DNA of 64,000 bases from assembly GCF_024713945.1 (NCBI RefSeq), contig NC_134679.1, positions 501,001 to 565,000 of the forward strand, written 5' to 3'. Under the pieces are notes generated by a model. The model saw only the letters and a list, made by a program, of their open reading frames with translations. It made no database searches and was not told the origin of the DNA. Position numbers and translations under genes: made by a program. Numbering within the stretch: position 1 is the stretch's first letter; the number at the start of each line of letters is the position of its first letter. This document shows, piece by piece, positions 1-64,000 of the stretch. Source of the stretch: Dermatophagoides farinae (lineage: Eukaryota > Arthropoda > Arachnida > Sarcoptiformes > Pyroglyphidae).

Positions 1-731
1 AGAAAAGAAAAACGTTAAGACCAAATTATCTTTGATCATTAATTTAAATTATCGTCATCATCATCATCATCAATGGTTCATATGGGTAGTTGAAGTGTGT
101 GTGTGCTGGTATGAAGAGACTAATCATCCTGAACAAACAAAATTGCCCATAAGACATTTTCTCCGTATTCATTTTGTAGAAGGTGGAATCCAGAACCAGA
201 AAAGAAAATTGTCGTCCATTTTTATCGGTTCATTGCCTTGTTTGTTGTTTATCTAATTTTCACTCTATTTTACTTCATAGCATCATCTGTGTGGGTCTCA
301 TCATCATCATCATCATTTTTTTACTTTATTTAATTTCAAAATTAAATAATGTGTCACCATCACCGAGTAAAACATTGCATAAAGTGTATCTAAACGATGG
401 CAATGACAATGTTGCATCAATCCATCAGACTAAAGAATATTCTCGGGCTCATAGAAATAAATACACATATAATGCATTAATTTTATTGGGATGCTAAAAT
501 TCTTCAATATTCTTTCCCTGTTACTACTGCTATCTTTTCATCGTTTTTTTCCCTCTTGTTTTATTTCATTATACACTAAGGACCTCATAAAATGATTGTG
601 AGAATAAAAAGAATAAAAAAAAACAGTAAAATCTCTATAGAGACTAATAGCCACAGATGCATAAATTGCGATGGCCAAACGAAAAGTTCATTAAATTAAT
701 GGCAATAAAAGAATCTGAGAATTCATCCACC

Positions 732-766
732 TACACACACACACACACACACACACCCACACACTA
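732..766. repeat. (CA)n microsatellite
   Basis: An almost pure CA dinucleotide tract broken by a single CCCA step. Similar tracts recur throughout the window. Confidence 0.9.
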
Positions 767-1142
767 TATTATCAGTGGTGATATTGGATTTTTATTTCTC
801 TGAAATTCATTTTATATTTACTCATCATCATTTCATCATAATTATAAAAATTCTTTTTTCCTGTTGAATTAATTTCAAATCTTAACATAACAACAACGGC
901 GAGAAATAGGACGGGAAAAGAAAGTGTTAAATTTCAGATCTATTATAAAATTTGCAAAACAACAACAACAACAGCAAAGAACGTGGCAAACTAATTTCCA
1001 TCATCATTCATAGCATAGAATACAAAAAAAAAAAAAAACCATAGATGCATAGATGATTACATTTGATTCAATGCATCATCATCGTCGAAATTTATGCCAA
1101 AGGGCAAGTTTGCATCTCTATTATTTTTCTGGTATTCTTATC

Positions 1143-1144
<2 letters not shown>

Positions 1145-1180
<36 letters not shown>
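1145..1180. repeat. (CA)n microsatellite
   Basis: A CA dinucleotide tract of about 36 bp with one CG interruption. Confidence 0.9.
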
Positions 1181-1181
<1 letters not shown>

Positions 1182-4100
1182 AAATTCACCAATCTTCTGG
1201 ATTATTCTCATTTGTTGTCATCGTCGTTATTATTATTTTGTTGTATAAGAAAAAAAAACTTACCAAAAGATCAACAAACAAACATTTTGTTTTTCTCAAA
1301 AAAGCATATGGTATTTTTCTTTTCACATTGAAAATTTCATTATCTTCGACATCGTCATCATCAAAAACAGGCGATGAACGTATAAAACGTAAAAAAAAAA
1401 CAGAGAGCAGCAATAAATGGAAAAGTACAAAAAAAAAACAAAAGTCAACGATGATGGTGAATAAGGAGAAAAGAAAAAGTTTTCTCATCTCCACCAATAT
1501 ATGGTAATAAGTCTCGTGTTTTTTTTTCTTTTCGGTGGAATTATTGCAAATTAATATGAATGTGTATACATAGTATTTATGAACGAGAAACAGAAAAAAT
1601 TAGCATTACCGCCCATACCTGATAAATGTTTTGGTTTTTTTTTTCATCATCATCATCATCATCATCAAATTCTGGCAAATAAAAATAATGATAAATATCA
1701 GTCATTCATTCATTCATTCATTCACTGAATCTGCAAATTATTTGTTGTTGTTTTTTTTGCAATATAGAGAAGAAGAAGAAGAAAATGTTTCATCATGATT
1801 TGGAACAGATTTTGTTTCTTTATTCCTCATCATTCTTTATTCTTCATTCTTCCATATTCCATTCATTCTTCCATTCATTATCATTTTCATGAAACAACAA
1901 CAGCATTCAGGAATTACATTGCACAAAATGTTGAAAGATGTTTCATCATTGTCATCTTTGTCATTGTTGAGAGAGAGAGAAAGAGAAAAAAAAAAAGAAA
2001 AATTCAAATTATTCATCTCATATACATTCAATTTATTCGTGCCTATCATTGTCTATGTTGTATAGTGGATCAAGAATTTGGATGAAAGAAAAAGAAAAAG
2101 AAAAACGTTATTCAAATTTGAAAAAAACAAATGTTTCATCATCATCACCGTCATCATGGAACATTATCAATCATTTTCATTGAATCGAGAAGAACAAAAC
2201 GAAAAAAAAAACGTGATGATGAATGTTTCTGGGAGCCATGTCATTTTCTTTCATTTTCCACACACACACACACACACACACACACTCATAAACATTGTAA
2301 CAATGTTGTTTTGTTGATGCGGATCTTTGGTTTGTTGCATCAAGAAGAAGAGGGAAGGGGGAGGAAAAACGTGTTTACATTTTATTTTTGAAATTCAGTA
2401 GTACAGAATTACTTCATCAATCACTTTTGTTTTTGTTTTTGTTTGTGTTTTTTGTTTTCATTTCAATTTATTTTTCCTGTTTCACTTTTTTCTTGAATCA
2501 AAAAAAAAGTGATAATAATCTACCATTGTAATCAGGTAATTTGGCGTTTTTTTTTTTGCCTACTTTTTCGATGATCGAATGACAAACAAACATTGATGTG
2601 AAGAGTGAGAAAAAAAAACACACACACACATCGGAACAGATCAATTTTTTTCATTAAAATCTCAAGAGAGATTATTGAAAACACAGAACAACAACGATAT
2701 TGGCTGCAGAAAACTTTAAGACTTTGATGATGGTAACAAAATAGAAATACAAATGTGTGTATTATGTTTGAATTGAAATTGAAATGGAATTTTTTTTTTT
2801 TTGTTCACGCCACACTTGATTCTCAATACAATTACATAGACACACGCACATTGAATAATGGCCAATCGATCAATCGATTGTTGTCGTTGTTGTTGTTGTT
2901 ATCGAGAATTTTGATTCTTTTTTTTCTACTTTTTTGATGAAATTCAATATTGATTTGACATGCTATAGTTTGATTCTGAGATAGAACTGTTGAAATAATG
3001 AACAATGAAATCGATGATGAGAGTGTGAAAATGAAAATGATATTTGTACGCCAATAAACCTGAGTGTTTATTTATTTTTTTTTTACCATTCGATTATGAT
3101 CATTCATTCATTCATTCACTTCTTTTTTTTTCGTTATAGATCGATAAAATAAAATTACACTCTTGGGACATTCGAAAAAGAAGAAGAGTGTAATATTTGA
3201 ATCTTTTTTGGATGGATAAAAAAAATGTGTTTGTGTGTGTGTGTGTTCGACAAACAAACAATTTTTTTTCATTCGTATTTTCAATGATTTTTTTTTTTGA
3301 TCCAGAAAGTGTAATGTAAATTGTTTGTTAAATAAAATTCTTAGATGAAATTTTTTTTTCATTTCGAATCGATCAATCGATCGATCAATCAATCGATGTG
3401 AGTTGATCATATAGAAATCACTTGGCGCATTGGCCAATTGTGTGTGTGTGTGTGTGTTTCTCCTTACCATTCGGACAAGACAAATCGATAAACTTAAATA
3501 ATGAAATGAGAATCGATTACAGTAGAAAAAAAACAATTTAATCAATTATGATCCAAACATCATCATTCACATTTGAAAATGTCGAATTTCATTTTCGAAA
3601 TTCTAATGGGTCGATTTTTGTTGGAGAAAATTAATTTTAAAAAAAATTCAAATTCAAATAAATTTCACTTAGGCGCCGTCTATCGAATGAACGACAAAGT
3701 TTTCATTTGATTATAAAAACGGTTTTTCTGTTAAAATCATATCAAATCGATTATCATATCGAACAAAATGATGAATAAAAAATTGACAAATAATATTCGG
3801 TTCAATCCACCATGCGCATACATTGAATATGATGAGAATTGTCAGAAGAATTAACGTCATTGACCACCATTCTATGGATACAGAAAGGATGGGAGAAAAA
3901 ATTATCAAAAAAATTTAAAAAAAAAAATTTACCCAATCTATTCTGTTGTTGAACAATACATTCATCTGCCATTTCGCCAATAAAAAAAAATTTCAAAAAA
4001 TACACGAAAATTTTCATAGAATTTTTGACATTTTTTTTAAAAAAAAAATTTCGAAATAATAAATTTTCAATCAAAAAAAAAAAACAATCGAAATAAATGT

Positions 4101-4414
4101 AATTAATTATGCACACGCATAGTTTGTCAACCTTGATCTGTCACCACCACCACCACAATTGTTCATTTCTGAATTAAACATCTGATTACCATACCACAAA
4201 CTGAAATTGTCAATTTTGAAAAACAAATGTGAACAATTTTGACAGCAGTTTTTTTTGCCCTTTTTCATTCCATCATGTCTAATCGGATCCATCTACATCT
4301 CATCCAGAGGATATCACCATCAAAAAAAAAAATTGGTGTCAAGAGCTATAGATGTCAAGAATGAAATTTTTCGGTTTTTCAATAATCCATATGCACAAGC
4401 ACACACACACAGGT

Positions 4415-4426
4415 TATATATAAAAG
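4415..4426 (+). promoter_or_regulatory. TATA box of the cysteine protease gene
   Basis: The sequence TATATATAAAAG lies about 80-90 bp before the ATG at 4505. A start site about 30 bp downstream would give a short 5' leader of roughly 55-60 nt. The role is inferred from consensus and position. Confidence 0.6.
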
Positions 4427-4504
4427 ATTCTTGATGAAAAAAAAAAAAAAATTTTCATCTTTGAAATTTGAAAAAAAACGCGCACCTTCAGCATCAGCAC
4501 ATTG

Positions 4505-5892
4505 ATGATAATGAAAATGAAAATGATTTTCATTTTGCCCGTAATATTATTGTTATCCACAAATATCAAACAATCAACAAGTGATTTAATTGATCTACAT
4601 CAAAATCTACCTATTGAACAATTATGGAAAGAAATTGATGTTGTATTACAATTAATGCACATGAATCGTACGATTGGTGATTTAGTACCAACTGCGATTG
4701 ATGATTTTACTAGGCCATTAGAAAATATAACTGGTTGTTATGCATTTGAAGTACATGATCATCATCAAAGTAATCAAACAACATTTATGAATATTTTCAA
4801 TAAAAATCGTCCATTTAGTGATGTTGTTAAATTTTATTATCAAGCATTTCCTCACAATGATATTTCTGCCGATTCAATACGTGCATTATTATTATCAACA
4901 CGTGAAATTATCAATCTGTGTATGATATTCGAGAATAGAAGACAACATCAATCAGATGAAAACTCGATGAAATTTGGTTTTACAGAACTTTCTGATAAGG
5001 TAAGATTTTTTTTTAATTTTGGAATTCATTCCATTGATTGATTTTCAATGTGTTCAATTAGAATGATGGCTATATGAAAAATATGCAAGGACTTTTAACG
5101 GATGAAATTTATACGCCAGTAACGACATTATATTATCTTTGGTATAATGGCATGATTCGGCCATCAACACAATCAACAGCGTTGGATGGCTCAAATCCTG
5201 AATGCGTTCGTTTTGTCGATAATTTACCGGAATCATTTGATTGGCGTGATAAGAATGTTGTTACCGATGTTAAAAATCAAGGTGAATGTGGTAGTTGTTG
5301 GGCATTCGCCACTGTTGGATCGATTGAATCAGCTTATCTTATTCATAGTAATATGACAAAAGATCAAATTAATCTGAGTGAACAAGAATTGATTAGCTGT
5401 GCACGTAGTAATGGTTGCCACGGTGGAACATCAACGTTATCATTTGATTTTGTTCGCCATCATGGTTTAACTTCGGGACAAGTTATGCCTTATCAAGCTA
5501 AAGATGGTAATGGTTGTTTACATGCACCACCACCATTGGCAGGTATTCGTGGTTATTGTGTTCGAAGTGAAATACGTTATTCAAATCAATATTCATCTGA
5601 ATATCTTACCGATGATGATATTAGAAATACATTAGTATCATATGGTCCACTTTATATTGGTGTTAATGCTGATAGATTATCAAGAAATTATCGTGGCGGT
5701 ATCATTGATGATGATACATGTTCAATGCGTGTTAATCATGCTGTATTATTGGTTGGTTATACACCGGATTCATGGATATTGAAAAATTCCTGGGGTAAAA
5801 CATGGGGTGAACAACAGGGCTATTTTCGTATTGCACGTGGTAAAAATATGTGCGGTATCAATACAGAAATTGCTTATCCATTAGTGGTTTGA
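4505..5892 (+). CDS. Papain-like (C1A) cysteine protease, mite group 1 allergen relative
   Basis: Two exons, 4505-4999 and 5062-5892, joined in phase 0 over a 62-nt GT-AG intron, encode 441 residues. The start is the first ATG of a cluster of in-frame ATGs and is followed by a hydrophobic signal peptide (about residues 1-20). The mature protease begins near residue 210-222. It shows the oxyanion Gln238 and catalytic Cys244 in NQGECGSCWAF, His391 in NHAVLLVGY and Asn407 in LKNSWGKTWG. The GCHGG motif and paired cysteines are typical of the C1A fold. The propeptide is unusually long, about 190-200 residues, whereas group 1 mite allergens have roughly 80. A stretch around MKFGFTELSD resembles the end of an I29 inhibitor domain, but the rest is divergent. 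It is probably a secreted digestive protease, a paralogue rather than the classic group 1 allergen itself. A transposon begins 60 bp after the stop. Confidence 0.93.
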
Positions 5893-6019
5893 TTTTTTTT
5901 TTTTTTTTTATAAATATGAAATTTTTGGAAACAAAAAAAAAATTAAATTAACCCATTAATGCCCAATTTTTTTTTTTGAAAAAAAGTTATCAATTATAGA
6001 AATTTGATGGCTACAAGTA

Positions 6020-6025
6020 ATAAAT
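6020..6025 (+). terminator. AATAAA poly(A) signal, inside the transposon
   Basis: This is the first plus-strand AATAAA after the cysteine protease stop at 5892. It lies 68 bp inside the piggyBac-like element, so the protease transcript may end within transposon sequence. Use of the signal is inferred. Confidence 0.4.
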
Positions 6026-6110
6026 ATGACATTTATTTATTTTTAAAATTTTTATATTCCGAGAAATTGAACTTTGAACTTCCATCCTATATATAGGATG
6101 ATGGGCACAC

Positions 6111-6203
6111 AGACAACAAAAATTGCATATATTGGATATTATTGTTATTTTATCAAATACAATTGATATATTCGGTTTTTCTCTTCGAAATCCTTTTACA
6201 AAT
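6111..6203. repeat. Direct repeat copy A flanking the RING exon segment
   Basis: This 93-bp stretch recurs almost identically at 7133-7234. It runs from AGACAACAAAAATTGC to TTTTACAAAT. Copy B has an extra 9 bp (one more ATATTGGAT unit) and one base change near the end. The pair brackets about 930 bp that includes the RING-H2 exon. Confidence 0.9.
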
Positions 6204-6775
6204 ACAAATAATATACAACGTAACAATTAAAAAATATAAAACAACTCGATTCGACGATGATGATAGAATTGAAATATAATCAACCAATCAATCGAATCAT
6301 TAAAATGGATTCAAATGTTTCGATTATTATCATTGATCATGTTGTTATTATTATTATCGTTTACCATACCATCAACAACATTATTTATTATTTGTTGAAG
6401 CCGTTTGTTGTTGATCATTATTGTTTCTGTTGTTATTGTTATTATTATCATTATTTGTAACCGTACGTTGTCTGTGAATCAAGCAGGAAATGAAGAGTGA
6501 AAATCCATTCAATGAATTTAAAAAAGCACATGTTATCGAACTTTCTGTACAAATGATTTGTGCTTGTGTTGTGATCAATTTGATTTTTGTTCCTGTGTAA
6601 TTTTTAAAGATATACCAACATTTGGTATGAAATCTATTTTAATCATTATTATAATTTATAATTTTATTGTTCAATTTTCAGAATTAAAGATTACAATTTG
6701 TTGTGTAACAATTATTATTTGAAGAAATCTGGCCATAATTAAATAATGAATGCCGTGCCATTCCATTATTATGAT

Positions 6776-7033
<258 letters not shown>

Positions 7034-7132
7034 TTAACCAATAATTTCATTTTAAACACAACAGACAAACACATGTAGGAAAATATACCTCCACAACAAC
7101 AGCACCATTGTGAATGAATCAATGAAAAAAAA

Positions 7133-7234
7133 AGACAACAAAAATTGCATATATTGGATATATTGGATATTATTGTTATTTTATCAAATACAATTGATAT
7201 ATTCGGTTTTTCTCTTCGAAATCATTTTACAAAT
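7133..7234. repeat. Direct repeat copy B flanking the RING exon segment
   Basis: This is the second copy of the repeat at 6111-6203, in the same orientation, with a 9-bp internal tandem expansion. It sits between the RING exon and the 3' end of the decayed transposase. Confidence 0.9.
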
Positions 7235-7297
7235 TAAAAATACATCAATTTGTAGTGTATTTATTTTATAATTTACTATGATATTATTTAAAATCAT

Positions 7298-8110
7298 TTA
7301 AGCCGAAACTTTTATTGTACAAGATCCATTGATACGGTGATTTTTTTTACAAACATGGCATGTCCATTGTTTGTGATCTTGTATCTTGATGATGAAATGA
7401 TTCCCTGTATTTAATAATTCATCACTGAGGCTAAAATGTCTTGGTCGACCAAGATTTTTAATTTTGAAAATGAGTCCAATGATAAATAAATTTTTGAAAT
7501 TGACCTTTTATATTCAAGAAATTTTTTTTCTCTTGGGTCTACAATACAATAAAATGTATGAATTGGTGAATGACTGGTTAAATCGATTGAATTAGTGAAT
7601 AGCAAAAAATACTACTTCCTCGATTTTATTGATAAATGGTAATTAGAAATATTTTACTAAACAACATATCCCATATTACTCAAATAATCCTCAATCAACT
7701 TTGGTTGTTTGATGGTCATGTTTTTTGAGTTTGGTCCAATACACATTCAGTTTATTTTATCATGTTTATTCCTGGGAGCTATTCATGGTCCTCTTCAACA
7801 CCTGACCCTGGATATACGCTTGGATTTTCTCTGTAAACCCCAGGCCTTTTTGAAGTATCTTGTGACCAAACCATCCCGCATCAATACAATTAGCACTGTG
7901 GTCACCTTACTTCCATACATAGATTTCAGTTCGTTGGCCAGCAGTTCGTCAATTCTGTGTTCGGAATAATCCTCTTGTTCGAAATAACATATACTGTTTT
8001 ATTATCTTTTCAACCTACAAGAAACAGTTCATTTTTCTTATCAAAACTATAATCTAATTTTTCCCTTTCTTTGTCGATCTTCAATGGCCAGATTCAGAAT
8101 AAAATGCGAT
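7298..8110 (-). pseudogene. piggyBac-type transposase remnant
   Basis: Several pieces in different minus-strand frames match the family in the expected order. Near 7965-8070 lies a segment ending KDNKTVYVISNKR, like the W-DNK-V-SN stretch of piggyBac transposases, but TGA replaces the conserved Trp. Near 7660-7705 is QPKLIEDYLSNMG, matching the QP..I..YN..MGG motif. Around 7500-7600 is a FLEYKRSISK piece like the helix before the C-terminal domain. Near 7300-7370 is CHVCKKNHRINGSC, like the C-terminal cysteine-rich zinc finger, followed by a stop at 7298. Frameshifts and stops make it non-functional. The N-terminal part (above about 8110) is not recognisable. Confidence 0.75.
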
Positions 8111-8786
8111 TCTTATTGCTGGTGTGGAGTTTGAATAATTTGTTTCTCTCACTAATAAAAAGAATAGCACTCTAACAATTTGGCATAGAAATTCTTAGGG
8201 TTACCATACGTCTGGATTTAGTCCGGAAATATCCGGAATTTCTGTAATAATCTTGTATTGATTGTCTTGTCTTGTATTGATGGTGACCCTATGGTTGAGA
8301 AACACTGATAAATAGATTAACCAGATTTTTGTTTGGAAAAATATGCTAGTCCTACATAGAAAACAAGAGATACTACGATGTAATACATAGGTTTCAATAA
8401 TAACAGAAGTTGATGTTTTAGTACTTTGAATGCCCATGATCCTATATATAGGATCACCGGAAAATCATCATTGCGGTAATTAGATCTAATTTTAATTTGA
8501 TAACTCATAATTAAAAATGTTATTTAAAGATCATTTTACATTTTTCTAATATAAATTGTTATCATTTTCGGATTATAAAATGGTCTTACAACACTTTGAA
8601 TTCTAGTCATTCAGAAAATCCGACTTTTCGACAATCAAGATCAAATTAACTGTACTTAGATAAAGATAATACAGATGAGTTATATATCATTTTGAAGCTA
8701 AATAAACGTGAATAAAACGCTTTTAATTTTATAAAAATTGAATGAATAGTTTTGAAATTATTCATCTTCAAGTAAATATCCTATAT

Positions 8787-8867
8787 CAGGGATGGCGAAC
8801 CAATTGGCACGCGTGCCAATTTCCCACAGAGCTCTATTGAACAGGGGGCGCACGTTCGCCACCCCTG
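8787..8867. mobile_element. hAT-type miniature inverted-repeat element (81 bp)
   Basis: The element begins CAGGGATGGCGAAC and ends with the inverse of CAGGGGTGGCGAAC, a 14-bp terminal inverted repeat with one mismatch. CAGGG ends are typical of hAT transposons. It is flanked by a perfect 8-bp duplication, TCCTATAT, at 8779-8786 and 8868-8875, the hAT target-site length. Inside is an 18-bp perfect palindrome at 8803-8820. It is far too short to code for a transposase. It inserted into the TATATA palindrome near the right end of the piggyBac-like element, so it is the younger of the two. Confidence 0.88.
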
Positions 8868-8904
8868 TCCTATATATATAGGATGATGGGCATTAGTGGG
8901 TTAA

Positions 8905-10859
8905 ACAAATTTATATTTTCAATCATTGCCAATAGATGGCTGTATTGAATTAAAAAAAATTTGAAATTGTATACAAACAACAAAAAAATAATTTATTTCC
9001 AGTTTTTTTTTTGAAAAAACAAAATAACACATCAGAATAATGTTGTAGTAGTGAGTATATATGAGTCATCAAATTGCAATTTAAATGCAACACATTCTAT
9101 AGATTGAAAATTGGGCATTACTGAATTGAATGGTGTGTATGTTTAGTATTTAAAGGATTGAAAATTCATTGATTTTTGTTTGTTTGTTTGTTTGTTTGTT
9201 TGTTCCAGTAAACGGATTCGACGCACAATTTTATGGATCTGAACATCTCGTGAGACAATCAAATCGACACCCTTTTTTTCATATAAATTCCCAATGTCCT
9301 GAAATTTTCAAGAATCATTTTTTTTGATTCTATTGCACAAAATGAAAATTTTCACATTTATTCAATACGTGTGAGAATGAAACTTGTATTTTTTTTTTTT
9401 TTTTGTATCATGAAAGATTTTTCGTTCATTTTTCTGGACCACTTATTATTCGAACAAACAAACAAACAACCGAACATAACCACTACCATAGTCTCGTCTG
9501 GTTTTATCTTACTATATATCTTGTCAACTTGTACTGGTGGTGATGGTGGTGGTGGTGGTGGGTATGTTGAAAACCAAAAAAAAAAAAAAAAAAAAGTTGA
9601 ATGCGCTTGCGAAACATAATAATAACCAGCATCATCAAGTCTTTGTATTTTTTATATATACGAAATTGCTGTAAGTGTGCGTATATTCATTCATTTGGCC
9701 ATTCTGTATTGTTTGGTGAAGATCTTCCATTGTCATCCGTGTTTTCTATGTGTTTGTATTCAAATGTTTGTTCCAAATGGAACAGTCGAATATTCATCAT
9801 TCATCACACACACACACGCACACAAGCATGAACAAAACACAAGCAAAAATATTCGTTTTTTTCTGTTTATTGGTCCAGGTGAATTAGCCAATAGCCAATT
9901 TCAATGACGAATTAGAAATAGTGGTCCGTATTGGTCATCATCTTAAACACGAAGGTCGACATCGATGGTCTGGTGTGTGTGGTGGTGGTGACCTTCTCAA
10001 GTCAAGACTACTTCGTTCGTTTTCATTCTCTTGGATCGGCCAAATAAAAAACATCTGTTCATCGAGAACATAAACGACTAATCTAAGACCATCTTGGAAA
10101 AAAAAAGAAAAAAAATTGTGTTTCAATTATGTTGTTGTTGTTGTTTTGATGTTGACAATAATGATGATGATCAACATGATGATGATCATTGATTATTTTT
10201 GTCTGCCAATTTTTTTTTTCGTTTGACATCTTTATAATTATTGATTTTTTTTTCTCATCCACTGTTGTGTTGTGTTGTGTTTTGGCACCAATTTGTTTGT
10301 AAGGGCGTTTGCCTTGATGATCAAATTTTTGTTTTGTTTATTTGTGTGTCCATTATCATGTCACTATAAACAATGTATGTCATTTATTGATCCAAATTTA
10401 ATTCAAATATCAAATCATCAACAACGACGACGACGAAAGAAAGAAAGAAAGATAAATATCGAATTTCAATCGATCTCAATTTCTCATTCTTTCAAACAAA
10501 CAAACAAACAAACAAAAAAACTCAACCACTCATTGCATTGCAATGAGATATCAATTTCTCAGATGATAATCGATGAATTATCAATTGATGCCAGCAAAAA
10601 AAAACGATACAGCTACACAGTTCTCTGAACATTGAATTGAAAATTTTTATTGTTGATGTTTTTTTTGTGTTGTGTTGTGTTGTGATTGTTGAAAATTTCT
10701 CTGAAAAGCAAAAAAAACTTGACAAAAAAGGAAAACGAAAATTTTCACTCGATGATTATCATTGTTCAATTCAGCAATATTTATGAATTAAATTTCGACC
10801 AGATGGTTTTTTCATTCATTCATTTTGATTGGTCATCATCAATTCATCATTGATTCATC
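8905..10859. other. Intergenic, upstream region of the short Dscam gene
   Basis: No gene is supportable here. The stretch holds a (GTTT)n tract near 9181-9205, poly-T and poly-A runs, a G-rich (GGT)n run near 9536-9560 and AAAC/AAAG tandem repeats near 10437-10520. Open frames are translated repeats. Confidence 0.55.
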
Positions 10860-13800
10860 ATGTTTACTGCCACTATTTTTATTTGGTTTTTCATATTGTT
10901 ATTTTCATCACATTCAAATGGTAATCATCATCATCATTGTTTTTTTAATTCTCATTTTAATTCTAATTTCATATTGTAGCCATTCCATATCCAGGCACAA
11001 TAGATGGATCATCCAGTGGTGGTGGTGGTGGCGGCGGCGGTGTTGGTGGTACAAAACCACGATTAAAATCATTCAATTTTGAACCAAACATTTTGGATGG
11101 CCAAACTGTTCGTGTTTTCTGTCAATTAATCGATGGTAGTCAACCATTATCATTTCAATGGCTTAAAAATGGCCAACCATTATCATCTACATCTACATCG
11201 TTGTTTCAACAACAAAATTCTTTTACATCATCATCATCATCGTCGCCCACATTGGCTACAATGACAAATCATGTTGATATACAAACATTTCATGATTATT
11301 CATCATTAGCCATTTATCGTGTTGATCGTAATCGTGATATGGGAAATTATTCCTGTCTTGTATCAAATAGTTATGGTTCAGATCAACATAGTTCAATGTT
11401 GATTGTACAAGGTTTGTTTGTTTCGTTTGTTAATCTTTTTTCTTTTTCTCTAATCTTCATCTTCATATCTTGATTGGTTTACAAATTTGTCTTTGAATTT
11501 TCTTTTTTGGAAGTTGAAAATTTACATTTTCAAAGTGAAATGCACACACACACTACTCGAAGAATATATTCTAATTTTAGAATTTTTTTCTTTTTTTTTT
11601 GTTAGTCAATGGAATGTGATCATAGCATCTAAACGATGATTCTAATGCAAATGACAAACAACAAACTTTTTTAAATGAATTCAATGAACTTTTTTTTTCT
11701 CTACTTGTCGTGTCTTTTGTCCTAATTTTTTCTTCTTCTTCTTCTTCTTTTCAATTTGCATTTGTTTTGTTTCGTCTTGTTTTCATTCAGCTTAACTTTA
11801 CTTTGCATGATAATTGGCCATTTGCATTTTTTTTTTCATCTGGAAAAAGTGGTAGGCAATAACAAAAAAAATGAAAATGAAAAAGAAGAAACAAAATTGA
11901 GAATTCAGAATTTTCATCATTTGTTTAACGATTCTATCCTATCCTAATAGCAGGATAATAACAACAACAAAAAAAATCTCTTAGGTTTCTGAGAAACAAG
12001 AAAAAAATTTTTTTCGAAAAGTTTAATTCCTCTGTTTCTCTCTCTGTGTGTGTATACGATAAAATATATCGTTTCACAATTGTCCTAGCTGTGGCTAATA
12101 GTCCCTATGGATCCAGATTTTTCTTTTTTTTCTTCTTATTAGATTCTTCATTATTCTTTCAATAATCTTTTTCTTCATTCCATAACAATAGATTGATTTT
12201 TTTTTTGTTTCTTTCTTGGTTGTCTTGGGTATTGCCAGCCAGAAAAAAATCATCATTTTCAATTTGGTTTTATTAATATATGGTATATATTTATTTGTAA
12301 CGAAACGACACGAAAAAAAAATACAAAATCCAAATTGTTTAGACAGCTGTTAAGCTTTTATAGAATGGAATTGAATACTTATTACAACCAACATTGAGTT
12401 TCTGTATTTTGTTTTGTTTGTTGTTGTTAGTTGTAATTTGCAAACAAACAAACAAACAAACAAACTTCAAAACAGCAGTAGCAGCAGCCAGTCAATCAAG
12501 CAAATAATGAAAATAAATTGAAAATGAGATGGAATCGATACTTTTTTTTTGTTTTGTTTTTGTTTTTGCCAGATGATAGTCGCGTGGCATATTTTCCATT
12601 TGTATATTTAGACATGAATGATGATTAGTGATGAATTTTCTCTGTGTGTGTGTGTGTGTTTTCAAATTAAATAATCTTAAACATTTGACCTTTCAACTTG
12701 ATTTTTTTTCTGATCTTGTGGCAGTTGCTGATGATTTTAAGTGGTGATGGATTTTCTTGTCGTTTTTTTTTTTGCTCTGGATCATGAACCATCCATAAAT
12801 GAAAAAGAAAGGTTATTGATGAGGAGATGAAAAAAAACGGAATTTGTTGTTGTCATTGACATGTTACCATAATTGATTAACTCGATACGATTGTTCCAGA
12901 TTTTGTTGTTTTTTTTCCTGGTAAAATGTTAATAATGTTTCGCAAAGAAAAAATCATCATGTTCCAGACATTTTTTTTGGAAGGGGCGGTATGTGTGTGT
13001 GTAGAAAATTAGAATTTCATGTTCTGACTCCATTTATCCATATATAGGTTAATTAGTTTGTTCAAACATTTTTTTTATATTTAGAACAATGATAAATTAA
13101 TCGGAAAAAAAGAATATCTATCGATTGTCGGTCGATTCATTCTGTTTTTTTAATTATTATCATAGCAACATCAGAATTTTTTCTACAGAATTCATTTACG
13201 AATATTTTCTTCTTTTTTTTTATTTATAATGATTTGCAATTAATTAATTGCAGCCATTTGTTGTTGTTTCATAATTATCATTTTTATTTTTTTTACGAAC
13301 AACACCCACACACAGCGACAACAACAACAATCGATTAAGTTGAACTTTTTGACTCCATTTTTTGTGTGTCATTGCCTTGATCGTTTTTTTTTACTAATAA
13401 TCATTATTTCAATTCATTGAATTTCATTATGTTTTCGGTTTTCAATATGTGTCTAATGTGTGCGTGTGTGTGTATGTGTTAAGAAGAAGAAGAAGATCAC
13501 TTTATGAACGGAAATCGTTATGAATGATAGACAGGATGCACGCAATGATCGTTTTTCTTTCTTTGTTTATATATTGCTTGTCATTATTTGGCCTCCTTGT
13601 ACGTGTGTGTATGAATATGTTGACCATCGTCGTTGACAACAGACAAACGATCATTTATTTATTTAAATGAAAAGTTTTTTTTTGTCGTTTAGGGAATGGT
13701 GTGCTGAAAAAAAAACAAAAAAATTCATGCTAGATTGACTTTTTACGTTGAGCTTGTTTTTTTTGTTGATATCACGTGCAGCTTGAATAACCGATGTAAA

Positions 13801-16800
13801 TTGTTACATGTTTTTTTTCAATCTATTTTTTTTTGTGGAAAATAAAATAGAACCACCAAGTTTTTTGGAAAAACCACGAGATATATCGCTAGGTTTAAAA
13901 CAATCAACAATTATTAAATGTCGTGCCACAACACCAATGCAAGGACATATTAAACCGGTGATTAAATGGAATCGTTTATTATTGGATATTGGATCATCAT
14001 CATCACTAGCAATACCAAATAGTAATATGGCCATTCCAGGTAAATATAAATTGTATTGGATGTAGTTAATTAAAAGAAAATAAAATAAATTTCACACACA
14101 CACACAAACACAAAAAAAACTAGATGCTAGACGTGAACAAATATCAAGTGGTGAACAATTACATTTAACCGATATCCGTATTGAAGATGCTGGCCTCTAT
14201 GAATGTGTGGCGGAAAATCCACATAATCGTTTGACTATAAGTCATCAATTCACGATTACAGTCAATGGTAATTAAAAGTTTACACGAATCGTTGTTGTTG
14301 TTGTTGTTTGAATTTCATGTTTTTCATTCATTTATAGTTCCAGCATATTTTAAAACAAAATCAGATCAAATAGAAGTGAAACGTGCCGAAACAGCTAAAT
14401 TAATTTGTGAAACATTTGGTGCAAAACCTATTCATATTGAATGGATGAAACAACAGCCACAAAGTGGTGAATTTGAACCATTGAATTTGGATTATATTCC
14501 TGATGCATATTCATTTCCACGTTATACGGCATTGGAAAAGAATTTTGATTCAAATTTTGATCAGGAAAATTCTGCCATAGAATCATCATCATCATCATTG
14601 TCATTGAAATCAATGCCTTTTGTTAATAATAATCGAACATTATTCGAATTACATATTAATTCTGTAAATTCAATGGATAATGGTCAATATGGTTGTCGGG
14701 CATGGAATGATTATGGTGAAGATATGCGCCGTATCAATTTGTTTGTACAGGATGTTCCAGCTACGGTTCGTCAACTGCAATTGAATCAAATATGGACTAG
14801 TGAAGCATCTATTAGTTGGTTATCACCCGAATCGATTGGTAATTCACCAATCACACAATATCTGTTGCAATATTGGAAAGAAATTCGACTGCCAAATTCT
14901 ACGATGATTTCATCTGGTTATCGTTTGCATGAAATTGAATTGCCATCCACGAATAATGTTTATTTGATAAAAAATCTTACACCCGGTACATCATATGCTG
15001 TACGAGTGATTGCAGTGAATCAATTCGGACATGGACCATCATCACAATTATTACGTTTTCAAACTGAACAAGAATCACCCGCTGCTTCACCGATCGATAT
15101 TCATGTTGAACCACAGGGTACACAAGCATTGTTTATACGATGGAAAGCACCACCAAAAAGTAATTGGAATGGTCGTTTAAAAGGTTATTATCTTGGTTAT
15201 CGTTTGATTACCACAAACGTTGATGATCAACAACCACAACAACAACAACAACAACGTGCATATAAACAAATTGAATTCAATGGTATGGCTGAAGATAATT
15301 ATCAAGAAGAATACATCTTGACCGGATTGAATAAAGCTTCATTATATGGGTATGTTTCATCCATTGTTTTTTTTTGTCTAACGGGAGGATTTAGGATTTC
15401 AAAATCTGAAAATGTTTGACAAATGATGGTTTGAATTTGAGGAAATGAGAAAAAAAACATTCATTCATTTAGGGTGTAACGTATTTACAAAGTTCATATT
15501 TGATCATAACTGGACACACAATAAGGGCAATTGAACTTTTCTATTTTTAAATATTGATTCAATGATGATGAAGAATGAGTTTGATATATTCTTCAATTCG
15601 GTGAAAATGTTTTTTTTTCTTCAGGGTAAAAAAAAATCCATTACTTTAGTTCACTAAATATGCCAATATGAAGTTTGTCTAAATTGAATAAGATTTTTTT
15701 TCTCGCTGAATTTTTTTTCCTGAATTTCGAATCGAAACATACAATAAATTCATTTATATAAATCATATACGGTTCGAAACATACAATTGTGTTTCCTGAG
15801 GTTCTGGATTTTGGTTGTTGATGATGATGATGATGATGGAAAATCGAAATTGAATTTTCCTTTTACCCATGTTATTATAAAACCGGCAAAATTCTGTTAG
15901 CTTTTTTTCCCAAGTTTTGAAGATGATCTATGCCGACAATTTTTTTTGAAAAAATTTGAAAAGAAAGCCCAATATTTTCGATTATCGATCCGATATCTTT
16001 ATTATATATGATTCTCATTGAATCTTATCGATCTATCGATCGATTCATTCGTTCAAGAGTTTTTTTTTCTTCAAGTCAAGTTTTTTTTCTCCTGTTCTCG
16101 ACTTGATATTTTGATATGAAAAAATTTTATGACAACAAAATAAATCTATACGTTTTTGTTTCAGAAACAATACAAAAAAAAACACATTCGGGTTATATCT
16201 TTATCATTGAATCGGCGGCACGTTTTGTTGATTCTGTTGTCCCAATCTATCCACCCAACCTAAACAACAACAGCAAAAAACAACATAAAGTTTACTGTCT
16301 GGATAGCCGGGAACATTTATTATGTTCCTGGCCATTTCAGATTGACCAGAATTAACTGGGTGTTTTTTTTCTACACTTTCTGTCACTTTATTTTTCAAAG
16401 CTGATAGAAAAAAAGTTTGAAGTTTGACCTAATTCTTTTTTTTTATATAAATAGCCATTCTTTTATTATTTTCATTATTCAATTATAGGGTATAGAAAAA
16501 AAGCACATCATCATTATTATAGTTCGAACTGCTTCAGGTACAAAAAAACATTGAAATTTTTTTTTTCATTTCCTAAATTCATCCAATTATGACGATGGTG
16601 TTGGTATAACGAGAGAAAAAAAATTGCCCAAAATCCCAGTGAAATCATCATCATCATCATCATTATTTTGATTGCTTGTGTGTGTGTGCATGTGTGAACC
16701 AAACTATTTTGTTGAAACGAAAAAATCATCTTTAATATTTAAGTACAAGGTACATGAATGATGGTGCAAAGGCCTTGATGATGATGATGATGATGATGAT

Positions 16801-17584
16801 AATGAGCTTCATCACCAACACCAACCAAGTGCCAGAAAATAAAACGAAAGAAATACTTTTTTTTGTGGGTTTCAAACACGAATTTCAGTTTTTTTTTTCA
16901 TTCCCGTCATTTCAATTTTTTTCCTGTTGTTGAAAAATGGCACCATTGTTGTGTTGAGTCAAAAGAAAAAGAATTTTTGTGTGTTTTGGCGCACGATTCT
17001 GGATCAATACACACACACACACACACACCCAATGACAGCCACATACACACACACAAAAAAGCAATTCTCTAGATTCTGGACGCTGAACTTGTGTGTGTGT
17101 CATCCTAATTTTCAGTCATTGCATTGTTGTTGCCTTCATGTCTATCTATTATTTTTGATATGAGCCTATACAACTATCGACGACCACGAATGACACGAAA
17201 AGTTTGTTTATTTGGGATGCTTGGAATTCTAATATATAGAACGAGGGAGATATATATATTTATTTCCTGGAACATGGGTCTATAGCTGCAAAATAAATTT
17301 ATATATGCAATGCCATAGTATACACATACATTTTCAATGAATGTAAAAGTTTTGTGTGTGTGTGTGTCTGTTGCCATTGGGCCAATGATAAAAAAAAATT
17401 TCCAGTTGATCAATTCAGAAGAAATTCAGAGAATTATTTTTATTTTCCATTATCATCATTACACACGGAAATTAATCATACTACCAATAAATTAATGTAA
17501 AAATATTCTTTGTCTAAATTTCCGGTTTGTTTGTTTCATGGAATACCAAAAAAAAAAAAAAAAAAAAATTATAAATCTAACCAG

Positions 17585-17617
<33 letters not shown>

Positions 17618-20261
17618 TTCGATTTTTTCGTTTTTAGCCAATTATATTCACTGTGAATGTTGAATTGTTCAATTTTCCACGATTCCAATGTTCCGGGTGT
17701 GAGAAAATTTTTTTTTTTTTTTTGATATTCAGATAAAGATTGTGTCTAGAGAATCTATGAACAAAACGAATGTGTAATTTAAATTCATAAATTTCAATGA
17801 AAAAAAAACGGTCCATTCACAAAATGAAAAAAATTCTTTTATTCCTATTTAGGAAGAAAATGACACACACACATTCATTAAAGAGCATTTCCCTTCCAGT
17901 GTTTATCATTAATATTCATAAAGGAAAAAAATGGAAAAATTCCTGATGACGATGATGCTTTCAATTTTAAATCAGAACAGTTTTGATTCATTCATTCATT
18001 GGTTATATCTGTGTAATTAGAACTACTCATTTTCATTTTTTTTTTTTTTGCTGACATGACAAGAATCGTATATAGTAAGAAAGGAACATTTTTTTTTCGG
18101 AAATTCGATCCTTTCCACCAATAATTATAGAGTTTAAATCTTAGTATGATTGAGAATTTTGATTAAAAATTGCAGAATAAATTTTGGATTCAAATAAATT
18201 TACATTTACATTTCAATAACATCTGTAGAATCCATTTATCATTGTCATTATTAATGATTTCATATTCTCGAATTCGTCGATTCTTTATAATATATGTGTT
18301 GGTTTGTTTGATTTATGTGATTCACAAAGAAAAGACACAGAGAAAATCTCCAAGGATTTTCATTGATGATGATGATGATGATGATGGTTATTTAGCAACA
18401 TCCATATGTTGTCGTTTTTATTTATTTTGTAAAAAGCTTTTTTTTTGCTTCCAAAATGTTTATATTAAATAATAAGTATATGTAATGCACATATGATGAT
18501 GAAAATGTTTTTTTTTCATTACAAAATAAACATTGGCGCAGTGTGCATATGTATCGATTGTTTCGATCATCAATTTCAAATTTATTAATTTTTTGATTTT
18601 TTTTCTCTCAATTTTCATACAGAATCATTTTAAAATGTTTCAACGATGTAGGTGAAGGACCTAGTTCACATGAAATATTTGCCACCACAGCAGCTAAAGG
18701 TAATGGTTTGGCTTTTCATTTTTTATTTAATTTGCTGATGATTTTTTTTTCTCATATATATAGATCCACCACCAAAACCGACATTGATATTAGTGGAAAC
18801 AAAAGAAAATTCTGCATTACTTAAATGGAATAAAGATTCTGTTGATGATGATATAAGTCGTAAGAATTTTTTTTTACAAATTCATTCGAAACAATTTATG
18901 ATTGATTTTGTTTTTGAAATGAAATGAATAGATTATATGATTGGCTATAAAGAAGAAAAGAAAAATAAATGGATGGAATTGGAATTGGCTAAATCGAAAT
19001 TAACCACCACCGATAATGATGATGATGATGATAAATATTACAATTATCAGCTGAATGGTCTGCAACGTGGTACCGTGTATCAATTATATCTTCGTTCAAT
19101 TGGCCAAGATAAAAATTCCATTTCTGAACCAAGTGATATGTTGACAATACGCACCGGTGGTGAAGGTAATTATTTTTTTTTGTTGTGAATATTCTCGAAA
19201 ATTGAATTTATTTATTTATTTTTTCTTCCAAAAACGATGATTATTTAGTACCATTAGTCAATATGCTCAATTCGAATCAAATAGAATCACAACCACAACA
19301 ACCTTATCATGCTGTAGCGGCTATACCGACAGCCGCATTTATGCCAACATTAGCTACGTATAATCATCAACAACAACAACAAGTGCCTCCTTATTTCCGT
19401 ATCGGTTTTATTATACCAATAGCCATTGCTATCGTTGTCATTGTCATCGCTTGTGTTGGAGCCTATGTCTATATTCGTATCGATGATCGTAATCAACAAA
19501 TGAAATTATATAATGCTGCTGCTTCGGTTTCTGCTCCAGGAAATGGCTGTTCCAATGTTCATGTTGGCACATTAGCTGTTGGACCTGGAAAACGTTTTCA
19601 ATATATTTCACCTGGACATACAAGTAGTAGTGGTGTTGGTAAAATGTTCAATACTTCTATAACACCATCATCATTGAATTCAAGCGGTATTGGATTACGT
19701 GATAATTCTTGTACACAAAGTTTAGTATCTGAAGAAAGTAGCTTATCGTTTCGATATTCCGATAGTTCATCTGATAAAGGACGTTTATTATTATCAAGGC
19801 CACCACCTCAACAATCATCATCGTCGTCGTCGTCGATGATACCAACTGGCGTTGTATGGGCACAACAACAATCACCAATACCTGAAGAAGATGAAGCAAT
19901 TGTCGATATTGATTCAAGCGCATATGAAACATTACCATTTCAAAAAAATGGTCAATTTCAATCAACACCAATGCAAAGTTTTACATCAGCAGCAAATCAA
20001 TCACAGCATCAGCTGACTAATAGTAGTAATAATTCCACAAAATCACCATCATTTCCACCACCACCACCGCCACTACCTGGTGCAATATTTAAATCATCAC
20101 CATTAAACAATGCCAAGCCAAATACTTCTCAGAACAACAACAACAACAACAATATATTCTGTCATCACGTCGATGTACATCATACACAATCATCTGCAGC
20201 AACATCCGATACGAATAATTCTGATTCATATGATGATTTTCGTTTCTTTTCACGTGTCTAG
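10860..20261 (+). CDS. Short Dscam-like receptor (3 Ig, 3 FN3, TM)
   Basis: Nine exons: 10860-10920, 10980-11411, 13851-14039, 14124-14267, 14338-15349, 18623-18699, 18764-18859, 18932-19165, 19249-20261. All have GT-AG junctions and consistent phase, giving 1,085 residues. Exon 1 is a signal peptide. Exon 2 has a Gly run, then Ig1 (W..NGQPL, GNYSCLVSN). Exons 3-4 form Ig2 (DAGLYECVAENP). Exon 5 holds Ig3 (NGQYGCRAWNDYGE), FN3-1 and most of FN3-2. Exons 7-8 form FN3-3. A membrane helix spans about residues 800-823, followed by a 260-residue tail with a poly-Pro stretch. Phase-1 introns bound the Ig units. The layout matches chelicerate short Dscams, homophilic neuronal or immune adhesion receptors. 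Those genes often have arrays of alternative first Ig exons. I see only one here; the 2.4-kb intron 2 holds no second Ig-like exon. Confidence 0.88.
11412..13850 (+). other. Long intron 2 of the short Dscam gene
   Basis: This intron has GT at 11412 and AG at 13849-13850. I found no Ig-like open frame with splice sites on either strand. It is T-rich with microsatellites, including AAAC repeats near 12441-12465. Confidence 0.6.
15350..18622 (+). other. Long intron 5 of the short Dscam gene
   Basis: A 3.27-kb phase-2 intron interrupts the second FN3 domain. It holds (CA)n, (GA)n and (ATG)n repeats and nothing that looks coding on either strand. Confidence 0.6.
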
Positions 20262-21478
20262 AACACAGAATACAGAAAACAAAAACGCAATTAAAACCAA
20301 TAACAACAAAGCCATTTCTTTTTTTGCTGTGATCAATGCTCATTATTCACAAACACACACACACACACACTCACATTCAAACGACAAACGAATTGAATCA
20401 TTAAATCAGTAAAAATCCAATTGTTTTTGTCATCTTTCAAAAATTTCTGTGATTTTATATTATCTACATCTGAGAAAAAAATCATAAATTGAACAAATTT
20501 CTTTCACTTTTTTTTCGATTACAATTTACATTTCCACATTCATCATCTAAAAATCAATTAATTAGAATCCAAAATTTAATTAATCAATTAATTTATTGCA
20601 AAAGTAAAAAAAAACAACATCAACAAAATATTCGTGCGTGTGTGTGTGTATGTGAGGCTAGCAACAACAACAACAACGATGTTTGTAAATACAACAATTT
20701 CAACGAAATTTTGCCAAAAAAAAAAAAAAATTGTTTCTGTTATCACACACACACACAAATCAAAAAATCATTGATTCATCATCATTCATGCATTCATCAT
20801 TTCATTGTTTTTCGATTGAATGAATTTTCATTTTCATATAATTCCAACAAAAACCATCATCATCTCATATATTTATCATATGTGTAAAAATTCTGAAATT
20901 CTGAATTTTCTCTTTTTCTTGTGAATTACAATTTATTATTATAATATATTCTGGTTGAAAAATATAATGTTTCCATCATCTGTATGTATGTGGGCGTCGG
21001 GGGACGTTGGTCAATAGAAAAAAAATCAATCAATTAATTAGCCATTTTTCAACTCTTGTTAAAAATTAACCTTTTTTCAACTTGGGTGAGTGTACATGTG
21101 TGTGTGTGTGTCTGTGTTTGTGTTTAGAAGCTGCAATTTTTCCACTTATTGATCAATCTGAATCAACACTTCAATGATAGTGGTTTCTATTGATTTTTAT
21201 TCGAGAGAAAAAAAAGAAAAGAAAACGAAAAAACAATATTAAAAATGAAAAGAAAATTTGTTAAAATTTTTTAAACAAAAAAATGAAAAATAAATATTCT
21301 GCTGCTAATCTGGGTCCAAAAACCAATTGGTCAATCCAGTCTAATCTATTCTGGTCATGAATTAATTATCACATCACATAGCATCATGATTTATCACTTG
21401 TTTTCATCATTTTGTTTGAGATTAATATGGAATGAGATTTGATTGTTTTTTTTTCAACATAAACAACAACACAACAAT
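20262..21478. other. 3' regions of two convergent genes
   Basis: This stretch lies between the Dscam-like stop and the stop of the minus-strand gene. A plus-strand AATAAA at 21289-21294 is a likely poly(A) signal for the receptor, which would give a 3' UTR of about 1 kb. Nothing coding is visible. Confidence 0.5.
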
Positions 21479-23803
21479 CTATGAAATACTACAACATTTG
21501 GGCCGAACATGATCAGTAGATTTCATTTTTGTTTTATCTTTATCATCATCATTACTGGTAATGATACGCATTCTGCCTGAAGAATTATTTTTCATCATCA
21601 CACCATTTGTTGTTCCATTTGAATTTACATAATGATTTTGAGCGGATTTCTTTTCACCACGATAAAAATGACCTGAACCAACACTAACGCCCTTTGTTGT
21701 GTTGTTGGCAGTTTTTCTTTTCGCTGCTATTGGTGGTTCAATTTGTTTATTTTTATCTTTATCTTTATCATCATCAAAATTGGACCCTTGTTTTTGTTCC
21801 TGATTTTCATCACCATCATCATTATTGGATAACAACGTTGAATCACCTTTCATATCAGCCTGTGTACTATGATCAATCGATTTTTTATCATCCACAATCA
21901 TCATTGAATTATTATTCATATCCGATGTTGATATAGCCTTGATTTTTGACGAGAAGATCAAAAAAAAATTATCATTTTAATGAATCCATGAAAAAAACAT
22001 TGAATTTACCGTATCAAGTAGTTGGCTTTTAGTAAGTAGATTACCGTTTGATTGACAATCGTTATCACTTAATTCATGTTTACATAATGGACATAAATGT
22101 TCCGGATTTAAATCGGTTTGTATGGCAACATTAAATGATTCGGTTGGTGTCGTCATCGTCGTCGTCGCCGTTGTTGTTGTTGGTTGACCTGAAGAAAAGA
22201 ATGAAAAAAACGACGAATTTGATGTTTGCTGTTGTTGTTGTTGTTGTGGACCAAAATCTGCTTGTGTCGATTTATCCATCAAACAACAGCTATCAGTTTC
22301 GATAGCTTGATCACAAGTTGCTAATTTTTGACCAAATTCTTCAAGATTTTGATCCACCTCTAAATCAAATACTTTCGCTGCGTTTGTTGTTGTTGTTGTG
22401 GTTGTTGGTGAACGTGGTCTCGATGTTGGCCGTGATGTTTGCCTCGATACCGATCGTGAACCTGGTTGTGATGATGAAAAACTGAATTTAAATCTTCCAT
22501 CAATTTGATCACGTAATTTTTGTAATTCTTCAACAAATTCTGTTTCATCAATATTGTTTTTATCATCATTAATATTGTTCTGATATTGTGAATCATTAAG
22601 AAATAATTTCAAACGGGAACGTGTAAAATTTTCATTTTCAAATGCTGAAAATCCAGATGTCAATGATGCAATGCTGATTTGATCATCAAAATCATTATCA
22701 TTATTATTATCCCAATCGGTTTGTGTACCACGTGAAACTTTATTAATGAAAGATTTCACCAATGATTGTAGTGATTGTTGTGGTATAAAACGTCCAGTGC
22801 CGCCAACAGTAGTATTTGTACCGGATGGCACACGCCTCAATGAACCGGAAAGCATTGTTGGTGGTGTTGGTGATGTGGATCGTGATGATCCAGTCCATCC
22901 ATATGGTGAACTGGATAGCTGTGCCAGCAACGATTGACTTGGACTACGGCTAACCAAATTGGAATTTGTACCGCCGGCTAATAAATCAGTTTCTTCTTGT
23001 GCCACGGCATAGTTTATTGGCAAATCTGGTGAATGGAATCAAAAAAAAAGAAAAAAAAATTAGATTTAATAAAAAAAAATTGAAAATCAATCAAAATCGA
23101 ACATTTAGCAAGAAATAGATTATTAACACTATTTGGCAATGATGATGACATGATAATAATGATTATTCATTTCAAATTTGTATTGCACATGATGTGGACA
23201 ATATCACAAAAAAATAAGGCTCTACATGATCCATTTGAGAAATGATTGACAGATTTATATAATTTATTATTTTTTTTCAAATAAAAACAAAACAAAACAT
23301 CACAATTTCCAGGTATTTGCATACATTTTGTAATTGTATAAATCTATTAATGTTAAAATGAAAATGCTAAACAAAAACAAGAAAAATATTGGAGCCAGTA
23401 AATTTTACGCAAGCGCATACTTTCAGAATCCAATCCAATTTTTTTTTATTATTTTATTATTTTGGAAACAAAACAAAAAAAAATTTAGCGTTTACGCCCA
23501 AAAAAAAAATTTTTTTTTTGCAGTAAAAAAACCAATAAAACTTACTTGAACCACTTGCTCTTCGTCTTGTTGTTGTTTCCATCATTGTAATTATTTCTGA
23601 TGATAATGATTCAGTTTTTGTTTGCTGAAATGATTCATCAATTTGAATTGATCGATTAATATTGATTGGTTTTGTTGTTGTTGTTGTTGTGGTTGTTTTT
23701 GAATCGATTGCATTTAAATTCGCTTCAATAGATGGCAGCGACGTTTTTGTTGACCAAAACGGTGTTGATAGTTCCGTTTTTAGTCTTAATATTGGTTCAA
23801 GAA
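21479..23803 (-). CDS. Unknown Ser/Thr-rich protein with repeated TQT-like motifs (5' end unresolved)
   Basis: Three exons on the minus strand: about 23803-23546, 23025-22010 and 21937-21479. They join in phase over GT-AG introns (the last is 72 nt). About 577 residues are visible and the first coding exon is not identified. The protein is disordered, rich in Ser, Thr, Gln and Asp. A short motif recurs: RSIQID, RGTQTD, KSTQAD, VAIQTD and HSTQAD, with a weaker AIETD. TQT-type motifs are known docking sites for dynein light chain LC8, so a multivalent LC8 client or scaffold is possible. One CPLCKHEL pair of cysteines precedes the second intron. The C-terminus reads PKCCSIS, which fits a CaaX lipidation box with an adjacent cysteine. 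I recognise no family. The gene converges on the Dscam-like gene. Confidence 0.6.
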
Positions 23804-26436
23804 CTTTTGGTTTGTCCAGTTTGATAAAGAAAAGAAATTTTTTAACAAAAAAAAAACAGAAAAAATTCAATTAACACCTTCTTGGCGTCTAGAAAGAGAA
23901 ATACAAACACACAGAAAAAAATATCGAGATCTTTCAACGCTCTGTTGATCTTTATTTCAGCAAACAAACAAAAAAAAAATGACGCACACTGTGAACACTG
24001 TGAAGAGACTTGAAGATCAACACTCACACAGTATATAATAAAAGATTATGATTATTATGATGTTGATGACGACAAATGACGATCATGATGATGATGATGA
24101 TTATTTTGAATTTTTTTTTCTTCTCATTTGAATATCAACAACAACAGCAACAACAACAACAACAGTTTATTATTTGCATAAAGATGCTGATGATATTTTG
24201 ATGATGATTATCTTGATTTTCACTTTTTCATTAATTGAATGTGGATATCAATTCGTGTTAATTGTGAGTGAAAAGAAAAAAAAACCCAATGAAAAAAAAC
24301 CGTACACACACACACACTGAAACACATCGAATGATACAAATTTGATAATGTCTTGATTTTTTTTTTTGTTTGAAACAAAACTCTGAATCCAAATGAAGAT
24401 TTTAAATGCTTTTTTCAATGTTTCAATTCACTATTTGCTTGGCTTGGTATTCTGTACTTGTATGATCACATCATCCACAGAAATTGATTCCAGTTTGAAT
24501 TTATGAATTTATTTTTTATTGAATAAAAAAAATTGCTGCCTGTTGAATGATTGATAGATTGTGTATGTGTGCCTGTTTTTTTTTCTGTTGTTTAAAAATA
24601 TTCATCATCCTGAATGACAAACTTTTACGACTACCAAACATACACACACGAACAACACGGCAACATTAACACGCAAGGATTCGTTGTTCTATTTTTTTCC
24701 ATCGTCGTCGTCGTGTATGTGTGTGTGTGGTTGACATTTGAATTTTGATTGGGATTTTTTTTTTTTAAAAATTAAGCTTTTTTTTGATTTGTCATTTCTG
24801 GATATGAAATTTTCAAAAATTTTTCGCCTTGTCTCTCTCTCTCGTTCTACGAATGTCATCACTAGAATTAAATAAGTTTTTTTATTATACCCGTTTGATA
24901 AAACAGAAAATCTGCAGGAAAAAAAACGGAACAAATTGTAATCATCACCGTTGAATGATGATAAATAAAAATGACTTGTTTACACAAAAAAAACAACAAA
25001 ACGTGATTGGGAAAACAAATGAAAAAAATGCCGATTTTTTTTGCTTCGTAATTGTCAATTGTCGGTTCATAAACTGTTTCATTGTCATCATCATCGATAT
25101 TTATCCATAGATTTGAATGTCATCTCAGTGTTATCTCATTTATTGAACACTAGATGACGCGCCACACGCTTGTCATCGCCAACAACAACAAAATTATCGA
25201 TTTGAAAAAATTTTTTTTGGCGCCCATTTCAATTTCTTCTGATTTAATTCCGCGAAATGTTTCCATTTCAATACCAAGGAAATTTTAATGAAATTTTGAA
25301 ACTTTTTTTTTTTGCTTCTCAAAATCGATTTCTGTTCCGATAAAAATCATTAAATGATGGATACAGTAATGAGAAAAATGAATGAAAGTGGTGGAAAAAA
25401 AATTCGACAGAAATTTTTTTTCATTTTTGTAATTTGATATTTGTCTATTCTTCGTTTTCTTTCCATTGTCAATGAGAAATTGTCAATAATATCTTTCAAT
25501 GTGCCCTTGTCTCGTTGTCGTTGTCGTTGATAAAAAAAAATAATTCCCATTGTTCTGACCGAACATTTGTAATTTTGGCCAAAATACAACAACAAACTCG
25601 AACGATGAAAAAAAAAATTCTTATTCTTCCACCGATCTACATCATCATCATCAACATGGAGTGAATGATTATTAAAAAATCTCATTATATCATCGCACTA
25701 CCTACACACTGTGAACTAGGGGCAGCCCGTTTTCTTCTGAAAAAAAAATTCTGGCAACTGAATGTAAAAAAAAAATCAGACTGTATTTTTCCACTGTTTC
25801 TTGGCTCGAAAACTATGATTTGAAAAATACAATGATCTAACATCTTATGTCTATTATACACTTATGTAAATATACTGATGGCAAATATACTTCATATTAC
25901 GAATATATGAAAAAAAACTGTCAAAAAATTGAAAAATAAATTGATTGATAATTGATTTTTAATTTTATTCAATCAATAAATTAAGTAAATCACAAATCAT
26001 GGAATAATGTGATAGTGAAACAGTCACGCATGATTTTCATTTTATTTCACAGATTCTATCAACAATATGCTATCTATAGATAAAAAAAACGGTTGCCAAC
26101 TAGCGATTCTGAATTCTGTAGAGAAAGAGAGAAACCGAAAAAAAGTACCACTGCTGGCAATCCAATGAGATTCCAAGCCTATTTTTTGCGAAATAAAAAA
26201 GAAGCAGAGGCACACACACACAAACAGTGAATATTCTTTAAATTCTCTACACGAAACAAACGACCTTAACTTAACATTTGGTTCATCATTTAGTTGATCT
26301 AATGTTTGTGTGTGTATAATAGGTCTATTTGGTCTAATTTGGCGTGTTGGTAGCACTAACTTGCCCACATACACATAAACAGACATACACACCCATTGAA
26401 CATGCGTTTATATGGTAGACAAGAATAAGAAAAAAT
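23804..26436. other. Intergenic between divergent genes
   Basis: The left end should hold the promoter and first exon(s) of the minus-strand TQT-motif gene; a TATA-like sequence lies near 24032-24045. The right end is the arginine kinase upstream region. In between I see AT-rich repeats but no supportable gene. Confidence 0.45.
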
Positions 26437-26445
26437 TATATAAAA
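26437..26445 (+). promoter_or_regulatory. TATA box of the arginine kinase gene
   Basis: TATATAAAA lies about 150 bp before the ATG at 26591. A TCACATT initiator-like sequence follows about 33 bp downstream. Confidence 0.6.
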
Positions 26446-26590
26446 ACCAAAATCAAGACTATTAAGATTTATCACATTCAATTTGTCCGTTGTCAACCGT
26501 GTATGCCTGTGTGCCTGTGTGTCAATTTAAATTCATTTTTTGTCAATTTTTTTTTCATTTGTTGAGAATTTAAAATTTAAAACTTCAAAA

Positions 26591-28441
26591 ATGGTTGATC
26601 AAGCTGTCATCGATAAATTGGAAGCTGGCTTTCAAAAATTACAATCATCAGCTGAATGTCATTCATTGTTGAAAAAATATTTGACACGTAATGTATTGGA
26701 TGCATGTAAAGGTCGTAAAACCGGCATGGGTGCAACATTGGTCGATGTTGTTCAATCAGGTAAATTAATTAATTACCCGATGAAATGAATCGCAATTTTA
26801 TAATGTTAATGTGGCTGATTGACCGACACTACTGCAAAATAAAATATGACACATCCAATCTAACGAATGAAGGTGACCTTTTGTCATCATCATCGTGTTC
26901 ATCATCATCATTTTTTTCTTCATAGAAAGACAAAAAAAAATCTAACAGTCGATAAATCAATATATTTGCGGTAGCAGTATTTTGTTTTTTTTTTTTTGTT
27001 TTCATTGGAAACAAAAAAAAAAATTTTTTTCTCTCTCACTTAATGATTGTTAATCACGCAAATAATGAACATGTTAATTTTTTTTTCGACCCCACTGCTA
27101 ATTGTGTGCAATGTCAATCACAATCAATAATCTAAAAAAAAATTCAAATTTGATTCACTAGTAGTAGTAGTAGTAGTAGCAATTTTAAAAATTTCGATGA
27201 ATGAAAATCGATTATGTTTAAACTGTATCATCAATCGATGCGATTGCGCAGAATTTTCTTATCCCGATTTATGATGCTAAAAATAATCCACTTTCGTTTC
27301 GTTTTATTTATTACTGTTTTGGCGCTGTGTGATAGGTTTCGAAAATTTAGACAGTGGTGTTGGACTCTATGCACCGGATGCTGAATCGTATACTTTATTC
27401 AAAGAATTATTCGATCCAGTCATTGAAGATTATCATAAAGGTTTCAAACCAACGGATAAACATCCACAAACAGATTTTGGTGATGTTAACACTTTGTGTA
27501 ATGTGGATCCAAATAATGAATTTGTCATTTCAACACGTGTACGTTGTGGCCGATCATTGCAAGGTTATCCATTTAATCCATGCTTGACCGAAGCTGTAAG
27601 TTAATTGATTGATTGATTAAATTGTTGATGATGACAATTCACTGTTCTGTTTATTCTGTAGCAATACAAAGAAATGGAAGAAAAAGTTAAAGGCCAATTG
27701 AATAGCTTTGAAGGTGAATTAAAAGGAACGTATTATCCATTATTGGGAATGGATAAAGCAACACAACAACAATTGATCGATGATCATTTCTTGTTCAAGG
27801 AAGGTGATCGATTCTTACAGGCTGCAAATGCATGTCGTTTCTGGCCAGTTGGTCGTGGTATTTTCCACAATGATAATAAAACATTTTTGATCTGGGTCAA
27901 TGAAGAAGGTATGAAACAAAAAAAAATCTGAACTAAATTGAATGACTGATTTCATTTCATTTTTTTTAGATCATTTGCGTATTATTTCAATGCAAAAAGG
28001 TGGTGATTTGAAACAGGTGTTCAGCCGATTGATTAATGTAAGTGAAAATTGAATTTTTTTTTGTGAATCTCATTACACTGGGTTTTAATCATGAATAATA
28101 TTTTTTTCATTTAGGGCGTCAATCATATTGAAAAGAAATTGCCATTCTCAAGAGATGATCGTCTTGGTTTTCTTACATTTTGTCCAACTAATTTGGGTAC
28201 CACTATTCGTGCATCGGTACATATTAAATTGCCAAAATTGGCTGCTGATCGCAAAAAATTGGAAGAAGTTGCCGGTAAATATAATCTACAAGTACGTGGT
28301 ACTGCCGGTGAACACACCGAAAGTGTTGGCGGTGTTTACGATATCAGTAATAAACGTCGTATGGGTCTTACTGAATATCAGGCCGTCAAAGAGATGCAAG
28401 ATGGTATTCTTGAATTGATTAAAATTGAAAAATCTATGTAA
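26591..28441 (+). CDS. Arginine kinase (mite group 20 allergen family)
   Basis: Five exons: 26591-26759, 27336-27595, 27662-27908, 27970-28037 and 28115-28441. All have GT-AG junctions in phase and together give 356 residues, the usual length of arthropod arginine kinase. The enzyme moves phosphate between ATP and arginine to buffer energy in the cytosol. The N-terminal phosphagen-kinase domain includes the GxGxxxPDxES segment. The catalytic domain has NEED with the arginine-binding Glu225, and CPTNLGT with the reactive Cys271. The [10 protein letters not shown] loop near the C-terminus closes over ATP. The first intron is 576 nt, the others 60-77 nt. A likely poly(A) signal lies at 28706-28711. 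In dust mites this family is IgE-binding. Codon use ends mostly in A/T, like its neighbours. Confidence 0.98.
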
Positions 28442-29628
28442 ATCCAATCAAGAAAAATGGCAAAATTTCACCAGAATTTAAATCAACAAGAAAAAATTCG
28501 AATATTTAAAATTTTAAAACTGGATGAGATTTCATAGCCACACCAAAAAAATTCGAGTCACACCCACCAAACATTGGCATATATTTTTCCTCACAATTTT
28601 ACCAAAAAAAAAAAATTCAAGCAAAAATTATTTTAGCAAGTTTTTTTTGTCTGTTGTTTAAACTGCCAAAAATCAATGTAATGGATTAATTTGAATTAAA
28701 AAAAAAATAAAAAGTTATGAAAAGAAAAAAAATGATAAATTCTCAGACATCAAAGGGTTAAAAATATTTTTTTTTTTTTGCTAATAAAACTGAGTCCAAA
28801 ACAACGACGACGGCAACAAAAAATATTATTAAAAGATGAATTATGCTGTTAACGTCATCAATTTTTTTTCACCATTTGTTTGTCACCGATGGTTTTCTAT
28901 AAATAAAATGTTTTTTTCACATTCAAACATTTTATTATTCACTTGGAGATAATAAAATTAAAAAAAAATGATGATGATAATTGATCTAGTGCAGAGATGA
29001 AAGATTTTGTTGTGTTGCCAAAAAAAAAATTTCTTCTTTTTTTCTTAATTTCTTCCTGCATCTCTCAATTTACAATACATATGGCAAATCATCTTCTTCA
29101 AGGCTTCAGAAATTTTGAAATTGAATTTTTTTGAATTTATTTGATCAGTTTTCATCATCATCATTATTCTGGATCCATAAAGTTTCAACACAATGGCCAT
29201 AATGTAAAATCAAGAATGCACATGTAATGGCTAATGGATAATAATAATAAAATTCTGTTCCACATTCTTTCTCAGGGCGTCATCATTCAATGTTATCGTC
29301 ATTATCATTATTATCATGCTTACCATTAAAAAAAAAGAATTGTATCATCGTCATCATCATCATCATGAACACAATTCTTTCGTGTTTGTCTTTGGAAGCT
29401 AATCTATTATTAGTGACATTTTGAGCTAGAATTTCACTGGTTTACAAACCTACATTCAGAGAGGCAAAGGGGAGAACAAAAAAAAAAAATGCAAGAAAAC
29501 AGCATTTTCGTCACATAACTGGGAACTTTTTGTTTTGTTACGGACGAAAGAAAGCTTTTTTTGCGGTTTTTGTTTTTTTTATTATTATTATTCTAGCAAA
29601 TGATCAACAGTTGATAATTCTTTGATCA
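28442..29628. other. Arginine kinase 3' UTR and intergenic region
   Basis: An AATAAA stands at 28706-28711, with further copies of the hexamer downstream to about 28905. The remainder is AT-rich with (ATT)n and (TCA)n runs and no gene that I can support. Confidence 0.5.
28706..28711 (+). terminator. AATAAA poly(A) signal of arginine kinase
   Basis: A canonical hexamer 265 bp after the arginine kinase stop. Confidence 0.5.
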
Positions 29629-32600
29629 ATGGCGGCTGGTATGTATTATATTGATTTGTTTGTTTCACCGTATTAAAAATCACATCATCATTTTGTAATT
29701 TAATAACCGTAGCAAATACAACGATGATTCGTGTACCATATGCAATTAATTGTAGCCTATGTGGCTGTAATGGTGCTTCCGTACGATGTTCAAAATGTAA
29801 TTCAATGGCATTCTGTATTGGTTGTGATGATATGTATCATAGACATCCAAAACGACGTACCCATCTACGACAAGCTGTTGCATTGGAATATGTATGATTT
29901 TGAATTTTTTTTTGTGCCACGAAAATTTTTAAAAATTTTTTTTTCTCTGCAGATACAATTATTGGAAAAATCAAAACAACAAGAACAAAAATCATTGCCA
30001 CAACCACCACAACAACAATCGATGAATAAATGTGAAACAACAAATTCTCTATATCCATGGCGTATAACACGAACATTACCACGAAATCCGGATAGTCTTT
30101 GGGAAGATTATGGTAATGGTCATCCATCCAAAATGCCAATACCACCACCAAGACGAAAGAAAAAAAATTTATTCATTTCCGGTATAAAAGATACGCTTAA
30201 AAAATGGGTAAATCAACCTGTTCAATCAACATGTGAACAACAACAACAATCTCATAATTATCAGCCAAATGGACATCGAATGTCCACACCGAATTCATCA
30301 TCATCATCATCATCATCATCAGCATTTCGTCCATTACCACAAACACCGGCTACTGATGAATTGTATGCAAATATGCGTAAACATTCATTACAACCACAGC
30401 AACAGCAACAGCAGCAGCCACCTGTAAATATTCGAATGTTGAAAACTCGACAATTTGCAACGACAAGTACAATTGATCTATCGAATAGTGGTAATGGTCA
30501 TAATCATAATGTGGAAAAACTAACAAAAAGATCAAGTTTACCACGTAAAAATTTTTCATATCAAGATTTAGAATTTTTTGGTGCAGAAAATCAACAACGA
30601 GAAAGTTCCATATTCTCGTGTAATCATCATCATCACCATAGCCATCATGGTGGTTCAACACAATCATTGTATCCGAGTTGTCCGATGAATCATTGTTCTC
30701 CATCATCAATTCAATGTAATCATTGTTCTCATCATCAGCCAAATCTCTGTTACGGTTGTAACAGCTGTTGTAATCATCGATGGTCCACAAATTCAATGGA
30801 AGAATTGCGAAGAAATTCCAATCATCATGACGTCGACGACGACAACGACGACGATGGTGATTTTGAAACAGATGATGAAGATGATATGATGATAATGAGA
30901 ATGGTTAATAATGATGATGGTCGTTTATCATCGATTGGATTAAGTCGTGAAACTAAAAATCGTATACGAAGAGCTCGGATGAAACGTTCACAATCAACAT
31001 ATACTATGTATGGTGTTGGTAATCATAATTATGACGATGATGAACAACAACAACAACAACAATTTCCAACAGAGTTGCGGCATAATAATATTGGTTATTC
31101 AAATCGTTCGCCATCGATAATACGAGCTAATAAATTTCCTACATCATCATCGCCAACACCATCATTGAAATCAGTTAAAAGTTTTTCCGATCGTTATCGT
31201 TATTCGGATTCAATTTCAGATTCAAGTTCAAGTTCACAATCTAGAAATAAAGTGAATCCAATTGCCAAAACAAATATTGATGCTAAAATCTCACCAAATG
31301 ATGATGAAGAAGAAGAATTGGTCACTGAATCTGGACAATGGTCATGTCGATTCTGTACATTCGTAAATGATTCTGGCCGTAATGTTTGTGAAATTTGTTG
31401 TAAAACAAGAATATCTTCAAATTCCGAACAAATTCATTCGAATAAACAAAAAGTATCATTAGTGATGAATGAAAAAACAACCAACTCATCAACAACAGAA
31501 ACGGAAATTCAGAAACAACGTGATCATCAGCAGCCACCACCACCACCACCAACAAAAACCCAGGAACAAGAAATCATTTTTGATGAATCATTTGTACGTG
31601 AACAAATTGAAATTGAAAAAGAATTACAGAAACGAAAAGAAAATGAATTAAAAGTGGTCGAAGAAAATAAAAAATTGGAAATAAATGATCAAGATTTATC
31701 TGCAAGTAAAAAATCGAATGAAAACGAATCGACAAACACGAATCAATCAATAACAGCTGATGAAAACGAATGTAAAGAATTAGATAATCATGAAAAAATA
31801 GTGGCAAAAATGATTGAAGAAAAAATTTCCGAACAATTTGGTAAATTGAAATTAACGCCACCGGCAGCCACTGTACCAGTGGATAATAATCAAAATGTTT
31901 CACCAATCAATAATTCGACGACTACGATGGCGATGATGAACGTACCGATTTCAAATGCAAATCCGTGCACTGCATCGATGATGGTACCACCAAATTTTAG
32001 TCAAAATAATTCAATACAGAATAATCCACAACAATTTTATCCAATGAATAATCAATGGTCAAATAATTCGACACCATTACCGAATTTCAATATGAACAAT
32101 GGTGGTGGTTTCATTCATCCGAGAACACCATCATCAAGTAGTAGTAATTCAACGGCCAGTATGTTTGGCTATAATGGCTTGAATAATTATCCTCAACCGA
32201 TAATCAATCCAATGATGGTGATGGATCATCCTCAATCATCTTTCAATCATCATCAACAGGTATCTAATGATAATTGGTTTTCCAATTTTAAATTCTTTTT
32301 GTTTCACATTCTATATAGAATCCAGATTCATGTTCACAAATCAGTATGAATCGATTTTCAAGTTTCGACGATCTACAATCACTTAGTAGCGTGACAAGTT
32401 CGTCATTATTTTATCCGGATTCAAATTTATGTTGCACTACCAAACAAAAACAACAGCAACATAAATCAATGATTAATTCTAGTAGACAAATGATACAAAC
32501 ACTTCGTGAAGCAGAGAAAAAAGGCTATACAGCCGATGATCTTGAAGCAGCCATACAATTTTCTCCAGTTTCACCATTGGAATGGTTGGAAAAAAATTGG

Positions 32601-35600
32601 AAAAATCTCTATGAAACCGTAATGACAATGTCAAATAATCAGATTGTCGAATTAGAACGTACGAATGGAAATAAGATGCCGAATTTCATAATGATAACTG
32701 AAAAAGATGCTAAAACTGCATTGCGTTTATGTAAAGGAAATTTATGGCAATCGATAGAGAAATGTGTTCAAAGACATCGAGAGAATAAATTGTTTAATAA
32801 TGACACCGCCAACAACAACAATGTTATCAATAAAAATCTACCATCGAAAAGTGAATTTTTTGCAATGAAAGTAACAGGATTAGGATCTGGTCGAGCAAAT
32901 AATGATGCAAATCATGTGCTGATTGATAATGAAGATAATGATGATGGAAATGAATTTCAAAAATCATTTGCCAATGAAACGCAAGAATTTAATTATTCAG
33001 AACATTCAAAATTACCAATGGAAGAATTTCTTGCATCACAAGAATCAATGATGGATAGAAATGAATTATTAGATTTTTATCTACAAAATATTAAAAAATC
33101 AAAAAATCTGGATTATAATGAACTTGAAACATTGATAATGAATTGGCAACAGGAAAAAGCATCGTTTGATCGTGAACGTCAACAGTCCAGGATAAGGGAA
33201 AAAGAACGTGAAAAAATGCAGAAAATAATTGATGTACAAAAACGTATAAGTGGTGGTAGTGGTGGTGGTTATTTATCCGATGGTACCACCACTGAAGAAG
33301 AATTGGATAGAGAAGTTGCACGTGTTTTTCAGAATCGACGACTATCACAATCTATGATGGAAACAATTGATTCAGATCGTACACCAACATTTACACAAGA
33401 AATGGATCTATTTACAATGTCTTCACCGGGAACAAGTGGAATTCAAAATATTCGGCCACAATCACAGATAAAACAAAGAATTGAATCAAAATTGAATGAA
33501 TTTGCAGCAAAACATTCTGGAACAGCAACAACATTATCTAGTCGAACAAATAGCATTATTTCAACGAATGATGATGAAAATATTACGACGCCTATTCAAC
33601 AGCTTCAGCAACAAGTTGAATTGTCACCCATTTCAATTTCGGATAATTCTGATGAAAATTTCATTGATGCCGTCGCAGAAATTGTTGAATCATCAACATC
33701 ACCTTCATCATCGGCTAAATCTACGGAAAAAATCGTCAACACACCAAAACCGTTGAAAGCACAGATTGTTGTGGACGAAATTTTCAATTTTATGGCTAAA
33801 ACACAACAATTATCTAATGTTTGTGAAAAACACCAGACTGGAATAGCTGTCGTTAAAATAGCACCAGCCAAAGCTTTGGATCAAATTATTACCACTAATC
33901 AAAATGATTTGAAAATCATATCCAGTGTCAAACACACCAATGCCTGTGTGCCAATGTCAACAGGTGAACCAATTGTTATAAAACCACCACCACCAGTAAC
34001 GAAATCGAATCCGGTTGAAACCACGACGTCATCATTATCGATAAAGGTAATTGTATTTTTGGATTTTGTATTTTTTAGAGTTTAATTGTCTATAGTTGTT
34101 ATTGCTGTTTTGATTGAAACGCATAGGAACAATTAAAAATAAAAAAGATTAGATTATCGTCATCAAAATCTTTGAGCTTGACGGAATTATCATCATCATC
34201 ATCATCATCATTCACTATGGATAATCAAGAAAACGCCAATTGTATACCACACGAGCCTGTATTTAGTAAATGTCGTGGTTGTGATAAACTGCAACGTGCA
34301 TATCTAATGATGAATTCGGAAACAAATTTATCTAGATTAATTTATGATGATGATGTTAATGAACAAAACAAACACCAGCAGCAACAGAATCAAACAAAAC
34401 GTATTAAAATTAAATTAACACCAAAACAGCGGCAACAAATCAAAGAAGAAATGACGAAAAATGTGTTTAAATTACATAAATCTGAGAGTATTGAATCATA
34501 TCTAGCAGCTAATAATAATTATGATGATGACGAGAAACTAAGAAAAGAAGGTGCAAGGAAATTTCTTGTTAAAAAATTGCAAAAATCAATAGAATCATTG
34601 AATTCAAAGACAATAAAAATGAATAATGATGATGATGATGATGATAATCTCATTGTTAGCTTTCGATTTTCATTGATTGATTGTTGAATAAATTCATAAA
34701 AAAAAACAATTCACCATTGTTGATTGATTTTTTATTGATTAATTTGTTTAGCAACCAATAACGGGACCATCATCGTCATTGTCCTTGATTGGAAAATCAC
34801 CAGTAGATGATCAATATTCCTATGAATTTCAATGGGCACGAACCGAATTGGAATGTGAATTATGTACGACAATTATGCCGATACAGGATATTGTCGTTAT
34901 GATTGCTTGTACACATTATGCATGTCGTGATTGTATGAAAAATTATCTTACCATTCAGATACGTGAACGGCAACGTTTAGTTATTACCTGTCCATTTTGT
35001 AATGAACCAGATATTAGTGCCGATCAAGATGAACAAGTTTTTGAATATCTTGCCATATTTGATCCATTCATAAGGCATATAATTGATGCTGATATTTATG
35101 AATTATTTCAACGTAAAATGCGTGATCGTGCCCTAATGCGTGATCCAAATTTTATGTGGTGCGTAAAGGTATGTATGCATGCATAATGATTGAAAGATTT
35201 GAATATTTGACACTTGATTAATTCATATTTACATCACCAGTGTTCATCAGGTTTTATTGTACCGAATCCAAAAGCATTGACAGTAATCTGTCCAGATTGT
35301 CGTAATGCATTCTGTCGTCAATGTAAAAAACAATGGAAAAATCAACATCTAAATCTATCGTGTGAACAATTTGCACGATGGGAAAACGAACATGATATTG
35401 ATTATGCTGAACAATTGTTGAATAAACATCTGGAAGAATTTGGAATCGGTTTGCTTCATTTCACATATATTGTTGATAATCATTTCATTTTTTCCAATTA
35501 TAATCCATCTAGAATGTCCAAATTGTCATTTTCGTTATCAATTGGCCAAAGGTGGCTGTATGCATTTTCGTTGTACACAATGTTCATTTGATTTTTGCGG

Positions 35601-36435
35601 TGGCTGTTATCGTCCATTTAAATTGGGTAGTGTAAGTGAAAATTTTTCCTGTTTTTTTTTTAAATTAAAAATTCTTTTCCTTCAAATGTTTTTATAGAGA
35701 TGTTTTCGTGCTAAACTATGTGAACGGCTTGGCCTTCATGCACATCATCCAAGAAATTGTCTATTCTATCTTCGTGATAAAGATATTGGCGATCTACAAA
35801 AATTACTTAATGTATGAGTCTGTGTGTGTGGGAAAATATGATTTTCATTAATTAATTAATTGAAATTGATAGCAAAATAACATTGAATACAAGACCAATG
35901 ATGGTGATGTCGACCATGGTGCTAATAATAATAATAATAATAATAAAACGACAACTATGACAATTTCAATATCACGATGTCAAGTAATGGAACAGAAAGA
36001 GGTGAATTTTGTTATGAAAGATAAACCATGTAATCGTTTTGTTGAAATGGCTGGCCTTTGCAAGTGAGTTTTTTTTTCTTTGCTGATTTATTTCCAGAAA
36101 AAAAATGAATTAAATTTTTTTTTATTCTCACTAATCAAGATTACACTATAAAGAATATCTTGGAAATTTAATCTATCGTAATCAAATTGATCCGATTCCA
36201 ATTCTAACTGAAAGTGAATTAGAATTAACATTGAAAAGAGAAAATATTCGTATTCCATCAAAAATTCGTGGCGAAGATTACATTGGAAAAATTGAAAGAG
36301 GTTTGGTTTTTTTTTTAATTGATTTGCTAAAAATAATGTAATTTTTTATTTCTATTTTTCTCTCACATGATAGTTGATTCGGGAAAAAATTCCATTAGAA
36401 TCAAAATAGCGATCAATTTTTTGTTAAAAGATTAA
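29629..36435 (+). CDS. LUBEL: HOIP/LUBEL-type linear ubiquitin E3 ligase (RBR)
   Basis: Twelve exons: 29629-29638, 29713-29891, 29953-32259, 32319-34046, 34127-34654, 34752-35168, 35241-35448, 35513-35631, 35698-35811, 35873-36063, 36140-36300, 36374-36435. All join in phase to 2,007 residues. Order: a Cys/His-rich B-box-like finger near residues 16-55, a long disordered Ser/Gln/His region, an NZF (RanBP2-type) finger near 523-550 (QWSCRFC...VCEICCK), a UBA-like domain near 884-990, another CxxC pair in exon 5, then RING1 (from Cys1619), IBR and RING2. RING2 contains [14 protein letters not shown] with catalytic Cys1808. The linear-chain domain follows ([21 protein letters not shown]-like, LHYKEYL). 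This ligase builds Met1-linked ubiquitin chains in NF-kB-type immune signalling. The exon 5 donor (GTTAGC) is weak. The 10-nt first exon rests on good consensus (GTATGT) and frame only. Confidence 0.93.
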
Positions 36436-37463
36436 TATACGATAAAACATTAATGAAATAATTAAAACCAAAATGGTTGAATAACTAATAATTGGATAAT
36501 TGATTGTAAATGCTGATGAAACGATGCTTTCCACATTATTCGATGGTTCATGTTGTGGTTCTTCTACATCCGATGAATTTTCATTTCCTTGATCTTCCGA
36601 CGGATTTTCATTGCCATTACCACCACCACTATCACTACCGTTATCATCTCCATTTTCGACATCTTCAACACCACCATCATCACCGCTTTCTCCTTCATTA
36701 TCTTCCTCCTGTGATGAATAAAAATATGCATACAAAATTGGATTGATGTAAAAAAACAAATTCACTGCATATCAATCATACATACGCCATCAGCAGCAGC
36801 ACCACCAACAGTTATGCCTAATGGAATTTTATCCGAATCAATATGAAGCCAAAAATGTTTTGCATCAATAGCGACAGTAGATAGAAATAAAATTTCATTG
36901 TTCATTGTTGAATCAGCTGGAAACCAAAATGCAGATACACGTTTTTTTGGACTACTATTCGAATGTGTCCATGTATTCTTGTATTATTATTCACAAATCA
37001 AAATGAGAGAGAAAAAAAAATACGAATGATTGATTCTTTGATGATAAAATGATTCTGTACTTACATTTCCTTCCATATTATTTTCATTACAAGTAAATGA
37101 ACGTGTTTGATTTGAATCTATTGGTACGAATGTACCGTCGGCAATCATTTCTGGATTATTAGCCATACGTGCTTGAACAATAAAACCACGAAATACTTGA
37201 TGATCATTATGGGAATGAATTTCCACATGAATGAATTCTTCTTCATTCATATATGGATAAAGGGTAACATTGAATAGAAATGGATTCGTTGATTTTGGCT
37301 GCGATTGAATATTGTTTCCATGTCTTGGTTTCAACGTTATACATGATTCAATTGGTGCACCATTACGACGACCATTTACAAATAACGAATCATTATTTGA
37401 GAATAGAATTATTAAACATAATATCAAAGCACACTTAAGCGGTATTACACGATGATAAAACAT
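36424..37463 (-). CDS. Reeler-domain membrane/GPI-type protein with acidic tail
   Basis: Three exons on the minus strand: 37463-37065, 36977-36786 and 36708-36424, all phase 0, giving 291 residues. A signal peptide (about residues 1-30) is followed by a Reeler domain spanning exons 1-2: GAPIESCITLKPRHG, then FRGFIVQARM, GTFVP, TRSFTCNEN and NTWTHSNSSPKKRVSAFW. Reeler domains occur in reelin, ferric-chelate reductase-like proteins and arthropod noduler/defence proteins. Exon 3 encodes a highly acidic Asp/Glu/Gly/Asn tail of about 65 residues. A C-terminal hydrophobic segment runs to the very end, which suits a GPI signal or a single membrane anchor. It may act at the cell surface in immunity or adhesion. 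Its coding end overlaps the coding end of the linear ubiquitin ligase by 12 bp on the opposite strand. Confidence 0.85.
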
Positions 37464-38256
37464 GATTCTAGATATATCGATATCTTAAAAATGAACCAAA
37501 AAAAAAAATCAGATAAATCGTTGTCGATGAAAGTCCGCCATCCATCTACTATAGTGAAACTAATCTGAATATATGAAAATGAAGCACAATTTATTTGTTG
37601 TTTTTTTCATGAATCACCAAAAAATCATTTGTCATTGGCCGTCATAGATTATAAACAAGCAAAACGTTTATTTATTTATTTATTTTACTAATTAGACATC
37701 AACGTTTCCTTTTCTTTTGATTTTTCGTTTGTTTCAACAACAACAAAAGCAAAAATTTCAATGTTTAAAAAAAACATTCAAAATGATTATTTTCATTATT
37801 GCAAGGAAATAATCAATATTTGTTATTGTTGTTGGTTTTTTTTTTCTTCAGACTTTATATATTTCAAATTTCAAAGGAAACGACCAATACAATATTCTGA
37901 TAACAATATATATGTATTTATTTTTTTCTACAGATGATAATTTTAGATTTGAGAAATTGTGGAAAAAAATTGCTTATGGCTTAATTATGATCATTTTGTT
38001 ATGAATGAACAATAATTATTATATTGTTGTTGTATTTGAATCAAATGATACAATTTTTTCATTAATCCAAAAACAAAATAAAGTTTATTTATTTCAGAAT
38101 GTATAGATTAAACATATATGTGTGAATTATTATTCAATTAATACAATTGTTAATCATTGAATTATCGATTATAAAAATGAATGAAATGATGATGTGGATA
38201 TATATGATATGAATTGAAATATTGATTAAATATTCGATAAATTTTCGATGCTGTGT
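37464..38256. other. Intergenic: Reeler gene promoter side and 3' flank of the viral-like ORF
   Basis: This AT-rich stretch separates two minus-strand genes. A minus-strand AATAAA at 38094-38099 probably serves the viral-nucleoprotein-like ORF (stop at 38257). I see no gene inside. Confidence 0.55.
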
Positions 38257-39210
38257 TTACAAGGTGGCAAAACCACGTTCAAATTCTTCGTAGATATCTA
38301 CTGGTGGAATTAAATCCATTTTCATACTTTCCCGTATAGTGGCAAACTCTTTACAGCAAGCTTCAATCTGCTGGACGAATACTTTCCAATTGTCCTCAGT
38401 CTGCATAGCTTTCAATTTTCGCCAGAAATTCCATCGTCTTGTTTCCAAAATGTAATTACTAAACATACTAGACGATACGTAATTAATGGCATGTCTCATT
38501 GCCTGACGCTTTTCTTTCTGTCCCATAACTTTGAAAATAATATTGAACGAAGCCAATCGAGCACATTCACCTAGGTAATGGAACTCGGATGGAATCAGGG
38601 ATGATACAGCAATACAATGGAAAGGAGATGGTATGTTGGCATTGATATCTTCTGTATCATGCTGCATAGACATACACCAAACTTCGGGTATCAAAAGCAT
38701 AGCAAGATTAACCGTGAACAAAATACGATTGTTTCTATCATTCCAAGAAATGACCAGTTTTGAAGTTACCTCATGTACAAGTTTTCGGCCCTCTTCTGAC
38801 ATTTTAGCCATGAATTTATGGAATATTGTGCCTCGCGTCGCCACCAGCGCTGCAGCGGTACCCACCGCTTTAAAATAATTTGGCAATTTTTCGAAATCTA
38901 TGCGTTGCAATTTAATAGGATCATCATTGTAAAGGAGAGGATAAAAAGCAACGTCCGAATCCTCATCTTCAAGGAAGTCTTTAGCTGTCTCTTCAAGGAG
39001 CGAACAAAGCTCATATCGATTACCCATAAGCCAATCCGATAGGCATTCTGATACAAAACCAAGATTGTTTGGGTCAATTCCAATGGCGAATTTAGTGTAA
39101 AAATCATAAGTTCCATCAATAGAACTAGAGCCAGAGCTTTCACTTTTTTCACTGCCTTTGGCCTGAGTGGCTTGCTCAGCTTGTTTTCGATCGTTTGGTT
39201 GAGACATCAT
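38257..39210 (-). CDS. Endogenous phenuivirus-like nucleoprotein ORF, intact
   Basis: A single uninterrupted frame of 317 residues without introns; the frame is open to 39222 but the first ATG is at 39210, with another at 39207. An N-terminal Ser/Glu/Lys-rich tail of about 35 residues precedes a helical body. The body resembles nucleoproteins of phlebovirus/tenuivirus-type bunyaviruses (Phenuiviridae): the KMSEEGRKLV segment, a hydrophobic helix near LFTVNLAML, and a late segment SSSMFSNYILETRRWNFW fit the family in order. The match is by eye. In a virus this protein coats genomic RNA. In a mite chromosome it would be an endogenous viral element, perhaps retained by the host. Codon use is richer in G/C than the neighbouring mite genes. 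Upstream lie a TATA box and a perfect heat-shock element. An unrecognised heat-inducible mite protein is the alternative. Confidence 0.62.
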   Translation of the reverse strand: MMSQPNDRKQAEQATQAKGSEKSESSGSSSIDGTYDFYTKFAIGIDPNNLGFVSECLSDWLMGNRYELCSLLEETAKDFLEDEDSDVAFYPLLYNDDPIKLQRIDFEKLPNYFKAVGTAAALVATRGTIFHKFMAKMSEEGRKLVHEVTSKLVISWNDRNNRILFTVNLAMLLIPEVWCMSMQHDTEDINANIPSPFHCIAVSSLIPSEFHYLGECARLASFNIIFKVMGQKEKRQAMRHAINYVSSSMFSNYILETRRWNFWRKLKAMQTEDNWKVFVQQIEACCKEFATIRESMKMDLIPPVDIYEEFERGFATL

Positions 39211-39396
39211 AAGAAAATGCACAAATTTTTTTCTTTATGAAATATAGATCAATCAACTTTGACAAATTGAATGTGGATGTAAATGAAAAAAGCACGACAC
39301 TTGAAGGTTTAGTAATTGAAAAATAATAATAAAAAATGTGACGTGTAATGAGCAAGATTTTGTCGGTGATGTAATCACATCCAACAGTGGGGAAGA

Positions 39397-39405
39397 GTTT
39401 TTATA
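39397..39405 (-). promoter_or_regulatory. TATA box upstream of the viral-nucleoprotein-like ORF
   Basis: On the minus strand the sequence reads TATAAAAAC, about 190 bp before the ATG at 39210 and 18 bp after the heat-shock element. The predicted start site near 39370 gives a 5' leader of about 160 nt that is A/T-rich, as in heat-shock genes. Confidence 0.65.
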
Positions 39406-39422
39406 CCTTTGGACAGTGCTTT

Positions 39423-39435
39423 TTCGAGAATGTTC
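39423..39435 (-). promoter_or_regulatory. Perfect heat-shock element (GAAnnTTCnnGAA)
   Basis: On the minus strand the sequence is GAACATTCTCGAA, three perfect alternating nGAAn units, the binding site for trimeric heat-shock factor. It sits immediately upstream of a TATA box and points at the intronless ORF below 39210. Confidence 0.75.
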
Positions 39436-39904
39436 TCAGCGACGTTCACAATATATGTTATGATGATGATGATGTTGATTCAGAAAAACAATGAAAATTT
39501 TTTTTTATTTAGAGGGAAATGACATTTTTAATCAGATTAAATGGATAAAAATAATAAATTGTAACAATCAATCAATCAATCAATCAATGATGATGCAATC
39601 ACGATTGATCGATTGATAAATCATCAATACAAAACATATCGATAGATCAATATAGATTGTGTCATTGAAATAATTGTACGATGCCATCCAACGATTTGGG
39701 TTTTGTTTCCATGGTGAAAAAAGAAGATTTGACATATAAATTTCTGATAAAGAAAAAAAATCTTTGTTTTAAATCGTATGCAATTAAACAAAATTGATGA
39801 GTATAAATTTTTATTTAATCGCCTACGATTATTGATGGAATGATCATCTGTGATTTTTTTGTTTTGTTTTGTTTTCGTTTCGAAAGAATTTTTAAAATTT
39901 CAAA

Positions 39905-40569
39905 ATGTCTCGAAGTCGTGCTTTGAGTTTATCTTCCATTATAAGTGGTTCTGGTGGTGGTAATGATATGATCACCATCGAATCGAATCATATTGGCGTT
40001 CGTAATGCACAACATCTTACGATTGCTGGTGGATTCTTGGATTTTGCACTATTTGTGGCCGATGTTGAACATTTAAAATATTTACTGGATGTTGGTTCAG
40101 ATCATGTTAAATATTATATATTATTAATCATTTTGCTTTGTGCTTCATTAATTTTACAGGTAAATTTTTGTTTTATTGAATTGAAAACAAATTTGTTAAT
40201 TTCCATTTCCAGTTAGTCGTAGTATTTCTCATGTTTATCGTTGGCTTTAAGAATAATAAACCACGAGCAACATATCAACGTTCGTTTAAGAAATCCAATA
40301 ATGATAAAACGGGTGAAGAATTATCATCGAACCAAAATGGACAACAACCATCATCATCATCGACATCGATAAGTGTACCGTTTAATGAGAATCAAATGGT
40401 TTCCATTAATGACAAGGAAAAAGTCGATACCATTAATCATTTGACAATATGTTTGGTTACAATAATTGCAATATTGAATGTATTCATCACTGTGTTTGGT
40501 GATCGATCATCAATCAATTTTGAACATATGAAACATTTATCCAATCATACTGATAATATATCGATTTAA
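39905..40569 (+). CDS. Ninjurin family protein
   Basis: Two exons, 39905-40159 and 40213-40569, joined in phase 0 over a 53-nt intron, give 203 residues. The segment from about residue 30 (NAQHLTIAGGFLDFALFVADVEHLKYL) contains the amphipathic helices of ninjurins. The first membrane helix (YYILLIILLCASLILQ, continuing LVVVFLMFIVGF) spans the splice site, and the second is HLTICLVTIIAILNVFITVFG. Ninjurins are small plasma-membrane proteins in adhesion and, for NINJ1-type members, membrane rupture during lytic death. The loop between the two membrane helices is about 60 residues, Ser/Asn/Lys-rich and much longer than in most ninjurins. Paralogue type cannot be assigned. Confidence 0.9.
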
Positions 40570-40605
40570 TTTTTCATAATCTATTTTTATTTAAAAAAAT
40601 CAATT

Positions 40606-40625
40606 TTTATTCATTAATTAATAAA
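40606..40625. terminator. Crossed poly(A) signals of two convergent genes
   Basis: A plus-strand AATAAA (40620-40625, for the ninjurin) lies beyond a minus-strand AATAAA (40606-40611, for the gene ending at 40652). Each signal lies past the other, so the two transcripts should overlap at their 3' ends. The stops are only 82 bp apart. Confidence 0.55.
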
Positions 40626-40651
40626 TAAAATTCAATTACAAACGGCATTCA

Positions 40652-41014
40652 TTATGCACATACAATATATTGAAGTGTATCCGAACGATTCGAATGATAA
40701 TGACAAATCATTCGTGGACAAATAATGCAAACAAAATCCAGAAATTGTCGCATTTCATTTGCAATGGCGAATTGAATTCGATATCGATCATGATTTTTTG
40801 ATTTTGACGATGATCGTTTTGATCTATCAATGGTAATTATTGAACGATTCGTTTCGACATGAATCCCATTGATTTCTTGCCATCCACATTGGCCAATAAA
40901 TGTTGGTGATTGTTCTGTACATAATAATTCGAAATGATCACGAAATAAATACATTTTCATACGAGTATTCTGCACCATTGATGGTTGTAGAACGTTGACG
41001 TTGAACCAGACCAT
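40652..41014 (-). CDS. Small conserved-looking protein, function unknown
   Basis: A single frame of 120 residues starts at ATG 41014. It begins MVWFNVNVLQPSM, alternates short hydrophobic and polar stretches (KMYLFRDHFELL, QCGWQEINGI, RYRIQFAIANEMRQFLDFV) and has a basic Ser/Lys/Arg loop. The beta-strand-like pattern with a final helix would suit a PH- or PTB-like fold, but I recognise no family and the fold is a guess. Codon use fits the neighbouring genes and the frame lacks repeats, so it is probably real. It is divergent from the acidic-protein gene at 41276, with 261 bp between the two starts, and convergent with the ninjurin. Confidence 0.6.
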   Translation of the reverse strand: MVWFNVNVLQPSMVQNTRMKMYLFRDHFELLCTEQSPTFIGQCGWQEINGIHVETNRSIITIDRSKRSSSKSKNHDRYRIQFAIANEMRQFLDFVCIICPRMICHYHSNRSDTLQYIVCA

Positions 41015-41275
41015 TTTTGTATTGCTGAATTAATCGAGGAAAAAAAGCTTTGTTTATGATGGGATTAAATAGTAAACAAAAAAAAATCCTCGTCAATAAT
41101 CATCATGGTCAATTTTTTTTTTCATATTTCAATTTGAAAATTTGTTGCTTTCGAAATTCCGTCATAAATGACGTTACGCAATTTCTTGAGAAAAACAGTG
41201 TTTTTTGTTTGTTTTTGTGTTTTTATCATAATTTGACAATTGCTTTATTTATCATCATCATTATCATAAAAAACA
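41015..41275. promoter_or_regulatory. Shared upstream region between divergent genes
   Basis: These 261 bp separate the ATGs of two divergent genes and so may act as a bidirectional promoter. No clear TATA box is visible on either strand. Confidence 0.4.
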
Positions 41276-42441
41276 ATGGAAAATGAGACAATGATGAACA
41301 TTGGCAATCAATCTGAGAAAGGCTTAATTATTGACAATGAGGATGATGGCGAAATATCTGAGAAAATGCCGTCATCTGATTCAAATCAATCATCAAAACA
41401 AATAGCAGAAAAAGATGAGCCACCGAATAAACGAACTAAACAGGATCGATGGATATATTCTACAAACTATGATGGTGGTAATAATGATGGATCTGAAATC
41501 CAACCGAAACAAGATAAAAAAGACGATGATAATCAAAGTCTTGATGAAGGTGAAATTGTCGACGATGATGATGACGAAGTTTGTTTAAAAAATCAATCAA
41601 ATTCTACTTCAAAATTACCAATTGATGATGATGACGATGATAAATTCGAAGAAGGTGAATGTAATGATCAACTAATCAAAAATAGCAACGATAATGATAT
41701 TGGTAAACAAAAAGACCAAGCTGATGAAATTGCATCAAATTATAGTGATTGGAGTGAAAGTGAAGATGATCTACTTAAAGCTGATAATACACAACAGGAA
41801 TCGAAAATCGATACGATTCAAAAAGTTGACAAAACGACTCTATCGGTTAAAGGTAAGCGAAAAAGGGATTTTTTTACAAAATTTTAAAATTTTTCCAATT
41901 TCTAAAAGGCAACAATGATCTTGAAGCAATAAGCGATGATGATATCGATACGATTGCCGATGATATTTCGAACAACAATAAGACGGGTGCAAATGTAGAA
42001 AAATTATTACAACAAAAAGAAAGCAATGAAATTGTGGAAAAAGATTCAGAAGAAATTAGCATTCTGGATATATTGAAAATTGATTGGAAAAGTTTGATCG
42101 TTGAAAATGAAACAAATATTGTCAATAATGAAACAACAAATGATGATGACTTGAATCCAGCTGATATCAAATCGACTTTGAACAAAGATGAAAAAGAAAC
42201 GAAAAAACAACGTAGTGAAAAATTTCGACAAAAAAATTCAACAATCGCCATGCTGAATCGTATTGGATTCAGTCAAAAATTTGCTGGTCCAGATGTGACC
42301 GCAAAAATCAATGATTATCTAGCACGTGAATTAGGTGCTGAAACTTATCGTCCAATGTTACATCCAGTACCTGCATTACATTCATTTTATCTATCCAAAC
42401 AACAACACAATGATCATGATAAAGATCATTCCATCATGTAA
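41276..42441 (+). CDS. Acidic nuclear-type protein, possibly FLACC/ZC3H13-like
   Basis: Two exons, 41276-41852 and 41909-42441, joined in phase 1 over a 56-nt intron, give 369 residues. The N-terminal half is disordered and very acidic, with poly-Asp runs, repeated DEGEIV/FEEGE blocks and a PPNKRTKQDRW stretch. The C-terminal half is more structured: LEAISDDDIDTIAD, then SILDILKIDWKSL, a KKQRSEKFRQKNS stretch, then MLNRIGFSQKFAGPDV and HPVPALHSFY. The end region recalls the conserved C-terminus of FLACC/ZC3H13, a scaffold of the m6A methyltransferase complex, but I made that link by eye and give it modest weight. No CCCH zinc finger is present. Confidence 0.6.
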
Positions 42442-43078
42442 ATTATCTTTCCTTTTTTTATAAATACAAAAAAATGTACATTTTCTAAACGATGGACATT
42501 AACAATCATCAAACACAACAACAGAAAAGAAAATAATATAAATTGATTTAAATCTGACCATTGAATGAAAAAAGATAAATGAATTCAGATTAATACACAC
42601 AGAAAGAAAAAAAAACTCTTTCATTTTTTGAATTTCTAACATAACAGCCATCTCAATAATGGATAATTATCGAATGTGAAAAAGAATCAAATGAATCTGT
42701 TGTTTTTGTTGCCAAGGAGCTATTGCTGTATTCATTGTTGTTGTTGTTGTTGTCATTCATCAATACTTGTTGACCATTGGTATTTTTTTTTTTTTTTTTA
42801 GTACAGATGAAGTATTTTTGAAGGACAATTTGTCAGTGATTGTGTTTTGATTTTGATTTCATGCGCCCATGAAAACCTGTTGGAATTATAAAATAAAAAA
42901 AAAGAGAAATGAAAATGATAAATGGATGATAATCTAATTCAACGATGTTGATAAAACTTTTGTTTTGATAGACACAAAATCATTTCATCGTCGTCGTGTG
43001 TGCTGTTGTTTCAAATGTCCATCGCGTAGTTGTCGATTGGATTGATTGATTTTTTTTTTGTTCGTTGGCAAAAGAAAA
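42442..43078. other. Intergenic
   Basis: The 3' flank of the acidic-protein gene and the upstream region of the small secreted-protein gene. It contains T/A runs and (GTT)n; no gene is visible. Confidence 0.5.
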
Positions 43079-43711
43079 ATGTTACGCTGTAATCCATTGT
43101 TTGTCATAATTTTATTTATTGTTGTTGTTGTTATTTCATTGCCTACTGAAGCAACATATCATTATGGAATCGGTAGCTCATATTATTATTCTGGTCCAAA
43201 AATTCCATTATTTCCGGCAACATATTGTCCACCTATTATAGCCCCCACTATACCGACTACTACTAATTATTATCAGCTAATACCGACTGTTTATCGTCCT
43301 TATGTTCCAGTAGTATATACATCACCATTACCAATATGGTATTCATCGTGGCCACATTCATCATATTTTTGGAAAATTCGTTCACAAAATGGAACAAATA
43401 CAACGGATTATATTTATAAATCAAAATGGTATTCACCATTTTGGAAATATCAGGGTTCCATTCAACATTTTCCATTATCCAATGAAACCAAAAATGCTGA
43501 TGATGATTCTTCTTCTTCTTCTTCTTCTTCAGCAGTGGAAAAAGAATCCGAACCGATAATGATGATGAAAGAAAATGAAACCGAACAGCTGGAAAGAGAA
43601 TCAGAACCAATGAATGAAAATAAAATGGAAATGAAAAATGAAAAATTGAAGAAGAAAAAATCACAGAAAAAAAGAAAAACAACAAAAAAACAAAAAAACG
43701 TGATGTTATAG
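43079..43711 (+). CDS. Small secreted Tyr/Pro-rich protein with Lys-rich tail
   Basis: A single exon of 210 residues. A clear signal peptide (MLRCNPLFVIILFIVVVVIS, cleavage near residue 25) is followed by a region rich in Tyr, Pro, Ser and Trp (residues 26-130), then a Ser run. A charged C-terminal part starts with Glu and ends with Lys-rich KKKKSQKKRK-type sequence. Three potential N-glycosylation sites are visible. Tyr/Pro-rich secreted proteins are often cuticle, silk or egg-shell components, but there is no recognisable chitin-binding motif, so the function is unknown. Codon use and the intact frame favour a real gene. Confidence 0.6.
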   Translation: MLRCNPLFVIILFIVVVVISLPTEATYHYGIGSSYYYSGPKIPLFPATYCPPIIAPTIPTTTNYYQLIPTVYRPYVPVVYTSPLPIWYSSWPHSSYFWKIRSQNGTNTTDYIYKSKWYSPFWKYQGSIQHFPLSNETKNADDDSSSSSSSSAVEKESEPIMMMKENETEQLERESEPMNENKMEMKNEKLKKKKSQKKRKTTKKQKNVML

Positions 43712-44037
43712 TTGAACCAACAACAACAACACGGTCATCGATTAATAAACGAAAACGTTCAAATTGAATGAAAGAAAAATTTCTGCAGTGAAACAAAAAA
43801 TTGCCGCTTAGAGTAGCCGTTTAAAATTGACAAAAAAAATGACCACCAGATCACCAGATAAATAGTAGCAGCAGCAGCAAAAAAAAAATGTTTGTTTACA
43901 TCAATCAATATTTTTTTTTTATTTTGAGAGAAAAAAAATCATAATCATCGTAATTTAATAAAATAAAAATCTTTTTTAGATCATTTGTATTCGTAATAAT
44001 ATTTTTTTTTTAAATATCGATAATCGATAACAAGAAA

Positions 44038-44592
44038 TTAAACTTCAATAACTGCACTATTATTGATTGTTGTCGTTGTCGTCGTCGTTGGAGCCATAGT
44101 TGGTTGATTAACATTCGATAATAAATTATCGAATCGAAGTTTTAATTCATCAAATTTTCGACAAACCGATGATATACGTCCCTGTAATTCATTCGGTATA
44201 TCAACATTCAATCCATTACGTAGACGATCTTGTAATTCTATAAATGGTATTTCTTCAATTAATAATCGTTGATGTAATGATACAATTTGTTGTTGATCAT
44301 CATTAGAGAATAAATGTGGACAAAATTGATGTTTCCGATGGAACCATTCCATTTTACCGGTAATCATACGTAGACAATCAGTAGCATCAGCGATAGATGC
44401 TTCAGCATCCTGATGATGTATTGAACATTTATGATATTGTATAATATCAGATATTGATATATTTCTTGTTAATAATCTTGATGGTTCCATTGATACCGAT
44501 AATTCATCTATCGGACTTGATGTTGTGTTTGTTGTATTCAATTCATCGGATGGACTTGAATCATCATATGTTTGATGAACAAAATGAGCCAT
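44038..44592 (-). CDS. Uncharacterised protein with helical C-terminal half
   Basis: A single exon of 184 residues starting at ATG 44592. The first 45 residues are polar and Ser/Thr-rich. Residues 46-160 look helical (DAEASIADATDCLRMI, QQQIVSLHQRLLIEE, RISSVCRKFDELKLRFDNLL), with heptad-like spacing near the end. A poly-Thr run and a short tail close it. I do not recognise the family. The size and helical pattern would suit a subunit of a coiled-coil complex, which is only a guess. Codon use matches the other genes. Confidence 0.55.
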   Translation of the reverse strand: MAHFVHQTYDDSSPSDELNTTNTTSSPIDELSVSMEPSRLLTRNISISDIIQYHKCSIHHQDAEASIADATDCLRMITGKMEWFHRKHQFCPHLFSNDDQQQIVSLHQRLLIEEIPFIELQDRLRNGLNVDIPNELQGRISSVCRKFDELKLRFDNLLSNVNQPTMAPTTTTTTTINNSAVIEV

Positions 44593-46251
44593 GATATTAT
44601 ATGATCAGAACGAATTCGAATTCAATTCAAACATTCAATGTGTATGACGATGAGTTGGCAAACGAGAAACACAATAATTTTGAACTTTTTTTACATGTAG
44701 ATATTATCTGTTTTAAAGAAATGATGGAAAAAAAAGAATGAAAAACATTGAAAAACAATTAACAATTAACAACAACAACAACAACAAAAACAAGTCATCA
44801 GACAAAAAAGAGATAATAATGAGAGAAAAAATCGTTGCCAAGTTTGTCATAGAGCGAAAGAAAAAAACTCAAGTGAAAATTGGTGAAAAGAATTTTTTTG
44901 TTTACCCGAGGAGAGGGAAAGAAAAAAATTCTGAATTAATTCAGTTATATTATCCGGTGTAAAGGTTGTGTATATCACGTCGTCGTTGTCAAATTACAAC
45001 AATTCATATACGGAATGAGTTGAACATTTTTCATTCGAAAACACCATCATATGGATATATATCAATTATTTTCGAATGTTTTTTTTCGTTTGTTTACAAA
45101 TCCAAATTGCGTGTGTATGTCAGAAAAACATTTACTCGTTTTGTTTGAATTTCATTGTCGCTGTCATTGGATATGGGATGAAAACATATTGAATGGCAGC
45201 AAGTCTTTCTGGTCTCTTTCAGTTACGTTCTTTTCACAAATGTGCAAATGAATGAATGAATGAAAAATAAAGTTGGTGGTTGCCAATAATGGATGGAAAA
45301 GACGGAATGAAAAAAAAAATAATCTGTGTGCATGTGCAGAATTTCATTCAATAAATTTCGATTTGATGAGAATGGCAAACAACCGACGACACACACACAC
45401 ATACACACACTTACTGTTTATCCACAAATATTAAAAGAACACATCTTGAAGAATTTATACTTGAGAATATGGAATAGTTCAAGGATAATGGAGAACAATG
45501 GAAAATCTGAACAAAATCTTGATGTTTTTAAAGAAGATCATCATGATGAATGAATGAAAATTTTTTTTGGATTAAGGCCCATAATTCATTTCATTTCGTC
45601 ATCATCATCATCATCATCAGAGGATCGGGATTAGAAATTCGAAAATTATAAAATTCTTGTCATGTAATGTGATTGTAATCGGATTAAATTGAAAGAAAAA
45701 ATATTCTAGAAAGAAAAAAGTTTTTTTCTGATTGAAATTTTTCGTTCACTTAAAACTTTTCTTAACTTGAATAAGAAATGAAGAAAAAAAAAGATTACCA
45801 GTCAAAACAGGTTCAATTCGAATTTGTTGACAATTCTAGTTGCAACCATAAATTCGATTCGACGATGATACACACACACACATTCACAATAGTAAACAAA
45901 CATTTCTGGATAAATGGCAAAAATAAAATCAACAGCCCACCATTTTTCAATATAAATGATGATGATGGAAAAAAAATTCAATCCAAAATATCAATTTCGC
46001 TATATATTAAAAAAAACGAACACACATAGTGACGGTTTCAAAAATCATCATTTTCAAAATCCATCCGTATCTCCATCTGTAGGATTTTTGGCAAAATATT
46101 TTTTTTTAAAAAAACAAATTTATTTTTTTCCAAAATTATCAAATCCGATTAATAATCAATATTTCAATATATAAATTAAGGTGTGGTCAAAAAAAAAAAA
46201 TTTTTAAATACAAATTTTGTACAGATTACAATATATATGAATCAACGATCA
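44593..46251. other. Intergenic
   Basis: No gene can be supported. The stretch contains poly-A runs, (CA)n near 45389-45410 and 45870-45883, and (TCA)n near 45600-45620. A minus-strand AATAAA at 46119-46124 is a likely poly(A) signal for the chitin deacetylase gene. Confidence 0.5.
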
Positions 46252-49200
46252 TCATGATGCCATCATCAATTGATCAATATTATCGATCCAAGGATAATCA
46301 TTTGGACATTTTTGACATGTTTTAAAGAATCTAGAGCCAATTTTTTCTCCTTTTTTAAATCGTACATGACAAATATTTGGTACAAGACATTCCGGCATTT
46401 GTTGTTGTTGTTGTTGTTGTTTTATTTTGTTGTTTTGATGATTCATTGCTCGACATTGCCATGGTTCAAATTGATCGATACGATCCAGATTGATTGGATT
46501 TTTTATCCATTGTAATAGTTGCCAATTTGTGACGAAATAAACATCACCCAATTTTAGGACTTCATCAATGAAACGTAAAAAACCTGCTTTATGATGTGCA
46601 GTGGTGAACCAATTACTTTGATAGAAAAGACCAAATGGTGCACGATTTGTTTCATAATGTCTTTTAAAATTTGTCATAATCAAATCGAATACACCTTTTT
46701 CATCTGTAGGTGATGTACAACTATTACCCATTGTACAACGGCCACCGCCCATTAAATCATGCCACATTATTAAACCAATTTCCCATAGACCTAGAAATAT
46801 TTAATTTAAAATAATGAATATGACTCGAATTTTTTATTTTACCTGGATATGAACGTGTTGGACATGGTGTTATCATGCAATCATGTTGTATACCGAAATC
46901 CAGTGTATATGGCCAATATGGTGGTGCATTATCGAAAATCGAAATGGACGAATCGTATGTCATATTTGCATCCATTAACATTTGAAATTGTTCATCACCA
47001 CCAATCTGTAGGAATGGTGCACGCATACCACGAATTTCATGTCGTGGTATGCCGGCAAAACGATGTAATATTTCACGTTGTCCAGCAATTTCACGATACC
47101 ATTGTTTTGTCGAGAAATTTTCACCATAGCTATGTCTAATATACAAAAAAAAAATTTTACAAGCTAAATCAAATTTTTTTAAAAAAAACTCACGTTATCG
47201 AATGCGATGCAATTTCATGTCCACGTGCATACAATGTTTGTACTTTACCATAATCAGTCCATTCATGTGAAACAAAAAATGTACCCTTCATTGGACAACC
47301 ATTTGGATTTGTACGTTTTGTTTGCCGTTCGAATATCTCTTGATATAGAGGAAAATTTACATCATTAACAGCATCATCAAATGTCAACAGAATCATTTGT
47401 GGTATTTCTTTACGTTTCAAACCAGCTGAATAAAAATGAAATGAAAAAAATTTCATGACAATTCTCTTATAAAAATCATCGAAAATTCAATACTTACAAG
47501 GTGGTTTAACATCTGGACAAAAACATTTTGGCAGTCGACAATTAAGTTTTGGATCACATTGTTGTTGATGATTTTGATCACTTGATGGTGGTGGTGGTAG
47601 CACATAATTTATTGATTCTTTTATCAATGATTTAATCGTTGATGATGCGGATGATGATGGCAATGGATTCGAACTAGATGTTATCAATGCATCATTTGTT
47701 GCTGTTGTCGCAGTGGATTTTGTTGTTAAATTTCCAGCAGTAGAAGCGAATAAATTCAAATGAAATACGGGCAGCATTTTTCGTAACGAATGTCCATTAT
47801 CAAATAAAGCTGTTGTGGTTGTTGTTTTTGTTGTTGGTTTGACACGTTTCTCACTAATTTGACTAGCTTGCATCGATGTTATTAATGATGATGATGAATT
47901 ATTGTTATTTTGATGATTATAATTTTTCAATAGAAAATCATCTGAACGAATTGTAAAAACTTCCATGTTATTATTCGTTGTCGTTGGTTTCGATGGATGA
48001 ATCATGCTGCTGTTATTATTTACATCAACAATCGATTGATGTTGTTGTTGCTGAATTGTTGGTAATGAATTTAATCTTTTTCGAATAAATGTATCATCAT
48101 TTTTTGAATTTCTTAAATTATCTCTATAATATGAATAGAATATAATTTGTGAATCTTGTCGTGGTTGTTTATTTGATTTCGATTCAGCCAATGTATTTCG
48201 ATTTTCTATCGATGATTTGCGAGGATTATTATTCATGAATCTTTGTTGCTGTTGTTGTTGTCGATTCATTGGAAATGATAAACTTGGTAACAGATAACGT
48301 CGTCGTTGTTGATGATCTTTGTTGTTGGTTTGATTATTATTATAATTCAATGGTGATGATAATTGAGCACGACGAAAAACCTGTAAAAATGAATCCTGAT
48401 TAAAACTTGTTGCTGCTGCTGCTGATGGTTGTTGTTTTTGTTGTTGATTGGAATTATTCTTTATCGAATCTCCAAGATCATTATTAGAGATTTTATTTTT
48501 CAATGATGATGTTCGAGTCGAATCAAATGCAATTGCTTTCGTATTCAATTCATATGATGAATCCATTGGTATAATGTGGTTCATTGTGCGTTGTTGTTTG
48601 GATTGTCCATTGGATGGAAATTTCGTTTGAAATTCATTGAAATTCCATAAATCTCTTTTATTTAGATAATCATCATTTAGATCATCATTAGCAGTGAATG
48701 TTATCGTTCCATCCGTTGTTGATGAATGATGTTGATTATGGTGGCTATTATTTTGTTTCATCATCATCATCACCATGACTGGCTGTTGTTCGATAACATT
48801 ATTTCCATCATCATCATCATCATTGATGAAATTTTTATCAAAAACCAGATTTTGTCTAGAATCTAATTCTTTTGTATTTGAATTATTCGAAAATTTTTCT
48901 TGTCTATTTTTCTGTGTCATTTTTTGTTGACGTGATGTCATAGATGATAATAATGATTCTGTTTCAAAATCTTTCAATTGTTTTTTAACAATTTTCAAAC
49001 GTGGGAGTAAATGTTCCGGATAACGATTTTCATTTTCATTGATTTTTACTTTCAACTTTTCATCATCATCATCATCACCATCGTCTTGTTTTTGACCGGA
49101 TTGTTGTCTTGAATTTAAAGATTTCTGATCCGAATAATTTACATCCGTTTTATTATTATCATTATCACCATCATTACCAAAGACAATATCATCATCGCCA

Positions 49201-50387
49201 TCGACACCACCACCATCAACGTCATCATCATCAAATTTTATATTTCCATTGTTGATCAATGTTGATGTAATATTTCTGTTATCATTTTGCTTCATGGTTG
49301 TTGTTTTTGTTGTTGTTGTTCCGTATTTCATTCCATTATTTTTATTTTCATCAATCATCATTTTAATATGTTTGACACGATTCTTCTGTTTAAAACGACA
49401 AGAAAAAAAATTAAAAAAAAAATCTGGTTCATGTTACATGTTTTTATTCGAAACTATTTTTACCATTGTTGTTGTTTCTTGCTGTGGTCTTGTTGAAATC
49501 GACAATGGATCGGCAATAGTATTTGTACGTTGTTCCAATAGTGAATATCGTAAATCGTTCGGTGTATGATCATCATCATTATCATGTATATAAATTTCAC
49601 CATTTGTATCGATAAATGATGCGATTGATTCATCAAAATTTTGATTATCATCATCATCTAGATTATTGTTATCATAATCAAAATTGATTGCTGATGCTGT
49701 TGTGGTTGTGGTTGATCTATTTTTTTCATTATCAATAATTTTTCGTCCATTTTCATTATTATTATTATTATTATTATCGATAGTGGTCATTTTCATTGTT
49801 TTATTCAATTCGATAATCATATTTTTAAATCGGCCACCATCATCATCATCATGATTAAAATTCGTTGTTGCCAATGTTGTTGATGATGTCATTAGGATGG
49901 TACAGACAACATTTTGTGGCCAATCACATGTTTGTAATTCAGCAGAAAAATATAGACCACCGGTACATTGTTCATGTAATGGATCACCAAATACACATAC
50001 ATAATAACGTGAACAATCTTTTCTATCAGCAAAATAACCAAATTGTTCTGGACAAATGAATGCAGATGGTAGTGATGTTGTTGTTGTTGTTGTTGTTGGA
50101 GGCGTACGTAATTGTTGATCATTTTTATCATCATCATTACTAATGATTGTTAAATAATAATTACGTCGATCATCAATATTATTGCCAATTGTACGATTAT
50201 TGATGGCCAGTTTCATCATTCGATCATCATCATTGTTGATGATGATATTATTTGCCACCGTTTTCATTTTCATCGGTAAATTAATCAATCGATTTTGATG
50301 ATGATGATCATCGGTCGCATCTATATGGAATGGCAAAAAAAATGTAGTTAAAGTAAGAAAGTGAAAAAAAAGACAATAAAAACCCAT
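46252..50387 (-). CDS. Chitin deacetylase-like protein with CBM14 domain and long linker
   Basis: Five exons on the minus strand: 50387-49464, 49385-47498, 47425-47194, 47135-46843 and 46790-46252, all GT-AG and in phase, 1,291 residues in this model. A hydrophobic N-terminus (MGFYCLFFHFLTLTTFFLPF) may be a signal peptide. A six-Cys CBM14/peritrophin-A chitin-binding domain lies at about residues 112-162. Then come some 750 disordered residues, rich in Asn, Gln, Ser and Asp. The NodB polysaccharide deacetylase domain occupies exons 3-5: LLTFDDA with Asp954-Asp955, and GHEIASHS with metal-binding His1007 and His1011. RAPFLQIGG and WPYTLDFG follow. Such enzymes deacetylate chitin in cuticle or gut lining. 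The CBM14-linker-NodB order without an LDLa domain recalls insect CDA5-type proteins. The N-terminus is uncertain: an acceptor at 50321 could instead join an upstream exon at 55712-56036. Confidence 0.88.
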
Positions 50388-52303
50388 CAATTTGGATCCA
50401 AAATCTTGATCTTTTCTTTTTTCTCTTGAATTAAATCTGATTTTTTAAAATTTAAATCTAATCACAATCACAATAATTTCACTTCCCGAATGTGATTGAC
50501 ACTAATTAGTTTTTAATACATTTTCAATACAATCGATCGATTGATTGATTGATTTACGCGCACAACTTTATCTTATTTCATTATATTATTGTTTTTATTT
50601 TATTTGATTGCTCATATATTTGATTGAAAACTAAAAATCGATTAATCCTCAATCGATTAGGATTAACAATAGTGTTTTACGCACACACACACACAAATAC
50701 AGAGACATTTCGAGGAAAATTTCCTTCTACAAAAAAAATAAATAAATGATTCTTTTTTTCTGGTAAATTTCTATTTCGAGTTTTCTTTTTTCCTTTTTTT
50801 TCATTTTATCGTTTTTTTTTGTGAATTAATCGAATTTTTGATGAACCTAATAATGGTCTGGTCACCCACGAATGGAACAACAACAACAACAACAACGACA
50901 ACAAAATGAATTGAATGGAATAAATTTTGTTGTAAATCCACGCAAAAAAAGTCAATGAAAAAAAACTAGATCATAAAATAATGACACCAGACCAGTAATG
51001 TTCATTTCATTTTTTCATTCATTTCATATCATCATCATTTGTGAATCTAATGGTGGCTAAGATAATTTCTGTCTACAGCTGTGTAAACAAACAAACAATC
51101 CACAAAACGAAAACAATTTCATTTCGTTTCATTTCATTTTTTTTTAATTCTTGCCACGAGCTTATTTTCAAACGAGATCACAAATCCATTGTTATATGAG
51201 GGACTTTTATTGAATTTTTTTGTTTCGCATTTTGTTGTTGTGATCTATAAATTTCAGATTTTTCGTATTTCAATTGTATCAGAGATAAAAAAGAAAATTT
51301 TTTTTTAATGTTATTTTTGGTGGTAGGTTATTTTGTGATCTAAATTTATATATATATATTGAAATCCATTTTAGATGTTCTGTAGAAATCATTTTGTAGC
51401 AGACTACTATTACTACTAATACCAATGTTGTATCACTAAAGTGATTTATTTGAAATCATTAAAAATAATCTGTATGGATTGAAAGGGAAAAATAAAATCT
51501 CAATGAATGAATGAATGAATGAAAAAAATAATGATGCTTCGTCGATCCGATGTTGTTTGTTGGATTACACATGTATATTTCATTATGGTGGTTTTGTTTG
51601 GGTTGTTGTTGTTGGTGGTGGCGGTGGCCGCCAGACAATACAATTCAATTCAATTGAATTCAACCGAATTGCATTTTTGGTAGCTTTACTGGTAGTTTTT
51701 TTTCTCTCTTTCTTTCATTCCATGATGAGAGATTGATTGCAATAATAATAATGATGATGATCATCATCATAATTGGCCAATGCACATAACAAACAAATAA
51801 TTGATGGTACAACAACAATGCTATCTTTGGATAAAAATTCTTCAAATATTAGAATTGATCAATACCGATCGTTCAATCATATATATCTATTTCAATATCC
51901 ATGATAATTATCATGAAAATTGCTCACACACGACAATCAACAACAACAACAAAATCAATTTTCATTGATCATTGAACAAACAGCTAAAGGTTATGTAAAA
52001 TCATGGCAAATGGAAAAACCATAAAAAATTAAACGAGGAAGAAAATGCAAATAATTGAATGAAAAGAAAAAAATGGAAATTATGATTTTGTCATGATGAT
52101 GACGAGAACACGAAAAAGTTATTTACCTGAAGACAATGGTCATCATCATCATCATCATCAGTATCCAATGGGATATCACAAACACACACACACACCAAAC
52201 ACCAAACACACAAACATTTATTGATCAGCAAGACGAAAAAAAAAATTTTCTGTTTTTTCCCCAAAAAAATCACCCGAAAAAAAATTGTTGCTGCTATTCG
52301 GGA

Positions 52304-52334
<31 letters not shown>

Positions 52335-55300
52335 CACACCGGAAGATAATTTACTAAATTCAATTTTCTGGCCAGAAAAAAAATGTCAAAAATTTTCATT
52401 TTTATTTTGACAATCATCATCATCATCATTTTTTCCATATTTGAATGATGATAATCAGAATTTTGCATGTTTTTGTCACACACACACACAGAGATTGACA
52501 ATGTGTACACTGTTTTTTTTTCTCTTTATTACAAAAAAAAACAACAAGATTTTTTCATCTGCGTGTGTGTGTGTGTGGCCACCTGACCGCCGCATCACAA
52601 ACAAACACACACACGCAAAATACCGGATAATCATTATACGAATATTAAAAAACGATTTACGACATAATTCATATTGAAAATTTTGTTAATTTGATAAAAA
52701 TTGATGGCATCGGGATTTTTTTTTTTTTGTTCATTTTCATTTTCATTTTTGTGGCAGCTAATTCATACACATTACATCAACTTGTTGCTGATGACAGATG
52801 TGATTTTTTTTTTGCTGTTTTGTTTCTGTTACATTATCATCATATGTTCCGGTCAAATCGATTTGACAATGGAACGCGAAAAACAGAAAAATTTTTTTTT
52901 TTGTCATTTTTTTCTATCGTTCATCATATCACTTGAAGGTTACACCAATTATCTGTAGCTGTTGTTGATTTAAAATTTTTGATGATGTTGACTGTGATAA
53001 TGTGAAAATTAATTAATTACACATCTGGTGTAATGTAATCATCATCATCAAATGTGCCTGTGACAATCAAAAAAAAAAATGTCGTCAAAGAAAAAAACTG
53101 AAATATTAACATCTGCCCTTTGTTCTTTTGTGTGAATGAACAAAAATTATGTTAAAACAATGTGGAAAAAAGAAACAAAAATGGATCATCATCGTTATCA
53201 ACCGGCCATAGAGAACGAGAGAAACTCAAAATTAACATCATCAATGCCATTGCATGTATAAAAAAAAGATGAAAAACATAGATAAATAGTAAAAAAAATG
53301 CAATGACCAGTTTGTTCATTGTTATTGTTGTTACAATATTGTCAACTTTGACTTTGAAAAATGGATTGTAAATTTCATCAATAAATAAATCAATATAATC
53401 GAATCCATTTAGTGGTCACATTTGGTCATTATTAAAAAGGAAAACTTTTTTTTTTTTGTTCAATAGCACAAAAAATCAGGTTAAAAAGCTGCTGAAAAAT
53501 TTTTTTTTCTATTCATATTGTTCAATTTCAATCTATTTGTATTTATCAATAATACTGTATTCTATTCTGAAAAGAAAGAAAAACAATTTAAAATATGCAA
53601 ATTTTATCAAACAAACAAACAAACAAAAAAAAAGAAAAAGAATCAACAAACAATAAACATAAATAAAAATTGCAAAGTCCATTGTATTCTAATATGGACA
53701 TTGTCCAGCACTCATCATCATCATCATCATCATCATTATCAAATGGCAAACCAAATACAAAACACAAAGAATGGACAAATATTAATTAATATTCAGCCAA
53801 AAAAAAGTGAATTGTTTTTTCATGTTCAATGTGTGTGTGTGTGTGTCTTCTCAAAAACATGAGCTTTGTATGTAAATCTTGTCAGAGAAAAAAAAATGAT
53901 GATGATGAAAATCAAAACAACAATATGAATGACTGACGGACGGACAACCAACAACAATAATGAACGAAAAGAGATTATTGAAAGTGTGTGTGTGTGTGTG
54001 TGCGAGTTTGCATAGATTAACACGGTAGCCAAAGTGAAAGAAAATAAAAATTTAAAAATCAAATTCAGTTTGACGAATACACAGCCAGTGATGATCATCA
54101 AAATCATTTTATTTTTTTTTTTTTACTTCAGAACGAAAAAAAAATTGAATTAAACCGGATAATAGTAGATGATACCAATACAATATTGAATTTGGTGGCA
54201 GACAAGGATTTTCCACACCAAAAAAAAAAAATTAAATTGTCACCTGTGTACATGTACTACGTGTTATGAATAATGATCTGTTTTTTAATTAACATGTTCA
54301 CACCTTTTTTGGGGTTTTTTTCCGGATCACACAAAATGAGATTGATGATTTATCGTTTTTTTTCTTGTTCACACACTCACAGACACACGGCAATTTGTGT
54401 TCATCAGAAATCAAGTACAAAAAAAACGAAACTTGGTGACATTTTTTTTCTTGCATAATTTCATCTATAATTTAAATAACCAATTGGGCGGCTTTAAACA
54501 TTGGCCAGTTTTCTGCTCATTGAATGGCATTAATGAATGAATGAATGAATGAAAAAGAAAATTCTGAAACAAAAAAAAAACATACAATGATTAATTGAAA
54601 TACAAATTGTTATGATCATTATGATGATGGCCAATGATGATAAGAGAATTTGACCACACAAAAAAAATGTATCATCATCTCGATCAGCTAAAACTAACCT
54701 ACTAGTGGCGGCTAGTTTCATGAATAGAAATTATTTTGAAATTTAAACGAAACAACAGATAATTTAATGGATTTGAATCGAAATAATAAAAAAAAAATGT
54801 AAAATTCGTGAAAAACGAACAAAAAAAATTTCAGTTCATATTATATAATAATGGTATCATCATCATCGTCATAAGTGGTAGTAAGTAACTTGTTGCGCAT
54901 CATTTTCGATTACAAAAACAACAAAATAATAGTGGTCAAATTAGCTGATTATTAGGATGATGACTAAAAAAACATCCACACACATCCAGCATTAAATCAG
55001 GGAAAAAAAATATTTATAAATACCGAAACTAATTATCGGCCATGTTTTTGAAATATGAATATCTCTGTGAATGGCTAAATGGTCCATTTATATATACGTT
55101 TATGGTAGATGATATGATCATGATTGAGATGATGATGATGATGATGATGATACAATAATGATGGTATCGTCGTGCATCACATTTCAACAATGAAAATGAA
55201 TCGCAATCAAAATAATGCTTTGTGTGTGCGAGTGCGAGTGTGTGCGTTTGTTTGATCCATATATATATATATGGTGTCTATAGGTTTAAATTATGGTCAT

Positions 55301-55711
55301 GGTCGACTATTTCAATGATAATAATAGGATTTTATTTTTTTGGAGCTGAAAAAGAAATCATCAAAGTTTTTCGTTTCCATTTTTTTTTAAAGAACAACAA
55401 CAAAAAATGCATAAATCTTGCTACTGGTATTTTGTTTCACGGCAAATGAAATGAGATTGATCACGAATTTGTTTTTTTCTCGTTTCTTCATCTATGGACT
55501 TTGTTTACGAGTAGATAGAGACAATGTTTGAATGTTTTTTTTCAAGTTTTCAAAATAAAATGGAATGAAAATGGCAAAGAATTTATCAATGGAATCCAGA
55601 GTGTCAAATGAAAACGATTTCGCGATCAGGTCAGTCAATAGAGATTTTAAAATCAAAATGATCGATAATAATACAATTGATTAACGTGATTAATTGAGAA
55701 TTTAAACTTAC
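50388..55711. other. Gene-poor region or long first intron
   Basis: About 5.3 kb of AT-rich DNA crowded with (CA)n (for example 52304-52338), (TCA)n, (GAAT)n near 51503-51522 and homopolymers. I find no coding exon. It would be the first intron of the chitin deacetylase gene if the exon at 55712-56036 belongs to that gene. Confidence 0.5.
52304..52338. repeat. (CA)n microsatellite
   Basis: A CA dinucleotide tract of about 35 bp with one CG interruption. Confidence 0.85.
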
Positions 55712-56036
55712 TTTTTATGTAACGTTGCTGCTGAGATCTGTCATTATCACCGCCTACACCATGCAATGTTGTCGATGATAATGTATTGGCTGATTTTGGT
55801 GGCAACAATGTTGTTGCAGTCGAATGATGATGAATATGAATGAATCTTTGTAATGATTGATTCGATAATTTTGATTTCAATAGTGAACAATAATTGAATA
55901 ATGATGTAATGAAAAAAATACAAAACAATAATCGACACCACCATAATGACCAGCAACACCTACGTCGATAATTATTATGATGATTTATAATTCGATTAGA
56001 TCGATTCATTATTATTATACACATAGTTGTCATCAT
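55712..56036 (-). CDS. Orphan first coding exon with membrane/signal segment, possibly of the chitin deacetylase gene
   Basis: From ATG 56036 (a second ATG follows at once) a minus-strand frame runs 108 codons plus one base to a consensus donor, GTAAGT. It encodes Arg/Cys/Trp-rich residues, a hydrophobic segment WCRLLFCIFFITSLFNYC (about residues 34-51) and a Ser/Thr/His-rich stretch. Codon choice looks coding rather than repeat-derived. Phase 1 at the donor fits the acceptor ending at 50321 before the chitin deacetylase's CBM14 exon, which needs phase 1. I therefore suggest it is the true or an alternative first exon of that gene, giving an N-terminal signal or type II anchor. The match of one phase in three could be chance. 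Confidence 0.45.
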
Positions 56037-58477
56037 TGTTTTCTAACGATGATAAATTGATTCAAACAACAAATGGCATCGTTCTGGACAAGGATATGTA
56101 ACAGACACACATACACACGCGTTCAGATCATATGAAACTTTGAATTCCAAATGAAGATGAAGATGGGCGCCAAAATCAGACAACAAACATCTTATGGAGA
56201 AAAAAAAATACGATAAAAAAGAGAATTGTATGAGACAGTGGTAACAAAAAAAAAGTGAAAACTTACAGCGGCTTTTTTCATTCAAAATCATCATCATCAT
56301 CATCATGATGAGAGACAGAGAAAATAAAAAAATTTCGGCTTCTTTATAACTGGCAGTTTGCTCTCTTTATTTTTTTGTTGGCTGTTTATTTTCCACATTA
56401 ATGAATGTGATGATGATGATGAATATTTCGGCGATACCATATTATTTACCATTTTGACGATTATGATTAACATTAGATCGAACATCAAGAAATGATGAAA
56501 AAGAGACGAATTTATACATTGGAAGTTCTTCTTCATCCATTCAGTTGATATTTATATCACAAGAATCAAGGATAAATTTCGCAAAAATTTTCATGAGAAA
56601 ATTTAAAACAAAAAAAAATTTTTTTTTTGACCAAATAATTTCACTTTTAATTCATTTTCACACACACACACACACCACTATTACATCATTCTATTCTGAA
56701 ATCCATGGATAGAATTACCGAGAAAACAAAGAAAAAAACAATGATGATGATGATGATGAAAACGAATCAATCGTGTATCATCATGATGATTAACAAAAGA
56801 ATGTGTGCATGAGATTCTTTTCGCTAGATTATCATGGATAAATGATTGATGAAATCAAAAAAAAAAAAAAAAAAAAAAAGAAAATTTTTTGAATTAAAAT
56901 TGGATTTCGTTTTTATTTCTTTGTTTCGTTAACTAAACTTGATCATCATCATCATCGTCAGCAACTGGGAATATAATTTTTATTGTTGTTGTTGTTGTTG
57001 TTGTTGGCAACAAGATTTTCTCATTTTCTTATGCGGTTTAATTATCACCCCGTATAAAGTGATGATGATGACACATGGTGATGACAGTCACGGACAACAA
57101 CAACAACAGCAAACATGATTATTATGATGATGATGTGACCAATGTTATTTGAATGTGAATGAATTTAAAAACTATATATTCAAACAACAACAAAAACGAG
57201 AAAAAAAATATCCATCATCATCATCATCATTATTATCATCATCGTTGAAAATTCTTATATTGTTTATACCCTGGAGAGAGAAAGAGAGCTAGCGATTATC
57301 TTGCATAGAACAAAACAAAACAAAACAAAAAAAAATCATTTGATCCATATGGACAATGAAGATGATGATGATCTAAATAAAGATGTTTTTCTTTTGTTTC
57401 GGTTCATTGATGATTTAAAATCGCACACACACACACACAAACACACACTGACAAGGCCGGTTATAATGATCATTAACGGTGTGAAAAAAAATTTTCATTT
57501 TTTTTTGTTTAAATCCACGAAAAGAGCAATTTTTTTTCGCGTTGAAACAAAACAAAAAAAAAAATAAATTTGATCAGATGATCATCATGATGATGATGAT
57601 GATGATAAATAATGATTAAAATCAGAGAAAAAAAATCCTCAGAAAGCGTACATATCATCATAATGATTATGATGATGATGATAAGTCTTTGTTTTTTTTT
57701 CTGGAAATTTTCATAATTTTTTTTTTTGCTTTTTTATTTCAAAACATTTCTGAATTTAGGATTTTTCGTGTGTGTGTGTGTGTGTGTGAATATGTGTTTT
57801 GGTGAGAACTATTTTTTTGAAATGATGGTCCACACCGTTGTATCGATTATTGCAAATAATAATAATGCAGTGCTGGTGGTGGTGGTGGTGGTAATCTCAT
57901 ATTGACCAAATGAAAATTAGATCACATGACATGGGATTTATTATATTCGAAATTTGTGTGTGTGTGGCTATTTTTAAATTTTTTTTGGAATTTTTTTTTG
58001 TTGTTTTTATTTTTTTGGAACATCTGCCAAACATACACACACAAACACACAAATGGACATAAAAATCAAGGTCAAACCAATGATAATGATGATGATGATG
58101 ATGATGACATTGATAATATTGGATAAAAAAAATGAAACAAACAAACAAACACATCCGTCGTAAACAACAACAACGTTCAAACATCATAAATTTTTCTTTT
58201 CTTTTTTTTTGCTTTGTTTTTCAAATTTGGTACAATAAATTCTTGATGATTTTTTTGTTTCATTTCAGGTTGTTTATCAAGGTTATCATAATGATGATAA
58301 TGATGTTGAGAAGATGAAAACAAACGAAAAAAAACAAAAATTTATGATTTTATCATTCAAAAATATGTGAAATTTTCTCATCAACAACTTTTAATGTACC
58401 CAGAGAAATGAATGAAAATAGACATTTACGAATCTGTTTTGTTTTTTTTCACATTTATTTTCTTTTAAAATATCAAA

Positions 58478-58508
<31 letters not shown>

Positions 58509-59406
58509 CATTATTCTTTGACGATGAATATAATATTTGGATTGCATTCGTTTATTGTTGTTGTTTTTTTTTTGGGTAGGTGGGTGGGTGTGTGTGTGTG
58601 CGATGGATACGATTTGGCATTTTGCTTTGTTTTTTTTTTGGTATTTGAAAGAAAAAAAATTGGAAAAGAAGAAAAAAATACAGATTTTTTTTTCGACCGG
58701 TTTCCGATAATTGAAACATTTTCAGTGTGTGATGATTAAAAATGATGATGACGTTTTTTTTTGGTTACTTCTTACTTCAGAGATTTGATAAAAAACAAAC
58801 AACGGTGAAAAAAAACAGGGATTGTGCATGTGATGATAATGAAATGAAATTTTTTTTTTTTTTTTTTTTGTTTCCAATTGGTCTGTACGTGTAAGTGGTG
58901 GTATGAACATGCGAGAAAAAAAATGAAAATTTGATCTCATACAATGGTGATGATGATAATGGAAATAACAGATGAATGTGTGTGTGTGTTTGGATGTTTT
59001 CGTGGTTTTTTTTAAATACTTTTTTCAATTAATAATGATTAATGATATATGATGATTTTTGAATTTGAAATGATTTGTTTTCGTTGTTGTTGTTTTGACT
59101 ATAGGAAACAAAAATTTGATCATTTGTGTCTACATTTATAATAATAATGATGATACGATACGATGATGATCCTTGACAATGTTTGGCAATCGATAGTGAT
59201 GAACAACAAGTTTTTCCCACTGGACGATTTCTGGTTTTTTTTTAGTAATGAACCTGAAATATTTTGGTTTGGAAATGAAAAAAAAATTGATTAATTTTTC
59301 CCCCATTCCGCGAAACAAATTTAAACTTACCCGTGTATTTATGTTTACTTGGTTTTATTATCTGTGTGTTTATTGTGGTTTAATTTTTTTTTCCAATAAA
59401 AAATTT
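56037..59406. other. Gene-poor region with microsatellites
   Basis: No gene supported. It contains (ATG)n/(TCA)n, (GT)n, (CA)n and A/T homopolymers. A minus-strand AATAAA at 59354-59359 probably ends the DH44 transcript. Confidence 0.5.
59354..59359 (-). terminator. AATAAA poly(A) signal of the DH44 gene
   Basis: TTTATT on the plus strand, 48 bp beyond the DH44 stop; another copy lies about 15 bp further upstream on the plus strand. Confidence 0.5.
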
Positions 59407-60774
59407 TCACACACGTTTGTCACCACCATAATTCAATCGATTAATGATTGGCCATGATTGTTTTTTTGAATTAATCCTTATTTGTCGTTTTATGTTTGTT
59501 GTTGAACTATTGCCAATATCGTTTATTAATCGATCATATGCAAAATATTTATTATTATTACGAAAACGTTGATGCTTATTCAATGTCGGATAACGATGTG
59601 CCATTGTATATTGTTCACGATGATTTGATATCGGATGATTCGTTATCGGTGAAATACTGCGACGACGACGACGTCTTCTTCCTAATTTTTTCAATATCTC
59701 TGTATTGATTGCAATCTGTTCTTCAGTTTCTTTTGCTTTTCGCCTGGCAAGTTCAGCCATTAATCTTTGCCTCAATACGGTCAATGGATAATCAATCGAT
59801 AATTGTGGACCTTCACCACGTTTTTTCACCACCGTTGGTGTATTCATCATACGATTAAGAATAATTTCAAAATTTTTATTATTCTCCATTACTTTATCAA
59901 CATTTTTCGGTTTATTATTCATTATTTCATCTTTATCCGGTGTAAACGAATCATCTACATCTTCAAATGATAATAAATCATCAACAACATCAGTTGCATC
60001 ACCACCAAGACCAGCATCTTTGAATAAAACTTCATCAATTTTACGTAGATAATATAGTAATTTTTTCGTCGATGAATGTTGGATCCAACCAGAATCGATA
60101 ATTTTCTTCACAGAATCTACTTCATCAACACCAGCATTATCAAACAATAATGAATGTTGTTTACCAGATTTCGAATCACTTATATTATTGTTGTAGTTGT
60201 TATCATCACCGGAATCGTCTATATCCAATTTGATTGGTTTATTATCAAATTGTTTGCCATTATTATCTGCCACCATCGATTGCTGCTGTTTTGGTCTTGT
60301 TGAAGAATCTAATGAAAATTCTTCAATAGTTGGATCAAAAATTGGATCATCAATCAATCGTGATTCTGAATTATGATGCGAATGATGATGATGTACACGT
60401 CGATGTTTATCATTATTATTATTTAAACGTAATTGTTTCAATATCTTAAATCTCATTTGATTTGCTGATGATGATGATGATGATGGTGATCCAATTCTTT
60501 GTTGAATATTCGATTGTTGATTAAAATTATCATCATTATCATTATCATCATTATCCATTCTAGTATTAGAATAAATCATCATCATCAATGCATCATCAGC
60601 ATTATTATTATCGTTGTTGTTGTTGTTGTTGTCATTAGCAATTTTCAACAATTTTGGCTGTCTATTTGCAAATTTTATGGAATTCCCCATTACACAACTA
60701 TTATGAAATATCATCATCATCATAATAATAAATATGGTGATTAATAATGATAATGATGATAATCGTGATGACAT
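59407..60774 (-). CDS. DH44: CRF-like diuretic hormone (DH44) precursor
   Basis: A frame of 455 residues from ATG 60774. The start was chosen because a signal peptide follows directly (MSSRLSSLSLLITIFIIMMM). The mature hormone lies at residues 320-364. A KKR cleavage site precedes GEGPQLSIDYPL, and the core VLRQRLMAELARRKAKE is the CRF/DH44 family signature. The end ILKKL is followed by Gly365 and six arginines, so a 45-residue C-terminally amidated peptide is predicted. In arthropods DH44 acts through CRF-type receptors to control water and ion balance and feeding. The rest of the precursor is disordered Asn/Asp/Ser-rich spacer with an acidic segment before the hormone. The frame stays open 139 codons further upstream (to 61191) through His/Gln-rich sequence, which I take as 5' leader, though an N-terminal extension cannot be excluded. 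Confidence 0.9.
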   Translation of the reverse strand: MSSRLSSLSLLITIFIIMMMMIFHNSCVMGNSIKFANRQPKLLKIANDNNNNNNDNNNADDALMMMIYSNTRMDNDDNDNDDNFNQQSNIQQRIGSPSSSSSSANQMRFKILKQLRLNNNNDKHRRVHHHHSHHNSESRLIDDPIFDPTIEEFSLDSSTRPKQQQSMVADNNGKQFDNKPIKLDIDDSGDDNNYNNNISDSKSGKQHSLLFDNAGVDEVDSVKKIIDSGWIQHSSTKKLLYYLRKIDEVLFKDAGLGGDATDVVDDLLSFEDVDDSFTPDKDEIMNNKPKNVDKVMENNKNFEIILNRMMNTPTVVKKRGEGPQLSIDYPLTVLRQRLMAELARRKAKETEEQIAINTEILKKLGRRRRRRRSISPITNHPISNHREQYTMAHRYPTLNKHQRFRNNNKYFAYDRLINDIGNSSTTNIKRQIRINSKKQSWPIINRLNYGGDKRV

Positions 60775-62152
60775 TATTAATTTTGAATTATTATGTTGTT
60801 GGTTGTGGTGCTGATGCTGGTAATGATGATGTTGTTGTTGTTGTTGGGGGTGGTGGTGGTCAGAATTCAAATGATGTGGTTGTTGTTGATGATGATTATT
60901 ATTATTGTGATGTTGATGATGAAGATGATTATTATATTTCGATGCTGTTACTTTGGTCATTGTTGTTGATATTTTATTTTTCATTTCTTTTTGATTCATA
61001 TCATTATTGTTGATGAATTTAGTTGCAAAAGAATCCATTGATTTCATATTATGATCCGGAATAAGAATATTTTTCCAATTCAATTGTTGTGTATTATTTA
61101 TGAAACATTTAAATTTTTCTTGCACAACAACAAGTGGTGCACTCTGTTGATGGTCAATGAAATCAGATTGTTGATCAAATGCTACCACCATGTCTTTGTG
61201 AATTCGGTTTGATTCGGTTTCAATTTTATTTTCTCATCAACCATATGAATTTAACGATGTAAAAACTATATGAACAATAAACGGAAGAAACAAAAAATCA
61301 AATTAGTTATTCTGTGGTAATAATAATTGGCATATATGTGAATGTGATGAAAGTTTAGCTCAATAACGAGCTAGAAAGAGAGAGAGGATGCAAATAACAA
61401 ATTCGTTTAAATACTGAAAATTTTTACTAAATCCAGACTCCCTGATGTCTCTGGACGTGATATATATCTTGGGGTATATGAACGCGGCAGCCAATTGATA
61501 TTTTTTTTTCTTTATCAAAAATGAACAAAATCTGCTGTAATTTATTGAACTGAGGTGCATATAGTGATGATGATGATGAATCAATGTATGTATGTAGTAA
61601 CGATAAATTGTTTGATAAGAATCTAAAATTTCAAAAAAATCAATTTAAATCAACAAGTGTGTGTGACAGAAACGTAAATAATAAAAAAAAATCTAATCAT
61701 CATCATCATAAGACAACTTTGTCGGCATTGTACCTATTTATACATGCTAATTGTACTGATTGATTCTGTCAATCAATCAATTAGTGAGAAAAAAAATTCA
61801 CACAAACAATCAATCAAAATAGTGATACTCACCTCCGTGATCAAATTCACACAAATTGAATGAGATTTAATTTAAAAAAAATCATGATGATCAATCATCG
61901 ATCCAATAATCAGATGATTCTTTGTTTGTTTGCCAATTTTTATATTCACAAATAAAAAAAAATTAAAAAATTGAAAGCAAAAAACAAACAAAAAACAAAA
62001 CCAATAAAGTAAAAAAAAACCAATTTCTGATTCAATAAACAGAAAAATTATTTTTCACTCTGATCAATAATGATCAATCGATTGATTCCCTCTTAGTAAA
62101 TTTATAAAAATTATATATATACTTGAAATCAGGGACGAGAAATTTCGAATGA

Positions 62153-62155
<3 letters not shown>

Positions 62156-62184
<29 letters not shown>
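62156..62184. repeat. (CA)n microsatellite
   Basis: An uninterrupted CA dinucleotide tract of about 29 bp. Confidence 0.9.
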
Positions 62185-62188
<4 letters not shown>

Positions 62189-63948
62189 TATTAAGCTGTA
62201 ATCAATATTTATTGATTAAGAATAAGAAAATGAATTGATTTTGCCAGGGGAAATCCGTCCTTTTCTAAGTAAATCAGGTCAACAAGATTATTATTATTCA
62301 CACCAAATGGTAATATTTGGATTTTTTCATTTTGTTTCAGCTGAAAATAAATAAATAAATATATATAAAAGAGCATCTTGTGTGCTTGTGTTTGTTGACA
62401 TTATCACACACACACACACACACACTTACACACATATAAAAAATGATAAAAAAAAATTCAGGTTTTTTGTAATAGAAAAGAAAAAAAACTGAAAAGTTTA
62501 AAAATATACAAAATGCAGCAACATACCTTTTTTTCAGTGGTCGAATTCTGGATGTAAAATTTTTTTTTTTTTTTTTTTTGACTCAAACATACAGACACAT
62601 TTGGTGAATGTCAATTAATCAATCAGTTTTTTTTCTTCTTTTAAGTTATTATTTATCAATCAATAATCGATGATTCATGTCATAGCGGCGTACAGATTGT
62701 TTATTCATCGAAAAAGAAAAAAAATTGTCTTTCAATTTGAATGGTAATCGCGATGGAGTGTATGCGGCGTGGGGGGGGGTTGTGAATTTCGTTGTCAACC
62801 GAAATGAAATTTCACCAAGAAAAAAAAAACAAAAAACAAAACAAACTTGATGATGATCAATTATTATTATTGTCACACAACAATATTGTTAGAATTTGTT
62901 TCACCGCGATATAAAAAAAAACAACAAGAATAATAAACCACCAACTTTATTTATATATGTGTGAAGAAGAATAAAATTTTCAAGAATTTAAAATTAAATA
63001 TCGAATCAAATCAAATCAAATCTCAAAATTTATATATCATGAGTTCGTTGTCGTTGTAAATATAGTCTCGTATTGTGTTAATGTTACTGCTGCTGTTTAT
63101 GTTTGTTGTTGTTGTTGTTGTTGATTGTTTGAATGCAGTTTTTAAAATGAATAGAAAAAAAATATTCATTGCTACCAGTGTTGTTCTTGTTTGTTAGTGT
63201 GTGTGTATTTGATGTTTGATGTTTTAACCTAACCAACCAACCAGCCAATCATTCAAAAATAATGATAATCACAATTATCATCATCATCATCATCATTATT
63301 TGCCGTGTGTAGTGTGCTGAACGCTATAGTATGTTGTGCAATTCAATTTCTATACTATTTTCTATGCCCGATTACAATGATGATGATGATGATGATTATA
63401 TGACGCGAACCCGAATGCGCGTCAGTATTTTTTTTTTCCATTTTCTTTTCTTTTTTTTTCTCATTCATTCTCTCCATTTCTATTACATCTCATTGGTTAT
63501 TACCAAAAAAAAAAAAAAAAAAAAAACATTCGTATACATACATTGCTTGTCAACGATACATTACACACACACACACACACACATTATTATGGTTGGCAGC
63601 CATCGAAAGTGACAAAAGAAAAAAAAAATTAGAAAAAAAAGCTGACGACTATTACCAGTATCAAAGTATAAATGATGAATGAATAACTATTACTGTTGCT
63701 GCTGCTGATGCTGCTGACTAACTTTTCTAGAGAAAAAAATTTTTTTCAAATTAGATTGCCCAGACCACTGAATAATAATAATATAAGAAAAAAAAAACGA
63801 AAGAAATCAACTGCTGAATCAAATGTTGATTGAATGAATGATTGACTGACTTGTTGTCGTTGTCGTAATCGTAATCTTTATCGAAAAATAGAAAAGATAT
63901 GCATCATCTTCATACCGTACAAATATTTAATGTTTATAATTAGATTTT

Positions 63949-63974
63949 GGTGTGTGTGTGTGTGTGTGTGTGTG
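63949..63974. repeat. (GT)n microsatellite
   Basis: An uninterrupted GT dinucleotide tract of about 26 bp near the right edge of the window. Confidence 0.9.
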
Positions 63975-64000
63975 GAAAATGATTGACGAATAAAAAAAAA

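Follow-up and report, generated by a model that had tools for sequence, protein, structure and literature searches.

A candidate endogenised nucleoprotein gene with heat-shock-type promoter elements in a dust mite genome

Does a dust mite genome carry an intact gene captured from a virus related to the phleboviruses, and does this gene stand under heat-shock control? The question is raised by an open reading frame (ORF) of 317 codons found in the window analysed here, that is, the whole stretch of 64,000 nucleotides corresponding to C3:501001-565000 of a 62.4-Mb genome assembled in 22 contigs, of which C3 accounts for 7.18 Mb. A first-pass annotation, made from the letters of the sequence, had read this ORF as a bunyavirus nucleoprotein (N) placed behind a heat-shock promoter.

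The reading frame and its genomic setting

Re-examination of the locus bore out the uninterrupted, intronless frame of 317 residues described in the first-pass annotation, which runs on the minus strand from the ATG at 39210 to the stop codon at 38257-38259, as well as the perfect three-unit heat-shock element (HSE), whose coordinates were exact (Table 1). The claimed succession of HSE, TATA box and A/T-rich leader in promoter order was likewise found, with 17 nt between HSE and TATA box and 195 nt between TATA box and ATG; the box itself is present, its span being corrected from 39397-39405 to 39398-39405. At local base composition, the probability that ORF 38257-39210 would remain open by chance is about 3e-10. 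Its G+C content reaches 39.5%, the flanks having 27% (5') and 22% (3'), and a profile in 100-base steps gives 34-44% inside the ORF vs 17-33% on both sides.

Table 1. Coordinates of the ORF, its promoter-like elements, its neighbours and its relatives in the same genome (window positions unless a locus is named)
Feature	Position	Strand	Remarks
Single-exon ORF, 317 codons (317 aa)	38257..39210	-	ATG at 39210, stop at 38257-38259, no interruption
Heat-shock element TTCGAGAATGTTC	39423..39435	.	Three perfect units, without a fourth
TATA box TATAAAAA	39398..39405	-	HSE 17 nt upstream, ATG 195 nt downstream
Predicted 5' leader, ca. 165 nt, A/T-rich	39211..39375	-	Start placed ca. 30 nt from the TATA box
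Polyadenylation signal AATAAA	38088..38093	-	Downstream of the ORF stop
Codons of residues 126-136 (R126 ... K136)	38803..38835	-	Align with the phlebovirus RNA-binding motif R64/K67/K74
Reeler ORF	36987-37463	-	Neighbour of the 317-aa ORF
Ninjurin ORF	ATG at 39905	+	Neighbour on the HSE side, divergent from the 317-aa ORF
Intact 264-aa paralogue	C7, L002:1330-2124		25% identity to the window protein, E 3e-14
Fragment, C-terminal motif only	L003:1504-1647, C10 near 24.4 kb

The ORF is embedded in host DNA in the manner of a non-retroviral endogenous viral element, being flanked by the host genes Reeler and ninjurin within the 7.18-Mb contig and occurring as a single copy: apart from one match of less than 40 bases, the 2-kb region around it is unique in the genome. 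A repeat search revealed no convincing target-site duplications or poly-A tracts around the ORF. Elsewhere in the window, positions 5074-5892 harbour an ORF for a papain-family cysteine protease (Pfam Peptidase_C1, E 1e-60), which we take to resemble a paralogue of group 1 mite allergens.

Relatives of the protein and the nucleoprotein question

A search of 5.8 billion proteins, restricted to shared 5-residue words, returned two relatives of the window protein. The first, P0001, is 99% identical over the same length of 317 aa (3/317 residues differ) and derives from a 1761-base contig. The second, P0002 (268 aa), is a mosaic, with a start of about 28 residues near-identical to the window protein and a last stretch of 62 residues identical to it, separated by a divergent and shorter middle; the copies may have undergone gene conversion, or the assembly may be chimeric. 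Within its own genome, the family comprises at least three scattered copies, namely the window ORF, the intact paralogue on contig C7 (hereafter C7) and a fragment on C10. The latter was matched with an E-value of 0.09 by the window protein and 0.002 by C7 in whole-genome searches, and with an E-value of 3e-7 by C7 when that locus was searched alone. C7 has a counterpart in D. farinae (HUG17_8680, designated P0003) at 87% identity, from which about 22 internal residues of C7 are missing, either because of an intron in the gene model or through true absence. It is on this identity that the genome is assigned to the genus Dermatophagoides. A profile search covering 3676 candidates added no relative beyond P0001-P0003, three scans of viral contigs yielded none, and tblastn against phages returned nothing. 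Since C7 and the window ORF share 25% identity, they would represent separate captures, the window ORF having probably been acquired independently of, and more recently than, the C7 relative common to D. farinae.

Support for a nucleoprotein origin came from comparisons with proteins of known structure. With profile A1, built from the window protein, P0001, P0002 and C7, the nucleoproteins 3ouo and 3lyf ranked first and second of 177,635 PDB sequences (E 0.21 and 0.23), in a collinear alignment of profile positions 70-257 to positions 21-220. When the window protein was used alone, the nucleocapsid 4j4w was the third of six PDB matches (E 0.95). All three structures come from phleboviruses. 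The piece matched in 4j4w is 30 residues long, with 14/30 identities, and covers the RNA-binding motif; against this piece the window protein scores 63 vs a shuffle mean of 25, a value reached by 0/5000 shuffles, which is not an unbiased p-value as the piece had been picked by the search. In RVFV N, the patch that binds RNA is described as consisting of R64, K67 and K74 (PMC3093367). Two of these three basic residues are present in the window protein (R126 = R64 and K136 = K74) and the position of K67 is occupied by I129, according to the alignment with an E-value of 0.95. Because the family had been named in the first-pass annotation before any search, these ranks were given more weight than their E-values.

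Other searches gave a different picture. The first-pass annotation had looked to a profile search against the phlebovirus/tenuivirus nucleocapsid family, and this search was negative: none of the four proteins scanned (window ORF, P0001, P0002 and C7) matched Pfam PF05733 (Tenui_N) at any E-value up to 10, and a whole-genome search with the same family revealed no match at the family loci and one sub-threshold match elsewhere. Given this Pfam result, the protein was not filed in Tenui_N. No family was reached at cut-off by the ORF or its relatives in Pfam, NCBIfam and PHROGs, and a weak match to DUF4070, which at E 0.023 falls short of the cut-off, was dismissed as noise. Neither C7 alone, in two PDB searches, nor profiles A3 and A5 retrieved a nucleoprotein from PDB. 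Against the nucleocapsid piece, the scores of the relatives were reached by 1316/5000 shuffles for C7, 802/5000 for P0003 and 4958/5000 for P0002, the last of which lacks the corresponding region; aligned at their best to this piece, C7 and P0003 have the same RG pair placed on RG. Two AlphaFold models were all-helical, but had a mean pLDDT of 38 and 37 and were unusable; four fold searches with these poor models included no nucleoprotein among the matches listed, and matches from such models are meaningless. The bunyavirus polymerase family PF04196 had no match in the same genome, and control genomes were equally blank, so that this result does not establish absence.

Of the resemblance to phenuivirus nucleoproteins claimed at the outset, the top two PDB ranks (E ca. 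0.2) and the 14/30 piece thus stand, with weak support from profiles and no match in Pfam. Similarly, the proposal of an endogenised bunyavirus nucleoprotein kept open retains the intact frame in host DNA but not a significant homology to viral N. An ancestry among phlebovirus-type nucleoproteins is the best lead, likely and not proven, and viral ancestry of the ORF as such is, in our assessment, probable.

With viral N E-values of 0.2 or higher and several searches devoid of nucleoproteins, the likeness might also have arisen by chance, in which case the ORF would belong to a fast-evolving, mite-specific cellular family without viral ancestry and might perhaps be a true heat-shock gene. TATA-like boxes at both intact members of the family, together with a codon choice compatible with heat-shock genes (see below), would suit such an origin. 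Yet chance would then have brought the very family predicted beforehand to the top pair of 177,635 PDB sequences, in a match that spans the RNA-binding motif, and no family or wider distribution emerged from Pfam, NCBIfam, PHROGs or the 5.8 billion proteins. We regard a purely cellular origin as possible rather than probable.

Codon usage and promoter-like elements

The codon usage of the ORF sets it apart from its surroundings. Its GC3 is 0.355, vs 0.15-0.22 in 14 other ORFs of the window and 0.215 in C7, and its host-usage score of -1.211 per codon is poorer than that of all 14 window ORFs (-0.954 to -0.704, leave-one-out scores); C7 fits host usage, with -0.925 per codon. High GC3 was considered as a foreign sign by itself, but this criterion is undercut by control genes, several HSP70s having GC3 values of 0.33-0.39. 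Scored by the codon usage of 12 coding stretches from heat-shock genes, the ORF reaches -1.079, as good a fit as that to a G+C-only model (-1.080), and this weakens the codon argument. Two genes of this set deviate more from host usage than the ORF (L022, -1.427; L024, -1.334). Four HSP70s of like GC3 (L021, L026, L028 and L031; -0.887 to -0.958) are clearly closer to heat-shock usage than the ORF is, with the stop codons contained in L026, L028 and L031 skipped during counting. When the longest ORF per locus was compared, with a heat-shock set that contained at least two unrelated ORFs (L033 and L041), 20/21 host genes beat the ORF under host usage, the exception being L037. The codons found off host usage in that comparison, chosen after inspection, were GAG (9/26, p 0.0006), CAG (7/11, p 0.001) and TTA (1/25 Leu codons, p 0.0002). 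Overall, the codon usage of the ORF is unlike that of its neighbours and not typically that of heat-shock genes; this weak sign suits a young capture, an expression-related cause being also possible.

Regarding the upstream elements, the ORF displays features of genes regulated by heat-shock factor (HSF), namely three contiguous HSE units near a TATA box and an intronless coding region. The three-unit HSE has 1425 matches in 62.4 Mb, and its occurrence by chance within 250 bp upstream has a p-value of ca. 0.006 for a given ORF and ca. 0.09 for any of the 17 long ORFs of the window. The motif is informative in this mite genome, since a perfect HSE lies within 400 bp upstream at 4/21 HSP70/HSP20 loci (L040, L046, L066 and L068; p ca. 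4e-5 vs background), these 21 being the loci taken as gene starts, set by script and in some cases approximate, among the 38 matches listed. A perfect three-unit HSE upstream is a feature that the window ORF shares with HSP70 (L040 and L046), small HSPs (L066 and L068) and HSP90 (L008, identified by Pfam HSP90, E 9e-110). At the HSP70 locus L046, the identical 13-mer is found 282 bp upstream of the HSP70 ORF in the opposite orientation relative to the gene, and the TATA-HSE layout of HSP90 is the same as that of the window ORF. Heat-shock genes encode chaperones, whereas the window protein has no match to any chaperone family.

Genome-wide, TATAAAA-HSE pairs in the right direction and with the HSE orientation of the ORF amount to 14, vs 13.8 expected, with 10 in the wrong-direction control of the same HSE orientation and 11 right-direction pairs with the other orientation. 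The TATA-HSE layout therefore occurs at chance frequency, without enrichment, and the idea that it proves a heat-shock gene on its own was rejected on these counts (14 right-way, 10 wrong-way, 13.8 expected). Position is more telling than layout. The 14 sites were inspected for unspliced ORFs up to about 1.5 kb away, an approach that would miss genes with short first exons; at 2/14 sites, those of HSP90 and the window ORF, a long unspliced ORF is judged to begin some 200 nt behind the TATA box, in what has the appearance of a gene start. The L013 site, which precedes a 270-aa TRM5-type ORF, and the L012 site, about 480 nt before a 328-aa ORF, were each judged to be inside a gene. Around 2.83 Mb on contig C5 (L016, L017 and L075), two TATA-HSE sites of identical sequence occur in opposite orientation near an inverted duplication, whose ORFs resemble reverse transcriptases on inspection by eye.

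From its sequence, the upstream region of the ORF lends itself plausibly to a heat-shock reading, and the ORF is presumably transcribed; the step from there to a heat-inducible ORF is tentative, and we would not count on it.

The chance frequency of TATA-HSE pairs also agrees with a neutral young viral insertion, in which a captured N gene would be open merely through recency and the HSE and TATA box would be there by chance or as host elements. The divergence in codon usage from the neighbouring genes points the same way, as do the absence of a D. farinae orthologue of the window copy among the proteins found and the 1 kb upstream of C7, where a TATA-like box is present and no HSE occurs within one mismatch. 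However, neutrality does not readily account for a complete TATA, HSE, leader and poly(A) layout in the correct order, nor for a near-identical protein in another assembly (P0001), and C7, intact and with its D. farinae counterpart at 87%, indicates that such genes can be kept. A neutral insertion is tenable as a minority view.

Finally, the owner of the HSE might be ninjurin, the divergent neighbour, or both genes might share it, the ORF having landed beside an existing stress element. HSEs function in either orientation, and the ninjurin ATG follows 482 bp downstream of this one; nevertheless, the TATA box situated 17 nt from it faces the ORF, while the TATA-like sites of ninjurin itself are about 300-370 bp away. 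Ownership by ninjurin, sole or shared, is, on balance, unlikely.

Proposed reading and known systems

Assembly contamination by viral cDNA, named as a refuting outcome in the first-pass annotation and favoured by the 99% identical protein on a separate 1761-base contig, is highly improbable, given a single-copy locus of genuine mite DNA lying among mite genes in a 7.18-Mb contig with A/T-rich surroundings.

The explanation that we favour, by a modest degree of belief, is that the ORF is an endogenised phlebovirus/phenuivirus-type nucleoprotein gene, captured in the Dermatophagoides lineage, which is complete and has a promoter usable by RNA polymerase II in front of it. Such a gene would have been captured as DNA into unique host sequence between Reeler and ninjurin. 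An HSF trimer would occupy the HSE (39423-39435), and transcription, positioned by the TATA box at 39398-39405, would begin near 39375. The mRNA, intronless and about 1.3 kb long, would end near the AATAAA at 38093 and be translated into an RNA-binding protein. One conceivable role of this product is interference with the ribonucleoproteins of related viruses, another is that of a host RNA-binding protein. That the ORF has retained a function such as interference with related viruses is rather doubtful, and the full scenario, in which a mite captured a bunya-type nucleoprotein gene and put it under HSF control to yield a stress-inducible antiviral or cellular RNA-binding protein, is less probable still.

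If true, such a heat-controlled capture would, together with the C7 gene, mean that dust mites have domesticated viral nucleoproteins more than once. piRNAs are one of the routes by which RNA-virus insertions are thought to protect arthropods. In house dust mites, the piRNA pathway was reported as not found (PMC5805368), and a piRNA role for the ORF is therefore unlikely. Intact viral-type N genes in a host of this kind would suggest a protein-based rather than a small-RNA-based use of viral insertions, and a heat-shock promoter on such a gene would tie stress to this use. In the portions of the open-licence PMC literature consulted, no insertion of a nucleoprotein gene is named for Dermatophagoides, nor any viral insertion driven by a heat-shock promoter; were heat control shown, its combination with a viral insertion would be new to our knowledge.

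The phlebovirus N fold is two-lobed and all-helical (5H+3H). The mite protein resembles phlebovirus/phenuivirus nucleoproteins by a weak, collinear match across most of the core and by the equivalents of R64 and K74, but differs from them by the lack of a Pfam match, the isoleucine (I129) at the position of K67, an N-terminal arm that is S-rich and longer, and a C-terminal portion extending beyond the aligned core. Among captured nucleoprotein genes, the endogenous bornavirus-like N genes of mammals were also kept open, in a different virus group and a different host. Endogenous viral genes with open frames are already known in arthropods (PMC10636211, PMC11512250). Examples are insertions of rhabdovirus N in Tetranychus urticae (PMC11512250) and the toti-like endogenous viral element NlToEVE14 of planthoppers (PMC10636211); in the passages describing them, no heat-shock promoter is mentioned for either. 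Both are, like the mite ORF, long open frames of viral type in host DNA, derived from other types of virus, and for NlToEVE14 a role is described as demonstrated (PMC10636211).
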